DNA from: Pseudotabrizicola sediminis
GTDB lineage: Bacteria; Pseudomonadota; Alphaproteobacteria; Rhodobacterales; Rhodobacteraceae
DNA length: 64,000 nucleotides
Assembly: GCF_004745575.1 (NCBI RefSeq)
Contig: NZ_RPEM01000007.1
Span: forward strand, 106,661-170,660
Direction of reading: 5' to 3'
Made by a program: the position numbers and the translations under genes. This document shows positions 1 through 64,000 of this stretch, in pieces. Numbering within the stretch: the first letter of the stretch is position 1; every line of letters begins with the position of its first letter. The notes beneath the pieces were generated by a model. That model searched no databases. It was given only the letters and a program-made list of their open reading frames with translations, and was not told the DNA's origin.

Positions 1-2
1 GG

Positions 3-935
<933 letters not shown>

Positions 936-937
936 GA

Positions 938-1606
938 ATGTCCGACTATTCCACCACCCGTGCCAGGGTCGAAGACTACTTCGACCGCAGCGCCACCAAA
1001 GTGTGGGAGCGTCTGTGCTCTGACGCGCCGGTCAGCCGTATCCGGCAGACCGTGCGCGCAGGCCGCGATGCGATGCGCGCGACCATGCTGGCGCAACTGC
1101 CTGCCGACCTGACAGGCGCGCGTGTGCTGGATGCCGGGTGTGGCACCGGGCTGATGACGGCTGAACTGGCGGCGCGCGGGGCGCAGGTGGTGGCGGTGGA
1201 TATTTCGCCGCAGCTGATTGCCATTGCGCAAGACCGGCTGGAGCCGCGCTTTGCGGATCAGGTGACCTTTGCCGCCGGGGACATGACGGACGAGGGCTTG
1301 GGCAGCTTTGACCATGTCATCGCGATGGACAGCCTGATCTATTACAACGGTACCGACATTGCCGCGATCCTGCACCAGCTGGCGCGGCGCACACGGGGGG
1401 GCATCGTGTTCACCGTGGCCCCGCGCACGCCGTTCCTGATGACCTTCTTCACGCTTGGCAAGGTGTTCCCGCGCGCCGACCGCTCACCCATCATGATCCC
1501 GCATGCCTTTGACGCGCTTGCAAAATCCACTGGCCCGGGGCTGGCGCGCGTGGGGCGGATCAGCAGTGGGTTCTACATCAGCGAATGTCTGGAGTACCGG
1601 CCATGA
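938..1606 (+). CDS. bchM: Magnesium-protoporphyrin IX O-methyltransferase BchM
   Basis: SAM-dependent methyltransferase that esterifies the ring C propionate of Mg-protoporphyrin IX, making the substrate of the AcsF cyclase encoded downstream. The glycine-rich SAM motif VLDAGCGTG lies at residues 63-71 of a 222-residue protein, the usual size. The ATG at 938 lies 2 bases after the bchL stop. An in-frame TTG at 932 overlapping bchL would add two residues and cannot be excluded. Its stop overlaps the lhaA start (ATGA), which suggests translational coupling. Confidence 0.95.
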   Translation: MSDYSTTRARVEDYFDRSATKVWERLCSDAPVSRIRQTVRAGRDAMRATMLAQLPADLTGARVLDAGCGTGLMTAELAARGAQVVAVDISPQLIAIAQDRLEPRFADQVTFAAGDMTDEGLGSFDHVIAMDSLIYYNGTDIAAILHQLARRTRGGIVFTVAPRTPFLMTFFTLGKVFPRADRSPIMIPHAFDALAKSTGPGLARVGRISSGFYISECLEYRP

Positions 1607-3042
1607 TCCTGCGCAAGAAGGACATCGCAAAGCTTGGGTCTGGCTGGATGCCCTTTGCCGATGCCGCCTCTGAGGGGCTGCCGTTGGGGCAGCTGTTGCG
1701 GCTGTCGCTGTTCCAGATTTCGGTCGGGATGGCGACGGTGCTGCTTTTGGGCACGCTGAACCGGGTGATGATTGTCGAGCTGTCGCTGCCTGCGATGCTG
1801 GTGGCACTGATGATCGCCATTCCGGTGCTGGTGGCCCCATTCCGCGCGTTCCTCGGCCACCGCAGCGACACCCACCGCTCTGCCATCGGGTGGAAGCGGG
1901 TGCCTTACCTGTGGTTCGGCAGCCTGTGGCAGATGGGCGGCCTTGCGGTGATGCCCTTTGCGCTGATCGTGCTGTCGGGCGACCAATATCTTGGCCCGCG
2001 TTGGGCGGGTGAGGTGCTGGCCGCACTGGCGTTTCTGATGACAGGCGTTGGCATGCACATGACCCAGACCGCCGGGCTGGCGCTGGCCGCCGACCGCGCG
2101 AGTGATGAGACGCGGCCGCGTGTCGTGGCGCTTTTGTACATCATGTTCCTTGTCGGCATGGGCGTGTCGGCGGTGATCGTCGGCTGGCTTTTGCGCGATT
2201 ACGACCCGATCACGCTGGTCCGTGTGGTGCAGGGTTGTGGTGCGGCGACGCTGGTTCTGAACATCATCGCCCTGTGGAAGCAGGAAAAGGTCGCGCCGAT
2301 GACGAAGGCGCAGCGCGAGGAACCACGCCCGCAGTTCCGCGATGCATGGGCGGACCTGATGGCCGGCGGCACCGCCGGGCGGCTTCTGGCGGTGGTCATG
2401 CTGGGAACGCTGGCGTTCCAGATGCAGGACGTGCTGCTGGAACCCTACGGCGGCGAGATCCTTGGCCTGTCGGTCGGGGCCACCACACTGCTGACCGCCG
2501 CCTGGGCGGCGGGGGCGCTGATCGGCTTTCTGCTGGCGGCGCGCTGGCTGACGCGCGGGCTGGACCCCTACCGGATGGCGGCACGCGGCATTCTGGCCGG
2601 AGTGGCCGCGTTTTCCTGCATCATCTTTGCAGCCCCGCTGGACAGCACGCTGATCTTCTATACCGGCGCTTTCGGCATCGGCTTTGGCGGCGGGCTGTTC
2701 GGCATCTCGACCTTGACCGCCGCGATGACCATGCCCGCGCGCGGGCTGGCGGGGGCTGGTCTGGCGCTTGGCGCCTGGGGCGCGGCGCAGGCGACGGCTG
2801 CGGGCCTTGCCATCCTGATCGGCGGCACCCTGCGTGATCTGGTCAGCCATCTGGCCACCAGCGGCAAACTGGGGGCGCTCACCGACCCGAGCATCGGCTA
2901 TTCAGCCGTTTATCATCTTGAAATCGTACTACTTTTTGCGACCCTTGTCGTGCTTGGCCCCTTGGTCAAGCTTGGCATCCTGACCTCACCGAAACCGGAG
3001 GCCGACGCGGGCAAACTTGCCCTCGCCGACTTCCCAACCTGA
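1603..3042 (+). CDS. lhaA: LhaA/PucC-family light-harvesting complex assembly protein
   Basis: Polytopic membrane protein of the BCH/PucC branch of the major facilitator superfamily, needed for assembly of light-harvesting complex 1. It has about twelve hydrophobic segments and PucC-like blocks such as [19 protein letters not shown] near residue 90 and a GFGGGLFG segment. The start at 1603 (MILRKK...) overlaps the bchM stop and gives 479 residues, close to LhaA of Rhodobacter. An upstream in-frame ATG at 1585 lies deep inside bchM and is less likely. Its position between bchM and puhA is the conserved one, which favours LhaA over the paralogue PucC. Confidence 0.93.
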
Positions 3043-3058
3043 CGCGGAGGACCATTCC

Positions 3059-3826
3059 ATGGTTGGCGTAAACTTCTTTGGCAATTTCGACCTGGCAAGC
3101 CTGTCGATCTGGCTGTTCTGGGGCTTTTTTGCCCTGCTGATCTATTACCTGCAAACTGAAAACATGCGCGAAGGCTATCCGCTGGAAACCGAAGATGGCT
3201 TGCCCGCCCCCAATCAGGGGCCCTTCCCGGTGCCCAAGCCGAAAACCTTCCTGTTGCCGAATGGCAAAGGCACCCTGCTGATGCCATCGGCCGAGAATGA
3301 GGATGCGCATCGCCGCACCGATCTGGCTCTGGCCCGCACCGCGGTGTCCGAAGGTTTTCCGCATGCGCCCACCGGCAACCCGATGCTCGATGGCGTCGGT
3401 CCTGCCTCGTGGACCCCGCGCCGGGATGAGCCGGAACTGGATGCCCATGGCCATGCCAAGATCGTGCCGATGGCACAGGCCAAGGGCTTTGCCGTCAGCG
3501 CCGGGCGTGACCCGCGCGGTCTGCCGGTGCAGGCAGCCGATCTGGAAGTGGTGGGCCGCGTCAGCGACATGTGGGTCGATGCCCCCGAACAGCTGGTCCG
3601 CTATCTGGAAGTCGAGCTCAACACCGGCGAACGCCGCCTGATCCCGATGACGATGGCGCGGATCTGGGCCGACCGGGTGCGCGTGCGCTCGATCACCTCG
3701 GACCATTTCGCGAACATTCCGGCCACCAAATCGCTGACCACGGTGACCAAGCTCGAGGAAGACAAGATCTCGGCCTATGTCGCCTCGGGCTGGATGTATG
3801 CCACGAACCGCAAGCACGGGCTCTGA
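3059..3826 (+). CDS. puhA: Photosynthetic reaction centre H subunit
   Basis: H subunit of the type II reaction centre, which caps the cytoplasmic face of L/M and tunes electron and proton transfer to quinone QB. The N-terminus [15 protein letters not shown], one transmembrane helix at about residues 13-31 and the following [11 protein letters not shown] block are hallmarks; the rest is the cytoplasmic beta-barrel domain. A GCGGAGG ribosome site precedes the ATG. The protein has 255 residues. An in-frame upstream ATG inside the lhaA end is rejected because the N-terminus is so conserved. Confidence 0.98.
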
Positions 3827-3892
3827 TCAAGAAGGGGGGCGGCGCGCGCCCGCGCCGCCCCGTCTTAACCTAGCAGATACGGAGGGTTCGAG

Positions 3893-4531
3893 ATGTCGGA
3901 CCATAACAAAGATTTTGATTTCGAACTGATGCCCGGCGTCCCCGCCGGTCTGCCAAAAGGCGAAGAGATCCTGTGGCAGGGCAAGGCGCAGGCCATGGCC
4001 CTTGCGCGGGAAGCCTACAAGATCAACTGGATCGCAGGCTACATGCTGATCGTCGTGCTCTGGCGCGCGGGCGGGGCCTATGCCGATGGCGGCACCGCGC
4101 TGATGCTGGCCACTGGCCTGCCCTATCTGGTGCTGGCGGTTGCGGCTTACGGCGTGATCTACCTGCTGGCATGGGCACAGGCCCGCGCCTCGATCTACAC
4201 TATCACATCCGCCCGCGTCATCATGCGGATCGGGGCAGCGCTGCCCGTAACTTATACGATTCCCTTTGTGCGCATCGCCACCGCTCGGCTGGACCTGAAA
4301 CCCGGCGGCACCGGCACGATTGCCATCGAGATCACCGATGGTGTCCGGCTGTCCTATGCCGTGCTGTGGCCGCACCTGCGCCCCGGCTTTGCGCGTGTGA
4401 CCCAGCCCGCCTTCCGCTGCATCCCCGATGCGCAGAACGTGGCGCGTCTGCTGGCCGATGCCGCGCAGGCCAAGCTGAATGAACCCGTTGTCACCGTGGC
4501 CCCGTCGGGTGCCATGCTGGCCGCCGAATAA
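3893..4531 (+). CDS. puhB: Photosynthetic complex assembly protein PuhB
   Basis: Membrane-bound assembly factor for the reaction centre, 212 residues. Two hydrophobic segments lie at about residues 46-62 and 68-95, followed by a bacterial PH-like region (YTITSARVIMRIG...). A TACGGAGGG ribosome site sits just before the ATG. It lies in the invariant puhA-puhB-puhC order, which supports the assignment more than any single motif. No catalytic motif is expected. Confidence 0.92.
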   Translation: MSDHNKDFDFELMPGVPAGLPKGEEILWQGKAQAMALAREAYKINWIAGYMLIVVLWRAGGAYADGGTALMLATGLPYLVLAVAAYGVIYLLAWAQARASIYTITSARVIMRIGAALPVTYTIPFVRIATARLDLKPGGTGTIAIEITDGVRLSYAVLWPHLRPGFARVTQPAFRCIPDAQNVARLLADAAQAKLNEPVVTVAPSGAMLAAE

Positions 4532-4544
4532 GGGGGGCGCAGAC

Positions 4545-5012
4545 ATGGCACAATTCCGCACCCTCGCCGACCGCCCTTCGCCCGAACGCGAGATGATCCC
4601 GCGGGTTCTTCTCTGGGCGATGTTCGGGCTTGCGATGATCACGCTGACCATCGTCAGCCTGTCGGTCCTGACCGACCACCCGCATGTGGGTGTTCCGCCA
4701 GCCGCTACCGTCGTACAAGAACGGTGGCTGGTTCTTGAAGGCCAGTCAGCACAGGCGGTTGTGGTCCGCGATGCTGACGGCACCCTGTTGATGGATCTGC
4801 CGCATGGTGGTTTTATCACGGTGATCCAGTCTGCCATGGCGCGCGCGCGTCTGGTGGCCAAGGTCGAAGGCAACCCACCCATGCGGGTTGTGCGCTATGA
4901 CAACGGCCGCCTTGTGGCCGAAGATCCGACCACGGGCTGGAGCGCAGAGCTTTATGCCTTTGGCGGCGACAACAAAGCCGCGTTCGAACGGCTGCTCGAT
5001 CAAACAAAATAA
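4545..5012 (+). CDS. puhC: Photosynthetic complex assembly protein PuhC
   Basis: Assembly factor with one N-terminal transmembrane helix (about residues 22-44) and a periplasmic remainder, 155 residues in all. In Rhodobacter, PuhC affects reaction centre and LH1 organisation. The ATG at 4545 follows AAGGGGGG at 13 bases from the puhB stop. A longer in-frame ORF running back into puhB is rejected. The C-terminal half resembles the conserved PuhC block (RLVAEDPTTGWSAELYAFG). Confidence 0.9.
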   Translation: MAQFRTLADRPSPEREMIPRVLLWAMFGLAMITLTIVSLSVLTDHPHVGVPPAATVVQERWLVLEGQSAQAVVVRDADGTLLMDLPHGGFITVIQSAMARARLVAKVEGNPPMRVVRYDNGRLVAEDPTTGWSAELYAFGGDNKAAFERLLDQTK

Positions 5013-5025
5013 GGGAACCAGACCA

Positions 5026-5322
5026 ATGGGAATCTTCAATAAAATAAAGGAACAGGTGCCCTGCACCGTCGAGGTCAGTCACCGGTTTGAAGCACTGCAT
5101 GCGCATGTCAGGTTCAACAACGGCGCCGTCATCCATCCGGGCGACGAGGTGCTGGTGCATGGTGCACCGGTGCTGGCCGCTTATGGTGAGCTGATCATCG
5201 AGGACCGCGTCGCCACCATCACCCGCGCAACCTGGTTGGAACGCCAGTGGGTCAAGCTGACCGGCGATCTGGATTTCATGGAACTGTGCGAGTTTTCGTT
5301 TTCAGAGGAGCTGACGGTATGA
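5026..5322 (+). CDS. bciE: BciE, small auxiliary subunit of the aerobic cyclase
   Basis: A 98-residue soluble protein between puhC and acsF. In alphaproteobacteria the O2-dependent Mg-protoporphyrin monomethylester cyclase AcsF needs a small partner of this size encoded immediately upstream, named BciE; position and size match that family. It has no cofactor motif and ends with an acidic stretch. The stop overlaps the acsF start (ATGA), so the two are probably made in a fixed ratio. The short upstream in-frame extension lies inside puhC and is ignored. The call rests on synteny and recalled family features, not a search. Confidence 0.83.
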   Translation: MGIFNKIKEQVPCTVEVSHRFEALHAHVRFNNGAVIHPGDEVLVHGAPVLAAYGELIIEDRVATITRATWLERQWVKLTGDLDFMELCEFSFSEELTV

Positions 5323-6431
5323 AAGACGCAACACTGGAAGCCGCACACGACACCACACATGGCGAATTGCACGCCGAGCTCGCGGGCAAGTTCGACACCA
5401 CCGCGATGGCGACCGACGCCACCTTGCTCAACCCGCGCTTTTACACCACCGATTTCGACGAGATGGACCGCATCGATGTCACTCCGGTGCGCGCGGAATG
5501 GGATGTGCTGATCGCGCAGATGAAGTCAGACCCCAACAAGGGCCATTTCAAGAAAAACGCCGACTGGGACCACGTGGACTGGGCCGGGATGGAGCCGCAT
5601 CTGCGCGCCGAATTCATCGACTTCCTTGTGTCGTCCTGCACAGCCGAGTTTTCGGGCTGCGTGCTCTACAAGGAAATGAAGCGCCGCGGCAACAACCCCG
5701 ACATCTGCGAGCTGTTCAACTACATGGCGCGCGACGAGGCGCGGCATGCAGGCTTCATCAACGATGCCCTGCGCGAAGCCGGTGTGGCGGTGAACCTCGG
5801 CTTTCTGACCAAGGCCAAGAAATACACCTATTTCCGGCCCAAGTTCATCTATTACGCCACCTACCTGTCGGAAAAGATCGGCTATGCCCGCTACATCACC
5901 ATCTACCGGCATCTGGAGGCGCATCCCGAACAGCGCTTCCACCCGATCTTCAAATGGTTCAAGGAATGGTGCAACGACGAATTCAGCCATGGCGAAGCCT
6001 TCGCCTTGCTGATGCGCACCGACCCCAAGCTGACCACCACATGGCAGAACAAGCTGTGGATCCGGTTCTTCCTGACTGCCGTCTATTCCACCATGTGGGT
6101 GCGCGACCATGCCCGCAAGGATTTCCACGAGGCGCTGGGGGTGGACATCGACTGGTATGACCAGGAAGTGTTCCGCAAAACGTCGGCCATTGCGCGGCAG
6201 GTGTTCCCGGTGGAAATCGACATCAACCACCCGCGCTGGATTCCGGGCCTGCGCCGCATGAACGCGGCCATGCTGGATATGGAGCGCGGGCGCAAGCAGG
6301 GCGGGCTTTCGGGCCGGATGACCAATGCCTGGGGCACGGCGCGCGCCCTTGCGGCCTTTGTCTCGCTCTACACGATCCCGGTCATCAAGACGACGCCGCC
6401 CGTATCGGTGCGGCTGGAGCCGGCGTATTGA
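5319..6431 (+). CDS. acsF: Mg-protoporphyrin IX monomethylester oxidative cyclase AcsF
   Basis: Diiron oxygenase that forms ring E of bacteriochlorophyll using O2. Iron ligands are visible in a ferritin-like fold: E110 (TAEFSG), E140-x2-H143 (DEARH) and E221-x2-H224 (DEFSH). The protein has 370 residues, normal for the family. It overlaps bciE by four bases; a 99-base gap containing a hairpin separates it from puhE. Having acsF here implies pigment synthesis under oxygen, typical of aerobic phototrophs. Whether the anaerobic cyclase BchE also exists cannot be seen in this window. Confidence 0.97.
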   Translation: MKDATLEAAHDTTHGELHAELAGKFDTTAMATDATLLNPRFYTTDFDEMDRIDVTPVRAEWDVLIAQMKSDPNKGHFKKNADWDHVDWAGMEPHLRAEFIDFLVSSCTAEFSGCVLYKEMKRRGNNPDICELFNYMARDEARHAGFINDALREAGVAVNLGFLTKAKKYTYFRPKFIYYATYLSEKIGYARYITIYRHLEAHPEQRFHPIFKWFKEWCNDEFSHGEAFALLMRTDPKLTTTWQNKLWIRFFLTAVYSTMWVRDHARKDFHEALGVDIDWYDQEVFRKTSAIARQVFPVEIDINHPRWIPGLRRMNAAMLDMERGRKQGGLSGRMTNAWGTARALAAFVSLYTIPVIKTTPPVSVRLEPAY

Positions 6432-6470
6432 CCGATCGCCATCATATCGCCGCGACAGCGGTGATTGCGG

Positions 6471-6494
6471 CGACAGGATGGGCGCGTCCTGTCG
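6471..6494 (+). other. Hairpin in the acsF-puhE gap
   Basis: A perfect 8-base inverted repeat (CGACAGGA / TCCTGTCG, 8-base loop) lies inside the only sizeable gap between acsF and puhE. There is no following T-run, so it is not a standard terminator. It could act in mRNA processing or stability, separating acsF expression from puhE-hemA. Only the symmetry is certain. Confidence 0.45.
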
Positions 6495-6530
6495 CAGCGT
6501 GTGGCCCCTCTGGACACAGGGGGGCCACGC

Positions 6531-7379
6531 ATGACTGACGCATGGACCCTGACCAACCCGTGGATTGCAGCACTTTCGGCCATCTTCCTGTGGTGGTTTT
6601 CGACCGGCATCATCCTGTGGCGCGTGCGCCGGGCGGACAATTCCGGCCAGGACGCGCATCTGTGGTCGGTTCTGCTGGGCCTGCCGCTGCTGCTGGCGGG
6701 GATCATCGGGCTGAACGAGACGCGGGCCGACACCTCGGCCATCGGGGCCTATCTTGCCTTTCTTTCGGCGCTGGCGGTCTGGGGCTGGGTTGAGCTGGCC
6801 TTCCTGTCCGGCATCATCGCCGGGCCGAACATCCGGGCTTGCCCCGCAGATGCGCCGCTTGCGGACCGCTTCTTTCGCGCCATCGGCACAATCCTGTGGC
6901 ACGAGTTGCTGCTGATCGCCCTGCTGATCGCCATCCTGATCCTGACCCGTGACGCCGCCAATATCTTTGGCCTGTGGACCTTTGCCATCCTGTTCTTCGC
7001 CCGGATCTCGGCCAAGCTGAACCTGTTCTTCGGCGTGCCGCGCATCCATACCGAATTCCTGCCCCGCCCGCTGGCACATCTGGCCAGCCATTTCCGTCGC
7101 GCGCCGATGAACTGGGTGTTCCCGCTGTCGATTACCGCGCTCAGCTACGCCTCCTACTGCTTTCTGGAGCGCGCCATGACCGCCAGCACCGATGGCACGC
7201 TGATCGGCTTTACCCTTCTGTCCGCCCTGACCCTGCTCGCGCTTCTGGAGCATTGGTTCATGGTCATCCCGCTTCCTGACCAGAAGCTCTGGCGCTGGAT
7301 GCTGCCCGAGCGCAAATCGCAACCGCAGGCGATGCAGACCCTGCACCCGACGTTGAAAGAGAAGACCCATGGACTTTGA
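6531..7379 (+). CDS. puhE: Photosynthetic complex assembly protein 2 (PuhE)
   Basis: Polytopic inner-membrane protein of about eight hydrophobic segments, 282 residues. PuhE modulates bacteriochlorophyll production and complex assembly in Rhodobacter and normally lies between acsF and hemA, as here. The ATG at 6531 ([11 protein letters not shown]) is chosen over an upstream in-frame codon because the extra 22 residues are polar and the upstream stretch holds a hairpin. Its end overlaps the hemA start by 11 bases. Confidence 0.9.
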
Positions 7380-8580
7380 CGCCCTCTTCACCAGCCATCT
7401 GGATATCCTGAAAGCTGAAGGCAATTACCGCGTCTTTGCCGATCTGGAACGCCGCTGCGGCAATTTTCCGCGCGCCGACAACCACAAGGACGGGGCGCTG
7501 CGCGATGTGACCGTCTGGTGTTCCAACGACTATCTGGGCATGGGCCAGAACCCGAAAGTGGTGAATGCGATGGTCGATGCCGTGCGCGCCTGTGGCACGG
7601 GTGCCGGCGGCACCCGCAACATCGGCGGCACCAACCACCACCATATCTTGCTGGAATCCGAACTGGCCGATCTGCACGGCAAGGACGCGGCGCTTCTGTT
7701 CACCTCTGGCTATGTGTCGAACTGGGCCGCGCTTGGCACCCTTGGCGCGCGAATTCCGGGTGCTGTGATCCTGTCGGATGAGAAAAACCACGCGTCGATG
7801 ATCGAAGGCATCCGCCATTCCCGCGCCGACAAGGTGCTGTGGCGCCACAACGATTGGCGTGACCTGGACCGCAAGCTGCATGCCGTGGGCGACCGGCCCA
7901 AGATCGTGGCGTTCGAGAGCGTCTATTCCATGGATGGCGATGTCGCGCCGATCCGCGAGATTGTCGAGGTTTGCGAGGCCCATGGCGCGCTGTCCTATAT
8001 CGACGAAGTCCATGCCGTCGGCATGTACGGCCCGCGCGGTGGCGGCGTGACAGAGCGTGAGGGGCTCGCCCACCGCATCGACCTGATCGAGGGCACATTG
8101 GGCAAGGCCTTTGGCTGCGTCGGCGGCTATATCACCGGATCGGCCCCGCTGGTCGATTTCATCCGCAGCTTTTCCAGCGGGTTCATCTTCACCACCGCCC
8201 TGCCCCCGGCGGTTGCCGCTGCGGCCACCGCGTCGATCAAGCACCTCAAGACGTCATCGTCCGAGCGTGCCGCACAGGCCGACCGAGTGGCCCTGCTGCG
8301 CGCCCGCCTTGATGCCGCAGGCATCCCGCATCTGGAAAACGACAGCCACATCATCCCGGTGATGATCGGCGATCCGGTCAAGTGCAAGATGATCAGCGAC
8401 ATCCTGATGAACGACTGGGGCATCTATGTGCAGCCGATCAACTATCCCACCGTGCCAAAGGGCACTGAACGGCTGCGCATCACCCCCGGACCGCTGCATT
8501 CCGACGCCGATATCGATCATCTGGTCACGGCTCTGGCCTCGCTCTGGCGGCAATGTGCCCTTGCCCTTGCCGTTGCCTGA
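7369..8580 (+). CDS. hemA: 5-aminolevulinate synthase
   Basis: PLP enzyme of the C4 pathway condensing glycine and succinyl-CoA into 5-aminolevulinate, the first tetrapyrrole precursor for haem and bacteriochlorophyll. It has 403 residues. The PLP lysine is K246 in [14 protein letters not shown], and the aspartate-containing [12 protein letters not shown] block is at about 210-221. It overlaps puhE by 11 bases, coupling it to the photosynthesis operon; Rhodobacter species often carry a second ALA synthase elsewhere (hemT). Confidence 0.97.
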
Positions 8581-8722
8581 AACCGCGTCTGAAACGCAGT
8601 GCCCCTGCTTGCGGTTTCATCGGTCTGCAAAAAGATACTCGACGCCAGCACGCGCGCGTGACTTGCCTTTTCGCAATCGGGATGCATTTGTATCCCATAG
8701 AATTCACTTCGGAGGATCCCTT

Positions 8723-9205
8723 ATGAAACTCGCTATGACTGCCCTGACTTTCGCCTCGCTCGCCTTTGCTGTGCCCGCCATGGCCCAGGATGCGACCGGG
8801 GATGCGGCTGCCGGGGAACGTGTGTTCAACAAGTGCCAGACCTGCCATGTCATCGCAGATGCCGATGGCACCGTCCTTGGTGGCCGCAATGCCAAAACCG
8901 GGCCAAACCTCTACGGCCTGCCGGGCCGCGCTGCCGGTAACCAGGCCGATTTCAAGGGCTACGGCCCGTCGCTCGTGGCGCTTGGCGAAACCGGCTTTAC
9001 CTGGGATGAGGCAAGCTTTGTCGAATACGTCGCTGACCCGGCCAAGTTCCTGAAAGCCAAGCTAGACAACAGCGCCCGCTCGAAAATGAGCTTCAAGCTC
9101 GGCAACGCCAAAGAGCAGGCCGACGTCTGGGCCTATATCGCCTCGCTGTCGCCCGCCGTGGAACCAGCAGCTGAAGGCGAAGCTGCACCGGCTGCCACGA
9201 ACTGA
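8723..9205 (+). CDS. cycA: Cytochrome c2, periplasmic electron carrier
   Basis: Soluble class I c-type cytochrome that re-reduces the photo-oxidised reaction centre from cytochrome bc1. A signal peptide of about 21 residues ends in AMA. Haem attachment is C38-Q-T-C41-H42 and the axial methionine lies in ARSKMSF. The protein has 160 residues, with a short Ala/Glu/Pro-rich tail after the final helix. A GGAGGAT ribosome site precedes the ATG. It closes the photosynthesis gene cluster and is followed by a strong terminator. Confidence 0.96.
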   Translation: MKLAMTALTFASLAFAVPAMAQDATGDAAAGERVFNKCQTCHVIADADGTVLGGRNAKTGPNLYGLPGRAAGNQADFKGYGPSLVALGETGFTWDEASFVEYVADPAKFLKAKLDNSARSKMSFKLGNAKEQADVWAYIASLSPAVEPAAEGEAAPAATN

Positions 9206-9225
9206 TCTGACGCCGGCATCAAGTC

Positions 9226-9254
9226 AAAGGCCCCGGCGCGATCCGGGGCCTTTT
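9226..9254 (+). terminator. Rho-independent terminator after cycA
   Basis: An 8-bp stem (GGCCCCGG / CCGGGGCC) with a 6-base loop and a following TTTT sits 20 bases after cycA and marks the right end of the photosynthesis cluster. Confidence 0.88.
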
Positions 9255-9397
9255 GGTTTATCGACTGGTGTGCGCCGCTATGGATCAACTCACTGTGGCG
9301 CGTGCCCGTCAGGTCACTGCACCACGGCCAAATGAATTCACAAATCCTTAACGTTCGCTTTTTTTCGAAGCATTCCCCCAGTGTTACACGCCCCGGC

Positions 9398-10093
9398 TCA
9401 CACTGAAACCGTGGCCTTCAGCACCTCTTTTGACAGGGTCGCCTTGTCCCCTTCCAGCGCCACCTCGCCGCGTTTGAGCACATAGAAGCGGTCGGCCAGA
9501 CCATAGGCAAAGTCGAAATACTGCTCGACCAGAATGATCGCCATATCGCCTTTGCCCTTCAGATACTCGATCACCCGCCCGATCTGCTGGATGATGTTGG
9601 GCTGGATGCCTTCCGTCGGCTCGTCCAGCAGCAGCACACGCGGCTTCATGATCATGGCCCGGGCAATCGCAAGCTGCTGCTGCTGCCCGCCCGACAGATC
9701 GCCGCCGCGCCGATGCAGGAATTCTTTCAGGATGGGAAACAGCTCGAAGATCTCATCCGGAATGCGATGCTCCACCCGCGGCAGCAGCGCATAGGCGGTT
9801 TCCATATTCTCGCGCACCGTCAGCAGCGGAAAGATCATCCGCCCCTGCGGCACGACCGCCAGGCCGCGCCGCGCCATCGCCTGTGGCGGCACCACCGGCA
9901 CCGGCTCATCCGCCAGCCACAGCTTTCCACCTGATCGCGGATGCGTCCCCGCAAGCGCTTTCAGCAGCGAGGTCTTGCCGACCCCGTTGGTCCCCATCAC
10001 GCAGGTCACCTCCCCGGCCCGCGCCTCCATCGAGATGCCATGCAGGATCTGGCTGCCGCCATAGTGCAGGGTCAGGTTTTCGGTTCTGATCAT
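9398..10093 (-). CDS. urtE: Urea ABC transporter ATP-binding protein UrtE
   Basis: Second ATPase of the UrtABCDE urea importer (branched-chain amino acid type), 231 residues. Walker A is GTNGVGKT, the signature is LSGGQQQQ, and Walker [10 protein letters not shown] continues into the IQPNII block characteristic of UrtE. It is the last gene of the urt operon and overlaps urtD by four bases. Confidence 0.95.
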
Positions 10094-10839
10094 CGCTCGG
10101 ACCGCCCCAGATAAACGTCGATCACCTGCGGGTTGCGGGTGACATGGTCCAGACTGCCCTCGGCCAGCACAGACCCTTCGTGCAGCACGGTGACCTTGCA
10201 GTTCAGGCGGCGCACGAATTCCATGTCATGCTCCACCACCACCACCGCGCGGGTGCGCGCAAGGTCCACCAGCAGCCGCGTGGTATGCTCCCGCTCTGCC
10301 AGCGTCATGCCGGCTGCGGGTTCATCGACCAGCAAGAGCTGCGGCTCCTGCGCCAGCAGCATGCCGATTTCCAGCCATTGCTTTTGCCCGTGACTCAGCT
10401 CGCCTGACTTGCGGGCAAGCGCGTCACCCAGACCCACCTCTTCGGCCAGTTCCGCCACGCGAGCATGATCAGCAGGTTTGGGCGACCAGAACAGCACCGC
10501 CAGCGGCCCGCGCTGCGCTTTCAGCGCCATCATCAGATTGTCGGCGACCGTCTGATCCTCGAACACCGTAGGCCGCTGAAACTTGCGGCCTACACCCGCG
10601 CGCGCGATCTGCGCCTCGGACATCGACAGCAGCGATTGCAACCGATCCCCCCACAGCACCTTGCCCTCATCGGGGCGGGTCTTGCCTGTGACAATATCCA
10701 TGAACGTCGTCTTGCCCGCGCCGTTCGGCCCGATGATCGCGCGCAGCTCTGCCGGGCCGATGGAAAAGGACAGGTTGTTGATGGCGCGAAACCCGTCAAA
10801 GGTGACCGACACGCCAGAGACTTCCAGAAGCTGCGTCAT
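10090..10839 (-). CDS. urtD: Urea ABC transporter ATP-binding protein UrtD
   Basis: First ATPase of the urea importer, 249 residues, LivG-like. Walker A GPNGAGKT, signature [11 protein letters not shown] (the LSHGQKQ variant is typical of UrtD) and Walker [12 protein letters not shown] are present. It overlaps both neighbours by four bases, consistent with tightly coupled translation. Confidence 0.95.
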
Positions 10840-12068
10840 TTCTTGGCCTCCTTTTCCAACAGCGCCCCGTCACCTGGCCCAAGGTCCGCCCCCTTGCGGT
10901 CAGGGCTGCGCAGGCCCTGCCACAGATCGACCAAGCCGCCGATGCCCTTGGGCGCAAACAGGGTGACGCCGACAAACGACAGGCCCAGCAGGATCAGCCA
11001 CCAGTCGACCCAGTTGATGGTGTAAAAACCCAGGTTGATCGACGGTGCTCGACCGCCGGTGAACCACGATGACAAGAGCGAGACAAAGGCAGCACCAATC
11101 ACCGCCCCATACAGGCGCCCACGCCCGCCGATGGCGACCCAGACCGCAAGGTAGATGCTGGCAATCGGGGCCAGTTCTGCCGGGTTGATGATGCCCGCCT
11201 GCGGGTAATAAAGCGCGCCGGCAATGGCCGCGATGATGGCGGTCAGGGTGAAAACGAACAGCTTGTAGCCCTCCACCGAATAGCCAAGGAAGCGCACCCG
11301 CGCCTCGTCATCGCGGATGGCGCGGATCACAGAGCCAAACTTGCCCGAAACCACCCAGGCCACCAGCAGATAGCCAAGCCCAAGGGCCGCGGCCGAGGCC
11401 CAGAGGAACCAGACCGAGACGCGATCCTGCGACACCCCGTCGAGCCCCGGAATGTTCTGCAACCCCGACAGCCCGTTGTTGCCGCGCAGGCCGGAGTCGT
11501 TCTGGAACAGGTAGAGCGCGAGGGCGAGGGTCATCGCCTGCGTCAGGATCGACAGATACACCCCTGTCACCCGGCTGCGGAAGGCCAGCCAGCCGAAGAT
11601 CAACGCCAGCAGGCCCGGCACCAGCACCACCAGCATCAGTTGCAGCGGCAGGGAATGGGCAAAGAGCCAGACCGGGGGCAATTCGGACGCGCCGACCACA
11701 CCGAAGATCTGTGCCGCGATGCCGTTCTGGATTTCCTGCGCAGTGGCAGGCAGCGCCTCATTCGACAGGGCGGTGATGACGATGCCTTCGGTGCGGGCAT
11801 ACATCAGCCACATGCCGATCATGTACCCGCCAAGCGCAAAAAACGCCATGTGGCCCAGCGACAGGATGCCCGCATAGCCCCAGATCAGATCCATCGCGAG
11901 GGCGGCGAGGCACAGGCAGAGCGTTTTGCCCAACGTCTTGATGAAAGACGTGGACAAGAAGGCCACGCCGTAAGCCTCGGACAGGACGGTGACGCCCAAA
12001 GTGAAGAGCGACAGGATCAGCAGGAAGATCAGGACGGAGGGGTTGCGGGCCAGAAATGTTCGGGTCAT
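10836..12068 (-). CDS. urtC: Urea ABC transporter permease UrtC
   Basis: LivM-type membrane subunit with about ten transmembrane segments, 410 residues. The start at 12068 (MTRTFLARNP) is preceded by a CAGGAGCG ribosome site; a longer reading back into a repeat-containing intergenic stretch is rejected. The conserved permease loop RAIRDDEARVRFLGY is present. It is separated from urtB by about 120 bases that carry a dispersed repeat. Confidence 0.94.
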   Translation of the reverse strand: MTRTFLARNPSVLIFLLILSLFTLGVTVLSEAYGVAFLSTSFIKTLGKTLCLCLAALAMDLIWGYAGILSLGHMAFFALGGYMIGMWLMYARTEGIVITALSNEALPATAQEIQNGIAAQIFGVVGASELPPVWLFAHSLPLQLMLVVLVPGLLALIFGWLAFRSRVTGVYLSILTQAMTLALALYLFQNDSGLRGNNGLSGLQNIPGLDGVSQDRVSVWFLWASAAALGLGYLLVAWVVSGKFGSVIRAIRDDEARVRFLGYSVEGYKLFVFTLTAIIAAIAGALYYPQAGIINPAELAPIASIYLAVWVAIGGRGRLYGAVIGAAFVSLLSSWFTGGRAPSINLGFYTINWVDWWLILLGLSFVGVTLFAPKGIGGLVDLWQGLRSPDRKGADLGPGDGALLEKEAKK

Positions 12069-12147
12069 TGCACGCTCCTGCCGTCGAACCGGGGGCCAGC
12101 CCCCCAGTACATTGGTTTCTTGAACCAATGGCGAAGCCAATGGACTA

Positions 12148-12175
12148 CCCCGGGATATTTTTGAACAGATGAAAG
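12148..12175 (+). repeat. Dispersed intergenic element, copy A
   Basis: The core GGGATATTTTTGAACAGATG sits between urtB and urtC. It matches a copy at 57431-57460 on the minus strand almost base for base, with weaker relatives at 52724-52759 and 48001-48030. Just left are an ATTGGTT/AACCAAT inverted repeat (12111-12129) and two direct CCAATGG copies. Function unknown. Confidence 0.6.
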
Positions 12176-12189
12176 CGGGAGCATGACGT

Positions 12190-14163
12190 TCAATCCCCCG
12201 CCGCGCGGCCCTTGAGGGCGATGATGCCCCTTGGGCGGAACTGGATGAACAGGATGATGAACAGGATCATGTAGGTTTGGGCTGCGAGGGTGTTGGAGGG
12301 GTTGAGGAACTCGATCCCCTTTTGCAGCGTGCCGATCATCAGCGCGCCCGCCAGCGTGCCCCATATGTTGCCAACCCCGCCGACCACCACGGTCATGAAG
12401 CTTTGCACGATATAGGCCTGGCCGATCTCGGAGGTGACCTGCGCAAACAACCCGATGGCGATGCCCGCGATGCCCGCGATGCCGGAGCCAAGGCCAAAGG
12501 TCAGCATGTTGATCCGGTCGGGGTTGATGCCCATCGATGCCGCCATCGACGGGTTTTGGGTCACCGCCCGCACCTCCAGCCCCAGACGAGTGCGGTTCAT
12601 CAGCCAGAGGAAGAACAACAGGAACAGGATGGCCAGCACGAAAATCGCCACCCGGATATAGCTGATCGACACAATGTCGTTGAAGCTGAGCGCGCCATCC
12701 AGCCACGCGGGCGAGGTCAGCGGTCGGGCCTGCGTGCCGAAGATGTTCTTGGCCAGCTGTTGCAGCGCGATCGAGATGCCGAAGGTGGCAAGCAGCGTTT
12801 CCAACGGGCGCTTGTACAGATGCCGGATCACCAGCCGCTCCATTGCGACTCCGGCGAGGAAGGTCACCAGAAAGGCCAGTGGCAGGGCCACAATCAGCGA
12901 CAGGGTGTAGTTCGGGATGAACAGCTGCACCACATAACCGGTATAGGCCCCCATCATGATGAATTCGCCATGCGCCATGTTGATCACCCGCATCACGCCA
13001 AAGGTGATGGCAAGACCGATGGCGGCCAGAAAGTAGATCGAGGCCAGCGACAGCGCATCGAGTGCCAGATCGGCCATCTGCATTGCGGCGAGCTTGACCT
13101 CGATCCCGGTCAGCACGTCCTGAGCGGCGGACGTTACGGCGGTGTCGGGTTCCGAATAGGTTTCCACAAAATGATGGTCGGCGACGATCTGCGTCACCTC
13201 TTCATCGGTGGCCGCAACCGGCACCGAGCCTACCACCTCCAGCGCGGTATAGGCGCGGTTGCGCGCGCTTTGGGTGTTCAGATCGGCCAGCGGAATGCCC
13301 GCGACGGCGCCGTCAACGATGTTGGCCGCCAGCGACGCTTTCAATTCGGCCGTGGTGAGGCGTGCGGGTGCAAGGTTGGCTGCGACCAGCAGATCATAGG
13401 CTTCGGTCTCGGTCAGGTCGCTGCCGGGCTGCAGATCACGGGCGATGTTGCCCTCGATTTCCGTGCCAAGCGGTGCGGCGCGGCGGGTGACGGCCAGAAG
13501 CGGGTTCAACGCGCCCCGCAGGTCCAGCCCCAGATCGCCCGCGAAGCTTTCAATCGCGGCAATGCGGGTGGCGCTGTCGGGGTCAAAACGCAGGGTCAGC
13601 AGGCGGTTCAGACGGTCTTTCTGGGCGCGCAGGGCGGGGTCGGTCTCGGCCTCGATCGATGCACGAAGGGGGGCCAGCAGTTCTGGGGCAGGATCGCGGG
13701 CGATGGTGGTCAGCGCATCGGCGCGGCGGGCACGGTCGGGGTCGTTCAGCTGGAACTGGACCAGTGCCGTGGCGATCACCCCGCGCACGCCGGCATTCGG
13801 GCGCAGTTCGGTGATGTCGGCGCGGGGCGCGATGCCCGCATCGGTTCCGTCAAGCGTGCGCAGGGCATAGCCACCCTCGGCCTCGGCAATCAGCACGAAG
13901 GCGCCGTCGGACTTGCGGATACCAAGACCCCGGTTGGCCCAGGCCGACAGGATCACCAGCGCCTGCGGGTCGCCGCTGGCGGCAAGCGCCGCGATCACCG
14001 GGCCAATGGTCTGGCGCGACGGCTTTTCGATCTGGGCGCGGTTTTCTTCGACAATTGCGGCGGCAAAGGGGACGTCGGCCACCACCGGGCCGGTCTGGGC
14101 AAGACTGCCAAACGGGATGAGCGACAGCAGCGCAAAAAGGACGGCAGCAAAGGCGGCGCGCAT
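12190..14163 (-). CDS. urtB: Urea ABC transporter permease UrtB
   Basis: LivH-type membrane subunit with an unusually long N-terminus, 657 residues. A signal peptide (residues 1-22) is followed by about 330 mostly helical periplasmic residues and then a permease domain of about eight transmembrane segments with the characteristic GFGVMRVINMAHGEF-like block (here ITFGVMRVINMAHGEFIM). Proteobacterial UrtB proteins are known to carry such an extension. The gap to urtA is 74 bases. Confidence 0.94.
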   Translation of the reverse strand: MRAAFAAVLFALLSLIPFGSLAQTGPVVADVPFAAAIVEENRAQIEKPSRQTIGPVIAALAASGDPQALVILSAWANRGLGIRKSDGAFVLIAEAEGGYALRTLDGTDAGIAPRADITELRPNAGVRGVIATALVQFQLNDPDRARRADALTTIARDPAPELLAPLRASIEAETDPALRAQKDRLNRLLTLRFDPDSATRIAAIESFAGDLGLDLRGALNPLLAVTRRAAPLGTEIEGNIARDLQPGSDLTETEAYDLLVAANLAPARLTTAELKASLAANIVDGAVAGIPLADLNTQSARNRAYTALEVVGSVPVAATDEEVTQIVADHHFVETYSEPDTAVTSAAQDVLTGIEVKLAAMQMADLALDALSLASIYFLAAIGLAITFGVMRVINMAHGEFIMMGAYTGYVVQLFIPNYTLSLIVALPLAFLVTFLAGVAMERLVIRHLYKRPLETLLATFGISIALQQLAKNIFGTQARPLTSPAWLDGALSFNDIVSISYIRVAIFVLAILFLLFFLWLMNRTRLGLEVRAVTQNPSMAASMGINPDRINMLTFGLGSGIAGIAGIAIGLFAQVTSEIGQAYIVQSFMTVVVGGVGNIWGTLAGALMIGTLQKGIEFLNPSNTLAAQTYMILFIILFIQFRPRGIIALKGRAAGD

Positions 14164-14237
14164 GGGTGGGCCTTGTTTTGGGAAGGAGAGGTCGTGTGGA
14201 TCGGGCGGGAAGCGTTTTGCCCCCCGCCCGAATGCGA

Positions 14238-15515
14238 TCAGTAATTGGATTTGATCTGCACGCAGGTCTTGGTCTCGGTGTTGTACATACCGCAGTCAAG
14301 CTCGGCCCAGTCAGCCTCCAGCACGGCGGATTCCGGCAGGAAGTCGGTCCAGGCATCGCCCGGGACCGGATCGGTGGACGACACGATATCAAACTGGCCA
14401 TCGGCGCGGATCTCGCCGATCAGCACCGGCTTGGTCAGGTGGTGGTTCGGCAACATTTTGGCGATGCCGCCGGTCAGGTTCGGGGTTTCCAGACCGTACA
14501 TCGCGCTGCGCACCGCATCGACATCGGTGGTGCCTGCCGCCTCGACCGCCTGAACCCAGAGGTTGAAGCCGATCACATGCGCTTCCATCGGGTCGTTGAA
14601 CACGCGGTTTTCATCGGCAAAGGTCTTCCACTTGGCGATCCATTCGGTGTTGAGTTCCGATTCCGCCGACTGGAAGTAGTTCCATGCCGCCAGATGTCCG
14701 ACGAGGTTGGAGGTATCAAGGCCCGACAGTTCCTCTTCGCCAACCGAGAAGGCCACGACCGGAATGTCATCGGCGGAAATGCCCGCCGCGGCCAGTTCCT
14801 TGTAGAACCCGATGTTGGCATCGCCGTTGATGGTGGAGATCACACCGACCTTTTTGCCATCAGCGCCCAGAGCGACCACATCGGCCACGATCTTGGACCA
14901 GTCGGAATGGCCAAAGGGCGTGTAGTTCACGAAGATATCGGCCTCGGCAATGCCCTTGGACTTCAGATAGCTGTCGAGAATGTTGTTCGTGGTGCGCGGA
15001 TAGACATAATCAGTGCCGAGCAGGGCGAATTTCTCGACGCCCAGTTCCTCAAGGAAATAGTCGGTGGCCGGAATGGCCTGCTGGTTTGGCGCGGCACCCG
15101 TGTAGAATACGTTCTTTGAGGATTCCTCGCCTTCATACTGCACGGGGTAGAACAGCAACCCGTTCAGCTCTTCAATCACCGGCAGCACCGATTTGCGCGA
15201 CACGCTCGTCCAGCAGCCGAACATCACATCGACATTCGACACCGTCATCAGCTCGCGCGCCTTTTCGGCGAACAGCGGCCAGTCGGATGCGGGGTCGACC
15301 ACCACCGCCTCCAACTGTTTGCCCAGCACGCCGCCCTTGGCATTCTGTTCGGCGATCAGCATCAGCATCACGTCCTTCAGCGTGGTTTCCGAAATCGCCA
15401 TCGAGCCTGACAGCGAATGCAGCACACCTATCTTGATCGTCTCATCCTGTGCGATGGCCTGCCCTGCCGTCATGGCAATGGCAGAGGCCAGCAGCGCTCC
15501 CTTGAAATTCGACAT
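14238..15515 (-). CDS. urtA: Urea-binding periplasmic protein UrtA
   Basis: Solute-binding receptor of the urea importer, 425 residues. A signal peptide ending in GQAIAQ is followed by the type I periplasmic fold (IKIGVLHSLSGSMAISE...). FGCWTSVSRKSVLPV and the FYPVQYEGEE block are characteristic of urea and short-chain amide receptors of this subfamily. It is the first gene of urtABCDE and has a 400-base leader region, so it probably has its own promoter. Confidence 0.95.
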   Translation of the reverse strand: MSNFKGALLASAIAMTAGQAIAQDETIKIGVLHSLSGSMAISETTLKDVMLMLIAEQNAKGGVLGKQLEAVVVDPASDWPLFAEKARELMTVSNVDVMFGCWTSVSRKSVLPVIEELNGLLFYPVQYEGEESSKNVFYTGAAPNQQAIPATDYFLEELGVEKFALLGTDYVYPRTTNNILDSYLKSKGIAEADIFVNYTPFGHSDWSKIVADVVALGADGKKVGVISTINGDANIGFYKELAAAGISADDIPVVAFSVGEEELSGLDTSNLVGHLAAWNYFQSAESELNTEWIAKWKTFADENRVFNDPMEAHVIGFNLWVQAVEAAGTTDVDAVRSAMYGLETPNLTGGIAKMLPNHHLTKPVLIGEIRADGQFDIVSSTDPVPGDAWTDFLPESAVLEADWAELDCGMYNTETKTCVQIKSNY

Positions 15516-15845
15516 GGTTTTCCCTCATTGGGCCGCACAAAGCCCGGGGCCTTCCGTTCTTCCGGAACGGCCTGTCCTGATGCGGCAACGTTGTTGCACC
15601 CCGCGCCGTGGTGGCGATTCGACCCTTCGCCGCCGCCACAGCACATTCATTGTTCTTGTGCCGTCCGGACCCGGACGGCCCTGCCACGAAAGCGTCATTG
15701 CCGCGGTGCGGCAAGGTGTGGGGCGCGTCCGGCGCGCAAGGCTCTGGCAGGTCACAGGTTTTGCTATCGGATTGGGCAGATGCGCGGGCAATCGCGACAA
15801 AATCAGGCGGACTGCAGCAAATGCAGGCGACTCAGGCGTGGAATT

Positions 15846-15862
15846 TGATCAATAAGTGATCA
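15846..15862. promoter_or_regulatory. Paired TGATCA palindromes upstream of urtA
   Basis: TGATCA-N5-TGATCA, symmetric both as a whole and in each half. The spacing and position between the ure terminator and urtA suit a dimeric regulator's operator, but no regulator is known from the sequence; chance cannot be excluded. Confidence 0.3.
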
Positions 15863-15868
15863 TGCCGT

Positions 15869-15895
15869 GAAAAACCCCGGACGGGCCGGGGCTTT
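15869..15895 (-). terminator. Terminator after ureG
   Basis: Read on the minus strand, CCCCGG/CCGGGG-type stem (6 bp or more, 5-base loop) followed by TTTTT. It lies about 30 bases after the ureG stop and separates the ure and urt transcripts. Confidence 0.8.
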
Positions 15896-15923
15896 CACTC
15901 AGGGTGCGCCGCAAAGGGTGCTG

Positions 15924-16568
15924 TCAGGTCACTTTTGCGCTGTCAGCCAGGGGTCGCAGCGTCAGACCGCCCTCGCGTTCCAGAAAGGCGACCACCTCGG
16001 CCACGCCATGGCCATCGCGCAGGCGGGCCATGATGTAGGGGCGAGTGCCCCGCGCGCGGGCGGTGTCGGATTCGAGCAAAACCGGGTCGACACCGACGTA
16101 AGGCGCAAGGTCGGTCTTGTTCACGATCAGCATGTCCGACCGCGTCACCCCCGGCCCGCGTTTGCGCGGAATGTCCTGCCCGGCGGCGGTGTCGATCACA
16201 TAGATGGTGATGTCGGCAAGCTCGGGGCTGTAGGTCGCGGCCAGATTGTCGCCCCCGGATTCGATCAGGATCAGGTCCAGATCAGGGTGCAGACGGCGCA
16301 GATCGGCGACGGCGGCCAGGTTGATGCTGGCATCCTCGCGGATGGCCGTGTGCGGGCAACCGCCGGTTTCCACCCCCCTTATGCGATCGGCGGGCAGTAC
16401 CTGCGCACGCAGCAGGTAATCGGCATCCTCACGCGTGTAGATGTCATTTGTGATCACCGCCATCGAACAGCGCGCGCCAAGCGCGCGCGCCAGATGTTCG
16501 GTCAGAGTGGTCTTGCCCGCGCCCACCGGGCCGCCGATCCCTACCCGCAGGGGGCCATTCACGCTCAT
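15924..16568 (-). CDS. ureG: Urease accessory GTPase UreG
   Basis: SIMIBI-class GTPase delivering nickel to urease through the UreDFG complex, 214 residues. The P-loop GPVGAGKT is at residues 13-20; [15 protein letters not shown] and [15 protein letters not shown] are the UreG metal-site and switch blocks. It overlaps ureF by four bases and ends the ure operon. Confidence 0.97.
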
Positions 16569-17200
16569 GTCCTGAAAATCCTTACGTCCATCGTTTCATG
16601 TGCCAGTGCCGAAAGATCCGCCCCCAGTGCAGACGACGCCAGATCCTCAAGCGTCAACAGGGTGGCCTCTGCCGACAGCGCGTCGATCACCTGGTGCAGC
16701 GATGCCAGCACCCCCTGCCCCGCCTCTTGCCCCAAGGGCATGAAGCGCATTGCGATCGAGGTCAGGTTGCTGGCAAACGCGTGCAGATACAAGGCAGCCA
16801 CCTGTGCGGGGGGCAGAGACAGGGGTGCCGCCGCCTCTCCCACCGCGACCGGCAGGCAGCGGGCGGGTAAAACGCGCGTCGTCAGGGCCGCGACCGTGCG
16901 GGCAAAGGCGGTGCCCTGCTCCAGCGTTTCAGACAGCCGCTCGGACGACGGTTGCAGGGCGCGGGCAAGATCGTCCAGCGCGCCGTAATCCGCGTCTGAC
17001 CGCAAAGCCTGCACCAACAGGATCGCATCCTGCCGGCCTGCGCCGAACTGCAACACCTCGGTCAGCCATTGCCGCAAGCTGGCGGCATCGGTCACCTGCC
17101 CGGATGAAATCGCCGACTCCAGCCCGTGCGAATAGGCAAAGCCGCCGGTCGGAAACGCCGGGGACAGCCATTGCACAAGGCTCAACAAGTCCTGGGTCAT
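16565..17200 (-). CDS. ureF: Urease accessory protein UreF
   Basis: Helical accessory protein that gates UreG activity in urease activation, 211 residues. The conserved N-terminal [21 protein letters not shown] block is present. It lies 8 bases after ureE and overlaps ureG. Confidence 0.94.
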
Positions 17201-17208
17201 GCTGCAAA

Positions 17209-17778
17209 TCAGACTTTGTCGTGCGGATGATGATGATCGGCATGGTCATGATCATGATGATCATCATGGCCATGGCTGTGGCCATGCGAATGACTGTGCG
17301 CAGACGCATGGCTGTGCCCGCCTTCCGGCCCGTGGTCATGCCCCATCGGGCGCCCCATGCCATAGGCGCCAACTTCCGGCGTAAAGGGGGCGGACAAGGC
17401 CTGCACTCCGGCCCCCAGCTGACGCAGCATCGCCTCGAGCACATGATCAGCGCGGATCACCAGTCGCGCAGGCTCCACCTGACAGGGGGTGTGGCGGTTG
17501 CCGATGTGCCAGGCGTAGCGGGCAAGGTCTGGCCCGGTGATTTCCAGCACCGCCTCTTGCGCGGCAGTCACGCGCACTGTGCGGCCATCTTCCAGCTCAA
17601 AACCCCAGACCGCATCCAGATTGGTCACTTCCGGCAGATCGACCAGAAAGCCATCCCCCCGCGCGGTAACCAGCCGCTTGCGGCGGATCAGACGCTCGTC
17701 ATAGCTCAGCACCACCTCGTCATGGCAGGTGGCGGGGGCGTCTTTCAGCAGATGGCGGGCGGCAGGCAGATCGGTCAT
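17209..17778 (-). CDS. ureE: Urease accessory nickel chaperone UreE with His-rich tail
   Basis: Nickel-binding dimer that feeds UreG, 189 residues. Residues 1-70 form the UreE N-terminal domain and about 75-145 the metal-binding domain (AWHIGNRHTPCQV). The last 45 residues are a His/Asp-rich tail (HSHGHSHGHDDHHDHDHADH), a nickel-storage feature known from Klebsiella UreE. The 292-base gap to ureC is large for this operon and holds a small gene on the other strand. Confidence 0.95.
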   Translation of the reverse strand: MTDLPAARHLLKDAPATCHDEVVLSYDERLIRRKRLVTARGDGFLVDLPEVTNLDAVWGFELEDGRTVRVTAAQEAVLEITGPDLARYAWHIGNRHTPCQVEPARLVIRADHVLEAMLRQLGAGVQALSAPFTPEVGAYGMGRPMGHDHGPEGGHSHASAHSHSHGHSHGHDDHHDHDHADHHHPHDKV

Positions 17779-17883
17779 GTCTTATCCTCGGTTCGAAAGA
17801 AAACGGGGCGGCCGGGAAGTGGTAGGAAGTCTTTAACCCCTTCAGAGCAATCTTGGGCAAGGCAACCGCTGAGGGAGGGTTGG

Positions 17884-18063
17884 ATGCAATCATTGGACCT
17901 ATCAAAAGAACTGGCAGATGTGCGCGCCCAGATTCTGAAGCTGAAACGGCGTGAACTCCAGCTGCAAAAGGAATTGCTGGCAGCGGACGGTGCGGAGTCT
18001 GCGGTGCGCCCCGGCTGGCCCATCCGGCGCAATCGACCCGCCCTGAGCAGCACCCTGCAGTGA
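17884..18063 (+). CDS. Small coiled-coil protein antisense within the ure operon
   Basis: A 59-codon reading frame with a strong GAGGGAGGG ribosome site 5 bases before ATG. It encodes MQSLDLSKELADVRAQILKL and more: a charged heptad-like helix at residues 5-33, then a basic, Pro/Arg-rich tail. It runs opposite to ureC and ureE and fills the gap between them; its stop and the ureC stop are 7 bases apart. I recall short proteins with this N-terminal pattern in Rhodobacteraceae but cannot name a family. Function unknown. Confidence 0.6.
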   Translation: MQSLDLSKELADVRAQILKLKRRELQLQKELLAADGAESAVRPGWPIRRNRPALSSTLQ

Positions 18064-18070
18064 CGGATCT

Positions 18071-19822
<1,752 letters not shown>

Positions 19823-19838
19823 GGGGGAAACCTTTCTG

Positions 19839-20153
19839 TCAGAACGGGTTTTTTGGCCCGCTGCGGGTGAGGCGGCGGGCATTGGCGGCAGTGGCGCGCT
19901 TGACCGGGGCAAGGGCTGCCTCGGCGATATCGGTGGCAGAGCCGCCGGACAGGGCGGATTTCTGGGCAGCAGCCCCGGCCTTCACCGTGGCGCGCATCTT
20001 TTCAGACACCATCCGGGCATTTTCACTGGGCGAGACAGTCCAGACCCCGGCCATTCCCATCATTCGCATGGCAATCACGCTTTGCGCCTGCACCAGCATG
20101 GTTGCAGTGTTCATCGACAGGCGCATCAGATCGAAGGGGGAAAACGGGGGCAT
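19839..20153 (-). CDS. Phasin-like small protein within the urease operon
   Basis: A 104-residue protein in frame and close-packed between ureB (11 bases) and ureC (16 bases). It is Ala- and Met-rich and predicted helical, with a phasin-like segment ([21 protein letters not shown]) and a basic C-terminus. Homologues in Rhodobacteraceae urease operons are, as I recall, sometimes labelled 'antifreeze protein', which only reflects the Ala-rich composition. Its role in urease maturation is untested; the conserved position suggests one. Confidence 0.7.
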
Positions 20154-20164
20154 GGCACAGGCTC

Positions 20165-20470
20165 CTATAATGCGCCCATGACATGGGCGTTGAAGCCATA
20201 CACATGCCGCGTGCCGGACAGCGGCACAAGGCGCACCTCTCGGGTTTGACCCGGCTCGAAACGCACAGCCGTCCCTGCAGGAATGTCGAGTCGCTGCCCG
20301 CGCGCGGCGTCCCGGTCAAAAGACAGACCGGGGTTGGCTTCGGCGAAGTGGTAGTGGCTGCCAACCTGCACCGGCCGGTCACCGGTGTTGGCGACCATCA
20401 GGACGGTGACCGGCGCCTGCGCGTTCAGGATCACATCGCCATCGACGGGAAAGATCTCTCCGGGGATCAT
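20165..20470 (-). CDS. ureB: Urease subunit beta UreB
   Basis: Structural subunit of urease, 101 residues. Starts MIPGEIF, then [21 protein letters not shown] and [15 protein letters not shown], all strongly conserved. An upstream in-frame extension into ureJ is rejected by the canonical N-terminus. Confidence 0.97.
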
Positions 20471-20480
20471 CGCGATGTCC

Positions 20481-21053
20481 CTATGAAAAGGCGAGCGCAA
20501 GGCCCGCAACGGCTGTGCCAGCCCCAAGCGCCCGCGTGGCCCCGCGTGCGGACAGCGCGTTCAGCGCCAGCCCAAGGCCAAGCCCGGCGAGGTGAAGTGC
20601 CATGGTGGCAAGGGCAAATCCTGCGCCATAGACCATCAGCCCGGCAGCCGGGCCTTCGGTGCCATGCGCGTGGCCGTGGAACAGGCCGAAAACCGTCACG
20701 ATGCCCACCCCAAGGGCCAGCGGTGCGCGCCATGCCAGCGCCGCCAGCAGGCCGATCAGCACAATCGACGCCAGAATCATCGGCTCTACCCCCGGCAGGC
20801 CGATGCCCGTTGCCCCCAGCCCGCCCCCCGCCAGCATCGCAGCCACAAAGGCCAGAGGCAGGGCCAGCAGCGCCCGCCCGCCGGTCACCGCAGCCCAAAG
20901 GCCCACAGCCACCATTGCCAGCACATGGTCCGCCCCACTAACCGGGTGCATTACCCCCGACAGGAAAGGCGATCCGCCATGGTCGCCCACATGCGCCAAG
21001 GCTATTTGCGGCACCAGAGCAGCGGCAGCGAGCAGGAGTGAAAATCGTTTCAT
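20481..21053 (-). CDS. ureJ: HupE/UreJ-family nickel transporter
   Basis: Inner-membrane protein of about six helices, 190 residues, with a cleavable signal (ending ALA-HVGDH). The family motif [16 protein letters not shown] and a second histidine cluster GLFHGHAHG are the putative nickel path. It sits between ureA and ureB, as in many alphaproteobacteria, so it probably supplies nickel to urease. Confidence 0.92.
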
Positions 21054-21066
21054 ATCAGGGCCTTTC

Positions 21067-21369
21067 TCAGCGGATCGGGTGGTGGACGGTGACAAGTTTG
21101 GTACCATCGGGAAACGTGGCCTCGACCTGCACCGAATGGATCATCTCGGGCACGCCGGGCATGCATTGATCGGCGGTGATCACGGTTGCCCCCGCCTCCA
21201 TCAGGTCGGCGACACGGCGGCCGTCGCGCGCGCCTTCGACCACGTAATCGGTGATCAGGGCAATCGCCTCGGGGTGGTTCAGCTTGACGCCGCGCGCCAG
21301 CCTGCCGCGCGCGACCATGGCGGCCAGGCTGATCAGCAGCTTGTCTTTTTCTCGGGGGGTCAGGTTCAT
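21067..21369 (-). CDS. ureA: Urease subunit gamma UreA
   Basis: Structural subunit, exactly 100 residues as usual. N-terminus [20 protein letters not shown] and the [21 protein letters not shown] block are diagnostic. It lies 10 bases after ureD and 13 before ureJ. Confidence 0.97.
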
Positions 21370-21379
21370 GGGCTCTCCT

Positions 21380-22210
21380 TCACATCTGCCAGACACGCGG
21401 CAGGGGCTGACCCCGGCGCAACACGGCAAGGCAACGGGCCACCTGGCGGCGCAGCGGCCAGCCATCAGCCGCCATCATCCGCAGCATCAGGCGACCATCC
21501 GGGGCCGAGGCAGCGGCTGTCACCCCTGCCTCATCCAGCACGGCGCGGACAGGGTCCAACAGATCGGCCACGCCCTGCCCCACCATCGCCACCGAGGCAA
21601 AGACGCGCGCGCCCGCCAGCCCCGCCGCCCCGGTCTGCAAGGCCCGATCCGTCAGCACCAGCGGTTCCACCATCACCGGGCGGCCCGACTCGCGGATCTC
21701 GCGCCAGTCGCGCAAGGCGACACGCGCCACTGTCTCACCCATCGCGGCCCGGCCCAGCACCACGCTTTCCAGCAGCAGGCAACCGGCACCGGGGGCCAGA
21801 TCAAGCGTGGTGCGACGGTCAAGGCAGCTGCCGTCAAACAGAATGGTTTCCTGCGGCACCCAGTCCAGCCAGCCATCTGCGCCAACGGTCATCGCAACCC
21901 GCACCCGCGCAGCCCCGCCCGACGAGCGGTAGGCCCGCTCTGCCGTCTGGGTGGTGGCAACAGCCCGTGCCCGCGGCCCCAGTGTCATCGCATATGACAG
22001 CGCATCGCCCCCGGTCAGCCCACCGGATGTGTTCAGAAACACCACCTCGGGTGCTCCGCCCCGCCCCACGGCCCCATACGGCAAAATGCATTTGGCCGAT
22101 CCCTGCTGGCGCAGGCCTGTCAGCCGCATGCCGGCAGTGCCATGCTCCAGCGCCACCGAGGCTTCACCCCGGCTGCGCTGCATCGGCTGGTTGATGGGTA
22201 TCGTCAGCAT
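21380..22210 (-). CDS. ureD: Urease accessory protein UreD
   Basis: Scaffold of the UreDFG activation complex, which binds apo-urease. The conserved [10 protein letters not shown] block and QTAERAYRS motif are present. The start at 22210 ([15 protein letters not shown]) gives 276 residues; an upstream in-frame start gives 307. First gene of the ure operon; the promoter must lie in the 22211-22350 gap, where I see no clear operator. Confidence 0.92.
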
Positions 22211-22347
22211 GGCACCCCGCTTTGCGACACGCTGCGGCGCGGCACGGGCAGGCTCAATGCGTGACAGGGTGCGAAGGCCGGGAAGAGGGGGGGGGCACAG
22301 CACATAAGCTAAAATACAAGGCGCAAGGCTTAAAAATTAGACTCTTG

Positions 22348-22373
22348 GAAAAAACGGGCGGAGCAACTGCCCG
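22348..22373 (-). terminator. Terminator after the sugar transferase gene
   Basis: On the minus strand, CGGGC/GCCCG stem with a 9-base loop followed by a run of six T, directly after the stop codon at 22375. Confidence 0.7.
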
Positions 22374-22374
22374 A

Positions 22375-23028
22375 TCAATACGCACCACGTGCCAAAGCGA
22401 CAGCGCCAAAGGTACGGAAGATCAGCGCCAGATCGCCGCGCAAGCTGGCGGTTCGCAGGTAGGCCACATCCATTTCCACCATCTCGTCAAAGCTGATATC
22501 CGCCCGCCCCGACACCTGCCACACCCCGGTCAGACCCGGCAGCCCCGCCAGCCGTTGCATGGCAACGGGCGGATAGACCGCCACCTCTTCCGGTAAGGCC
22601 GGACGCGGGCCGACCAGCGACATCTCGCCCTTCAGCACGTTCCACAGTTGCGGCAACTCATCGAGCGATGACCGGCGCAGAAAGCGCCCCACCGGGGTGA
22701 CGCGCGGGTCGTCCTTGTGCTTGAAACACACCCCGGCGCGGTCTGACTCTCCCAAAAGGGCGGCGCGCCTGCCTTCGGCATCGGGATACATGCTGCGAAA
22801 TTTCACCATACGAAACCGGCGACCGTCGCGCCCGACCCGGGTTTGAAAAAACAGCACCGGGCCGGAAGAAGACAACCTGACCGCCAGGATCAGCACGACA
22901 ATCAGCGGCAAGATCACCGGCAAGGCCAGCACGATCAAACCAATGTCCAGCAGGCGCTTATGCCGTGCGGGTGCCAAGGATGGCAGAGTTTGTGACTTTG
23001 AAAATGACAGCGGCGACATGGCAAACAT
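22375..23028 (-). CDS. Undecaprenyl-phosphate sugar transferase (ExoY/WbaP-like)
   Basis: Initiating glycosyl-1-phosphate transferase for exopolysaccharide or capsule synthesis. It has one hydrophobic segment at about residues 28-50, followed by the catalytic bacterial sugar transferase domain with MVKFRSM, DELPQLWNVLKGEMSLVGPRP and LPGLTGVWQVSGR. It is 217 residues, the short monotopic form like ExoY. No other polysaccharide genes adjoin it. The sugar cannot be told from sequence. Confidence 0.88.
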   Translation of the reverse strand: MFAMSPLSFSKSQTLPSLAPARHKRLLDIGLIVLALPVILPLIVVLILAVRLSSSGPVLFFQTRVGRDGRRFRMVKFRSMYPDAEGRRAALLGESDRAGVCFKHKDDPRVTPVGRFLRRSSLDELPQLWNVLKGEMSLVGPRPALPEEVAVYPPVAMQRLAGLPGLTGVWQVSGRADISFDEMVEMDVAYLRTASLRGDLALIFRTFGAVALARGAY

Positions 23029-23182
23029 CCTTTAGAACGCGCATCGGACGGCCCCGACACCCGCTTTCATACCCAAAATGCTTACAACTGTGTCAATTTT
23101 TAAGCAATGTTTAGGGCCCCATCACAAAAAACGGCGTTACCACCCGCAAATCTTTGACAAGACCGTCAACCGCCCCGGGGTC

Positions 23183-24106
23183 TTAGTGCCCGCGCAAAAA
23201 CGCATCGACCTCGGCCCGGGACGGCATCGAACTGGCGGCACCATGGCGGGTAACCGAGATGCCTGCCACCGCAGCGCCAAAGCCCAACGCGTCCTGCATG
23301 CTGGCCCCTTGCGACAGGGCGACGGCAAGGCCGCCGTTGAACGCATCCCCGGCCCCGGTGGTATCGACCACCGGCCCCGGCGCGCGGGCGGGCACGTGCA
23401 GACTGTGCCCGTCCTTGCGGTACAGAACCCCCTTGGCCCCCAGAGTGATGATCGCCGCCCCGACACCGCGTTCGATCAGCCGGTCAGCCGCAGCCTCGGC
23501 ATCGGTGAAGGTGGTGACGGTCACGCCGGTCAGCCCCTCTGCCTCGGACTCGTTGGGGGTGATCAGATCACACAAAGCCAGCATCTGATCGGTCAGCGCG
23601 GCGGCAGGGGCCGGGTTCAGAATGGTGCGCACCCCGGCATTGCGCGCGATTTCAAGCCCGTGTTGCGCCGCATCAAGCGGCTGTTCCAGCTGGGTCATGA
23701 ACACGGCAGCGCCTTCGATCAGGGGGCGCCGCGCCTCGACATCGGCGACAGAAATCCGCGCGGCCGCCCCTTGCGCGACGATGATCGCATTCTGCCCGGT
23801 CGCCGCTTCCAAAAAGATGAAGGCCGACCCGGTGTAGCTGTCGGGGTCTTCGGTCACCTCTGGCACGACACCCGCATCTTTCCACAGATCGCGCGCCATG
23901 GCGGCAAAGGCATCCTGCCCCAGCCGGGTGATGATGTGCACATCCCCCCCCGCCCGAGCCGCAGCAACCGACTGGTTCGAGCCCTTGCCCCCCGGCCCCA
24001 GCATGAAATGCTGGCCCAGAATGGTCTCTCCCAGACGCGGCAGACGGTCGGCGCGGTAGGCGGCATCTGCCACGAAAATTCCAAGAACGACGATCTTGTG
24101 TGACAT
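23183..24106 (-). CDS. rbsK: Ribokinase (PfkB family)
   Basis: Phosphorylates ribose at O5 with ATP. It has 307 residues with the PfkB signatures GPGGKGSNQ (residues 38-46) and DTTGAGDAFNGG containing the catalytic aspartate. It starts 3 bases after the RbsD/FucU gene, so the two are co-expressed. No ribose transporter is adjacent. Confidence 0.9.
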   Translation of the reverse strand: MSHKIVVLGIFVADAAYRADRLPRLGETILGQHFMLGPGGKGSNQSVAAARAGGDVHIITRLGQDAFAAMARDLWKDAGVVPEVTEDPDSYTGSAFIFLEAATGQNAIIVAQGAAARISVADVEARRPLIEGAAVFMTQLEQPLDAAQHGLEIARNAGVRTILNPAPAAALTDQMLALCDLITPNESEAEGLTGVTVTTFTDAEAAADRLIERGVGAAIITLGAKGVLYRKDGHSLHVPARAPGPVVDTTGAGDAFNGGLAVALSQGASMQDALGFGAAVAGISVTRHGAASSMPSRAEVDAFLRGH

Positions 24107-24109
24107 GAC

Positions 24110-24562
24110 TCAGACCTCCGGCCCGATCACGCCCTTGCGCAGCATGATGCAGCCATAAAACCGCCGCTCGCCGGTCTGGATCACCGCATAGGCCCCTTTG
24201 GCCAGATCGTAGAAAGCAAACCGTTCGATCCCCGGCAAGGCCCGGGGCATGCCTTCGGCGCGGTCGACCTCGGCCTGAACTTCAGCCTGTACTTCGGGCA
24301 CCGTGTCGGGTTCACCCACCACCTGCATGCGCCCGGCAAAATCGGGCACAAAGGTGTCCAGCGGCAGCACGGTCAGGATCGCCTGAACTGCCTGTGCAGC
24401 ACTCAGATTCTCCATCCGCAACAGACGGCCCGTGACGGTGCCGCGCGCAATACTGTCTGCCGGGAAATTGGTATCGACCACAACGACATAGTCGCCATGC
24501 CCCATCGCCCGCAGCGCGCCCAGAACATCGGCGTTGAGCCGGTGATCAATCCCCTTCAGCAT
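24110..24562 (-). CDS. rbsD: RbsD/FucU-family sugar mutarotase
   Basis: Pyranose/furanose or anomer mutarotase, 150 residues. Starts MLKGIDHRLNADVLGALRAMGHGD, with the DTNFPAD block; the early histidine is the conserved catalytic residue. The TNFPAD spelling and length are nearer FucU than E. coli RbsD, but pairing with ribokinase suggests ribose. An upstream 30-codon extension is rejected. Confidence 0.85.
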   Translation of the reverse strand: MLKGIDHRLNADVLGALRAMGHGDYVVVVDTNFPADSIARGTVTGRLLRMENLSAAQAVQAILTVLPLDTFVPDFAGRMQVVGEPDTVPEVQAEVQAEVDRAEGMPRALPGIERFAFYDLAKGAYAVIQTGERRFYGCIMLRKGVIGPEV

Positions 24563-24659
24563 CGTCGTCCCTCTCGCTGCGGCGCGCACAGAGCACCTTT
24601 TTGACTGCACATTGCCCTGATGGGCAGCGCGCTGCAAGAGGGGCAGGCACATCGGACCG

Positions 24660-25388
24660 CTAGAGGATGGGCCGCTTTTCTGCCGGGCCGTCGCCCAGAT
24701 TGGCCAGCTCGGCCAATGCGTTGCGATCGGGAATGTGCAAAATGCCGCGCGACCAGTCCATCAGCCCCGCCGCGCGGAACTTCTGCAACCGCTTGTTGGT
24801 GTGCACCAATGACAGCCCAAGCGCATCGGCCATATCCTGCTGGCGGTAGGGCAACGACATTTTGCCATCGCTGACCAAGCCAAGACTTTCCCCGCGCCGG
24901 AAAATCCGCAAAAACGCCCAAGCCAGTGCGGCAGAGGCATCGCGCTGACCGATGGTGGCAACGGTTTCGCCCAGAAAATGCTCTTCGACTGCGGCGATCC
25001 ATGTCAGATCATAGGCCCGCGCCGGATTGGTCTGGAACAGGGACCACAGCGTATTGCGGTCAAAGACGCACAGAACCATTGGCGTGACAGCTTCGACAGA
25101 ATGCCCCATCTCACCCATCAGGCCGGCCTGAAGCCCCAGAAAGTCGCCGGGGAAAATCAGGTTCAAGACCTGCCGCCTGCCGTCTTCCAATGTCTTGTGA
25201 CGCAGGCCGAGTCCGCTCAGCACGGTGTAAAGCTGCGCGCTGGACTGACCTTCAGACAGTATGGTGGCACCACGCTCGACCGAAAGCTCTCCCTTCTTGA
25301 AACGTTCCATGAAACGGATTTCATCTTCGGTCATGGGCAGAAACGCTTCGCATTGGCGCAAAGGGCAAGACCGGCAAGGTGTTTTCAA
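24660..25388 (-). CDS. Crp/Fnr-family transcriptional regulator
   Basis: Cyclic-nucleotide-binding-type sensor domain (LSEGQSSAQLYTVLSG ... NLIFPGDFLGLQ) and a C-terminal helix-turn-helix (QQDMADALGLSLVHTNKRLQ), 242 residues. The best start is a TTG at 25388 after GCGGAGGAAAA, giving MKTPCRSCPLRQCEAF. This C-x2-C-x4-C N-terminus suggests a metal cluster but differs from FnrL spacing, and the recognition helix lacks the ETVSR of FNR. I therefore do not call it FnrL. A GTG at 25448 has no room for a ribosome site. Divergent from the receiver gene at 25474. Confidence 0.85.
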   Translation of the reverse strand: MKTPCRSCPLRQCEAFLPMTEDEIRFMERFKKGELSVERGATILSEGQSSAQLYTVLSGLGLRHKTLEDGRRQVLNLIFPGDFLGLQAGLMGEMGHSVEAVTPMVLCVFDRNTLWSLFQTNPARAYDLTWIAAVEEHFLGETVATIGQRDASAALAWAFLRIFRRGESLGLVSDGKMSLPYRQQDMADALGLSLVHTNKRLQKFRAAGLMDWSRGILHIPDRNALAELANLGDGPAEKRPIL

Positions 25389-25413
25389 TTTTTCCTCCGC
25401 GACTATGTCACAG

Positions 25414-25443
25414 TTAAATGCACAAAGCCGCCTTTGGTTCCAT
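25414..25443 (-). other. Possible 9-codon leader peptide before the Crp/Fnr gene
   Basis: AAGGAG, 4 bases, then ATG, eight more codons and a stop (peptide MEPKAALCI). It ends 25 bases before the TTG start of the regulator. Good ribosome site and complete frame are seen directly; regulation by this leader is inference and chance is possible. Confidence 0.35.
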
Positions 25444-25473
25444 GACACTCCTTAGATTTCCCAGGAGGGTAAC

Positions 25474-25875
25474 ATGCCAAAGACGATCCTGGTCCAGGAC
25501 CCTGACGTGCTGATCAGCCTCGATCTGGCGCAAACCGTGATGGAAGCCTGGCCCGACGCCAGCGTAATCCTGTGCCGCGATGTGCCGCAGATTTTGGCAG
25601 TACTGACCAACGGGCAACGCCCCGACCTGCTGATTTTAAACCAGTCGCTGCGCAGTGTGCGTGGGTACGGGTTGACCAGTCTGGTGCGGCACTCCCGTGC
25701 AAAGATGCTTTTGACAGGGGCCGATGACGATGACGCCGCGGAAATTGCCGCACTCGGGTGGCACGCGCTTGACATGCCGTTTTCTGCGGCGCAAGTGCGA
25801 CATGCCCTGCATGACGCCTGCCCGGACCCCGAAGTCCGCAGGGAAAACCGTTGCAATGCGATTGGCTTTGGATAA
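25474..25875 (+). CDS. Degenerate response-regulator receiver domain protein
   Basis: Single CheY-like domain of 133 residues with a strong CAGGAGGG ribosome site. The phospho-acceptor aspartate is replaced by N56 (LLILNQSL) and the conserved lysine before PF is missing (LDMPF). The N-terminal acidic residues D9 and D11 and T81 remain. It is therefore probably a pseudo-receiver, working by protein contact rather than aspartyl phosphorylation. It lies 43 bases before a histidine kinase on the same strand. Confidence 0.8.
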   Translation: MPKTILVQDPDVLISLDLAQTVMEAWPDASVILCRDVPQILAVLTNGQRPDLLILNQSLRSVRGYGLTSLVRHSRAKMLLTGADDDDAAEIAALGWHALDMPFSAAQVRHALHDACPDPEVRRENRCNAIGFG

Positions 25876-25918
25876 CGTCTGCCTGCCGCCGGGGCGGGAC
25901 CGGACATAGGGTAACGGA

Positions 25919-26923
25919 ATGAAACAATTGCGACTTTGGGCCGTCGCTGAGCGGAGCCCAGTCTATCAGATTGCGTTTGCCTGTTCTGCAATTGTTATTT
26001 CTGTTGCCTTGCGCCATTATCTTCACTCGGCCCTGCCGCCGGGTTTTCCCTATGTGACGTTTTTTCCGGCCATTATTCTGACCGGATATTTTGCCGGAAC
26101 CAAAGCCGGGATTGCGGTTGCCGCCGTCTGCGGTCTGGCATCTTGGTACTGGTTTCTTGCGCCGGAAAACAGTTTTGCGATATCGCCCCAGATCATTCTG
26201 ACGCTTGTGTTTTATCTTTTCATCAGCGGGACGGAATTGGTGCTGCTTCATGCGATGCGCAATGCGCTCATCACACTGGAAGATGAAAAAAACCGGTCGA
26301 ACACGCTGGCACAGGCCAACAAGACGATGTTTCACGAATTGCAGCATCGGGTTTCGAACAATTTGCAGGTCGTGGCCTCGCTGTTGAAAATGCAGCGCCG
26401 CAATGTTGTGGATGAAAGCGCGCGGGCGGCGCTGGATGCGGCCTCGGCCCGGCTGCAGGTGGTTGCCAGCATTCAGCGCCAGCTGCACAACCCCAAACGA
26501 CAAACCACCGATATGGGGCAGATGATGCGCGAACTGCTGCCCGAGGTGGTCAGCAGCTCTTCCCAATCCGAGCGGTTCACGCTTGATTTCGATATCGAAC
26601 CGGTGGTCGTCACCGGCGACCAGGCCACGCCGCTTGCGTTGATCATTGTCGAACTGGTGTCGAATGCGGTTGAACATGCGGCGCGTGATGTCGGCAAGAC
26701 CCACCTTCTGCTGACCATGCGCAGCCGCGGCAATGAAGCGATTGTCATCGTGCAAGATGATGGCAACGGTCTGCCGCCCGATTTCGTGCCGGAGAAATCC
26801 CGCAGTCTGGGGCTGCGGGTGGCCTTGCAGTTCACCGAACAGCTTGCAGGCCGGCTGGTATTTGAAACCATCAACGGCACCCGCGTCACCCTGACAATTC
26901 CGCTGGACAGTGACAGCAGATAA
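25919..26923 (+). CDS. Membrane-bound HisKA_2/HWE-type sensor histidine kinase
   Basis: 334 residues. The N-terminal 120 residues hold about four hydrophobic segments resembling the DUF4118 (KdpD-type) membrane module. The dimerisation-phosphoacceptor helix is FHELQHRVSNNLQ. The ATPase domain has an N box (IVELVSNAVEHA) and an intact DDGNGLP G1 box. Kinases of this class commonly feed PhyR in the general stress response; the PhyR-EcfG locus is 8 kb away. Probably co-transcribed with the degenerate receiver upstream. Confidence 0.87.
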   Translation: MKQLRLWAVAERSPVYQIAFACSAIVISVALRHYLHSALPPGFPYVTFFPAIILTGYFAGTKAGIAVAAVCGLASWYWFLAPENSFAISPQIILTLVFYLFISGTELVLLHAMRNALITLEDEKNRSNTLAQANKTMFHELQHRVSNNLQVVASLLKMQRRNVVDESARAALDAASARLQVVASIQRQLHNPKRQTTDMGQMMRELLPEVVSSSSQSERFTLDFDIEPVVVTGDQATPLALIIVELVSNAVEHAARDVGKTHLLLTMRSRGNEAIVIVQDDGNGLPPDFVPEKSRSLGLRVALQFTEQLAGRLVFETINGTRVTLTIPLDSDSR

Positions 26924-26944
26924 CCTGTCGTCAGCACTCCGGCG

Positions 26945-27604
26945 TCACAGCAGCCATAGCACGCCCCCGACCGCAAGACCGGCCAGCACCATGGCCACCA
27001 TCGCAATCCGGACGCGTCCCGTCAACATGGTCATCGCAAATGCTGCAATCAGCGAAGCCGCGATGCTGGAGGAAAACGGGATCAGCTCCATCATCGGCAT
27101 CGCCATTCCCAGAGCCAGACACACCAGCGCCAAAGCCGGGGTCCACCACGCATGCGCACCCCCGCCGGGCTTTGCCGGTGCCAGCCCGTCAAACCGTCGC
27201 GCCGGAGTGCGCAGCCAGGCCAGGGCGCGGCGCAAGGCGGGGCCGGGAAGCCTGCGCGTACGGATGAATTCGGGCAGCCAGACTTTCGGGCGGCGCAGCA
27301 AAATCTGCGCCGAGACCAGGGCAATCACCAGACCGCCCACGATCGACGCCCCCGGCACACCGCTCAGCGGTGACACCAGCAGCAGCGCAGGCACAAGCAA
27401 CACGGCGGCCATAGAGGATTGCCCCATGGCGTCCACCAGATCGCCAAGCGCCACACGCTCTGCCCCACGCGCAGCGCTGTGCAGGCGCGACACGACCCCC
27501 TTCAGGTCAGACACTGAATTGGCAGGCCGATCGGCGCCGGATGGTCCAGACCCTGCCTTTGGCCCCTCGGGTGGCAGGCCCTGCTTGTCTTGCATGATCG
27601 ACAT
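26945..27604 (-). CDS. exoD: ExoD-family membrane protein
   Basis: 219 residues, with about four hydrophobic segments in the C-terminal two thirds and an N-terminal GDLVDAMGQSSMAAVLLVPALLLVSPLSG-type block typical of ExoD. In rhizobia, exoD affects exopolysaccharide and alkali tolerance; the biochemical role is unknown. The start at 27604 (MSIMQDK) is uncertain; in-frame alternatives exist at 27643 and 27595. Convergent with the kinase. Confidence 0.82.
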   Translation of the reverse strand: MSIMQDKQGLPPEGPKAGSGPSGADRPANSVSDLKGVVSRLHSAARGAERVALGDLVDAMGQSSMAAVLLVPALLLVSPLSGVPGASIVGGLVIALVSAQILLRRPKVWLPEFIRTRRLPGPALRRALAWLRTPARRFDGLAPAKPGGGAHAWWTPALALVCLALGMAMPMMELIPFSSSIAASLIAAFAMTMLTGRVRIAMVAMVLAGLAVGGVLWLL

Positions 27605-27749
27605 GATCAGATCGGTTCCTTTGCGCCGCCACAGTCTCCGCACCTTTGCTCAATATGGCTCAATGCGGCGCTGCCTCCTCTGGTTCCAGCCAATGGGCTT
27701 CCGAGTGTCGCTTCAGATGGGCAATTCTTCGCCGATCTGCAAGAGAGCG

Positions 27750-27776
27750 GGAACCAAACCCTGCCCCTGCGACGTT
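27750..27776 (+). promoter_or_regulatory. Weak EcfG-like promoter with 18-base spacer
   Basis: GGAAC at 27750-27754 and CGTT at 27773-27776 are separated by 18 bases, one more than the usual 16-17. It lies 54 bases before the hypothetical gene at 27830. Listed as a candidate only. Confidence 0.35.
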
Positions 27777-27829
27777 AAGGCTGCATCGCGCCCATTGAGC
27801 GTGCGACCATGTGACGACAGGAGCGCAGC

Positions 27830-28243
27830 ATGACCGCCACCGATCCGCCCCAGCCACATCTTCCTTCTGGTTCGCCTTCTGTTCCGCCACGTCTGGACCT
27901 GCCATGGATGCAGGCGCTGATCGCGGCGGGTGCCGGCGTGGCAGACCCTGACGGCAACGAAGACTCCGCCACGGGTCAGGCCAGTAACGCCGTGCACTAT
28001 ATTCGATGCGGTGGCGGCCCGGGATGCATGGGGACTGGCAACGACTTTCTGACAGCAGTGTCCCGCGCCCGGAAGCTGGTGGCCAACGGTGCCCGGCGGA
28101 TCGTCTTTCTGACCACCGAAAATACACCTGATTGCGCTCTGCGGCATTCCCTGATCAGCTTTTCGCGTCACGCCGGCCGCGCCCTGCCCGCCCGGCCCAC
28201 AGAATTCGTGGTTGTTCCTGTCACCCAGCAGCAGGCTGACTGA
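27830..28243 (+). CDS. Hypothetical protein with Cys/Gly-rich motif
   Basis: 137 residues, CAGGAG ribosome site, followed by a clean terminator. The first 50 residues are Pro-rich and probably disordered. A compact domain follows: VHYIRCGGGPGCMGTGNDFLT, a helix and RRIVFLTTENTPDC. The glycine-rich CxxxxxC segment looks like a binding loop, but I do not recognise the family. No signal or membrane segment. Placed within the stress island. Confidence 0.65.
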   Translation: MTATDPPQPHLPSGSPSVPPRLDLPWMQALIAAGAGVADPDGNEDSATGQASNAVHYIRCGGGPGCMGTGNDFLTAVSRARKLVANGARRIVFLTTENTPDCALRHSLISFSRHAGRALPARPTEFVVVPVTQQQAD

Positions 28244-28267
28244 CAAAACTGATAATTGCCGGTGAGG

Positions 28268-28295
28268 CCCCGCAGATTTGTGCTGCGGGGTTTTG
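28268..28295 (+). terminator. Terminator after the 137-residue gene
   Basis: CCCCGCAG/CTGCGGGG, 7-base loop, then TTTT. Confidence 0.85.
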
Positions 28296-28371
28296 TGATG
28301 CGAGACAAATGTAGTCAGGTCGCGGTTAGTCTGGTGTTTGCCAACATTCCTTTTAGCGTCACCCATACAGC

Positions 28372-28402
28372 AAAAAAAGGCCGCCCCGAGGGGCGACCTT
28401 TC
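28372..28402 (-). terminator. Terminator after the DUF1328 gene
   Basis: On the minus strand, an AAGGTCGCCCC/GGGGCGGCCTT stem (one wobble, 3-base loop) followed by seven T; also has T-rich sequence on the plus side, so it may work both ways. Confidence 0.8.
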
Positions 28403-28431
28403 TTCGTGTGCGATGTCCGCAAGGGGTGCGG

Positions 28432-28605
28432 TCAGACCGGGGGCTTGCCGCGCACGGCACGAGCAATCATCGCCACAACGAACAAGACGATAAAGACAAA
28501 GAAAAGGATTTGCGCAATCGAGGCCGATGCGCCTGCAATTCCGCCAAAGCCCAAGGCCGCTGCAATCAGTGCCACGACCAGAAACGTCAATGCCCAACCA
28601 AGCAT
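28432..28605 (-). CDS. DUF1328 (YtjA-family) small membrane protein
   Basis: 57 residues with two hydrophobic helices and the family pattern [25 protein letters not shown]. The AAGGAG ribosome site before ATG 28605 rules out the longer in-frame start. Function unknown; in alphaproteobacteria such genes are often stress-induced. An EcfG promoter lies 60 bases upstream. Confidence 0.88.
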
Positions 28606-28666
28606 GGTGATCTCCTTCATTCTGGTTCAAGTTCAGGTCAATGCGCCGCAGCGCTTATGGCAAATC

Positions 28667-28691
28667 AACGTGGCCGCTGAGGTCGGGTTCC
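28667..28691 (-). promoter_or_regulatory. EcfG promoter for the DUF1328 gene
   Basis: On the minus strand GGAAC (28691-28687), 16 bases, CGTT (28670-28667). Exact match to the alphaproteobacterial EcfG consensus; the expected start site is about 50 bases before the ATG. Confidence 0.75.
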
Positions 28692-28872
28692 CAGCGAATT
28701 TAAACATGCCCCCGAAAATCAGGCTTCAGGCTGCAGCGTTGGAAATGCGGTCCTGGTGCCGGACGGATTGTTCCTGCATCCTCGATCCGCCGGTCAACCT
28801 GACGGGTCTATCCTTTGATTTCGCGCAAAGACCGTCACAGTCAAAAATTGCGCTGCCTCTTGGGTTTTCGAC

Positions 28873-28897
28873 GGAACCGGATGGCGGTTATCGCGTT
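28873..28897 (+). promoter_or_regulatory. EcfG promoter for the PLDc_N/holin/helical-protein operon
   Basis: GGAAC (28873-28877), 16 bases, CGTT (28894-28897); 79 bases upstream of the ATG at 28977. Confidence 0.75.
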
Positions 28898-28976
28898 GTA
28901 GGATCACACCGTAGCGGACAGGCATCGCACTGCTTGACCGCGAAAGATTTCAGACGATCCGCAAAGGATGTGCAGA

Positions 28977-29183
28977 ATGAATGAACTGAGCATGTTTGAA
29001 TTATCAGGTTTCGGCGGACTTCTGATCCTGGCCCTTGATCTTTGGGCCATTATTTCTGTCATTGGCTCTTCTGCCAGCACCGGGAAAAAGGTGCTGTGGA
29101 CGTTGTTGATCTTGTTCCTGCCGATCATCGGGTTCATCCTGTGGCTGATCATGGGTCCGCGCTCGGCGACAAGCCGGGTCTGA
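28977..29183 (+). CDS. PLDc_N-domain small membrane protein
   Basis: 68 residues with two hydrophobic helices and the phospholipase D N-terminal-type pattern (LDLWAIISVIGS ... WTLLILFLPIIGFILWLIMGPR). It is a free-standing version of a module usually fused to cardiolipin synthases. AAAGGA precedes the ATG. It begins an apparent three-gene operon under an EcfG promoter. A phospholipase D without this module lies convergently 1.6 kb away. Confidence 0.82.
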   Translation: MNELSMFELSGFGGLLILALDLWAIISVIGSSASTGKKVLWTLLILFLPIIGFILWLIMGPRSATSRV

Positions 29184-29222
29184 CCCTTGGCTGGCTGACC
29201 CACGACTGACAGGAAAACCGTA

Positions 29223-29603
29223 ATGTCGCGCTCTGGACTTGAAGGCCTGATTGTCCCGCTCATGGATCTTTTGATGCTGGGACGGCGGGCCGTGGCCTTG
29301 CGGCTCGCGCTTGCGAAGGTTGAGATCCGGACGCGGACCTCGTCTTTGGTGACAGCGCTGGTTCTGTTGCTTCTGGCGCTGATCCTTGTGGTGATCCTGA
29401 TGGTTCTGCTGGTGCAGGCGGGTTTGCTGGGTCTGGCGCTGCTTGGCCTGACGCCACTGCAGGCTGTGTTGACGGCGGCCTTTGCTTGTGCCGCGCTGGC
29501 GCTGCTTTTTGTTTTCGTTGCGCGCTCTTGCCTGCGCAGGGCGACGCTTCCCCTGACCTCACTCGCGGGCAGCGGTGACACCTTGCCGACCACCCGCCCC
29601 TGA
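29223..29603 (+). CDS. Phage-holin-superfamily-like membrane protein
   Basis: 126 residues with two long hydrophobic stretches (about residues 40-68 and 74-102) flanked by charged ends; the pattern suits the holin-X / Phage_holin_3_6 group, which in bacteria is chromosomal and not phage-derived. An AGGAAAACCGTA stretch precedes the ATG. Second gene of the stress operon. Function unknown. Confidence 0.7.
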   Translation: MSRSGLEGLIVPLMDLLMLGRRAVALRLALAKVEIRTRTSSLVTALVLLLLALILVVILMVLLVQAGLLGLALLGLTPLQAVLTAAFACAALALLFVFVARSCLRRATLPLTSLAGSGDTLPTTRP

Positions 29604-29626
29604 CAAACCTTGCATAGGAGACTGAC

Positions 29627-30712
29627 ATGGCACGCTCCCGTAAATCCGAGGCGCTGTATGATGAAGCACGCGCCACCGAAGACGCATTGCGCGCGGCCAT
29701 TGGCCGCCTGTCGGGCCGGTTGACCGGACGCCGCGACATGCGTGACACAGCCACGGATGATCTGATCGGCCTCGCGACCGGGCCCTTGGGTCAGACCGTT
29801 CTGGCTGGTGCGGCCGCCCGCGCCCTGCGCAGCTATCCGTTGGCGACCGTTCTGGTCGGGGCCGGGCTGGCCTGGTTGACCTTTGGCACCCGGCGTGACG
29901 AAAGCCTGACCGACCGCATGGCCGACACCATCGAAGACTGGCAGGCCCGCGCCGATGATGCGCGCGAAGCCGCCCGCGAACGCCTGACGGCGCTTTATGA
30001 AGACATGTCCGACCGGGGGACCGATGCTGCGGCCTTCGCCCGCGAAAAAGCCACGGTCACCGCCGATCTGGCCGCAGATCTGGCATCTGCCTTTGGGCAT
30101 GGCCTGTCGGATATGAGCGCGGATGCCGCTGATCGGATCATCGCCGCGCGCGAACGGGCCTATGCGGCCTTTGCCTCTGGGGCCGAAGCGATCGAGGATC
30201 AGATCGAAGATCTGGCCGAACCCGAGGATGACCGCAACATCCTGCGGCGTCATCCGGTTGCCTCGGCGGCAGTTGCCCTGGCCCTTGGCGCGGCACTTGC
30301 CACGGCGCTGCAGGCCAATCGCCGCGAAGGTGACTCGCTGGCAGACTCTGCCGAGGCGCTGCTGGCCAAGGCCCGCAAGACCTTTGACACCGAGCGCACC
30401 GCCGCCGGGCGAGCGCTTGGCGAAGCCGCAAGCGCCGTGCGCGCCCGTGGGACCGAGGCAGCGCTGGCCATGGTCTCTGATCTGACCGACATTCTGGAAG
30501 GTGCCCGCGACAAAGCCCGCGACACCGGCCGCCACGCTGCCGAAGCTGTCGAAGACGTGGCGGAGGATGTGGAAAACTCGCTGCGCAAAACATCGCGCCG
30601 CGCCGCATCAAAGATCAACGGGGCGGCAAAGCGCGTCAGCGCGCAGACCCGCACCCGCCGTACTGCCACACAAAAGCTTGCCGACAAGCTGACCGGCAGC
30701 CGCGCGGACTGA
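29627..30712 (+). CDS. Long amphipathic-helix membrane-associated protein (nutrient-deprivation-induced type)
   Basis: 361 residues, extremely rich in Ala, Arg, Asp and Glu, with apolipoprotein-like helical repeats. Short hydrophobic segments lie at about residues 50-85 and 208-225. The C-terminus (residues 320-361) is strongly basic and histone-tail-like. The arrangement after a holin-like gene resembles DUF3618-type 'nutrient deprivation-induced' proteins of rhizobia, by recollection only. Probably membrane- or envelope-associated; the basic tail could bind nucleic acid or anionic lipid. Confidence 0.7.
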   Translation: MARSRKSEALYDEARATEDALRAAIGRLSGRLTGRRDMRDTATDDLIGLATGPLGQTVLAGAAARALRSYPLATVLVGAGLAWLTFGTRRDESLTDRMADTIEDWQARADDAREAARERLTALYEDMSDRGTDAAAFAREKATVTADLAADLASAFGHGLSDMSADAADRIIAARERAYAAFASGAEAIEDQIEDLAEPEDDRNILRRHPVASAAVALALGAALATALQANRREGDSLADSAEALLAKARKTFDTERTAAGRALGEAASAVRARGTEAALAMVSDLTDILEGARDKARDTGRHAAEAVEDVAEDVENSLRKTSRRAASKINGAAKRVSAQTRTRRTATQKLADKLTGSRAD

Positions 30713-30756
30713 CGCCATTCCTGTCTGCCCCTGCCTCTTCAAGGCAACCCCGACTG

Positions 30757-30786
30757 ACCCATGGCTGATGCCATGGGTCTTTTTTT
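30757..30786 (+). terminator. Terminator of the stress operon
   Basis: ACCCATGG/CCATGGGT stem, 6-base loop, then CTTTTTTT; between the helical-protein gene and the convergent phospholipase D gene. Confidence 0.9.
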
Positions 30787-30790
30787 GGGT

Positions 30791-32365
30791 TCAGACCATT
30801 TCCGGCGGCAGGAACGGCACCGCTGTGCCGAACTTTTCGGCGGCCCGGATATCGTAAGGCAGCACAAAGCCCTGACGGTCCTCGGGCGCCCGTGCCGCAT
30901 TGGACAACGCTAGCCCCCGCCATGCGGCAACTGCCGTCTTTGGGTCATGAAAACTGGCATCGGCATGCTCGGGCAACCAGTTGGTCATACAGCGGTGCCT
31001 GATATCATCCACCACCTCGGGTTGGGAGAACGCCACCCCAGCCTCGGTATCCCAGCGCATCGACCGCCCGTTCAGGTTGGCCGACGAGATGATGGCCACG
31101 TGATCGAACACCGATACCTTGGCGTGGATATAGATGAGCGGGGCCTTGGCCAGCAGATCGCGCCCATGCTTTTGCTTGGGCTTGACCCGCCTTTGCTGCG
31201 CCGCACTGCCGATGAACAGACGCGCCCCGAAGGCGCGTTGCAGGTGGCGCAGGCATCGGGCCTGATGCCATTCCCCCACCTGGGCATCGAGCCCGTCATG
31301 CTCGCCGAACGCCAACTCTTCGGGCGCTCCGGGCAGCATCAGGATCAGGCGCATATCAGGCTGCTGCCGCGCGGCCCGGCACAGCGCCTTGGTCAGCTTG
31401 CCATCGCGGAAATACTGGGTTTCCAGATAGATTAGACCGCGCGCGCCTGCAATGGCCGTACAATGGGCGTTGAAAATCCCCTGCACCACGGGTTTGGGGC
31501 CAAATCTGATCAGCGGCACATGGCGTTGCCGGGACAAAGTCACAAGCAGATCGCCCGTGTTGATCGGTGCGACCTGTCCCGCAGTGACCGCCTGAAACGT
31601 CTCCAGATGCCGGGCGGCATCGGCGGCCACCGGACCACGGACCAAAGCCTGCACATCGTGCCAGGTCTGCTCCGCCGCCTGTTCGTGATCCTGATCATCA
31701 TAGCGCCGCTCGTTCAGATCCAGCCCACCAACATAGAGCGCCTTGCGGTCAAACACCGCAATCTTCTGGTGATGCGTCCCCGGAAACAGGCGTGGCAAGG
31801 GCCAGAGCCGGGGCCGCACGGTGCCATCATCGCGCACCACCATCAAGGCCCGTGCCCCCGGCATGTCACGCAAGGCCGTCGCGCGGATCTGTGGCGATTG
31901 CCGGTTCAGCCAACGCGTGCTTTTCAAGACCCTCGCCATGATCATGGGGGAGATGACAAACCGCGGCACCGACCCCGTTTGCGCCGGATGCCGCGCGGCC
32001 CTGGCAGTCAGCCGTGCGGCCCCGGGGCCAGCCACCTCGGCCGCCGCCTGCAACAGGCGCAGGCTGCGCCATGTACCGCGATGCATCACAGCGCGGGCAA
32101 TCGGGTCGAAATCCGACAGGGTCAGCGTGATGCTCACCCCCCGCTGCAGGCAATGCACGATCAGATCGAACCACCGCTTTCCCACCGCCTGCCCTTCGGG
32201 CGACCGCAGGCGGGTTTCGGGATCGAACACCAGAAAGCTGCCGATGATCTCGGATTTCGCGTCCAGAAACGCGCGCTCAAGGGCCGGATAGGCCTCTGCC
32301 GCCGTGATGAAAACCTGCGGGGACTCGCCCCCGGATGAGCCGTTGTCGCGCATCGTATCGCCCAT
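30791..32365 (-). CDS. Phospholipase D / cardiolipin synthase-family protein
   Basis: 524 residues with two HKD motifs: HHQKIAVFD followed by the GGLDLNERR block, and HAKVSVFD followed by SSANLNGRSMRWDTE. Both catalytic histidines and lysines are present, so it should be active as a phosphatidyltransferase or phospholipase. There is no N-terminal membrane module. It starts 27 bases after the EcfG-locus kinase on the same strand and may be co-transcribed with nepR-ecfG. Confidence 0.88.
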   Translation of the reverse strand: MGDTMRDNGSSGGESPQVFITAAEAYPALERAFLDAKSEIIGSFLVFDPETRLRSPEGQAVGKRWFDLIVHCLQRGVSITLTLSDFDPIARAVMHRGTWRSLRLLQAAAEVAGPGAARLTARAARHPAQTGSVPRFVISPMIMARVLKSTRWLNRQSPQIRATALRDMPGARALMVVRDDGTVRPRLWPLPRLFPGTHHQKIAVFDRKALYVGGLDLNERRYDDQDHEQAAEQTWHDVQALVRGPVAADAARHLETFQAVTAGQVAPINTGDLLVTLSRQRHVPLIRFGPKPVVQGIFNAHCTAIAGARGLIYLETQYFRDGKLTKALCRAARQQPDMRLILMLPGAPEELAFGEHDGLDAQVGEWHQARCLRHLQRAFGARLFIGSAAQQRRVKPKQKHGRDLLAKAPLIYIHAKVSVFDHVAIISSANLNGRSMRWDTEAGVAFSQPEVVDDIRHRCMTNWLPEHADASFHDPKTAVAAWRGLALSNAARAPEDRQGFVLPYDIRAAEKFGTAVPFLPPEMV

Positions 32366-32392
32366 TGTTCCGGTGTCGCACCCTGCCCCGGA

Positions 32393-34219
32393 TCAGGACA
32401 GGTCATCCTCATCATCCGCCTCGGGACGGGCAACCACCTTGGGGGCCACCCGTTCTTCCCCTTCCGACAGGGGACGCATGGGGAAATCCATGTTCAGCAC
32501 GTAAGCGTCTCCGCTGCGGCCGCGGGTGATCTTGCCGCTCAGCTGCTGGGAAAAAGCCGTCAACAACTGTGATCCGAAACCATCCTTGCCGTCGGCATCC
32601 GGACTGTCCTTGCCGTCGCCCCCTGACGGCATCAGGCTATTTTTCAAGGTGAACCGCGCAGTGCTGTTTTCCAGCCGCCGCAGCGTCAGCTCGACCCGCG
32701 CCTTGCCGACGGCGGCGGTCGGGGAATGCTTGATCACATTCGCCATGCCCTCGGTCAGGAACAGCGCCAGCGGCACGGCTTGATCGGGTGTCAGGCGGAT
32801 ATCATCCACCTGCGCGTCCAGCGCAAACCGCCGCCCGGGGGCGGACCCGATCCGCAGCAGATCGGTGGCGACACGCGGCAACAATTCATCGGCGCGCACA
32901 TCGGTCAGCCCGCTGGTCTGGTACAGCTCGCGGTGCACGGTGGCGAGGCTGATCACCCGGTCCTGAACCGTACGCATCGCCTCTTTCGCCTCGGCGGTGC
33001 GGGCACCGCGCAGCTGCATATTCAGAATGGATGCGATAAGTTGCAGGTTGTTCTTCACCCGGTGGTGAACTTCCCGCAGCAGCACTTCCTTCTGATGGAT
33101 CGTGTTTTCCAGATCCGCCTCGTTGCGCACCACTGCCTCGGTCATCCGTTCATAGGCCCGCCCGACCGAGCGCAGTTCCAGCGCGGCACCTGCCATATCC
33201 AGTCGCGGCAACTGCCGCTCTCCGGCGGCGAAGGCCGTGATCCGGTCGCGCAATTGCCGCACATGCCGCAGGACCTGACTTTCTGACGCAAGCAGGGCCA
33301 CCAGCAAACTTGCCGCCCACATCATCATCGGGAACAGAAAGGCCGGAAACGCCCCTTCGAAAACCGTGTTATCCAACCGGTTCGCGGGCCACGACCCCAG
33401 CAAATACAACGTGCCCGCCTGCAAGGGTACGATGGCAAAGGCGCGTCGCTCTCCCGTTGCAGTTCTGGCGACAAAGCTGGTGCCAGTGCCGTCGACAAAA
33501 CTTTCCAGTGGACGTTTCACCGGCAGGTTGTCACGCGCGGCATCCATCCCGATCGAGGATGTCAACAACACGCCTTTTCCGTCAAATGTCATCAGGGACA
33601 ACGGCTGTGCTTCATCACGTACATTCACCAGCACGCGCCGGTCAAGGGCTTCATGTGGCAAGGACACAAAGGCAAAGCCCATCAAGGCACCAGACCGGTC
33701 CCGCACCGGATGCGACGCAATAAGAACCGAAGTCTTCGACACCGGCCCATGTGGGTTTACCGCAATTTTCGGGCCGGGGTCCGTCAACAGCTGAGCCATA
33801 GCATCGGTGCCAGAAAGATCGCGCTGTTCATTCCGGGCACCGCACAGCATCTGGCCGTTCACGTCAACATAGCCGGCAAAGGTGATCAGGCCGATATCCG
33901 CCTCGACCACGTTGTCCATGACTTCCCGGCAAGCTTCCAGATTGGCCGCCACACCGCCGCGCAGCACTGCCCGCAGAACCACGGCAAGCGTGGCGGTCTT
34001 GGTCTGGGCCTTGACGATTTCTGCAATCAGCGGGTTGGCCGCCATCAGGGTTTCCCCCCTGATCACATTGGTCACGCGTGCCTCGGCCAGCTGCGCGGTT
34101 TTCAGACCCTGAACATAGCTTAACATGGCAAGCGGCAGCAGTGCCACGCCCATCACCGCCATCAAGCGAAAGCCCAGCCCTGAAAACCGCCGCCGCACGG
34201 CGGCACTTTTCGTTGTCAT
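32393..34219 (-). CDS. HWE/HisKA_2 sensor kinase of the EcfG locus
   Basis: 608 residues. A transmembrane helix at about residues 17-40, a periplasmic sensor of about 260 residues (Cache-like; conserved cysteines in EACREV and MLCGARNE), a second helix near 310-330, a linker, and the phosphoacceptor helix REVHHRVKNNLQ follow. The ATPase N box (FLTEGMANVIKHS) is recognisable, but the G1 DxGxG box is not: the position reads LKNSLMPSGGDGKD, followed by an acidic insert and GFGSQLL. Start overlaps the ecfG stop (ATGA). Likely controls PhyR, as kinase or phosphatase. Confidence 0.88.
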   Translation of the reverse strand: MTTKSAAVRRRFSGLGFRLMAVMGVALLPLAMLSYVQGLKTAQLAEARVTNVIRGETLMAANPLIAEIVKAQTKTATLAVVLRAVLRGGVAANLEACREVMDNVVEADIGLITFAGYVDVNGQMLCGARNEQRDLSGTDAMAQLLTDPGPKIAVNPHGPVSKTSVLIASHPVRDRSGALMGFAFVSLPHEALDRRVLVNVRDEAQPLSLMTFDGKGVLLTSSIGMDAARDNLPVKRPLESFVDGTGTSFVARTATGERRAFAIVPLQAGTLYLLGSWPANRLDNTVFEGAFPAFLFPMMMWAASLLVALLASESQVLRHVRQLRDRITAFAAGERQLPRLDMAGAALELRSVGRAYERMTEAVVRNEADLENTIHQKEVLLREVHHRVKNNLQLIASILNMQLRGARTAEAKEAMRTVQDRVISLATVHRELYQTSGLTDVRADELLPRVATDLLRIGSAPGRRFALDAQVDDIRLTPDQAVPLALFLTEGMANVIKHSPTAAVGKARVELTLRRLENSTARFTLKNSLMPSGGDGKDSPDADGKDGFGSQLLTAFSQQLSGKITRGRSGDAYVLNMDFPMRPLSEGEERVAPKVVARPEADDEDDLS

Positions 34220-34791
34220 GCGGCCTGGAATCCTGACCGGCCCATCACGGCAAGGGTCGCGCCGGACTGTTCCGCCAGAATATCCTCGCCCTCGGCCAGA
34301 CCCAGCATGTCGCATAGCCGGGCCCGCGCACGGTTGGCGCGGCTTTTCGCCGTGCCGATTGCGACACCCATCATCTGGGCTGCTTCTTCATAGGAATAGC
34401 CGTTTGCACCGACCAAGATCAGAACCTCACGGTGCTCTGGCGACAGTTTGTCAAAAGCGCGGCTGAAATCGGTGAAGGCAAGCCGGCCATCATGATGCGG
34501 TTTTTCGAACATCGTCGCGGCATGAACGCCATCGGTGTCCTGCACTTCGCGGCGGGTCTTGCGCTTTGACGAGAAAAATGTGTTGCGCAGGATGGTAAAT
34601 AACCAGGCACGAAGGTCGGTGCCAACCGTGAACTTCTCGATATTCGACCATGCTTTCAGGATTGTTTCCTGCACAAGATCATCCGCCTCGCTTACATTGC
34701 GGGTCAGCGAGATCGCAAAGGCGCGCAGCGATGGGATGTGGTTCGCCATTTCGTCACGCGGATCAGCCTGAACAGCGGAAGCGGAAGTCAT
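34216..34791 (-). CDS. ecfG: General stress response sigma factor EcfG
   Basis: ECF sigma factor of the ECF15/EcfG group, 191 residues. Region 2 has SEADDLVQETILKAW and AWLFTILRNTF; region 4 has LSPEHREVLILVGANGYSYEEAAQMMGVAIGTAKSRANRAR. It directs transcription from GGAAC-N16/17-CGTT promoters, of which several occur nearby. It overlaps nepR and the kinase by four bases at each end, giving a nepR-ecfG-kinase unit with an EcfG promoter upstream: positive autoregulation. Confidence 0.94.
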   Translation of the reverse strand: MTSASAVQADPRDEMANHIPSLRAFAISLTRNVSEADDLVQETILKAWSNIEKFTVGTDLRAWLFTILRNTFFSSKRKTRREVQDTDGVHAATMFEKPHHDGRLAFTDFSRAFDKLSPEHREVLILVGANGYSYEEAAQMMGVAIGTAKSRANRARARLCDMLGLAEGEDILAEQSGATLAVMGRSGFQAA

Positions 34792-34949
34792 TTTTTTGAC
34801 TCCTTGGCCTTCAACTGTTCAAGCAACAGCTTGAACCGATCAGGTACATCCTCTTTCAACGCATCTTCATAGACACGCTTCAGGTTTTCGTCGATGTCCT
34901 TTCGCAAACTGGACTTCTGGTTGTCACCTGCCATATGTTCCATCATCAT
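34788..34949 (-). CDS. nepR: Anti-sigma factor NepR
   Basis: Short protein of 53 codons (48 if the later in-frame ATG at 34934 is used). The core SLRKDIDENLKRVYEDALKE and VPDRFKLLLEQLKAK match NepR, which holds EcfG inactive until phosphorylated PhyR binds it. Three ATG codons in tandem begin at 34949. Its stop overlaps the ecfG start (AAAAAAATGAC). The gene is below common ORF length cut-offs and easily missed. Confidence 0.9.
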   Translation of the reverse strand: MMMEHMAGDNQKSSLRKDIDENLKRVYEDALKEDVPDRFKLLLEQLKAKESKK

Positions 34950-34978
34950 GCTGTGCTACTGATCCCGCATATATTCAT

Positions 34979-35004
34979 GGAACCGAACGCTAATCCAGTG
35001 CGTT
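34979..35004 (+). promoter_or_regulatory. EcfG promoter for phyR
   Basis: GGAAC (34979-34983), 17 bases, CGTT (35001-35004); 35 bases before the phyR ATG. It overlaps almost completely with the oppositely directed promoter at 34986-35011. Confidence 0.85.
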
Positions 35005-35011
35005 TGGTTCC
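34986..35011 (-). promoter_or_regulatory. EcfG promoter for nepR-ecfG, interleaved with the phyR promoter
   Basis: On the minus strand GGAAC (35011-35007), 17 bases, CGTT (34989-34986). Its -10 element lies inside the spacer of the phyR promoter and vice versa, so the two cannot be occupied at once. Confidence 0.85.
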
Positions 35012-35038
35012 GTAGAAAACGAAACTGGGGAGAAAATA

Positions 35039-35848
35039 ATGAATGCCTCTGCGACCTTCGATCTGACTTCGGCAATCGCGGCCGACCTTCCCTTTTTGCG
35101 CCGCTACGCCCGTGCCCTCACCGGCAGCCAGGACAGTGGCGACCGATATGCTGCCGCCACGCTGGAAAGCATCCTGATCGAAGACACACCGGTGCGTGAA
35201 GCAACGACCCCAAGGATTGGCCTGTTCCACTGCTTTCACCGGGTCTGGGCAAGTGCGGGTGCTCCGCTGGATGTCGAAGACGACATTCTGGCCAGGCGCG
35301 CGCAGGTTCATATGTCGGGCCTGACGCCAAATTCGCGTGAGGCGCTTTTGCTGCATGCGATCGAAGGCTTTGATCGCCCCGCCATCGCAGAAATCATGGC
35401 GCATGACGAAAGTGATGTGCAGGCGCTTCTGGACGCCGCCATCCGCGAGATGGAAGCGTCGGTGACCGGCAAGGTGATGGTGATCGAGGATGAGGCGATC
35501 ATCGCGATGGATATCGTCGATATCGTCGGCCAGATCGGTCACAAGGTCACCGGCGTCGCACGCACCCGCCGTGAAGCGGTGGAACTGGCGGCACGCGAGC
35601 GGCCTGACCTGATCCTGTCGGATATCCAGCTGGCTGATGATTCCTCGGGCATTGATGCGGTCAACGATATTCTGGCTCAGTTCGACGATATTCCGGTTAT
35701 CTTCATCACCGCCTTCCCCGAACGGCTGCTGACCGGCGACAAACCGGAACCGGCATTCCTGATCACCAAACCGTTTTCCGAAGAGCAGGTGCGCTCGGCC
35801 GTCAGCCAGGCGATGTTCTTTTCATCGACCCAAACACTGCACGCCTGA
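35039..35848 (+). CDS. phyR: General stress response anti-anti-sigma regulator PhyR
   Basis: 269 residues. The N-terminal half is a sigma-like domain (regions 2 and 4, residues 10-140), which mimics EcfG and captures NepR. The C-terminal receiver starts at KVMVIEDEAIIAMD. Phosphoacceptor is D195 (LILSDIQL), acidic pair E150/D151, with T224 and K244 conserved, so the receiver is intact. GGGGAG precedes the ATG. Divergent from nepR-ecfG and followed by a strong terminator. Confidence 0.96.
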   Translation: MNASATFDLTSAIAADLPFLRRYARALTGSQDSGDRYAAATLESILIEDTPVREATTPRIGLFHCFHRVWASAGAPLDVEDDILARRAQVHMSGLTPNSREALLLHAIEGFDRPAIAEIMAHDESDVQALLDAAIREMEASVTGKVMVIEDEAIIAMDIVDIVGQIGHKVTGVARTRREAVELAARERPDLILSDIQLADDSSGIDAVNDILAQFDDIPVIFITAFPERLLTGDKPEPAFLITKPFSEEQVRSAVSQAMFFSSTQTLHA

Positions 35849-35894
35849 GACAGGTCACACCAGCGAACAGGATGTGCGCCGTTGGAACGAAAAC

Positions 35895-35930
35895 ATAAGC
35901 GCCTGCCGGTTCCGGCTGGCGCTTATTTCT
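35895..35930 (+). terminator. Terminator after phyR
   Basis: Long stem with 15-base arms (35895-35909 and 35912-35926) and one mismatch, 2-base loop, followed by TTCTT. Confidence 0.82.
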
Positions 35931-35950
35931 TGCTGAATGAAAATCTCTGG

Positions 35951-35975
35951 GAACCTTTTGATCAAACGTGCGTTT
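35951..35975 (+). promoter_or_regulatory. EcfG promoter for the secreted-protein gene
   Basis: GGAAC (35951-35955), 16 bases, CGTT (35972-35975). It lies downstream of the in-frame ATG at 35937, which supports the start at 36030. Confidence 0.78.
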
Positions 35976-36029
35976 GTCATCCAAGCGCAGGTAATAGCCT
36001 GCGCGGCCATTGCACGAAAGGATCTACTC

Positions 36030-36512
36030 ATGTTCCGCAAAATTCTGATGACGACCACCGCCTTGTTCCTCGCAAATGCCGCGTTTGCTCAGGGTACATT
36101 GATTAAAGAAGTGTCCGTCGAGGCCGACATTACCGCAATTTCAAACGCGGAGGCCGCAGCCTACTGGACGAATGCCGCCGACGATCTGGAAAACGCCATT
36201 CTGGCGCGACTGGTTGACCGTACCGGTGAGGAAGGATCGAAGATCCTGATCGACATCGACGAACTGTCGCTGGCCAACTCGTTTCAAAACCAGCTTGGCC
36301 TGGAAGATGCTGTATTGGTCGGGTCGGTCAACATCACTAGCGAAACCGACAATTCCAAGTTTGACAACTACGAGTTGACGGTCACTGCCCTGAATGCACA
36401 GGCTTTTGCCGCCGATGGCACGGTCCTGGAAGGCGCATTTACCGATACCCCGGAATATTATGCTGCCCTGATCGCGGCCTTTGCCGATGGCGTTGTAAGC
36501 CGTCTGGACTGA
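36030..36512 (+). CDS. Secreted hypothetical protein under EcfG control
   Basis: 160 residues. A signal peptide (MFRKILMTTTALFLANAAFAQ, cut after about residue 21) is followed by an acidic, soluble domain without cysteines that begins with a helix around NAADDLENAILARLVDRTGEEGSK and continues with beta-rich sequence. AAAGGAT precedes the ATG. I do not recognise the family. Flanked by an exact EcfG promoter and a strong terminator, so it is a single-gene stress unit. Probably periplasmic. Confidence 0.75.
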   Translation: MFRKILMTTTALFLANAAFAQGTLIKEVSVEADITAISNAEAAAYWTNAADDLENAILARLVDRTGEEGSKILIDIDELSLANSFQNQLGLEDAVLVGSVNITSETDNSKFDNYELTVTALNAQAFAADGTVLEGAFTDTPEYYAALIAAFADGVVSRLD

Positions 36513-36532
36513 ACCATCTCGCTGCTTTGGAA

Positions 36533-36562
36533 GGGCCCCCGGAAAGCATCCGGGGGCCTTTT
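36533..36562 (+). terminator. Terminator after the secreted-protein gene
   Basis: GGCCCCCGG/CCGGGGGCC stem with a 7-base loop, then TTTT; between convergent genes. Confidence 0.9.
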
Positions 36563-36573
36563 GCGTTCGTCGG

Positions 36574-37068
36574 TTACTTGGCAGTCGCGCGCAGCATCCA
36601 GGCAGCCTTTTCGTGAAAGGCGCAGCGGGCGGTCAGCAAATCTGCGGTCGCCACGTCTTTCCCCTCTTCGGCCTTTTCGATCACATCGCGCATCCGGCGC
36701 ACCACGGCTTCGTGGTCGCTTGCCAGATCTTCCACCATATCCTGCGCCGAGCCCAGTTTGGCCGGGTCTTTCACGCAAGACATCCGCGTGATTTCAGACA
36801 TCTGAAACGGGGCAATCCGCCCAAGGGCGCGGATCCGCTCTGCAAGATCGTCAGCCGCCTGAAACAGGTCGGTGTACTGGGCTTCGGTCAGCACATGGAT
36901 GGAATGGAACATCGGGCCTTCGACATTCCAGTGAACCGCATGGGATTTGAACAAAAGACGGTATGTGTCAGCCAGCGAATCGCTCAGCCCCTTGGCGATT
37001 GCTGTCACGCCAGTGATACCGGTGTCGATCTTGTCAGAGCCGGGCACGGCCTTCAGTGCTTCAGACAT
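36574..37068 (-). CDS. dps: Dps-family DNA-binding ferritin
   Basis: Dodecameric mini-ferritin protecting DNA from iron and peroxide, 164 residues. The ferroxidase-site blocks HAVHWNVEGPMFHSIHVLTEAQYTDL (histidines and the acidic ligands D and E) are intact. AAAGGACCACTT precedes the ATG; a 54-codon upstream extension spans the promoter and is rejected. An exact EcfG promoter stands upstream, fitting dps as a known general stress response target. Confidence 0.94.
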   Translation of the reverse strand: MSEALKAVPGSDKIDTGITGVTAIAKGLSDSLADTYRLLFKSHAVHWNVEGPMFHSIHVLTEAQYTDLFQAADDLAERIRALGRIAPFQMSEITRMSCVKDPAKLGSAQDMVEDLASDHEAVVRRMRDVIEKAEEGKDVATADLLTARCAFHEKAAWMLRATAK

Positions 37069-37121
37069 AAGTGGTCCTTTCGAAATACGGGCAGCCGGAC
37101 ATGGCCCCCTCATGGCAAAAG

Positions 37122-37147
37122 AACGTTCGGGTGACAGGCGCAGTTCC
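37122..37147 (-). promoter_or_regulatory. EcfG promoter for dps
   Basis: On the minus strand GGAAC (37147-37143), 17 bases, CGTT (37125-37122); 54 bases before the dps ATG and directly abutting the stop codon of the diguanylate cyclase gene. Confidence 0.8.
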
Positions 37148-38179
37148 CTATTTCGGCCCCGGATCCGGCGTGAAGGCCATGACACGCCCGCGTCCGGCAC
37201 GTTTGGCCGCGTAAAGCGCTGTGTCTGCATCGTTCTGCATCACCTGCGCGTTGCGCAGGCGGTACAATGTCGACACCGTCAGCCCCGCACTGGCCCCGAT
37301 CTGGCAGGTCTGCCCATCAAACACCATCGGCTGCGCAATGCCTGCGATGATACGATCAGCCACCACAGTCAGACGGGACAGGTTTGTCAGGCGTGGAAGC
37401 AGGATGACAAACTCATCCCCGCCCACCCGGGCAACCAGATCGCCCGCACGGGTTTCATTTGACAGCACCTTGGCAACCACCCGCAGCACATGATCGCCCG
37501 CCGCATGGCCCAGCCTGTCGTTCACCGCCTTGAAATGATCCAGATCCAGATGCATCAATGCAAAGGGCTTGTCTGCGGCAACCGTCCGCGCAAGCGCCAG
37601 ATCCAGCGCGCGGCGGTTGCGCAGCCCGGTCAGCGTATCGGTCAGCGCCAGTTCTTCGGCATGCGACTTGGCCCCCTGCAGTCGCTGGTTCAGCCGCTGC
37701 AATTCCCCCATCACGGCACGCTTCACCTCAACCAGGTACAGCAGCTCTACCGTCAGGTCGGTGGCCGCGAAATCGGCATCGGTCAGGCCGTGGGTGCGGA
37801 CAGCATCGACCACGCCAATCCCGAACGACAGGTTCAGCACGATGCCGCCCGCCTCATCCGTCATCGCAAGACCGCGGAATTCCGCCCCTGCGTGTCGCAG
37901 GCACAGATGCAGCCTTTGGCCCTGTCGCGCCACAAGGTCTGCCATGACCTCGACTCCGCCCGGGCGACGCACCTCGAACAGGTCAAAGAAATTTCGGCCG
38001 ACCAATTCCAGCCCTGCCCCGATCTTGGCCAGCGTCGGGCCACGGGCCGTGATCCTGCCATGGGCCGACAGGTGCAGGTGCATCGGCATCAGCCGGTCCA
38101 TCGCCGCAATTCCCAATCCAACCGGGGGGATGCAGTGGCCTTCATCCGGTCTGCGCCGGTCATCCATCCGGACATCCAC
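37148..38179 (-). CDS. Diguanylate cyclase with HNOBA-like sensory domain
   Basis: 343 residues. The N-terminal 150 residues resemble the haem-NO-binding-associated domain (GRNFFDLFEVRRP). A short coiled coil (LQRLNQRLQGAKSHAEEL) leads to a GGDEF domain with an intact RVGGDEF active site and an RxxD inhibitory site five residues before it, so it should make c-di-GMP with product inhibition. It starts 3 bases after the H-NOX-like gene, so the pair probably work together as sensor and output. Confidence 0.9.
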   Translation of the reverse strand: MDVRMDDRRRPDEGHCIPPVGLGIAAMDRLMPMHLHLSAHGRITARGPTLAKIGAGLELVGRNFFDLFEVRRPGGVEVMADLVARQGQRLHLCLRHAGAEFRGLAMTDEAGGIVLNLSFGIGVVDAVRTHGLTDADFAATDLTVELLYLVEVKRAVMGELQRLNQRLQGAKSHAEELALTDTLTGLRNRRALDLALARTVAADKPFALMHLDLDHFKAVNDRLGHAAGDHVLRVVAKVLSNETRAGDLVARVGGDEFVILLPRLTNLSRLTVVADRIIAGIAQPMVFDGQTCQIGASAGLTVSTLYRLRNAQVMQNDADTALYAAKRAGRGRVMAFTPDPGPK

Positions 38180-38182
38180 AGG

Positions 38183-38770
38183 TCATACCGTGCCTGCCGC
38201 CAGATCGAAAGGGCGGCCTTCGGCAAAGGCTTCGTCCAGCACAAAAATCTGGATCACATCGACCCCGGCAAGCGGCGGGGCCAGTTCCAGCACGACCAGC
38301 GCGCCATAGTCATCGGCCATCGCCCGCAGCAGACCCATAAGAATATAGCCCGCGCCCGCAACATAGGGCAGCGCCTTCAGGGTAAACCGCCCCGCCCCAT
38401 GATCCTGCAGCGTAAGCGCCGGCAGTTCCAGATAGGGCAAGGCCAGCCGCGCGCGGTCCGGCAACTCTTCCAGTGAATGCAGGAAGTCACGAAAGCTGAC
38501 CCCGCCGAACCGCAACAGCCGCCGCAACCCATCGCGGTCACGATGCGACACCAATTCCGTGCCCAGATCTTCCAGCACAGTTTCCCGGGTCTGGCCAAGC
38601 AGGTCAGAGGCTGCACTGACCAAGGCATCGGTCAGAGCAGGATCATAGGTCAGCAACGGTTCAAAACCATCGAACGGCGATTGCGCCCGCTGTACCACGC
38701 GCTGCCAAAGCGCCGCGCCATGGCGTTCTTTCAGGAAGTTTTCCAGTGCGCGATTGATCAGCCCATACAC
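38183..38770 (-). CDS. H-NOX (HNOB)-like sensor lacking canonical haem ligands
   Basis: 195 residues starting MYGLINRALENFLKERHG, a classical H-NOX opening. The proximal haem histidine position (FLxxLxxxH) reads FLHSLEELP, with proline 104 where His is expected. The YxSxR propionate motif is not found; its region reads KALPYVAGAGY. H98 lies six residues earlier and might be an alternative. Translationally close to a diguanylate cyclase with the matching HNOBA domain. I infer a sensor that has changed or lost haem binding. Confidence 0.85.
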   Translation of the reverse strand: MYGLINRALENFLKERHGAALWQRVVQRAQSPFDGFEPLLTYDPALTDALVSAASDLLGQTRETVLEDLGTELVSHRDRDGLRRLLRFGGVSFRDFLHSLEELPDRARLALPYLELPALTLQDHGAGRFTLKALPYVAGAGYILMGLLRAMADDYGALVVLELAPPLAGVDVIQIFVLDEAFAEGRPFDLAAGTV

Positions 38771-38855
38771 TGGTGCGCCCCTGTCGTATGCATTACAACG
38801 ACCCTCAGGCTAGGCCACAGACGTTAACAAAGTCTTGGCCTCAGACCCCGCCATC

Positions 38856-40589
38856 TTACGGAGCCAGGATCAGCCCCCCTCCACCCGGCAAGCTCAGCTG
38901 GTTCACCGCCAGCGGCATGGTCGCGGGTGGGGCGGCCTGCCAGGCGCGGATCAGCGCCGCGCCGTCTTCATGCTGCGGCAGAACGCCATTTGCCGGCATG
39001 ACGTCGCGGATCGTCGGTCCCGAAACCGGATCATTGCGAAAGCCGGTGAACTGCACAAAGCCGCCGGGACCGTAATCCAGCAGCAGCGCCTCTTCGCCGG
39101 GCAGACCGGGCACAAGGTCGGCCACCACCATCACACAGCCCGCGCCCCCGCCGGGCATCTGTCGGGCACAGCTTTCGCGCAGGGCTGTCAGCCGGTAGTC
39201 GTCAAGCGCGCCCAAATACATGTCGCGCGTCGCCGTCGCCCCTTCGGGCTGCAACGGCAGCAAGCCGACCAATGCGCCCAGCACTGTGTCACGGTCGGCG
39301 GCACCGCCCTGCGGGGCGGCCAACGCCAGCCGCCGGGCCAGATCCTCCTGCCCCGGTTCCGCCGCCCGCGCCTCCAGCATTTCCCGTGCCCGCGCGCCCG
39401 GAATGCCCCAGCGGTCCAGCAACCCGGGCTCCAGCGCGGCGACCGGCAGACGCCCGTCCTCCAGCCGCGCCATCAGACTGCGCGCCGACAGCCGCTCGGC
39501 GCTCAGCACCGGGGTCAGCGCCAGCAGGGCCATCGCCATGACGACCATGGCCATCCCCACATTCGCCTGCCGCACCCGTGCCATCCACCCTGCCCCCCGC
39601 AGCACCGCCAAGGCGTAAAGCGCGCCATAGCCGACACCAAGGGCTGCGACCTGGGCCGCAAACACCCGTTCCGGCGTCCAGCCGTATTGCACCACCCGAA
39701 CCCAGACCGCCCAGGCCCCCAGCCCCGCCATTACCGGCAACATCACCGCCATGGCCTGCGCCATTCCGGTCAGTACCCGCCCTCGCGCCGCCTCCGTGTC
39801 ATCCTGATCCACCACCACCGTCACCAGCGCCGTGGACGCCCCCGCCATGGCAAGCAAAGTCAGGGCAAAGGACCAGCCGCCGAACAGGCCGGACACGCCC
39901 CTGACCGGCAGGGCCAGTAGAAACACGCCCGACACCACAAACACCACCGGCAGCAACAGCCGTAAAAACCGCAAGATCAGGCTGGGGCTGACAACATCGG
40001 ACAGTTCCTGCACCACCGCCAGCCCAAGCCCCAGGGCCCCCCCGGTCACCAGCCAGCTGGTTGGGCCAAGGTCCATCACCCGGTCGATCAGGCCGATCCC
40101 GACCCCTTTCAGCAGCGCATCCGACAACAGGATGACCGCCCAGACCAGCCCCACAAAGGCCCAGGCCGCAAGGGCACGCACCACCATCGCCCAACTTTCC
40201 CCGAACAATGCCGCATAATTCCGCCAACCACCCCGATGCGACGCGATCCAGAACGGAAGAGGAAGCAAGGCCAGGATCACGCTGCCCAGCACCGCATGCG
40301 GACTGTCCAGCACATCTTCGGCCCGGACAAAGCCAAGTGCGGCAAAGCCCGACATCACGGTCACCCCCGCCGCTATCAGCAGCGCGCCAAGGGCGGCCCG
40401 CGCTGCGGAAAGGGGTCCGGTCATCAGCATGAGGGCGGTGAAAAAGCAGAACACAAAACTCGCCACCGCCAACAGAGGCCGCCCGGCAAGACTGCCCGCC
40501 TCTGCAAGTTGCGACAGACCATACAGCCCCACCCCAGCCGCAATGCCCATGCCAGTCAACACCGCCCGCGCCGTCATCTGCCTGTCCAT
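38856..40589 (-). CDS. DUF4153-family integral membrane protein
   Basis: 577 residues. About ten to twelve hydrophobic segments fill residues 10-380; the C-terminal 200 residues are soluble and probably periplasmic, starting near [15 protein letters not shown]. Family function is unknown. The ATG at 40589 ([10 protein letters not shown]) follows GGAAGGCAGGAC. It is transcribed away from pstB. Confidence 0.8.
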
Positions 40590-40688
40590 GTCCTGCCTTC
40601 CGGGGCCCTGTCTGCAGCAAAGGCTATCCCCCAAGCGCGCAAAGGGCCAGAGCCCGCGCAACCCGAGGGCGAAATCCATCGCGCGTCA

Positions 40689-40706
40689 TGTCATGATCAT
40701 GTTACA
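40689..40706 (+). promoter_or_regulatory. PHO-box-like site upstream of pstB-phoU-phoB
   Basis: TGTCATG-ATCA-TGTTACA: two 7-base repeats 11 bases apart, close to the PhoB binding pattern (CTGTCAT repeated at 11-base period). It lies about 100 bases before pstB. PhoB is encoded in the same operon, so autoregulation is likely. Confidence 0.55.
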
Positions 40707-40803
40707 AAACCGATGCACGACCGTCATGCCGCTGCGGTACTGCACGTGCAATCGAGTCGCCTCACGCATGCGTGGCGCGCAGACGAAGGGAAGGCGGGAC
40801 GCC

Positions 40804-41601
40804 ATGAAAGACATTCAGCTTGAGGAGAGGGTCGTGTCCGACCACAAGAACAAGATCACAGCGCGCGGCGTTCAGGTGCATTACGGAACCACGCATGCTT
40901 TGAAAGATGTCGATGTCGATATTCTGGACCACACCGTCACCGCCTTCATCGGCCCGTCGGGGTGCGGCAAATCCACCTTCCTGCGCTGTCTGAACCGGAT
41001 GAACGACACCGTGGCCTCGGCCCGGATCGCCGGCGAAATCCTGCTGGATGGCGAAAACATCTATGACCGCAGCGTGGACCCGGTCCAGCTGCGTGCCAAG
41101 GTCGGCATGGTGTTCCAAAAGCCGAACCCATTCCCGAAGTCGATTTATGACAACGTGGCCTACGGCCCCAAGATCCACGGGCTCAGCACCAGCAAGGCCG
41201 AACTGGACGGAATCGTCGAATCCTGCCTGCGCAAGGCTGCCCTGTGGAACGAGGTCAAGGATCGCCTGGCCTCTCCCGGTACTGGCCTTTCCGGTGGGCA
41301 GCAGCAGCGTCTGTGCATCGCGCGTGCCATTGCCACCTCGCCCGAGGTGCTGTTGATGGACGAACCTTGTTCGGCACTGGACCCGATTGCCACGGCACAG
41401 GTCGAGGAACTGATCGATGAATTGCGCAGCCAGTTCTCAGTAGTGATCGTCACCCATTCGATGCAGCAGGCCGCCCGTGTCAGCCAGCGCACCGCCTTTT
41501 TCCACTTGGGAAATCTGGTCGAATACGGGGAAACCGGGCAAATCTTCACTTCGCCCAAAGACCCCCGCACCGAAAGCTATATCAGTGGCCGGATCGGCTA
41601 A
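40804..41601 (+). CDS. pstB: Phosphate ABC transporter ATP-binding protein PstB
   Basis: 265 residues; Walker [10 protein letters not shown], signature [15 protein letters not shown], Walker [13 protein letters not shown], and the PstB-specific LRCLNRMND and [20 protein letters not shown] blocks. The usual pstS, pstC and pstA partners are not upstream: an opposite-strand DUF4153 gene occupies that place, so they must be elsewhere. First gene of pstB-phoU-phoB. Confidence 0.95.
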
Positions 41602-41604
41602 GGA

Positions 41605-42330
41605 ATGATGAATATGGAACCGCATATCCGTTCGGCCTTCGACCGTGACCTTGAAGGTGTTCAGGCTCTTGTCATGAAGATGGGGGGGCTGGTCGAACAT
41701 GCCCTTCTGCAGGCCGCTCAGGCGCTGGAAACCCGCGACGAGGCGCTTGCCGCCGAAGTCCGCGCCGGGGACAAGGCCATCGACGATCTGGAAGACCTGA
41801 TCCACACCGAATGCGCCCGCATCATCGCGCTGCGCTCTCCCACCGCTACCGATCTGCGCACCGTGCTGACGGTGATGCGGATTGTCGGTTCGCTGGAGCG
41901 TTCGGGTGACTATGCCAAGAACCTTGCCAAACGCTCGCTGGTGCTGAGCCAGATGCGCCCCGTGGGCGGATCGTCCGGGTCGATTTCGCGCATGGCGCGC
42001 TCGGTGGTCGGACTGCTGAAAGACGCGCTTGATGCCTATGTCACGCGTGATGCCACTCTGGCCGAGGATGTGCGCAAACGCGATGCCGAGGTGGACCAGA
42101 TGTACAATTCGGTGTTCCGCGAATTCCTGACCCACATGATGGAAGACCCGCGCAACATCACCGCCTGCATGCACCTGCACTTTATTGCCAAAAACATAGA
42201 ACGTGTCGGCGACCATGCCACGGGCATCGCAGAACAGGTGCTGTATCTGGTCACCGGTGTCATGCCCGATGATGACAGACCCAAAAGCGATGTCACGTCA
42301 CTGACCGATTCCGCCACGACGACGATCTGA
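41605..42330 (+). CDS. phoU: Phosphate signalling protein PhoU
   Basis: 241 residues, two tandem PhoU helical repeats (LRTVLTVMRIVGSLERSGDYAKNLA and FIAKNIERVGDHATGIAEQ, with the metal-binding E/D clusters). Links Pst transport state to PhoR-PhoB. Three bases after pstB; two in-frame ATGs nearby leave the exact start uncertain by a few codons. Confidence 0.94.
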   Translation: MMNMEPHIRSAFDRDLEGVQALVMKMGGLVEHALLQAAQALETRDEALAAEVRAGDKAIDDLEDLIHTECARIIALRSPTATDLRTVLTVMRIVGSLERSGDYAKNLAKRSLVLSQMRPVGGSSGSISRMARSVVGLLKDALDAYVTRDATLAEDVRKRDAEVDQMYNSVFREFLTHMMEDPRNITACMHLHFIAKNIERVGDHATGIAEQVLYLVTGVMPDDDRPKSDVTSLTDSATTTI

Positions 42331-42338
42331 GGCACCTG

Positions 42339-43031
42339 ATGGCCCATACCTCGCAACCCGTCGTGCTGCTTGTCGAAGACGAGCCGGCACAGCGTGAAGT
42401 TCTGGCTTACAATCTGGAGTCAGAAGGCTTTCGGGTGGTGCAGGCCGCCAATGGCGAAGACGCGCTGATGATGGTCGATGAAGACACGCCCGACATCATC
42501 ATCCTCGATTGGATGATGCCGGAACTGTCGGGGATCGAGGTGTGCCGACGCCTCAAGATCCGGCCCGAAACCCGCTCCATCCCGATCATCATGCTGTCGG
42601 CCCGCGCCGAAGAGGTGGACCGCATCCGCGGTCTGGAAACGGGCGCCGATGACTATGTGATCAAGCCCTATTCCGTGCTGGAACTGATGGCCCGCGCCCG
42701 GGTGCAGTTGCGCCGCGTGCGGCCATCGACCATCGGTGTGGTGCTGGAATGGGACGACATCCGGCTCGACCCCGAAACCCACCGGGTCTACCGGGGCAAT
42801 TCCGTGCTGAAGCTGGGGCCGACCGAGTTTCGCCTGCTGTCCACCTTCATGGAAAAGCCAGGCCGGGTCTGGTCGCGCGAACAGCTGCTGGACCGGGTCT
42901 GGGGCCGCGACATCTATGTCGACAGCCGCACGGTTGACGTCCATATCGGCCGGTTGCGCAAATCCTTGATGCAGAACGGCGGGATGGACCCGCTGCGCAC
43001 CGTGCGCGGTGCGGGCTATGCATTGGGGTAA
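42339..43031 (+). CDS. phoB: Phosphate regulon response regulator PhoB
   Basis: 230 residues, an OmpR-family regulator. The receiver contains phosphoacceptor D in IIILDWMMPELSG; the winged-helix domain ends VDVHIGRLRKSL. PhoB identity follows from synteny with pstB-phoU and from the receiver sequence (NLESEGFRVVQAANGEDAL). No phoR follows. Confidence 0.94.
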   Translation: MAHTSQPVVLLVEDEPAQREVLAYNLESEGFRVVQAANGEDALMMVDEDTPDIIILDWMMPELSGIEVCRRLKIRPETRSIPIIMLSARAEEVDRIRGLETGADDYVIKPYSVLELMARARVQLRRVRPSTIGVVLEWDDIRLDPETHRVYRGNSVLKLGPTEFRLLSTFMEKPGRVWSREQLLDRVWGRDIYVDSRTVDVHIGRLRKSLMQNGGMDPLRTVRGAGYALG

Positions 43032-43099
43032 CCCCTTTGTGCACAGTTGCTGCGCGAAATCCTGTCTTGCCCTGCGTGGCCGAAAGCCGTAGCAATTCT

Positions 43100-43233
43100 G
43101 TGTTCTCAGGGCGGGGTGCAATTCCCCACCGGCGGTATAGCCCGCGAGCGCCAAGCACCCCCTTGGGGCACTTGGGTCAGCAGATCCGGTGAAACTCCGG
43201 GGCCGACGGTATAGTCCGGATGAAAGAGAATGG
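43100..43233 (+). promoter_or_regulatory. FMN riboswitch (RFN element)
   Basis: Highly conserved RFN blocks in order: TTCTCAGGGCGGGGTGCAAT, CCCCACCGGCGGTATAGCCC, GCGAGCG, a variable hairpin, GATCCGGTGAAACTCCGGGG and CCGACGGTATAGTCCGGATG, closing with AGAGAA. A CTGCCGGG/CCCGGCAG hairpin follows (43240-43257) and may be part of the expression platform. It controls the ribH gene 78 bases later in response to FMN. Confidence 0.95.
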
Positions 43234-43310
43234 TCTGTGCCTGCCGGGTTCCCGGCAGCGCTGTCCGTTTGATGCTCTGGGACCTGACGCAGAAACGCAA
43301 AGGTTCCAAA

Positions 43311-43802
43311 ATGACCCACCCTTCCCCCTACACCTCTCCGGCCCGTGTCGCCGTCATCCGTGCCCGCTGGCACGCCGATATCGTCGACCGTGCGCATGAC
43401 AGCTTTGTCGCCACCGCAGCCAGCCTGTTGCCGCAGACAAATGTTGACACCTTCGACGTACCCGGCGCGTTCGAAATGCCGCTGCTGGCAAAAAAGCTTG
43501 CCGAAACCGGGCGCTATGATGCCGTAGTGGCCATCGCCTTTGTCGTCGATGGTGGCATCTACCGCCATGATTTTGTGGCCGGTGCCGTGATCGACGGGCT
43601 GATGCAGGCGCAGATGACCACCGGCATCCCGGTGTTCTCGGTCTCGCTGACGCCGCACAACTATCAGCCGACCGAGGTGCTGACCGCCTTCTTCGCCGAT
43701 CACTTCGTGAAAAAGGGTGCCGAGGCGGTTGAGGCGGTGCGGCAGATCCTGACCCTCACCGCGCAGCTGGCACCCGCACAACCAGCGCGCAAAAGCGCCT
43801 GA
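43311..43802 (+). CDS. ribH: 6,7-Dimethyl-8-ribityllumazine synthase (RibH2 type)
   Basis: Penultimate step of riboflavin synthesis, 163 residues. DVPGAFEMPLLAKKL, then FVVDGGIYRHDFVAGAVIDG with the catalytic histidine, and GIPVFSVSLTPHNY. The YRHDFVA and TPHNY spellings resemble the decameric RibH2 enzymes of Brucella and Mesorhizobium rather than RibH1. It stands alone under an FMN riboswitch; no other rib gene adjoins. Confidence 0.92.
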   Translation: MTHPSPYTSPARVAVIRARWHADIVDRAHDSFVATAASLLPQTNVDTFDVPGAFEMPLLAKKLAETGRYDAVVAIAFVVDGGIYRHDFVAGAVIDGLMQAQMTTGIPVFSVSLTPHNYQPTEVLTAFFADHFVKKGAEAVEAVRQILTLTAQLAPAQPARKSA

Positions 43803-43808
43803 TGCCAA

Positions 43809-43840
43809 GGCCCGGGCGCGCGTCCTACCGCGCCCGGGCC
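43809..43840 (+). terminator. Hairpin after ribH
   Basis: Perfect 12-bp GC stem (GGCCCGGGCGCG / CGCGCCCGGGCC) with an 8-base loop 6 bases after the stop. No T-run, so termination is only likely. Confidence 0.5.
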
Positions 43841-43893
43841 CTGCGCCGTGCTGTCACACTGTCCGGTCCCGCGGCACGGGCTATTTCTTTTAA

Positions 43894-44250
43894 ATGAATG
43901 ACCAGACCCGCGTGCTTTACAACCAGACCTGCCCGATCTGCCGGGCCGAGATCACCGCCTATCAGCGCCGTGCATTGCGCGACGGCCTGCCGATCCGCTT
44001 TGACACGATGGACCACGCCGCAGACTGGGGCCTGACCCCGGATCAGGCCGCGCGCCGGCTGCATGTCTGGCATCAGGGGCAGGTGCTGTCCGGTCTGGCA
44101 GCATTCCGCGCGCTTTGGGCGCAGATGCCGCATCTGCGCTGGCTGGCGCGGCTGACCGGCCTGCCCGGCGTGCACTGGGTTGCCGACCGGACCTATGACC
44201 ACATCCTCGCCCCGCTCCTCTACCGCGCACATTTGCGGCGGCACCATTAG
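43894..44250 (+). CDS. DCC-type thiol-disulfide oxidoreductase family protein (DUF393)
   Basis: 118 residues. The YNQTCPICRAEI N-terminus is the thioredoxin-like CxxC motif of the DCC family; RFDTMD and the AAFRALW block also fit. Substrate unknown. Weak ribosome site. Its end overlaps that of the convergent YigZ gene by four bases. Confidence 0.82.
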   Translation: MNDQTRVLYNQTCPICRAEITAYQRRALRDGLPIRFDTMDHAADWGLTPDQAARRLHVWHQGQVLSGLAAFRALWAQMPHLRWLARLTGLPGVHWVADRTYDHILAPLLYRAHLRRHH

Positions 44251-44609
44251 CCCGCCTTGCGCCACGCCTCCAGAAAGGCGCGCACGCAGGTAACCACATG
44301 GGCAAAGCGGTCGCCGCCCAGATGCACCCCGCCATACCAGCGCGTGACCACCACCACGCAGTCAGTCAGCCCCTCGCGCTCCAGCATTTTCAGGATCACC
44401 GCCCCAGCGCCGGATTCGCCGTCATCGTGGCGCACCGGCCCCTCTTCGCTCAGGATGACGGCCCAGGTGTTGTGCGTGGCCTTGGCGTATTTCTTTTGCC
44501 GCTTCAGATCGCGCAGAAAGACGTCCACCCCGGCGCGTCCCACCACTGCCCCGCCCGATACCGCATAGCGCGAGCCCCGGTCGCTGACGACTGCCTCAAG
44601 CTGGATCAT
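44247..44609 (-). CDS. YigZ/IMPACT (UPF0029) N-terminal domain protein
   Basis: 120 residues: a single UPF0029 domain with HDDGESGAGAVILKML and VVVVTRWYGGVHLGGDRF. It lacks the C-terminal half of E. coli YigZ. Possible role in translation-linked regulation, not established. Lies 12 bases after the M48 peptidase gene. Confidence 0.85.
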   Translation of the reverse strand: MIQLEAVVSDRGSRYAVSGGAVVGRAGVDVFLRDLKRQKKYAKATHNTWAVILSEEGPVRHDDGESGAGAVILKMLEREGLTDCVVVVTRWYGGVHLGGDRFAHVVTCVRAFLEAWRKAG

Positions 44610-44621
44610 CCCTGCCCCGTG

Positions 44622-45374
44622 TCACCGCAAGCCCGCAACCACGCGACGCACGGTTTCCTGGCGCTGCGCATTCGGGGGGTGGCTGCCCAGAAACTGGTCC
44701 CCCGGGTCCGGCAGACGGGTAAAGAAGGCTGCCCCCCGCACCGGATCAAACCCGGCGCGGAAGGCGATCTCGGCCCCCAAGGCGTCAGCCTCAAGCTCAA
44801 AATCACGTGCATAGGTCCGGGCGCCCATCGTGGCACCCATCTGCTGCGCCGCCCGCACCGCCTCTGGCGGCGCGCCCGAGGCTTGCGCCAGCACCCCGGC
44901 CAGCACGGCCCCGGTGGTGGCGGTCCGCTGCACCTGCGGGATGTGCCCCGCCACATGATGCGCCGCCTCATGCCCGACGACAAAGGCGATTTCATCGGCG
45001 TTGCGGGCATCTGCGATCAGCGCCAGCGTGAACCCGATGATCGGGCGACCCGACCGGTCCAGCGTCTGAAACGCATTCGGTGGCTGATCGGGGCGGTCAT
45101 CGACCACAATCTGGAAATCGCAATTGCTGCGCGGGTTACGCTCACGGCACATCGCCTCGGCCACCGGTTCCACCCGCGACACCACGGCCACGAAATTGCG
45201 CGCCGCCTGCTCTTCCGTCAACCGGTCGCCGGTCATCGGCACCGCCCCCACCGGCAAGGGCAGGGGTTGCACCACCGGACCGTTGGCCGGATAGGCCACC
45301 GGCTGGCAGGCGGCAAGCAAGCCCGCCACGGCCACCATCATCGCGGATCGCTTAAAGACCATCTGCCGCCTCAT
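44622..45374 (-). CDS. M48-family metallopeptidase lipoprotein
   Basis: 250 residues. Signal peptide with lipobox LLAAC (cysteine near residue 23), so it is membrane-anchored in the periplasm. The zinc motif HEAAHHVAGH, with the third ligand in DFELEADALG, marks an active M48 (BepA/LoiP-like) peptidase of outer-membrane quality control. The upstream 47-codon extension is rejected because it lacks a signal peptide. Confidence 0.92.
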   Translation of the reverse strand: MRRQMVFKRSAMMVAVAGLLAACQPVAYPANGPVVQPLPLPVGAVPMTGDRLTEEQAARNFVAVVSRVEPVAEAMCRERNPRSNCDFQIVVDDRPDQPPNAFQTLDRSGRPIIGFTLALIADARNADEIAFVVGHEAAHHVAGHIPQVQRTATTGAVLAGVLAQASGAPPEAVRAAQQMGATMGARTYARDFELEADALGAEIAFRAGFDPVRGAAFFTRLPDPGDQFLGSHPPNAQRQETVRRVVAGLR

Positions 45375-45579
45375 GGAATCTTCTTCGGATTTTTCTTTTG
45401 GTTGCCGGGCAAGATAGCAGGTGCCCCGGCAGACAAAAGACCCCGTATCCCCCTTCACGCCAAGTTGCACGGGTCCGCCGCCAGATCCCAGCATCCGCGC
45501 CGCGACCCTCGGCAAAAATGCCGCCCTGTCCCCCGACTATCCCGTTGCGCTTGCCATGGCCCCGGCGCTACTCTGCACC

Positions 45580-45843
45580 ATGTTTACCATTGAACACGAC
45601 TTTGACGTGACCGTGATCACCCTGATCGACGAAGGGGCCGATGGTCTGGAAGAGGACGTCACCATCCTTGCGTTTGAGGAATGCGTCGTGCTGGAACAGG
45701 AAGACCCGCTGTCGGGCGATATCGTGCGGGTGACACTGTCAATGGGACAGTTGGCCGACCTGGCCGCCGCACTTGACCTGCCCGAAGGCAGCTACCGGCT
45801 GGAGCGTTCCGCCACATCGGGCCCGACCAAACCCCAGCCCTAA
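45580..45843 (+). CDS. Hypothetical small acidic protein
   Basis: 87 residues starting MFTIEHDFDVTVITLIDEG, acidic throughout, predicted beta-rich with a final helix (LADLAAALDLPEGSY). An in-frame ATG at 45556 would add eight residues; the longer frame from 45421 is Pro-rich and unlikely. No ribosome site is clear. Overlaps the convergent YdcZ-like gene by four bases. No family recognised with confidence. Confidence 0.65.
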   Translation: MFTIEHDFDVTVITLIDEGADGLEEDVTILAFEECVVLEQEDPLSGDIVRVTLSMGQLADLAAALDLPEGSYRLERSATSGPTKPQP

Positions 45844-46277
45844 AGCCGAGACAAAACCACCCCTGCCGCCACCAGAATGACCGCCAACACCCGCGTCAGG
45901 CTGACCGGCTGTACCGGCACCCCGAAGGCCCCGATGGCATCCAGCACCAGCGCCCCCGCCATCTGCCCCAGGATCAGAGCCGCCATCGCGGTCACCACCC
46001 CCAGCGTGGGCACGCCCGAGATCACCGACCACACGTAATAGGCCCCCAGCAAACCGCCCGCCCATTGCCACAGCGGCACCGCCGCCAGCTTGCCGAACGG
46101 ATGGCTGACCGTCGCATAGCTCAGCACCATCAGGGCTGCGAACCCGACCGCAAAGGACACCGCCGCCGCAGGCAGCGCCGCGCCAAGCGTGCGCCCCAAC
46201 GCGCCGTTCAGCGGGGCCTGCACCGCAATGGCGATCCCGCCCAGTAGAATGGCCAGAAGCGCGGGAAGCTGAGACAT
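45840..46277 (-). CDS. DMT-family transporter (DUF606/YdcZ)
   Basis: 145 residues, about five transmembrane segments, starting with the YdcZ pattern AILLGGIAIAVQAPLNGALG. Single-domain half-size DMT exporter-like protein, likely working as a dimer. Substrate unknown. Confidence 0.85.
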   Translation of the reverse strand: MSQLPALLAILLGGIAIAVQAPLNGALGRTLGAALPAAAVSFAVGFAALMVLSYATVSHPFGKLAAVPLWQWAGGLLGAYYVWSVISGVPTLGVVTAMAALILGQMAGALVLDAIGAFGVPVQPVSLTRVLAVILVAAGVVLSRL

Positions 46278-46298
46278 GGGCGGGCCTTTCGGGTTGGG

Positions 46299-46553
46299 TC
46301 ACTCAAGCCGGAATGTCTTGTCGCGCGCCGCAGCCCCGCGCACAAGGGTCAGCCGCGTCTTTGCCACGCCCAAAGCATGGGCCAGCGCCTCGACCACGGC
46401 GGCATTGGCGCGCCCCTCATCCGCCGGGGCGGTCACGCTGATGCGGAAGCCTTCGGCAGTATGGGTCACGCCCGGCTGGCGGGCGCGGGGCGTCACCCGC
46501 ACCCGGATTTCGGCCCCTTCATGCGCCAGATGGCTCCATGCGCCTTTGGTCAT
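46299..46553 (-). CDS. DUF167 (YggU-family) protein
   Basis: 84 residues with RVRVTPRARQPGV and VTAPADEGRANAAVVEALA, the DUF167 core. Function unknown. Start MTKGAW at 46553; the upstream extension is rejected as low-complexity. Head-to-head with the nitroreductase gene. Confidence 0.88.
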   Translation of the reverse strand: MTKGAWSHLAHEGAEIRVRVTPRARQPGVTHTAEGFRISVTAPADEGRANAAVVEALAHALGVAKTRLTLVRGAAARDKTFRLE

Positions 46554-46674
46554 GTCCGGCCCCCGTTTCGTGCGACCCTGACCCAGCCGCGCGTCGGATG
46601 CAACCTGCCCGCGGGCACTGGAATTTCCCCGCGCCACCGCATAGCTTGCATCCGACCAAAGACCGGAGCGCCCC

Positions 46675-47247
46675 ATGCCAGACCCGAACCCCGCCGTTCT
46701 CGATTATCTGGCCAACCGCCGGTCACCGGGGGCCAAGACCTTCACCGCTCCGGTCCCCGACCACGACGCGCTGGTGCAGATCCTGACCCTTGCCACCCGG
46801 GTGCCAGATCATGGCAAGCTGGAACCCTGGCGAATGATCGTGCTGGACCGCGCCGCCATGGCGCGTCTGGCCGATCTGGCCGAGGCGCGGGCGCTCGCGC
46901 TAGACGGCGATGCCGAAAAGATCGAGAAAGGCCGGGGCCAGTTCGATCGCGGGCAGCTGGCGGTGGTGGTGATTTCGGCACCCAAACTGGCCGAGAAGGT
47001 GCCGCTGGCCGAACAGTTGCTGTCGGCGGGGGCCTTGTGCATGAACATCGTCCATGTGGCAACCGCCGCCGGCTGGGGGGCGTGCTGGCTGTCGGGTTGG
47101 CCGTCGCATGACGCCACCTTCCGGGCGCAGGCCTTTGGCTGCACGCCCGATGAAACCGTCGCGGGCATCATCCACATCGCCACCCCTGGGCCACTGGGGC
47201 CAGACCGGCCCCGGCCAGACCTGTCGCGGCTGGTCAGCTGGGGTTGA
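46675..47247 (+). CDS. Nitroreductase-family protein (YdjA-like)
   Basis: 190 residues, FMN-dependent oxidoreductase fold. FMN-contact blocks are RRSPGAKTF, RVPDHGKLEPWRM and GWGACWLSGWP. The short form resembles E. coli YdjA. Physiological substrate unknown. The next gene starts one base after its stop. Confidence 0.86.
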   Translation: MPDPNPAVLDYLANRRSPGAKTFTAPVPDHDALVQILTLATRVPDHGKLEPWRMIVLDRAAMARLADLAEARALALDGDAEKIEKGRGQFDRGQLAVVVISAPKLAEKVPLAEQLLSAGALCMNIVHVATAAGWGACWLSGWPSHDATFRAQAFGCTPDETVAGIIHIATPGPLGPDRPRPDLSRLVSWG

Positions 47248-47248
47248 G

Positions 47249-47941
47249 ATGATCATCGGCGATTTCCTCAAGGCGCTGCGGCAGTTGTCCGATCCCCGCT
47301 TCCGGCGCGTGATGGTGCTTGGCGTGCTGCTGTCGCTGGCGCTGCTGGTGGCGGTCTATGCAGGATTTCTGGTGCTGATCCAGACTTTCATCCCCGACAG
47401 CATCGCCATCCCCTTTGTCGGCCCGGTCGAGGGGCTGGATACGCTGCTGTCCTGGGGGTCGGCTTTGCTGATGATCGGGCTGTCGGTGTTTCTGATGATG
47501 CCGGTGGCTTCGGCCTTCACCGGGCTGTTTCTGGAAGATGTGGCGCAAGCGGTGGAAGACCGGCACTACCCCGCCCTGCCGCCCGCCCCCCGCATTCCGC
47601 TGGGCGACGCGCTGGTGGATGCAGCGAATTTCTTTGCCCTGCTGATCGCGGTCAATGCACTGGCGCTGATCCTTTATGCCTTTGCCGGGCCGTTCATTCC
47701 GGTGGTGTTCTGGGCGGTCAACGGGCTGCTGCTGGGGCGAGAATATTTCACGCTGGTCGCCATGCGGCGGCTGGGGCGGGAGAGGGCGAAGGCGCTGCGC
47801 AAGCAGCATTGGGGCAAGGTCTGGCTGGCGGGCACGCTGATGGCGGCGCCCTTGTCGGTGCCACTGGTCAACCTGCTGATCCCGGTGCTGGGGGCGGCCA
47901 CCTTTACCCATCTGTTCCACCGGCTGAACCGGGGGGTCTGA
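47249..47941 (+). CDS. EI24-domain (CysZ-like) membrane protein
   Basis: 230 residues with about five hydrophobic segments. The GREYFTLVAMRRL block near residue 165 is typical of the EI24/CysZ family; sulfate transport is the known role of CysZ but is not assured here. Starts one base after the nitroreductase stop, so they share a transcript. A CGCGCG/CGCGCG-type hairpin with T-rich loop follows. Confidence 0.82.
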   Translation: MIIGDFLKALRQLSDPRFRRVMVLGVLLSLALLVAVYAGFLVLIQTFIPDSIAIPFVGPVEGLDTLLSWGSALLMIGLSVFLMMPVASAFTGLFLEDVAQAVEDRHYPALPPAPRIPLGDALVDAANFFALLIAVNALALILYAFAGPFIPVVFWAVNGLLLGREYFTLVAMRRLGRERAKALRKQHWGKVWLAGTLMAAPLSVPLVNLLIPVLGAATFTHLFHRLNRGV

Positions 47942-48000
47942 TAGGGTCCGCGCGAGGGGTTTTTCCCGCGCGTGGTTTGTTCCAAAGTCTGCCCCCCGGT

Positions 48001-48030
48001 CCTGCCGGGATATTATGGGACTGAAAATGG
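48001..48030 (+). repeat. Dispersed intergenic element, divergent copy D
   Basis: GCCGGGATATTATGGGACTG and the following AAAATGG resemble copies A and B at about two thirds of positions. It lies just after the EI24 gene. The weakest of the four copies. Confidence 0.3.
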
Positions 48031-48149
48031 GCTGGGGTGCGGGGTTCGCCCAATACCCGCTTTCGGGCAGCGATTTCTGTTTGCGTCCTGTCGCACTGAA
48101 GGGATCCGGCGCGCGCCCTTGACGGATGCGCGCCGACAGCACCGGTGCC

Positions 48150-50039
48150 TTACGCCGCCCAGTCCCACGGGCTGGTGAACCCGCCCAGCGCCTCGGTGAC
48201 CTTTGCGTTCTCGACCTCGCCCGTCTTGCTCAGCTTGGCGACCAGACCGCGCTTCTTGTCTTCGGCCACCATGGCGACGGTGGCGGGGATACCGGCCTTG
48301 GCCAGCGCCTCGTCATAGACGCGGGTGATGGCCATGCGGCGCAGGTCGGGTTTGAAGACCTTGCCCACAGCGGTTTTGGGTACCTCGGACAGGATCTCGA
48401 TGTGTTTAGGCAGCGCCGCGCGTTCGTGGATGTGGTTGGTGGCATACTCCATCAAGTCGGCCACGGTGGCGGTGGAGCCTTTGACCAGCTCGACATAGGC
48501 CGCCGGCAATTCACCGGAATGCGCGTCGGGCTGGCCGATGGCACCGACCACGGCCACCGCCTCATGCCCCATCAGCGCTTCCTCGATGATCGCAGGGTCG
48601 ATGTTGTGGCCGCCACGGATGATCAGATCCTTGGCGCGGCCGGTGATGAACAGGTACCCATCGGCGTCGATCCGCCCCAGGTCGCCGGTGCGCAGAAAGC
48701 GGCCTTCGGCGAACAGATCCTTGTTCTTGTCAACCTCGGTGTAGGTCGAGCCTTCGAACACGCCGGGGTTGGCGACACAGATCTCGCCGACCTCATCCAC
48801 GTTGCATTCGCGGAAGCCTTCGGCCGTCTGGATCAGGATGCGGACATGGCTGTAGGGAAACGGCAGCCCGACCGAGCCGATCTTTTTCACCCCGCCCGGT
48901 GGGTTGATCGACACAAGGCAGGTGCATTCGGTCAGCCCGTAGCCTTCGACAATCTCGATCCCCGTTTCCTTCTTGAAGCGGTTGTAAAGCTCTACCGGCA
49001 GCGGCGACGAGCCGGAAAACGCACTGCGCAAGCTGGAAATATCGGCATCCACCGGGCGCTGCATCAGCGCCGACAGGGCGGTGGGCACCGTGATCATGTA
49101 GGTGGCCTTGTAGCGTTCGATCAGCTTCCAGAAGTTGTCGAACACGCCGTCACCGCGATAGCCTGCGGGCGTCGGGAACACCACATGCGCGCCTGATGTG
49201 ATCATGCTCATCAGGATCGGATAGGCGGCGAAGACGTGAAACAGCGGCAGCGGGCACATCACCACATCATCGGGCTTGAACAACAGCTCTGCCCCCAGCC
49301 AGCCGTTGTAGACCATGCCCGACACCTTGTGCTGCGCCACCTTTGGCATGCCGGTGGTGCCGCCGGTGTGGAAATAGGCGGCGACGCGGTCATGCTTCTC
49401 ATCGGCGAAGGTCAGGCGGTCGGCGGGCTGGCGGGCCAGTTCGGTGGTGAAATTGCGCACATTGGCGGAATGGCTGGTGGGATTCTTGGGCCGGATCAGC
49501 GGCACGATGTATTTCTTGGCACCCGACAGGTAGCGCACCAGATCGACCTCGAGCACGGTTTTCACCGTTGGCGCATGGCGCACGGCCTGCGCCACCTTCT
49601 GCGCCAGATCGGTCTTGGGGAACGGACGCAGGGTGACGACGACCTTGGCCTTGGTTTCGCGCAGGATGGCGCTGATCTGTTCGGGTTCCAGCAGCGGGTT
49701 GATCGGGTTGACGATGCCCGCCACCGCGCCGCCGATCAGGGTGACGGCGGTTTCGAGCGCATTGGGCAGCACATAGGCCACCACATCGGTTGGGCCGATG
49801 CCAAGGCTGCGGAACAGGTTGGCGGCCTGGGTGACCTGGCCGTGCAATTCGGCCCAGCTGAGGGTTTCGCGTTTGGTATCGGCCCCCGACAGCAGCTGAT
49901 AGCTGATGGCGGGGTGGGCACCATGCGCGGCCTTTGTTGTGCTGATACAGTCATACATCGTGCGTGCCACCGGGCGGTCTGCCCATGACATCTCGGCCTC
50001 GGTCGCGGCGATATCCTCGCGCGTGACGAATTTTTCCAT
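48150..50039 (-). CDS. Acyl-CoA synthetase (AMP-forming)
   Basis: 629 residues, ANL superfamily. The phosphate loop FHTGGTTGMPKVAQHK, adenine block GYGLTECT and hinge TGDLGRIDADGYLFITGRAKDLIIRGG are all present, so it should be active. Slightly long because of an extended N-terminus and a tail after the usual catalytic lysine region (VPKTAVGKVFKPDLRR). Substrate cannot be told; it resembles fatty- or aryl-acid CoA ligases (FcsA-like). Start MEKFVTRED at 50039 after AGGGGAGGGG. Confidence 0.9.
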   Translation of the reverse strand: MEKFVTREDIAATEAEMSWADRPVARTMYDCISTTKAAHGAHPAISYQLLSGADTKRETLSWAELHGQVTQAANLFRSLGIGPTDVVAYVLPNALETAVTLIGGAVAGIVNPINPLLEPEQISAILRETKAKVVVTLRPFPKTDLAQKVAQAVRHAPTVKTVLEVDLVRYLSGAKKYIVPLIRPKNPTSHSANVRNFTTELARQPADRLTFADEKHDRVAAYFHTGGTTGMPKVAQHKVSGMVYNGWLGAELLFKPDDVVMCPLPLFHVFAAYPILMSMITSGAHVVFPTPAGYRGDGVFDNFWKLIERYKATYMITVPTALSALMQRPVDADISSLRSAFSGSSPLPVELYNRFKKETGIEIVEGYGLTECTCLVSINPPGGVKKIGSVGLPFPYSHVRILIQTAEGFRECNVDEVGEICVANPGVFEGSTYTEVDKNKDLFAEGRFLRTGDLGRIDADGYLFITGRAKDLIIRGGHNIDPAIIEEALMGHEAVAVVGAIGQPDAHSGELPAAYVELVKGSTATVADLMEYATNHIHERAALPKHIEILSEVPKTAVGKVFKPDLRRMAITRVYDEALAKAGIPATVAMVAEDKKRGLVAKLSKTGEVENAKVTEALGGFTSPWDWAA

Positions 50040-50192
50040 TGGTCCCCTCCCCTGTGGTCCCTCTGCAGCCCCGTTGATGGGGGGCCTGTTTTCCCTGTGG
50101 CCTACAATGTGGGCAAACGGGCGGTTTGCCAAGCGCTGGCGGGCGGTGAAAACGCAACGTCAAAGCGCTGTCGGCAACCGACAGAGGGCAGG

Positions 50193-50220
50193 AAAAAGGC
50201 GGCCCCACCGGGGCCGCCTT
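50193..50220 (-). terminator. Terminator after the LysM gene
   Basis: On the minus strand an 11-bp AAGGCGGCCCC/GGGGCCGCCTT stem with a 3-base loop followed by TTTT. Confidence 0.88.
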
Positions 50221-50242
50221 GTGCCATCGGCCTCGGGCCGGA

Positions 50243-50677
50243 TCAGGCAGGGATGCGCAGCATCTGACCGGGATAGATCTTGTCGGGGTGCTGGAGCATC
50301 GGCTTGTTGGCCTCGAAAATCTCCATGTAGCGGTTGGCATTGCCAAGATGGGCTTTTGCGATGACCGACAGGTTTTCGCCTTTTGTCACGGTGTGGAACA
50401 CAGGCTCTGCGCCGTCATCCTCGTCTTCTGCCTCGACCGAGGCAACACCGGCGACATTACCGACGGCGAGGATGACCTTTTCCTTCATCTCTGCCGATAC
50501 GGCCTTGCCTTCGACGGTGACCTTGTCGCCATCGACCTTGATATCAAGCCCGGTGGTGTCAAGACCCAGATCCTTGATCTCGGCTTTCAGCGCCTCTGGC
50601 TCCGGCATTTCGGCCGCTTCGGCCTTGCCGCCGAACAGCGATTTGCCCGCGTCCTTTACGAAACTCCACACACCCAT
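50243..50677 (-). CDS. lysM: BON-LysM protein (Kbp/YgaU-like)
   Basis: 144 residues without a signal peptide. A BON domain spans about 25-80 and a LysM domain 93-143 (HTVTKGENLSVIAKAHLGNANRYMEIFEANKPML). The arrangement equals E. coli Kbp (YgaU), a cytoplasmic potassium-binding protein induced by osmotic stress. A similar role is likely but unproven. Confidence 0.9.
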   Translation of the reverse strand: MGVWSFVKDAGKSLFGGKAEAAEMPEPEALKAEIKDLGLDTTGLDIKVDGDKVTVEGKAVSAEMKEKVILAVGNVAGVASVEAEDEDDGAEPVFHTVTKGENLSVIAKAHLGNANRYMEIFEANKPMLQHPDKIYPGQMLRIPA

Positions 50678-50812
50678 CGGTATCTCCTGTCATCCTGTTG
50701 CGGTCCGCGCGGCGGGTGCCGCGACCGTTGGGGCAACCCTATGGCGGGTTCAGATCAAAGCACAATGACGGTGGCGCGCCATCGGCGGGAAAATGTCTGC
50801 GGGCTTTCCCCC

Positions 50813-52594
50813 TCAGGCCGCGCCGTCCGTGAACTGCAGGCGCGCGAGGCGGGCGTAAAGGCCGCCCTCGGCGACCAGATCGTCATGCTTGCCCTGCGCC
50901 ACGATGCGCCCCTGATCGAAGACCACGATCCGGTCGGCGCGTTTGACGGTGGCAAGCCGGTGCGCCACCACCAAAGTCGTGCGGCCTATCGCCAGCGTTT
51001 CGACCGCCGATTGCACCAGCCGTTCGGATTCGGCGTCGAGCGCGGAGGTGGCTTCATCCAGCAGCAGCACCGGCGCGTCACGCAGGATGGCGCGGGCGAT
51101 GGCAATGCGCTGCTTTTGCCCGCCTGACAGCATGACGCCGCGTTCGCCAAGGTAAGTGTCATACCCCTGCGGCAGCAGGCTTATGAACTCATGCGCGGCG
51201 GCGGCGCGGGCGGCGGACTCTACCTGCGCATCGGTGGCGTCCGGTTTGCCAAAGCGGATGTTGTCGCGGGCCGAGGTGGCAAAGATCACCGGGTCCTGCG
51301 GCACCAGCGACAGCGACTGGCGGAAATCGGTGCGGTCAAGATCGCGCAGATCGACCCCGTCCAGCAGCACGGCACCCTGTTGCGGATCATAGAACCGCAG
51401 CAGCAGTTGCAGGATCGTGGTCTTGCCCGCGCCCGAGGGGCCGACCAGCGCCACCGTCTCGCCGGGGCGGACATGCAGGGAGATGCCGTCCAGCGCCGAG
51501 GTGTCTGGCCGGGCCGGATAGCGGAAGGTTACCGCATCAAACCGGATGTCGCCCCGCACCGGGCGCGGCAGCGCCTTTGGCTGGGCCGGGTCTTTCACCG
51601 GATCGGTGGCGTGCAAGAGTTCCACCAAACGTTCGGTGGCACCGGCAGCGCGCTGCAGTTCACCCCAGATTTCAGACAGCGCGCCGACCGATCCGGCCAC
51701 CATGATGGCGTAGATCACGAACTGGATCAGTTCCCCCGCTGTCATGGCCCCGGCGCGCACATCGCGCGCACCCATCCACAGCACGCCCACAATGCCGGTG
51801 AATACCAGAAAGATCACAAAGATCGTCAGCACGGCACGGGTGCCGATGCGGGTCTTGGCCGAGGCAAAGCTTTTCTCCGTCACTTCGGCAAAAGCGGCGC
51901 GGGTCTGGCTTTCATGGGTGAAGGCCTGCACCGTCTGCACCGAAGACAGCGCCTCGGAGGCGGAACCGGAGGAATTGGCGATCCAGTCCTGATTCTCGCG
52001 CCCCAAGGTGCGCAACCGGCGGCCCAGAATGATGATCGGCACCACAACCACCGGCACGATCAGCAACACCAGCCCCGCCAGCTTGGCCGAGGTCAGCAGC
52101 ATCAAGACCAGCCCGCCCAGCAGGATCAGGCTGTTGCGCAGCGCAATCGAGACCGATGATCCGAGCAGCGACAGGATCAGCGTGGTGTCGGTGGTGATAC
52201 GGCTGAGCACCTCGCCCGTCATGATGCGTTCGAAAAACGCGGGGGACAGCATCAGCACGCGGTCGAAAAGCGCACGGCGGATGTCGGCCACCACCCGCTC
52301 ACCCAACCGGGTGACAAGGTAGTAGCGCATGCCAGAGCCAAAGGCGAACAGTCCGGCGATGATGATGGCCGCCCCGAAATACTGGTCAAGGATCACCACA
52401 TCGGCGTTGAAATTGTCGACCACCCGGCGCACCGCCAACGGCAACACAAGACTGACAGCGGCTGTCAGGATCAGCGCGAGCAGCGCCAATACCAGAAGGG
52501 GCCGGTAGGGGTGCAGAAACGGCAGCAGCCCGCCAAGGGCGCTGACCTGTTTCGATTTTGCGCGGTCCTCGGTCACAATGGGTGTGCGTGCCAT
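50813..52594 (-). CDS. ABC exporter, MsbA-like half transporter
   Basis: 593 residues: six transmembrane helices (residues 25-330) fused to an ATPase with Walker A GPSGAGKTT, signature MLSGGQKQR and Walker B LLLDEATSALD. Works as a homodimer. The sequence suits the lipid A/multidrug exporter group; cargo unknown. Single-gene unit. Confidence 0.91.
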   Translation of the reverse strand: MARTPIVTEDRAKSKQVSALGGLLPFLHPYRPLLVLALLALILTAAVSLVLPLAVRRVVDNFNADVVILDQYFGAAIIIAGLFAFGSGMRYYLVTRLGERVVADIRRALFDRVLMLSPAFFERIMTGEVLSRITTDTTLILSLLGSSVSIALRNSLILLGGLVLMLLTSAKLAGLVLLIVPVVVVPIIILGRRLRTLGRENQDWIANSSGSASEALSSVQTVQAFTHESQTRAAFAEVTEKSFASAKTRIGTRAVLTIFVIFLVFTGIVGVLWMGARDVRAGAMTAGELIQFVIYAIMVAGSVGALSEIWGELQRAAGATERLVELLHATDPVKDPAQPKALPRPVRGDIRFDAVTFRYPARPDTSALDGISLHVRPGETVALVGPSGAGKTTILQLLLRFYDPQQGAVLLDGVDLRDLDRTDFRQSLSLVPQDPVIFATSARDNIRFGKPDATDAQVESAARAAAAHEFISLLPQGYDTYLGERGVMLSGGQKQRIAIARAILRDAPVLLLDEATSALDAESERLVQSAVETLAIGRTTLVVAHRLATVKRADRIVVFDQGRIVAQGKHDDLVAEGGLYARLARLQFTDGAA

Positions 52595-52723
52595 ATTGTC
52601 CTGCCTTGTTGTGCTGCGGGTTTAGGCAACCGGGGCCACCGGGGCAAGCACCCCATTTGCCGCGCCTTGTGCGGTCCGGCGGCGCGCGGCGACGGCCGGG
52701 GGTGCTGGCGGCATCTGTATTGG

Positions 52724-52759
52724 CCTCCGGCGGGAGTATTTGGGAAAGGTGCAATGAAG
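52724..52759 (+). repeat. Dispersed intergenic element, copy C
   Basis: CCTCCGGCGGGAGTATTTGG, continuing GAAAGGTGCAATGAAG, is related to copies A and B (GGGATATTT...GATGAAG). I recall elements of this wording being frequent in Rhodobacteraceae intergenic DNA; this cannot be checked here. Lies before the alpha/beta hydrolase operon. Confidence 0.45.
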
Positions 52760-52864
52760 GGCGTGGGGGGGTGCGCGGTGGATGGGAACTTGCAGGCAAG
52801 GCGCGCTTGGGCTTTATCTGCTGCGGGGGATTTGCCTGCCCCGATGGACCCAAGGAGCCTGCCC

Positions 52865-53689
52865 ATGACCGCGTTTTTCACTGCACCGGATGGCGCGCGT
52901 CTGGCCTATGATGACCGGGGCGAGGGCATGCCGGTGCTTTGCCTGCCCGGGTTGACCCGGACCATGGGGGATTTCGACTACATGCTGCCGCACCTGCCGC
53001 CCTGCAGGGTGATCCGGATGGATTACCGGGGGCGCGGGGAAAGCGCCTGGACCGGGGTGGGCACCTATACCGTGCCGGTGGAGGCGACTGATGCACTGGC
53101 GTTGCTCGACCATCTGGGGGTAAATCGGGCGGCGGTCATCGGCACCTCACGCGGCGGGCTGATCGGGATGATGCTGGCGGCGGTGGCCCGACCGCGTGTG
53201 GCGGGACTGTTGCTCAACGATGTGGGGCCAGAGATTCACCAGCCGGGGCTTGCGCGGATTTTCGACTATGTCGGGCGCAATCCGGCACCGCGGACCCATG
53301 CGGCGCTGGCAGCAGCCTTGCCCGGCGTGATGCCGGGATTTGCGGCTGTGCCAGCCAGCCGCTGGCTGGAAGAGGCAAAGCTGCATTACGTTGAGACGCC
53401 AGATGGCCTGCGCATCACCTATGACCCTGCATTGCGCGACGCGTTTCTGGCGGCGTTTCAGGGGCCAGCGGTGGACTTGTGGCCGCTGTTCGACGCCTGC
53501 GCCGGATTGCCGCTGGCACTGATCCGGGGGGCGAATTCTGACTTGCTGTCGATGGAAACGGCGGCAGAAATGCGCCGTCGCCGCCCTGACATGATCTTTG
53601 CCGAAGTGCCGGACCGCGCGCATATTCCGTTTCTGGATGAACCCGAGGCGGTGGCGGTGATCCACGATTTTCTGGGAGCCTGCGCATGA
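52865..53689 (+). CDS. Alpha/beta hydrolase
   Basis: 274 residues. Nucleophile elbow GTSRGG (serine near residue 99), the acid probably in the LIRGANSDLL strand region and histidine in DRAHIPFLDEP. AAGGAG stands 7 bases before ATG 52865; the longer frame upstream crosses a repeat and is rejected. First of five tightly packed genes that overlap or nearly abut. Substrate unknown. Confidence 0.85.
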   Translation: MTAFFTAPDGARLAYDDRGEGMPVLCLPGLTRTMGDFDYMLPHLPPCRVIRMDYRGRGESAWTGVGTYTVPVEATDALALLDHLGVNRAAVIGTSRGGLIGMMLAAVARPRVAGLLLNDVGPEIHQPGLARIFDYVGRNPAPRTHAALAAALPGVMPGFAAVPASRWLEEAKLHYVETPDGLRITYDPALRDAFLAAFQGPAVDLWPLFDACAGLPLALIRGANSDLLSMETAAEMRRRRPDMIFAEVPDRAHIPFLDEPEAVAVIHDFLGACA

Positions 53690-54642
53690 ATTTTGCGATG
53701 ATCGAGGCGGCGGCGGCACGGTTGGCAGGGCATGCGCGGTTGACGCCCCTGCTGAACGCGCCGTTGCTCGATGCTGCTTTTGGCAAGCGGATTTTTGTTA
53801 AGGCGGAGTGCCTGCAGGTGACCGGCTCGTTCAAATTCCGCGGCGCATGGTCGGCGGTGTCGGCGCTGCCTGCGGCGACGCGCGGTGTGCTGGCCTATTC
53901 CTCGGGCAACCACGGGCAGGGCGTGGCCTTGGCCGCAGCAAAGCATGGACTGACGGCGGTGGTGGTGATGCCATCCGATGCCCCAGAGGTGAAGGTTGCC
54001 AATACAAAGGCTTACGGGGCAGAGGTGGTGCTCTATGACCGCGCGACCGAGGACCGCGATGCTATAGGCGCCGCGCTGTGTGCCGAACGCGGTCTGGTGC
54101 TGATCAAGCCGTTTGACAATGAACAGGTGATTGCGGGGCAAGGCACGGTAGGGCTGGAGATTGCAGATCAGGCCCGCGCTGTGGGCATTGACGCCGCCGA
54201 TGTGCTGGTCTGCTGTGGCGGGGGCGGGCTTTCGGCGGGGATCGCGCTGGCGCTGGAGGCGCAGGCTCCGGGCCTGCGGCTGCGCACGGTGGAACCGGTC
54301 GGGTTTGACGACATGGCCCGGTCGCTGGTGGCGGGGTCGCGCCTGCGCAACGCAAGCACATCCGGCTCGGTCTGCGATGCGATCCTGACGCCCAGCCCGG
54401 GAGAGCTGACATTCCCGGTGTTGCAGCGCTTGGCCGGGCCGGGGATCGCCGTAACCGATGATCAGGCGTTGCAGGCGATGGCCCTTGCCTTCACCCATCT
54501 GCGCATCGTGCTCGAACCCGGCGGGGCTGTGGCACTGGCGGCGGCGCTGGTTGCGGACACGGAGGGTCCGGTGATCTGCGTGGCCAGCGGCGGCAATGCT
54601 GATCCTTCGCTGTTCCGCGACGCGCTGGCGCGGTTCGGCTGA
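53686..54642 (+). CDS. Threonine/serine dehydratase-like PLP enzyme
   Basis: 318 residues, fold-type II PLP protein. The PLP lysine is in TGSFKFRGA and the phosphate-binding loop is CGGGGLSAG. It lacks the C-terminal ACT regulatory domain of biosynthetic IlvA, so it is the short catabolic or serine-racemase-like form. Overlaps the previous stop by four bases and lies 3 bases before the next gene. Confidence 0.88.
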   Translation: MNFAMIEAAAARLAGHARLTPLLNAPLLDAAFGKRIFVKAECLQVTGSFKFRGAWSAVSALPAATRGVLAYSSGNHGQGVALAAAKHGLTAVVVMPSDAPEVKVANTKAYGAEVVLYDRATEDRDAIGAALCAERGLVLIKPFDNEQVIAGQGTVGLEIADQARAVGIDAADVLVCCGGGGLSAGIALALEAQAPGLRLRTVEPVGFDDMARSLVAGSRLRNASTSGSVCDAILTPSPGELTFPVLQRLAGPGIAVTDDQALQAMALAFTHLRIVLEPGGAVALAAALVADTEGPVICVASGGNADPSLFRDALARFG

Positions 54643-54645
54643 GCC

Positions 54646-55431
54646 ATGGCGCTGGTGTTCTTTCCCGACCTGCGGCTGAACATGGAGCTTTCCGGGCCGG
54701 AAAGTGCGGCCCCGGTCGTGCTGCTGCACGGGCTTGGCACCCATCTGCGGCTTTGGGATGGCGTCGTGGCGCGGCTGCCCCGGCATCGCATCCTGCGGCT
54801 GGACATGCGCGGGCATGGTTTGTCGGATGTGCCGCAGGGCCCCTATGCCATGGGTGCGCTGATCCATGATGTTGAACGGGTGATGGCGCAGGTGGGCCTG
54901 CGCGACGCGGTGGTGGTCGGCCATTCGGTCGGCGGGATGATCGCGCAGGGGCTGGCGGTCAAGCGGCTGGATCTGGTACGCGGCATGGTGCTGTGCAACA
55001 CCGCCGCGCGGATCGGGATTGCCTCACAATGGCAGGCGCGGATTGATGCGGTGCGCGCAGGCGGGATGGAGGGTATCGCCGATGCCACCATGGCGCGCTG
55101 GTCAGGCCGGAACTGGCGAGATCTGCCCGACCTTGCGCAGCGTCGTGCCATGCTGCTGGCCACCCCGCCCGAAGGCTGGATGGGCGTGGCGGCGGCGATT
55201 GCGGGCACCGATTTCTACACGCCGACTGCGGGGCTGACCCTGCCGACCCTTGCCATTGCCGGGATCAGTGACGGTGCCACCCCGCCCGATCTGGTCAAGG
55301 AAACCGCCGATCTGATCCTTGGCAGCCGGTTCCAGCTGATTCGTGGCGCGGGTCATCTGCCGATGCTGGACCAGCCTGACAGCTATGCCACCGCCCTGAG
55401 CGCGTTTCTGGAGAGTATCGGCCATGTCTGA
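54646..55431 (+). CDS. Alpha/beta hydrolase, 3-oxoadipate enol-lactonase-like
   Basis: 261 residues. VVLLHGLGTHLRLWD, LRLDMRGHGLSD, nucleophile GHSVGG, and catalytic histidine in RGAGHLPMLDQP give a full triad. The sequence is close to PcaD, but no other beta-ketoadipate genes are adjacent, so the pathway is not assured. Confidence 0.82.
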   Translation: MALVFFPDLRLNMELSGPESAAPVVLLHGLGTHLRLWDGVVARLPRHRILRLDMRGHGLSDVPQGPYAMGALIHDVERVMAQVGLRDAVVVGHSVGGMIAQGLAVKRLDLVRGMVLCNTAARIGIASQWQARIDAVRAGGMEGIADATMARWSGRNWRDLPDLAQRRAMLLATPPEGWMGVAAAIAGTDFYTPTAGLTLPTLAIAGISDGATPPDLVKETADLILGSRFQLIRGAGHLPMLDQPDSYATALSAFLESIGHV

Positions 55432-56149
55432 CTTCCTGCTGATCCACGGTTCCTGCCACGGGGCGTGGTGCTGGCACCGGGTGATCCCGGCGCTTGCGGC
55501 ACTTGGCCATAACGCCCGCGCCATCGACCTGCCCGGCCATGGCCGCGACCACACGCCCGCAAGCGCGGTAACGCTGGACGCCTATGCGCAGGCGATCTGC
55601 GCCGCGTTGACCGGCCCGACGATTGTGGTCGGCCATTCCATGGCCGGTTACCCGATCACCGCAGCCGCCGAAGCCGACCCGACCCATATTGCCGCGCTGG
55701 TCTACCTCTGCGCCTATGCGCCCGTGTCGGGGATGACGCTGGGCGACATGCGCCGCGCAGGCCCGCGCCAGCCGCTGGCCCCGGCGATCCGCATCGACAA
55801 AGCCGCTGGCACCTTCAGCTTCGACCCCGCCCAGACCGATGCGCTGTTCTACCACGATTGCGACGCGCAGGCGCAGGCACTGGCCAGCCTGTGCCTGACG
55901 CCGCAACCTATTGCGCCGCAGGAAACCGCGCTCACCCTAACCCCGCGCAGCCAGTCCCTGCCCCGCCACTACATCCGCTGCACGGATGACCGCGCCATCC
56001 CACCCGAGTATCAGGCGGTGATGGAGCTGTCGGTGCCGCAGGCGCAGCGCACAACTCTGGCCGCCTCGCATTCGCCGTTCTTCGCCTGCCCCGAGGCGCT
56101 GGCCCAGCGCCTGCACCAGATCGCCCTGTCCACCGGGGCCACCCCGTGA
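55424..56149 (+). CDS. Alpha/beta hydrolase, hydroxynitrile-lyase/methylesterase-like
   Basis: 241 residues. The opening FLLIHGSCHGAWCWHRVIPAL and nucleophile GHSMAG resemble the plant esterase (MES/HNL) and EstC-type group; C-terminal histidine in ASHSPFF. Overlaps the previous gene by eight bases and the MFS gene by four. Confidence 0.83.
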   Translation: MSDFLLIHGSCHGAWCWHRVIPALAALGHNARAIDLPGHGRDHTPASAVTLDAYAQAICAALTGPTIVVGHSMAGYPITAAAEADPTHIAALVYLCAYAPVSGMTLGDMRRAGPRQPLAPAIRIDKAAGTFSFDPAQTDALFYHDCDAQAQALASLCLTPQPIAPQETALTLTPRSQSLPRHYIRCTDDRAIPPEYQAVMELSVPQAQRTTLAASHSPFFACPEALAQRLHQIALSTGATP

Positions 56150-57387
56150 CCCCCGCCCCAAGGCTCGCGCTCACCTTCATCCTCGCCACGGTGACGCTCG
56201 ATGCCATCGGGATCGGGTTGATCTTTCCGGTGATGCCCGACCTGATCCGCGCGGTCACCGGGCAGGATCTTGCCCACGCAGCGCTCTGGGGCGGGGTGCT
56301 GGCCACATCTTACGCGGTGATGCAGTTCCTGTTCGGGCCGATCCTGGGCTCGCTGTCCGACCGGTTCGGCCGCCGCCCGGTGCTGCTGGTCTCGCTTCTG
56401 ATCATGGGCATCGACTATCTTGTGATGGCGGTGGCCCCCACGATCTGGCTGCTGCTGATCGCGCGGCTGGTGGCGGGGATCACGGCGGCCACCTATTCGA
56501 CCGCCACCGCCTATATCGCCGACATCACCCCGCCGGATCAGCGCGGCGCGCGCTTTGGGCTGATCGGCGCGGGCTTTGGTGTGGGCTTCGTGCTGGGGCC
56601 GCTGATCGGCGGGCTATTGGCGGGGGTGGATACCCGCGCGCCGTTCTATGCCGCAGCAGGGCTTGCCTTCGCCAACCTGATCTTCGGCCTGCTGGTCCTG
56701 CCCGAAACCGTGACCGACGCCACCCGCCGCCCGTTCTCCTTGCGCCGCGCCAACCCGCTGGGCGCGCTGCGCGCCGTCAGCCGCCTGCCCGGCCTGCGCC
56801 TGACCCTTGCGTGCTTCCTGATCCTCGGCATCTCAATGAATGTCTACCCGGCGATCTGGGCCTATTACGGCCAGGCCCGCTTTGGCTGGAGCACGCAGAT
56901 GGTCGGCGTGTCGCTGGCTGTCTACGGTATCAGCTATGCCTTGGGTCAGGCCCTGCTGGTCGGCCCGATGATCCGCCGCTTTGGCGAGCACCGGGCCGCG
57001 CATTACGGCATGTGGGTCGATGTGGTCACGCTGACCGGCCTCGGCCTCGTCACCTCGCCCGTCATCGCCCTGATGATCACGCCCGTGACCGCCCTTGGCG
57101 GCGCCGTCACCCCGGCGTTGCAGGCCATCGCCAGCCGCGCCGCCCCTGCGGACGCGCAAGGCGAGGTGCAGGGCGTGCTGGCCAGCCTGAATGCCATCGC
57201 CATGATCACCTCACCTTTGATCATGACCGCCACCTTCAGCGCCTTCACCGCACCCGGTGCTCCGGTCTTCGCCCCCGGTGCCCCCTTCCTGCTGGCCGCC
57301 ACCTTGATGCTGGCCTGCATCGCGCTGCACGTCCTCGGCCCGCGCCTGCGCCGCCCGCAGCCGCCAGATCGCCCGTTTGCGGCATAA
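56146..57387 (+). CDS. MFS efflux transporter, TetA-like
   Basis: 413 residues, twelve hydrophobic segments. Motif A GSLSDRFGRRPVLL and the DAIGIGLIFPVMP opening are those of class A-type drug:proton antiporters. Start is GTG, overlapping the previous stop (GTGA). Being translationally coupled to a hydrolase suggests export of a product of the operon or resistance; tetracycline resistance itself is not implied. Confidence 0.88.
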   Translation: MTPAPRLALTFILATVTLDAIGIGLIFPVMPDLIRAVTGQDLAHAALWGGVLATSYAVMQFLFGPILGSLSDRFGRRPVLLVSLLIMGIDYLVMAVAPTIWLLLIARLVAGITAATYSTATAYIADITPPDQRGARFGLIGAGFGVGFVLGPLIGGLLAGVDTRAPFYAAAGLAFANLIFGLLVLPETVTDATRRPFSLRRANPLGALRAVSRLPGLRLTLACFLILGISMNVYPAIWAYYGQARFGWSTQMVGVSLAVYGISYALGQALLVGPMIRRFGEHRAAHYGMWVDVVTLTGLGLVTSPVIALMITPVTALGGAVTPALQAIASRAAPADAQGEVQGVLASLNAIAMITSPLIMTATFSAFTAPGAPVFAPGAPFLLAATLMLACIALHVLGPRLRRPQPPDRPFAA

Positions 57388-57430
57388 CATGTCGCAAACG
57401 CCTTTGCCCTGCCCCAGTCCTGCCCGTACC

Positions 57431-57460
57431 CTTCATCTGTTCACAAATATCCCACGGGGG
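57431..57460 (-). repeat. Dispersed intergenic element, copy B
   Basis: On the minus strand GTGGGATATTTGTGAACAGA continuing TGAAG. Nearly identical to copy A over about 27 bases. It lies between the MFS gene and the enolase-superfamily gene. Confidence 0.6.
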
Positions 57461-57510
57461 GTCCGGGGGGTGTGAAACCCCCCGGCGCTTGCCGCAAAAG
57501 GATCGCTTGC

Positions 57511-58758
57511 ATGAAACTCGCTGACCTTGAAATCTTCGTCGTGGCCCCACCCTTCCCGGGCTGGGGTGGGCGCTACTGGATCTTTCCGAAACTCACCACC
57601 GCCTGCGGCATCACAGGCTACGGCGAGTGCTACGCCTCCACCGTCGGCCCCAAGGCGATGATCGCGGTGATCGAGGATGTGTTCGCCCGCCACATGGAAG
57701 GCTCCTCCCCCGAAGACATCGAACTGATGTTTCGCCGCGCCTATTCCTCAGGCTTCACGCAGCGCCCCGACCCCACGGTGATGGGCGCGTTTTCGGGGCT
57801 GGAGATTGCCTGCTGGGATATCCTCGGCAAAGCCCGCAACCGCCCGGTCTGGGCGCTTCTGGGGGGAAGGATAAACCAGCGCATCCGCAGCTATACCTAT
57901 CTTTACCCTGAACCGGGCAATGAAAACCCCGACTTCTGGGTCGACCCCGACGCCGCCGCAGGGGCTGCCGTGCGATTCATCGAGATGGGGTTCACAGCCG
58001 TCAAATTCGACCCCGCCGGACCCTATACTCTGCGCGGCGGGCATCAGCCCGCAATGTCCGACATCTCGCGTTCCGTTGCCTTCTGCCGCGCGATCCGGCA
58101 AGCGGTGGGCGACCGGGTGGACCTGTTATTCGGCACCCACGGCCAGTTCACCACGGCGGGCGCGATCCGGCTGGGGCGTGAACTGGAGCCGTACAATCCG
58201 CTCTGGTACGAAGAACCAATCCCGCCAGACAACCTGCTGGAATTTGCCGAAGTGGCGCGCGCTGTGCGCATCCCGCTCGCCACCGGCGAACGGCTGACCA
58301 CCAAGGCCGAATTCGGTGCCCTGCTGCGCCACGGCGGGGTGAAGATCCTGCAACCCGCATTGGGGCGTGTGGGCGGCATCTGGGAGGCCAAGAAGATCTC
58401 CGCCATAGCCGAGGTCTTCAACGCCGAAATGGCCCCGCATCTTTATGCCGGGCCGGTCGAATGGGCGGCGAATGTGCATCTGGCGGCCTCCATTCCCAAC
58501 CTGCTGATGGCCGAAACGATTGAAACCGGCGGGGCCTTTCATCAAAAGCTGATCCGCAATTCCATCACTTGGGAAAACGGTTACATTCTGCCGCCCGAGG
58601 CCCCCGGTCTGGGGATCGACTTTGATGAGGATGTCGCCCGCGCCCACCCCTACACCGGCACCGGCCTGCATCTGCAGATGCAGGAAGCGCCGTGCGACTA
58701 TACCAACGGCAACCGGTTTGAAGGGGGGGCACCGTCGACCCTGCCGCACAAGACCTGA
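57511..58758 (+). CDS. Mandelate racemase/muconate lactonizing-type enzyme (enolase superfamily)
   Basis: 415 residues, N-terminal capping domain and C-terminal barrel. FTAVKFDPAGPYTLRGG holds the barrel strand 2 lysine; DLLFGTHGQF, WYEEPIPPDN and LATGERL carry metal-ligand positions; AEMAPHLYAGPV holds the late histidine. The pattern resembles sugar-acid dehydratases or cycloisomerases, but the substrate cannot be fixed. AAAAGGAT precedes ATG 57511. Confidence 0.87.
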   Translation: MKLADLEIFVVAPPFPGWGGRYWIFPKLTTACGITGYGECYASTVGPKAMIAVIEDVFARHMEGSSPEDIELMFRRAYSSGFTQRPDPTVMGAFSGLEIACWDILGKARNRPVWALLGGRINQRIRSYTYLYPEPGNENPDFWVDPDAAAGAAVRFIEMGFTAVKFDPAGPYTLRGGHQPAMSDISRSVAFCRAIRQAVGDRVDLLFGTHGQFTTAGAIRLGRELEPYNPLWYEEPIPPDNLLEFAEVARAVRIPLATGERLTTKAEFGALLRHGGVKILQPALGRVGGIWEAKKISAIAEVFNAEMAPHLYAGPVEWAANVHLAASIPNLLMAETIETGGAFHQKLIRNSITWENGYILPPEAPGLGIDFDEDVARAHPYTGTGLHLQMQEAPCDYTNGNRFEGGAPSTLPHKT

Positions 58759-58899
58759 GCGGATCGGTAGGCGCACGGGCAGGAATATGAACGCGGTGCA
58801 TAATCTTCCAACGGAATATGAATTGGCGTCACGCAGCAGCGCGGCATAAAGTGTCGGATGGCATCCCTGACGTGCCCTTTGCCATTCGATCGGAACGCC

Positions 58900-61800
58900 A
58901 TGCCCACCGCCACGCCCGTCAGATCCCCCGTCTTCGACCAGATCACCGCCCTGTCGCGGGACAAGATCCTGATCCTTGACGGCGCGATGGGCACGCAAAT
59001 TCAGGGCCTTGGCTTTGCCGAGGCCGAGTTCACGGCGCATGGTGCGGGCTGCGCCTGCCACCCGCCGATGTTCGGGGAAAAACCCCATCCGCAACAGGGC
59101 AACAACGACCTGCTGATCCTGACGCAAGCACAGGCGATCGAGGATATCCATTACGCCTATGCCATGGCCGGAGCGGATATCGTCGAGACCAACACCTTTT
59201 CCTCCACCTCCATCGCGCAGGCGGATTATGGGCTGGAGCATCTGGTTTACGACCTGAACTTCCACGGCGCGCGACTGGTGCGGCAAGCGCTGAACCGCGC
59301 CACGGCGACCGATGGCCGCACGCGCTTTGTCGCGGGTGCCCTTGGCCCCACCAACCGCACCGCGTCGATGAGCCCGGATGTGAACAACCCCGGCTACCGC
59401 GCTGTTACCTTTGACCAATTGCGGATGGCCTATGCCGAGCAATTGCGCGGGCTGATCGATGGCGGGGCCGATCTGATCCTGATCGAGACGATCTTTGACA
59501 CGCTGAACGCCAAGGCCGCGATCTTTGCCTGTGAAGAGGCGTTTGCGCAGCGCGGGGTGCGCCTGCCGGTGATGATCTCGGGCACCATCACCGACCGGTC
59601 GGGCCGCACGCTTTCGGGCCAGACGCCAAGCGCTTTCTGGCATTCGGTGCGCCATGCATCCCCCCTGACCATCGGGCTGAACTGCGCGCTGGGGGCCGCA
59701 GAGATGCGCGCGCATCTGGCGGAACTCTCATCCGCCGCCGACACGCTGATCTGCGCCTATCCCAATGCCGGGCTGCCCAATGAATTCGGCCAATACGACG
59801 AATCGCCCGAGTTCATGGCGGCCCAGATCGAAGAATTTGCCCGCGACGGCCTTCTCAACATCGTCGGCGGCTGCTGCGGATCAACGCCCGAGCATATCCG
59901 CGCCATTGCCCAAGCCGTGGCCAAATATCCACCCCGCGCCATCCCTGAACAGCCGCCCCTGATGCGCCTGTCGGGGCTGGAGCCGTTCACGCTTACCCGC
60001 GACATCGCCTTCGTGAACGTGGGCGAACGCACCAATGTCACCGGGTCCGCCAAGTTCCGCAAGCTGATCACCAACCGCGATTATACTGCCGCACTGGATA
60101 TTGCGCGGGATCAGGTGGAGAACGGCGCGCAGATCATCGACGTGAACATGGATGAAGGGCTGATCGACTCGCGTCAGGCGATGATCGACTTCCTGAACCT
60201 GATCGCGGCGGAACCCGACATCGCCCGCGTGCCGGTGATGATCGACTCCTCGAAATGGGAGGTGATCGAGGCCGGGTTGCAATGCGTGCAGGGCAAACCC
60301 ATCGTGAACTCGATCAGCATGAAAGAGGGCGAGGCGGCCTTTCTGCATCAGGCCCGCCTGTGCCGCGCATATGGGGCCGCCGTGGTGGTGATGGCCTTTG
60401 ACGAACAGGGTCAGGCCGATACCGAAGACCGCAAGGTCGAGATCTGCACCCGCGCCTATGCCTTGCTGACCGGCATCGGCTTTCCGCCCGAAGACATCAT
60501 CTTCGACCCCAACGTGTTCGCCGTGGCAACCGGGATCGAGGAGCACAACAATTACGGCGTCGATTTCATCAATGCCACCCGGCGGATCATCACCGATCTG
60601 CCGCATGTCCATGTCTCGGGCGGCGTGTCGAACCTGTCGTTCAGCTTTCGCGGCAACGACCCGGTGCGCGAGGCGATGCATGCCGTGTTCCTCTACCACG
60701 CCATTCAGGCGGGGATGGACATGGGTATCGTCAACGCAGGGCAGTTGGCGGTCTATGACAGCATCGACCCCGATCTGCGCGCCGCTTGCGAAGATGTGGT
60801 GCTGAACCGCACGCCGGAAGCCACCGAGCAGATGCTAGAGATTGCCGAACGCTTCAAATCTACCGGCGCGCGCGAGGCCAAGGAACGCGATCTGAAATGG
60901 CGCGACTGGTCGGTGGAAAAGCGGCTGGAACATGCGCTGGTCAACGGCATCACCGAATTCATCGACGCCGATACCGAAGAGGCGCGGTTGGCAGCCGCCC
61001 GCCCGCTGCATGTGATCGAAGGCCCGCTGATGGCGGGGATGAATGTGGTGGGCGACCTGTTTGGCGCGGGCAAGATGTTCCTGCCGCAGGTGGTGAAATC
61101 CGCCCGCGTGATGAAGCAGGCCGTGGCCGTGCTGCTGCCCTATATGGAGGAAGAAAAGCGCCTGAACGGCGGCACCGGGCGCGAAAGTGCTGGCAAGGTG
61201 CTGATGGCCACGGTGAAAGGTGATGTGCATGACATCGGCAAGAACATCGTGGGCGTCGTGCTGGCGTGCAACAATTACGACATCATTGACCTTGGCGTGA
61301 TGGTGCCTGCGGCCAAGATCCTGCAGGTCGCGCGCGAGGAAAAGGTCGACATCATCGGCCTGTCCGGCCTGATCACGCCATCCCTTGACGAAATGGTGCA
61401 TGTGGCGAGCGAGATGGAGCGGGAGGGGTTCGATATCCCGCTGCTGATCGGCGGGGCGACCACATCCCGCGTGCATACGGCGGTCAAAATCCACCCGAAA
61501 TACGCGCGCGGCCAGACCGTCTATGTCACCGATGCCAGCCGGGCGGTGGGGGTGGTGTCGGCCTTGCTGTCGCCCGATCAGACCGTGTCTTACGTGGAAA
61601 CCCTGCGCGCGGAATATGAAAAGGTGGCCGAAAGCCATGCGCGGGCGGAACTGGCCAAGAAGCGCCTGCCGCTGGCCGCCGCCCGTGCCAATGCTTTGAG
61701 GCTGGACTGGAACGGCTATCATGTGCCCGCGCCATCTTTCCTCGGCACCAAGGTCTTTGAGGACTGGGATCTGGCCGACCTTGCGCGCTACATCGACTGG

Positions 61801-62664
61801 ACACCGTTCTTCCAGACATGGGAGTTGAAGGGCGTGTACCCCAAGATCCTTGACGATCCGGCGCAGGGCACCGCTGCCCGGGCGCTGTTTGCCGATGCGC
61901 AAACCATGCTGGCGCAGATCATCGCGGAAAAATGGTTCCGCCCCCGCGCCGTGGTGGGCTTCTGGCCCGCCAATGCGGTGGGCGATGACATGCGGCTGTT
62001 CACCGACGAGTCGCGCAGCACCGATCTTGCCACCCTGCACACCCTGCGCCAGCAGGTCACCAAGCGCGACGACCGCCCCAATGTGGCGCTGTCCGATTTC
62101 GTGGCCCCCATGGGCACGCCCGACTATGTTGGTGGCTTCGTGGTGACCGCAGGCATCGAGGAGATTACCATCGCCGAACGCTTTGAACGCGCCAATGACG
62201 ACTTCAACGCGATTCTGGTCAAGGCCCTTGCCGACCGCTTTGCCGAGGCCTTTGCCGAGCGGATGCATGAGATGGTCCGGCGCGAGCTTTGGGGCTATGC
62301 ACCGGACGAATCTCTCGCCCCTGCCGAGCTGATCGGCGAGCCCTATCGCGGCATCCGCCCGGCCCCAGGCTATCCGGCGCAGCCTGACCATACTGAGAAA
62401 ACCACGCTGTTCCACCTGCTGGATGCCGAAGCCGCCACCGGCGTCCGGCTGACCGAAAGCATGGCGATGTGGCCCGGGTCTTCCGTGTCCGGCCTTTATA
62501 TCGGCCATCCGCAGGCCTATTATTTCGGCGTGGCAAAGGTGGAACAGGATCAGGTTCTGGACTATGCTGCCCGTAAGCAGATGCCGGTGGACCAGGTGGA
62601 ACGCTGGCTGGGGCCAATCCTCAACTATGTTCCCCAAGCCACACCCGCGCTGGCGGCGGAATAG
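58900..62664 (+). CDS. metH: Cobalamin-dependent methionine synthase MetH
   Basis: About 1,254 residues with all modules. The homocysteine domain has zinc cysteines in NCALG and GGCCGS; the methyl-THF pterin domain ([13 protein letters not shown] ... [11 protein letters not shown]), the helical cap, the cobalamin domain with DVHDIGKN (axial histidine at about 777), and the SAM-dependent reactivation domain ([15 protein letters not shown]) follow. An in-frame ATG at 58858 would add 14 residues; neither start has a strong ribosome site. MetH implies use of B12, matching the B12 riboswitch just downstream. Confidence 0.96.
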
Positions 62665-63008
62665 AATAGCTGTCAACCATAAACAAGATATTGACAGCCC
62701 AGCACCCCTAGCCCCTATATGCAGATGTTCAGGTGTCCCCGACTCGGCAACGAGAAAGGGATGAAAAGGGAAGCCGGTCCATGCCGGCGCTGCCCCCGCA
62801 ACTGTAGGCGGCAAGCCTGCCCCAGATGTCACTGGCCCTCATGGCCGGGAAGGCGGGGCAAAGGGCCGGGCCGTAAGCCAGGAGACCTGCCTGAACAGGA
62901 ACAGACACACGGGCGGTGGGCCCGGTGGCGTGCACCTCGCAGGGCCTTTGGGTCAAGCTTTGGTGTCGCCCCTGCCCCCGCCTCAAACAGGCAAAAAAGG
63001 GACAGGCA
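62665..63008. other. Leader region between metH and nrdH
   Basis: 344 bases without a gene; it is occupied mainly by the cobalamin riboswitch (62726-62900) plus about 100 bases of GC-rich expression platform before nrdH. Short plus-strand frames here are discounted. Confidence 0.8.
62726..62900 (+). promoter_or_regulatory. Cobalamin (B12) riboswitch upstream of nrdHIE
   Basis: Conserved blocks in order: AAAGGGATGAAAAGGGAAGC, the B12-box core GCTGCCCCCGCAACTGTAGG, GTCACTGG, CCGGGAAGGCGGGG and GTAAGCCAGGAGACCTGCC. The ends can pair (TGTTCAGGT with ACCTGCCTGAACA). It should repress nrdHIE when adenosylcobalamin is plentiful. The expression platform was not resolved. Confidence 0.93.
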
Positions 63009-63230
63009 ATGACCATCACCGTCTATTCAAAACCGGCTTGCGTGCAATGCGTGGCAACTTACCGGGCGCTCGACAATCTGGGCGTCGATTACACCATCAT
63101 CGACCTGTCGCAGGATGCCGACGCGCTGGAGCGCGTGTCGGCCCTTGGCTACCGTCAGGTGCCGGTGGTGATGGCGGGCGGCGATCATTGGGCGGGCTTC
63201 CGCCCCGACAAGATCAGCGCACTCTGCTGA
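63009..63230 (+). CDS. nrdH: Glutaredoxin-like NrdH redoxin
   Basis: 73 residues; active site KPACVQCVATYRAL (CVQC) and the GYRQVPVVMAGGDHWAGFRPD block. Electron donor to class Ib ribonucleotide reductase NrdEF. First gene after the cobalamin riboswitch. Confidence 0.95.
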   Translation: MTITVYSKPACVQCVATYRALDNLGVDYTIIDLSQDADALERVSALGYRQVPVVMAGGDHWAGFRPDKISALC

Positions 63231-63234
63231 ACCC

Positions 63235-63663
63235 ATGGCGGCGCGACCCGCAGAATTGGTCTATTATTCCTCCGGCTCGGGCAACACCGCGCGGATGATC
63301 GACCGGCTGGGCCTGCCCGCCCTGCGCATCCCCACCAGCCCGTCTGACCCGATGCCTGCGCCTGATGCACCCTTCGTCCTGATCTGCCCGACCTATTCGG
63401 ACGGCACGGGGCGGGGCGCGGTGCCAAAGCAGGTCATCCGCTTTCTGAACAATCCTTCCGCGCGCACCCATCTGCGCGGGGTGATCGGTGCGGGCAACCG
63501 CAACTTCGGCACTTATTTTGGCCATGCCGGCCCCGTCATTGCCGCCAAATGCGGCGTCCCTTGCCTTTACCGGTTCGAACTGGCCGGAACCGACACCGAA
63601 ATTGCCCAGATCAGGTCCGGGCTTGCCACATTCTGGAGAGACCAATGCTTGACCGCGTCCTGA
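63235..63663 (+). CDS. nrdI: Flavodoxin-like NrdI
   Basis: 142 residues; FMN-binding loops [26 protein letters not shown] and [15 protein letters not shown]. Supplies the oxidant for assembling the dimanganese tyrosyl radical of NrdF. Starts 4 bases after nrdH and overlaps nrdE by 19 bases. Confidence 0.95.
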
Positions 63664-64000
63664 CCGCCGCCCCCGCCACACTTGATTACCACGCGCTGAA
63701 CGCGACGCTGAACCTGTATGACGCAAATGGCCGCATCCAGTTTGACGCCGACAAGATGGCGGCGCGCCAGTATTTCCTGCAGCATGTGAACCAGAACACC
63801 GTGTTCTTTCACAGCCTTGAGGAAAAGCTGGGCTACCTTGTCACTGAGGGCTATTACGAGGCCCCGGTGCTCGATGCCTATCCGGCCGCCTTCCTGCGTC
63901 AGATTTTCGACGCGGCCTATGCGAAAAAGTTCCGCTTCCCCAGTTTCCTGGGCGCGCTGAAATACTACACCTCCTACACGCTCAAAACCCGCGACGGGCA
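63645..64000 (+). CDS. nrdE: Class Ib ribonucleotide reductase alpha subunit NrdE (partial)
   Basis: The first 118 codons, open to the window edge. Starts [20 protein letters not shown] after [26 protein letters not shown] and [15 protein letters not shown] are typical of the NrdE N-terminus, which lacks the ATP-cone of NrdA. Catalytic and substrate-binding parts lie outside the window. Confidence 0.93.

Follow-up and report, generated by a model that had tools for sequence, protein, structure and literature searches.

A candidate two-way EcfG promoter with interleaved elements between phyR and nepR-ecfG in Rhodobacteraceae

Divergent control of phyR and nepR-ecfG by the sigma factor EcfG is already established for the alphaproteobacterial general stress response (GSR), as the accessible sections of PMC4814048 and PMC8103513 set out, and both transcription units are described as EcfG-driven in the latter. 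The promoter consensus appears as GAAC-N16,17-C/GGTT in the available text of PMC4814048 and as GGAAC-N16-17-C/GGTT in that of PMC12148442. In E. coli, bidirectional promoters have been described (Warman et al. 2026, PMC12825309) at which, according to the accessible portion of the paper, transcription starts flank or lie within a shared -10 element, mostly 18 (also 10 or 23) bp apart, and at which the two directions compete only at high activity, with no competition at basal activity. We found no prior statement that the phyR and nepR-ecfG promoters are interleaved in the accessible running text of PMC4814048, PMC8103513, PMC7083833, PMC3892343, PMC3616915, PMC12148442, PMC6599016 and PMC5830050; an earlier notice elsewhere is possible, for instance in a figure such as Fig. 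4A of PMC12148442, which draws promoter arrows.

The window analysed here is a 64,000-nt stretch from Pseudotabrizicola sediminis, and coordinates count from its position 1. In the gap between nepR and phyR, the plus strand at 34979-35011 reads GGAACCGAACGCTAATCCAGTGCGTTTGGTTCC. Exact GGAAC-N17-CGTT sites occur on both strands, at 34979-35004 (plus) and 35011-34986 (minus), each with a spacer of 17 and each with its -10 element inside the spacer of the other, just as the sequence-only reading had described them. That reading had one promoter face phyR and the other nepR-ecfG-kinase, an assignment that agrees with the Pfam matches and the divergent layout. The features are as follows.

32393-34219, minus strand: HWE/HisKA_2 sensor histidine kinase, downstream of ecfG (PF07568, PF07536; start codon inferred, Pfam scan over 32393-34237)
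34216-34791, minus strand: ecfG, ECF sigma factor, with a 4-base overlap with the end of nepR (PF04542, PF08281)
34788-34949, minus strand: nepR, anti-sigma factor (PF18557, 56.9 bits)
34979-35011, no single strand: putative interleaved two-way EcfG promoter core, a near-perfect inverted repeat (motif and dyad analysis)
34979-34983, plus strand: predicted -35 element GGAAC of the phyR-directed promoter, exact consensus match
34986-34989, minus strand: predicted -10 element CGTT of the nepR-ecfG-directed promoter, exact match, within the partner's spacer
35001-35004, plus strand: predicted -10 element CGTT of the phyR-directed promoter, exact match, within the partner's spacer
35007-35011, minus strand: predicted -35 element GGAAC of the nepR-ecfG-directed promoter, exact consensus match
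35039-35848, plus strand: phyR, anti-anti-sigma response regulator with sigma-like and receiver domains (PF22029, PF22233, PF00072)

With nepR-ecfG divergent from phyR, an HWE/HisKA_2 kinase nearby and all Pfam matches above the curated cut-offs, the genes form a PhyR-NepR-EcfG general stress locus. On both strands the sites have the make-up of an EcfG (ECF15) promoter, that is, GGAAC and (C/G)GTT separated by 16-17 bp near a gene start. Along the DNA the elements run -35 (plus), -10 (minus), -10 (plus), -35 (minus), within a dyad whose 12-nt arms are 92% complementary and separated by 9 nt. Transcription is predicted to start at about 35011 for phyR and about 34979 for nepR-ecfG, roughly 33 bp apart, which places each -35 element between the -10 element and the predicted start of its partner. 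Two sigma-70-like matches near the core were set aside as weak (9/12), and one of these, ending at 35040, would start transcription within phyR. RNA folding of both leaders gave no signal (z of 0.02 and 0.96).

Taken singly, GGAAC-N17-CGTT shows no enrichment across the 4.04-Mb genome (31 sites, against 46 for a reversed control), so the case rests on the pair and on its conservation. The interleaved pair occurs once in this genome, with none for the reversed control. Across 120 Rhodobacteraceae genomes, one per genus, the exact interleaved motif was found in 20 (control, 0), and NepR was matched in 53; with positions compared by eye, every one of the 20 motifs is about 250 bp or less from NepR, and the 120 genomes contain no other. 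Another divergent EcfG-like pair in the window, at 28667-28691 (minus) and 28873-28897 (plus), lies about 180 bp apart, so interleaving is not the default for divergent EcfG-like pairs here. Its minus-strand site faces a hydrophobic 62-aa frame and its plus-strand site a hydrophobic 71-aa frame.

Further EcfG-like sites flank the locus. An exact GGAAC-N16-CGTT at 35950-35974 (plus) lies directly downstream of phyR, before the frame 35937-36512, which has a signal-peptide-like stretch and no Pfam match and which, judging from this site, is likely an EcfG target. GGAAC-CGTT sites with similar spacing also follow phyR in several loci of the genus. At 37122-37147 (minus), an exact GGAAC-N17-CGTT lies upstream of a ferritin-domain (Dps-like) protein (frame 36574-37230); genes of this kind are often under general stress control.

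PhyR was matched in all 16 genomes of the genus, near full-length in 13 and as receiver-domain matches only in the other three. The sequence-only reading had stated beforehand that it would fall if one half-site were not conserved in close relatives; both are conserved, with all four elements exact in 12 of the 13 loci (L001-L013), directly upstream of phyR and with each spacer at 16 or 17. L013, the remaining locus, instead carries a 27-bp GGAAC-N17-GTTCC dyad in which each -10 element has one mismatch. A wider scan of one genome per species with the pattern GGAACNNAACGN{9,12}CGTTN{1,2}GTTCC returned at least 117 stretches. Of the 117 listed, 99 have PhyR, or NepR plus EcfG, no more than 700 nt away, and 18 do not. 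The 99, among the matches listed, comprise 95 from Rhodobacterales and 4 from unclassified Alphaproteobacteria, in 45 named genera. The 18, likewise among the matches listed, come from Methylobacterium (4), Labrys, Rhizobiaceae (2), Brytella, Rhodospirillales, Rhodobacterales (2) and 7 other bacteria or archaea; most look like chance, and as neighbours were sought with the window's own proteins only, a distant phyR may have escaped among them. The two from Rhodobacterales, in Limimaricola (L090) and Sulfitobacter (L130), have the motif, and these window-protein queries found neither PhyR nor NepR close to it. Three Methylobacterium stretches (L039, L101, L144) are identical over their 33-bp match to the interleaved pattern, and the two from Rhizobiaceae (L132, L133) have another identical match in common; no phyR or nepR was found near either.

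Within the family we read 96 loci, comprising 56 of the 58 NepR places in the 120 genomes (the other two fell below the family cut-off) and 40 hand-picked extras drawn from the stronger part of the match list, some of them second loci from a single genome. Three lacked a readable PhyR, leaving 93, all with PhyR divergent from NepR. A spacer of 16 or 17 was a search condition in most counts rather than a finding, while the classification outside the family allowed others. An exact head-to-head pair of -35 elements at a gap of 20-23 is present in 72 of the 93 loci (shuffle mean 0.20, maximum 1 in 50 sets), the gap being 22 in 42 loci, 23 in 21, 21 in 8 and 20 in 1. All four elements are exact in 31 of the 93, with none in shuffles, and 68 of the 72 have at most one mismatch per -10 element. 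The phyR-side -10 is exact in 51 of the 72 and departs from CGTT in 21, and the nepR-side -10 is exact in 38 and departs in 34. EcfG promoters are likewise described as strict in the -35 and loose in the -10 in the available text of PMC7083833. The core is 32 bp long in 42 loci, 33 in 21, 31 in 8 and 30 in 1, and its centre is not conserved. Over the same loci the NepR motif is separated from the core by -5 to 164, and the PhyR match by 37 to 102; the gap thus stretches while the core does not. Judged from these sequences, the interleaved core is neither chance nor local.

The inverted repeat could instead be the binding site of a dimeric regulator rather than two promoters, and its near-perfect symmetry would suit such an operator, as would the many loci with a -35 pair in which both -10 elements depart from CGTT, an argument that is partly circular, the 72 loci having been chosen by that pair. 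The spacing is not that of a fixed dimeric operator, with the -35 gap at 20-23 in 72 of the 93 loci and at 17 alone in 6 others. A core length of 30, 31, 32 or 33 bp, together with a separate 27-bp register, also speaks against an operator, as does the match of all four window elements to the EcfG consensus. The variable core length and the unconserved middle fit sigma promoters rather than a rigid dimer operator, and we regard the operator as highly improbable.

When labelled for the tree described below, the 93 family loci divide into 73 interleaved (including the near match L224), 6 in the 27-bp register, 13 with the nepR-side site only and 1 with neither; the last two groups indicate that the layout is dispensable. 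The nepR-side-only loci, allowing one mismatch, are L172, L177, L305, L307, L313, L320, L322, L327, L328, L330, L331, L337 and L340. None of the family loci without a -35 pair has the phyR-side site only; when the pair is broken, it is the phyR side that is missing. Such one-sided loci, and the departures from CGTT counted above on either side, could mean that only one site is active in each species and that its partner is a relic. However, the window and 12 of 13 genus loci have every one of the four elements exact, GGTT falls within the EcfG consensus given in the accessible part of PMC4814048, and ends reading CATT or TGTT are present in motifs of EcfG-regulated genes in that of PMC6599016. 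A relic partner seems unlikely to us.

Other compact geometries occur at the same gap. The 27-bp register, GGAAC-N17-GTTCC, is found in 6 of the 93 family loci, in one clade (support 98), where at a spacer of 16 the phyR-side -10, GGTT, is the start of the partner's GGTTCC; it is also present in 4 loci of family f29, of the same class, and in L013 of the window's genus. With L150 included, GGAAC-N17-GTTCC lies in the phyR/nepR gap of 7 of the 93 loci, beyond chance (shuffle mean 0.05). GGAACC-N15-GGTTCC, also 27 bp, shows no genome-wide enrichment (30 sites, spread over 26 of the 120 genomes, fewer than for the reversed control, about 95, summed by hand), and 1 of the 30 sites lies at the phyR/nepR gap, at L150 in genome G068, inside an interleaved core.

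Outside the family, 97 loci were read, of which 16 lacked PhyR and 25 had PhyR without a divergent NepR; 56 were left, 39 of them non-duplicate. These 39 comprise 20 back-to-back pairs, 5 interleaved, 4 in the 27-bp register, 8 with one site and 2 with none, where L178, in the 27-bp register by its tree label and back-to-back by the outside-family classification, is counted as back-to-back. Four of the five interleaved loci belong to f34, with one mismatch in the plus-strand -10, and the fifth is L187, with one mismatch in a -35. A second close geometry recurs among the back-to-back pairs, 11 of the 20 having -35 elements 6-9 bp apart (L178, L181-L183, L192, L248, L251, L253, L255, L258 and L280); in several of them GGAAC is followed by a T-run on either side. 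A PhyR tree of 131 rows was built by a quick method, with 62 of 128 inner branches open and with L198 dropped for its short read-out; on it the interleaved label changes 10 times, at least 5 of these forced by starred branches, against a shuffled mean of 41.5. Interleaving prevails within the family and is also found, separately, in f34 and L187; the change counts cannot tell gain from loss.

Such a distribution bears on whether the layout does anything. Both EcfG promoters could be real and their interleaving an accident of a short gap, retained because moves and indels are costly. Because an insertion or deletion within the core alters the spacing of at least one of the two promoters, the register in part maintains itself, and its conservation is not proof of selection for exclusion. 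ECF promoters may, moreover, rarely be saturated, competition is absent at basal activity in E. coli (PMC12825309, accessible text), and the phyR-side site is missing in 13 of 93 family loci. On the other hand, interleaving is found at three places set apart on the PhyR tree (the family, f34 and L187), for which repeated gain is the simple reading, and as much as 164 bp separates the core from the NepR motif, which leaves space to part the promoters. We consider a retained accident possible but less likely than not.

Our preferred reading, towards which we lean slightly, is that the core is a two-way EcfG promoter which fires in one direction at a time and would thereby fix the ratio of EcfG-driven outputs at high occupancy. 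With standard polymerase footprints, 33 bp holds one polymerase at a time, and we infer that simultaneous binding of two polymerases on the core is sterically impossible. A polymerase bound one way would cover the opposite promoter, and its open complex should melt the partner's -35. Each firing event would then yield either phyR mRNA or nepR-ecfG(-kinase) mRNA, and both arms of the switch would be induced together. If the core were well occupied under stress, the ratio of initiation would be set by two binding and escape constants, whatever the level of EcfG, and total output would be capped. At low occupancy the two promoters would behave as independent and exclusion would be nearly silent; by analogy with the E. 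coli promoters, the same limitation of competition to high activity should apply at this core.

The sequence-only reading had proposed that exclusion could set the ratio of PhyR to NepR/EcfG, or add noise or bistability. We explored both in a well-mixed steady-state sketch with 3000 random parameter sets, in which constancy of the ratio is built into the exclusive case. Between low and saturating EcfG, independent promoters shifted the ratio by a median of 2.9 log2 units over the 3000 sets. The proposal on the ratio is thus plausible within the model, with constancy against EcfG level following from its construction. The proposal on noise and bistability fared worse. Since one binding event would shut out the other and the circuit contains positive feedback, exclusion could in principle commit cells to PhyR-rich or NepR-rich states, and 139 of the 3000 sets were still bistable with exclusion, 14 of which were not so without it. 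Without exclusion, however, 244 sets were bistable (125 common to both cases), so exclusion made bistability rarer; the same sigma factor drives both directions, which leaves no toggle; and in E. coli, competition lowered noise at PacrA/acrR, the single promoter examined for noise, according to the available text of PMC12825309. A bistability or noise device is on these grounds very unlikely, and fewer bistable sets together with lower noise in E. coli favour the ratio reading over it.

Published expression data from R. sphaeroides count against the ratio reading. In qRT-PCR reported in the accessible part of PMC5830050, membrane stress raised RSP_1272 (ecfG) mRNA in a PhyR-dependent manner without marked change in phyR, and was the only stress to raise RSP_1272; phyR rose 2-3 fold, and ecfG did not, under methylene blue in light (singlet oxygen), paraquat or diamide. 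Responses of phyR and ecfG that differ by stress are not a fixed-ratio co-induction. Other promoters or mRNA decay could explain the discrepancy. The family locus L163, which has an exact core and a NepR frame of 68 aa from the first ATG, is probably that of R. sphaeroides or a near relative, the same available text giving 68 aa for the NepR RSP_1273.

More tentatively still, a single EcfG-polymerase site with two outputs may hard-wire the stoichiometry of PhyR to NepR-EcfG, and lineages may have found several such geometries: interleaved over 30-33 bp, 27 bp with shared elements, or back-to-back with -35 elements 6-9 bp apart. Each would leave little or no space for two polymerases together. 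When the partner switch fires should be governed by the stoichiometry of PhyR, NepR and EcfG, and the interleaved promoter, widely conserved and almost locus-specific, is a candidate way of setting it in cis.

Three described systems invite comparison. The phyR and nepR-ecfG promoters of the alphaproteobacterial GSR (PMC4814048, PMC8103513) share with the core its genes, their divergence, EcfG control and the consensus; the available text of both papers describes divergence and not interleaving, and back-to-back pairs are the commonest arrangement outside the family (20 of 39). The conjugation control of pLS20 (PMC4207663) likewise places overlapping, opposite promoters within a genetic switch, but that switch, as the paper's title says, involves DNA looping, whereas at the phyR/nepR core no regulator beyond the sigma factor is evident. 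The remaining comparison is with the bidirectional promoters of E. coli, where pseudo-symmetrical DNA binds polymerase in two orientations, often giving divergent mRNAs (Warman et al. 2026, PMC12825309, in the portion available). Unlike those promoters, the core does not share a single -10 element, its two lying apart at 34986-34989 and 35001-35004; its elements are separate and alternate, its predicted starts are about 33 bp apart, and it would be read by EcfG and serve the genes of that factor's own activator and inhibitor. No member of that class by definition, the core should nonetheless work like one by mutual exclusion, which would extend the idea of the bidirectional promoter beyond sigma-70, to an ECF sigma factor that controls the genes of its own regulators.
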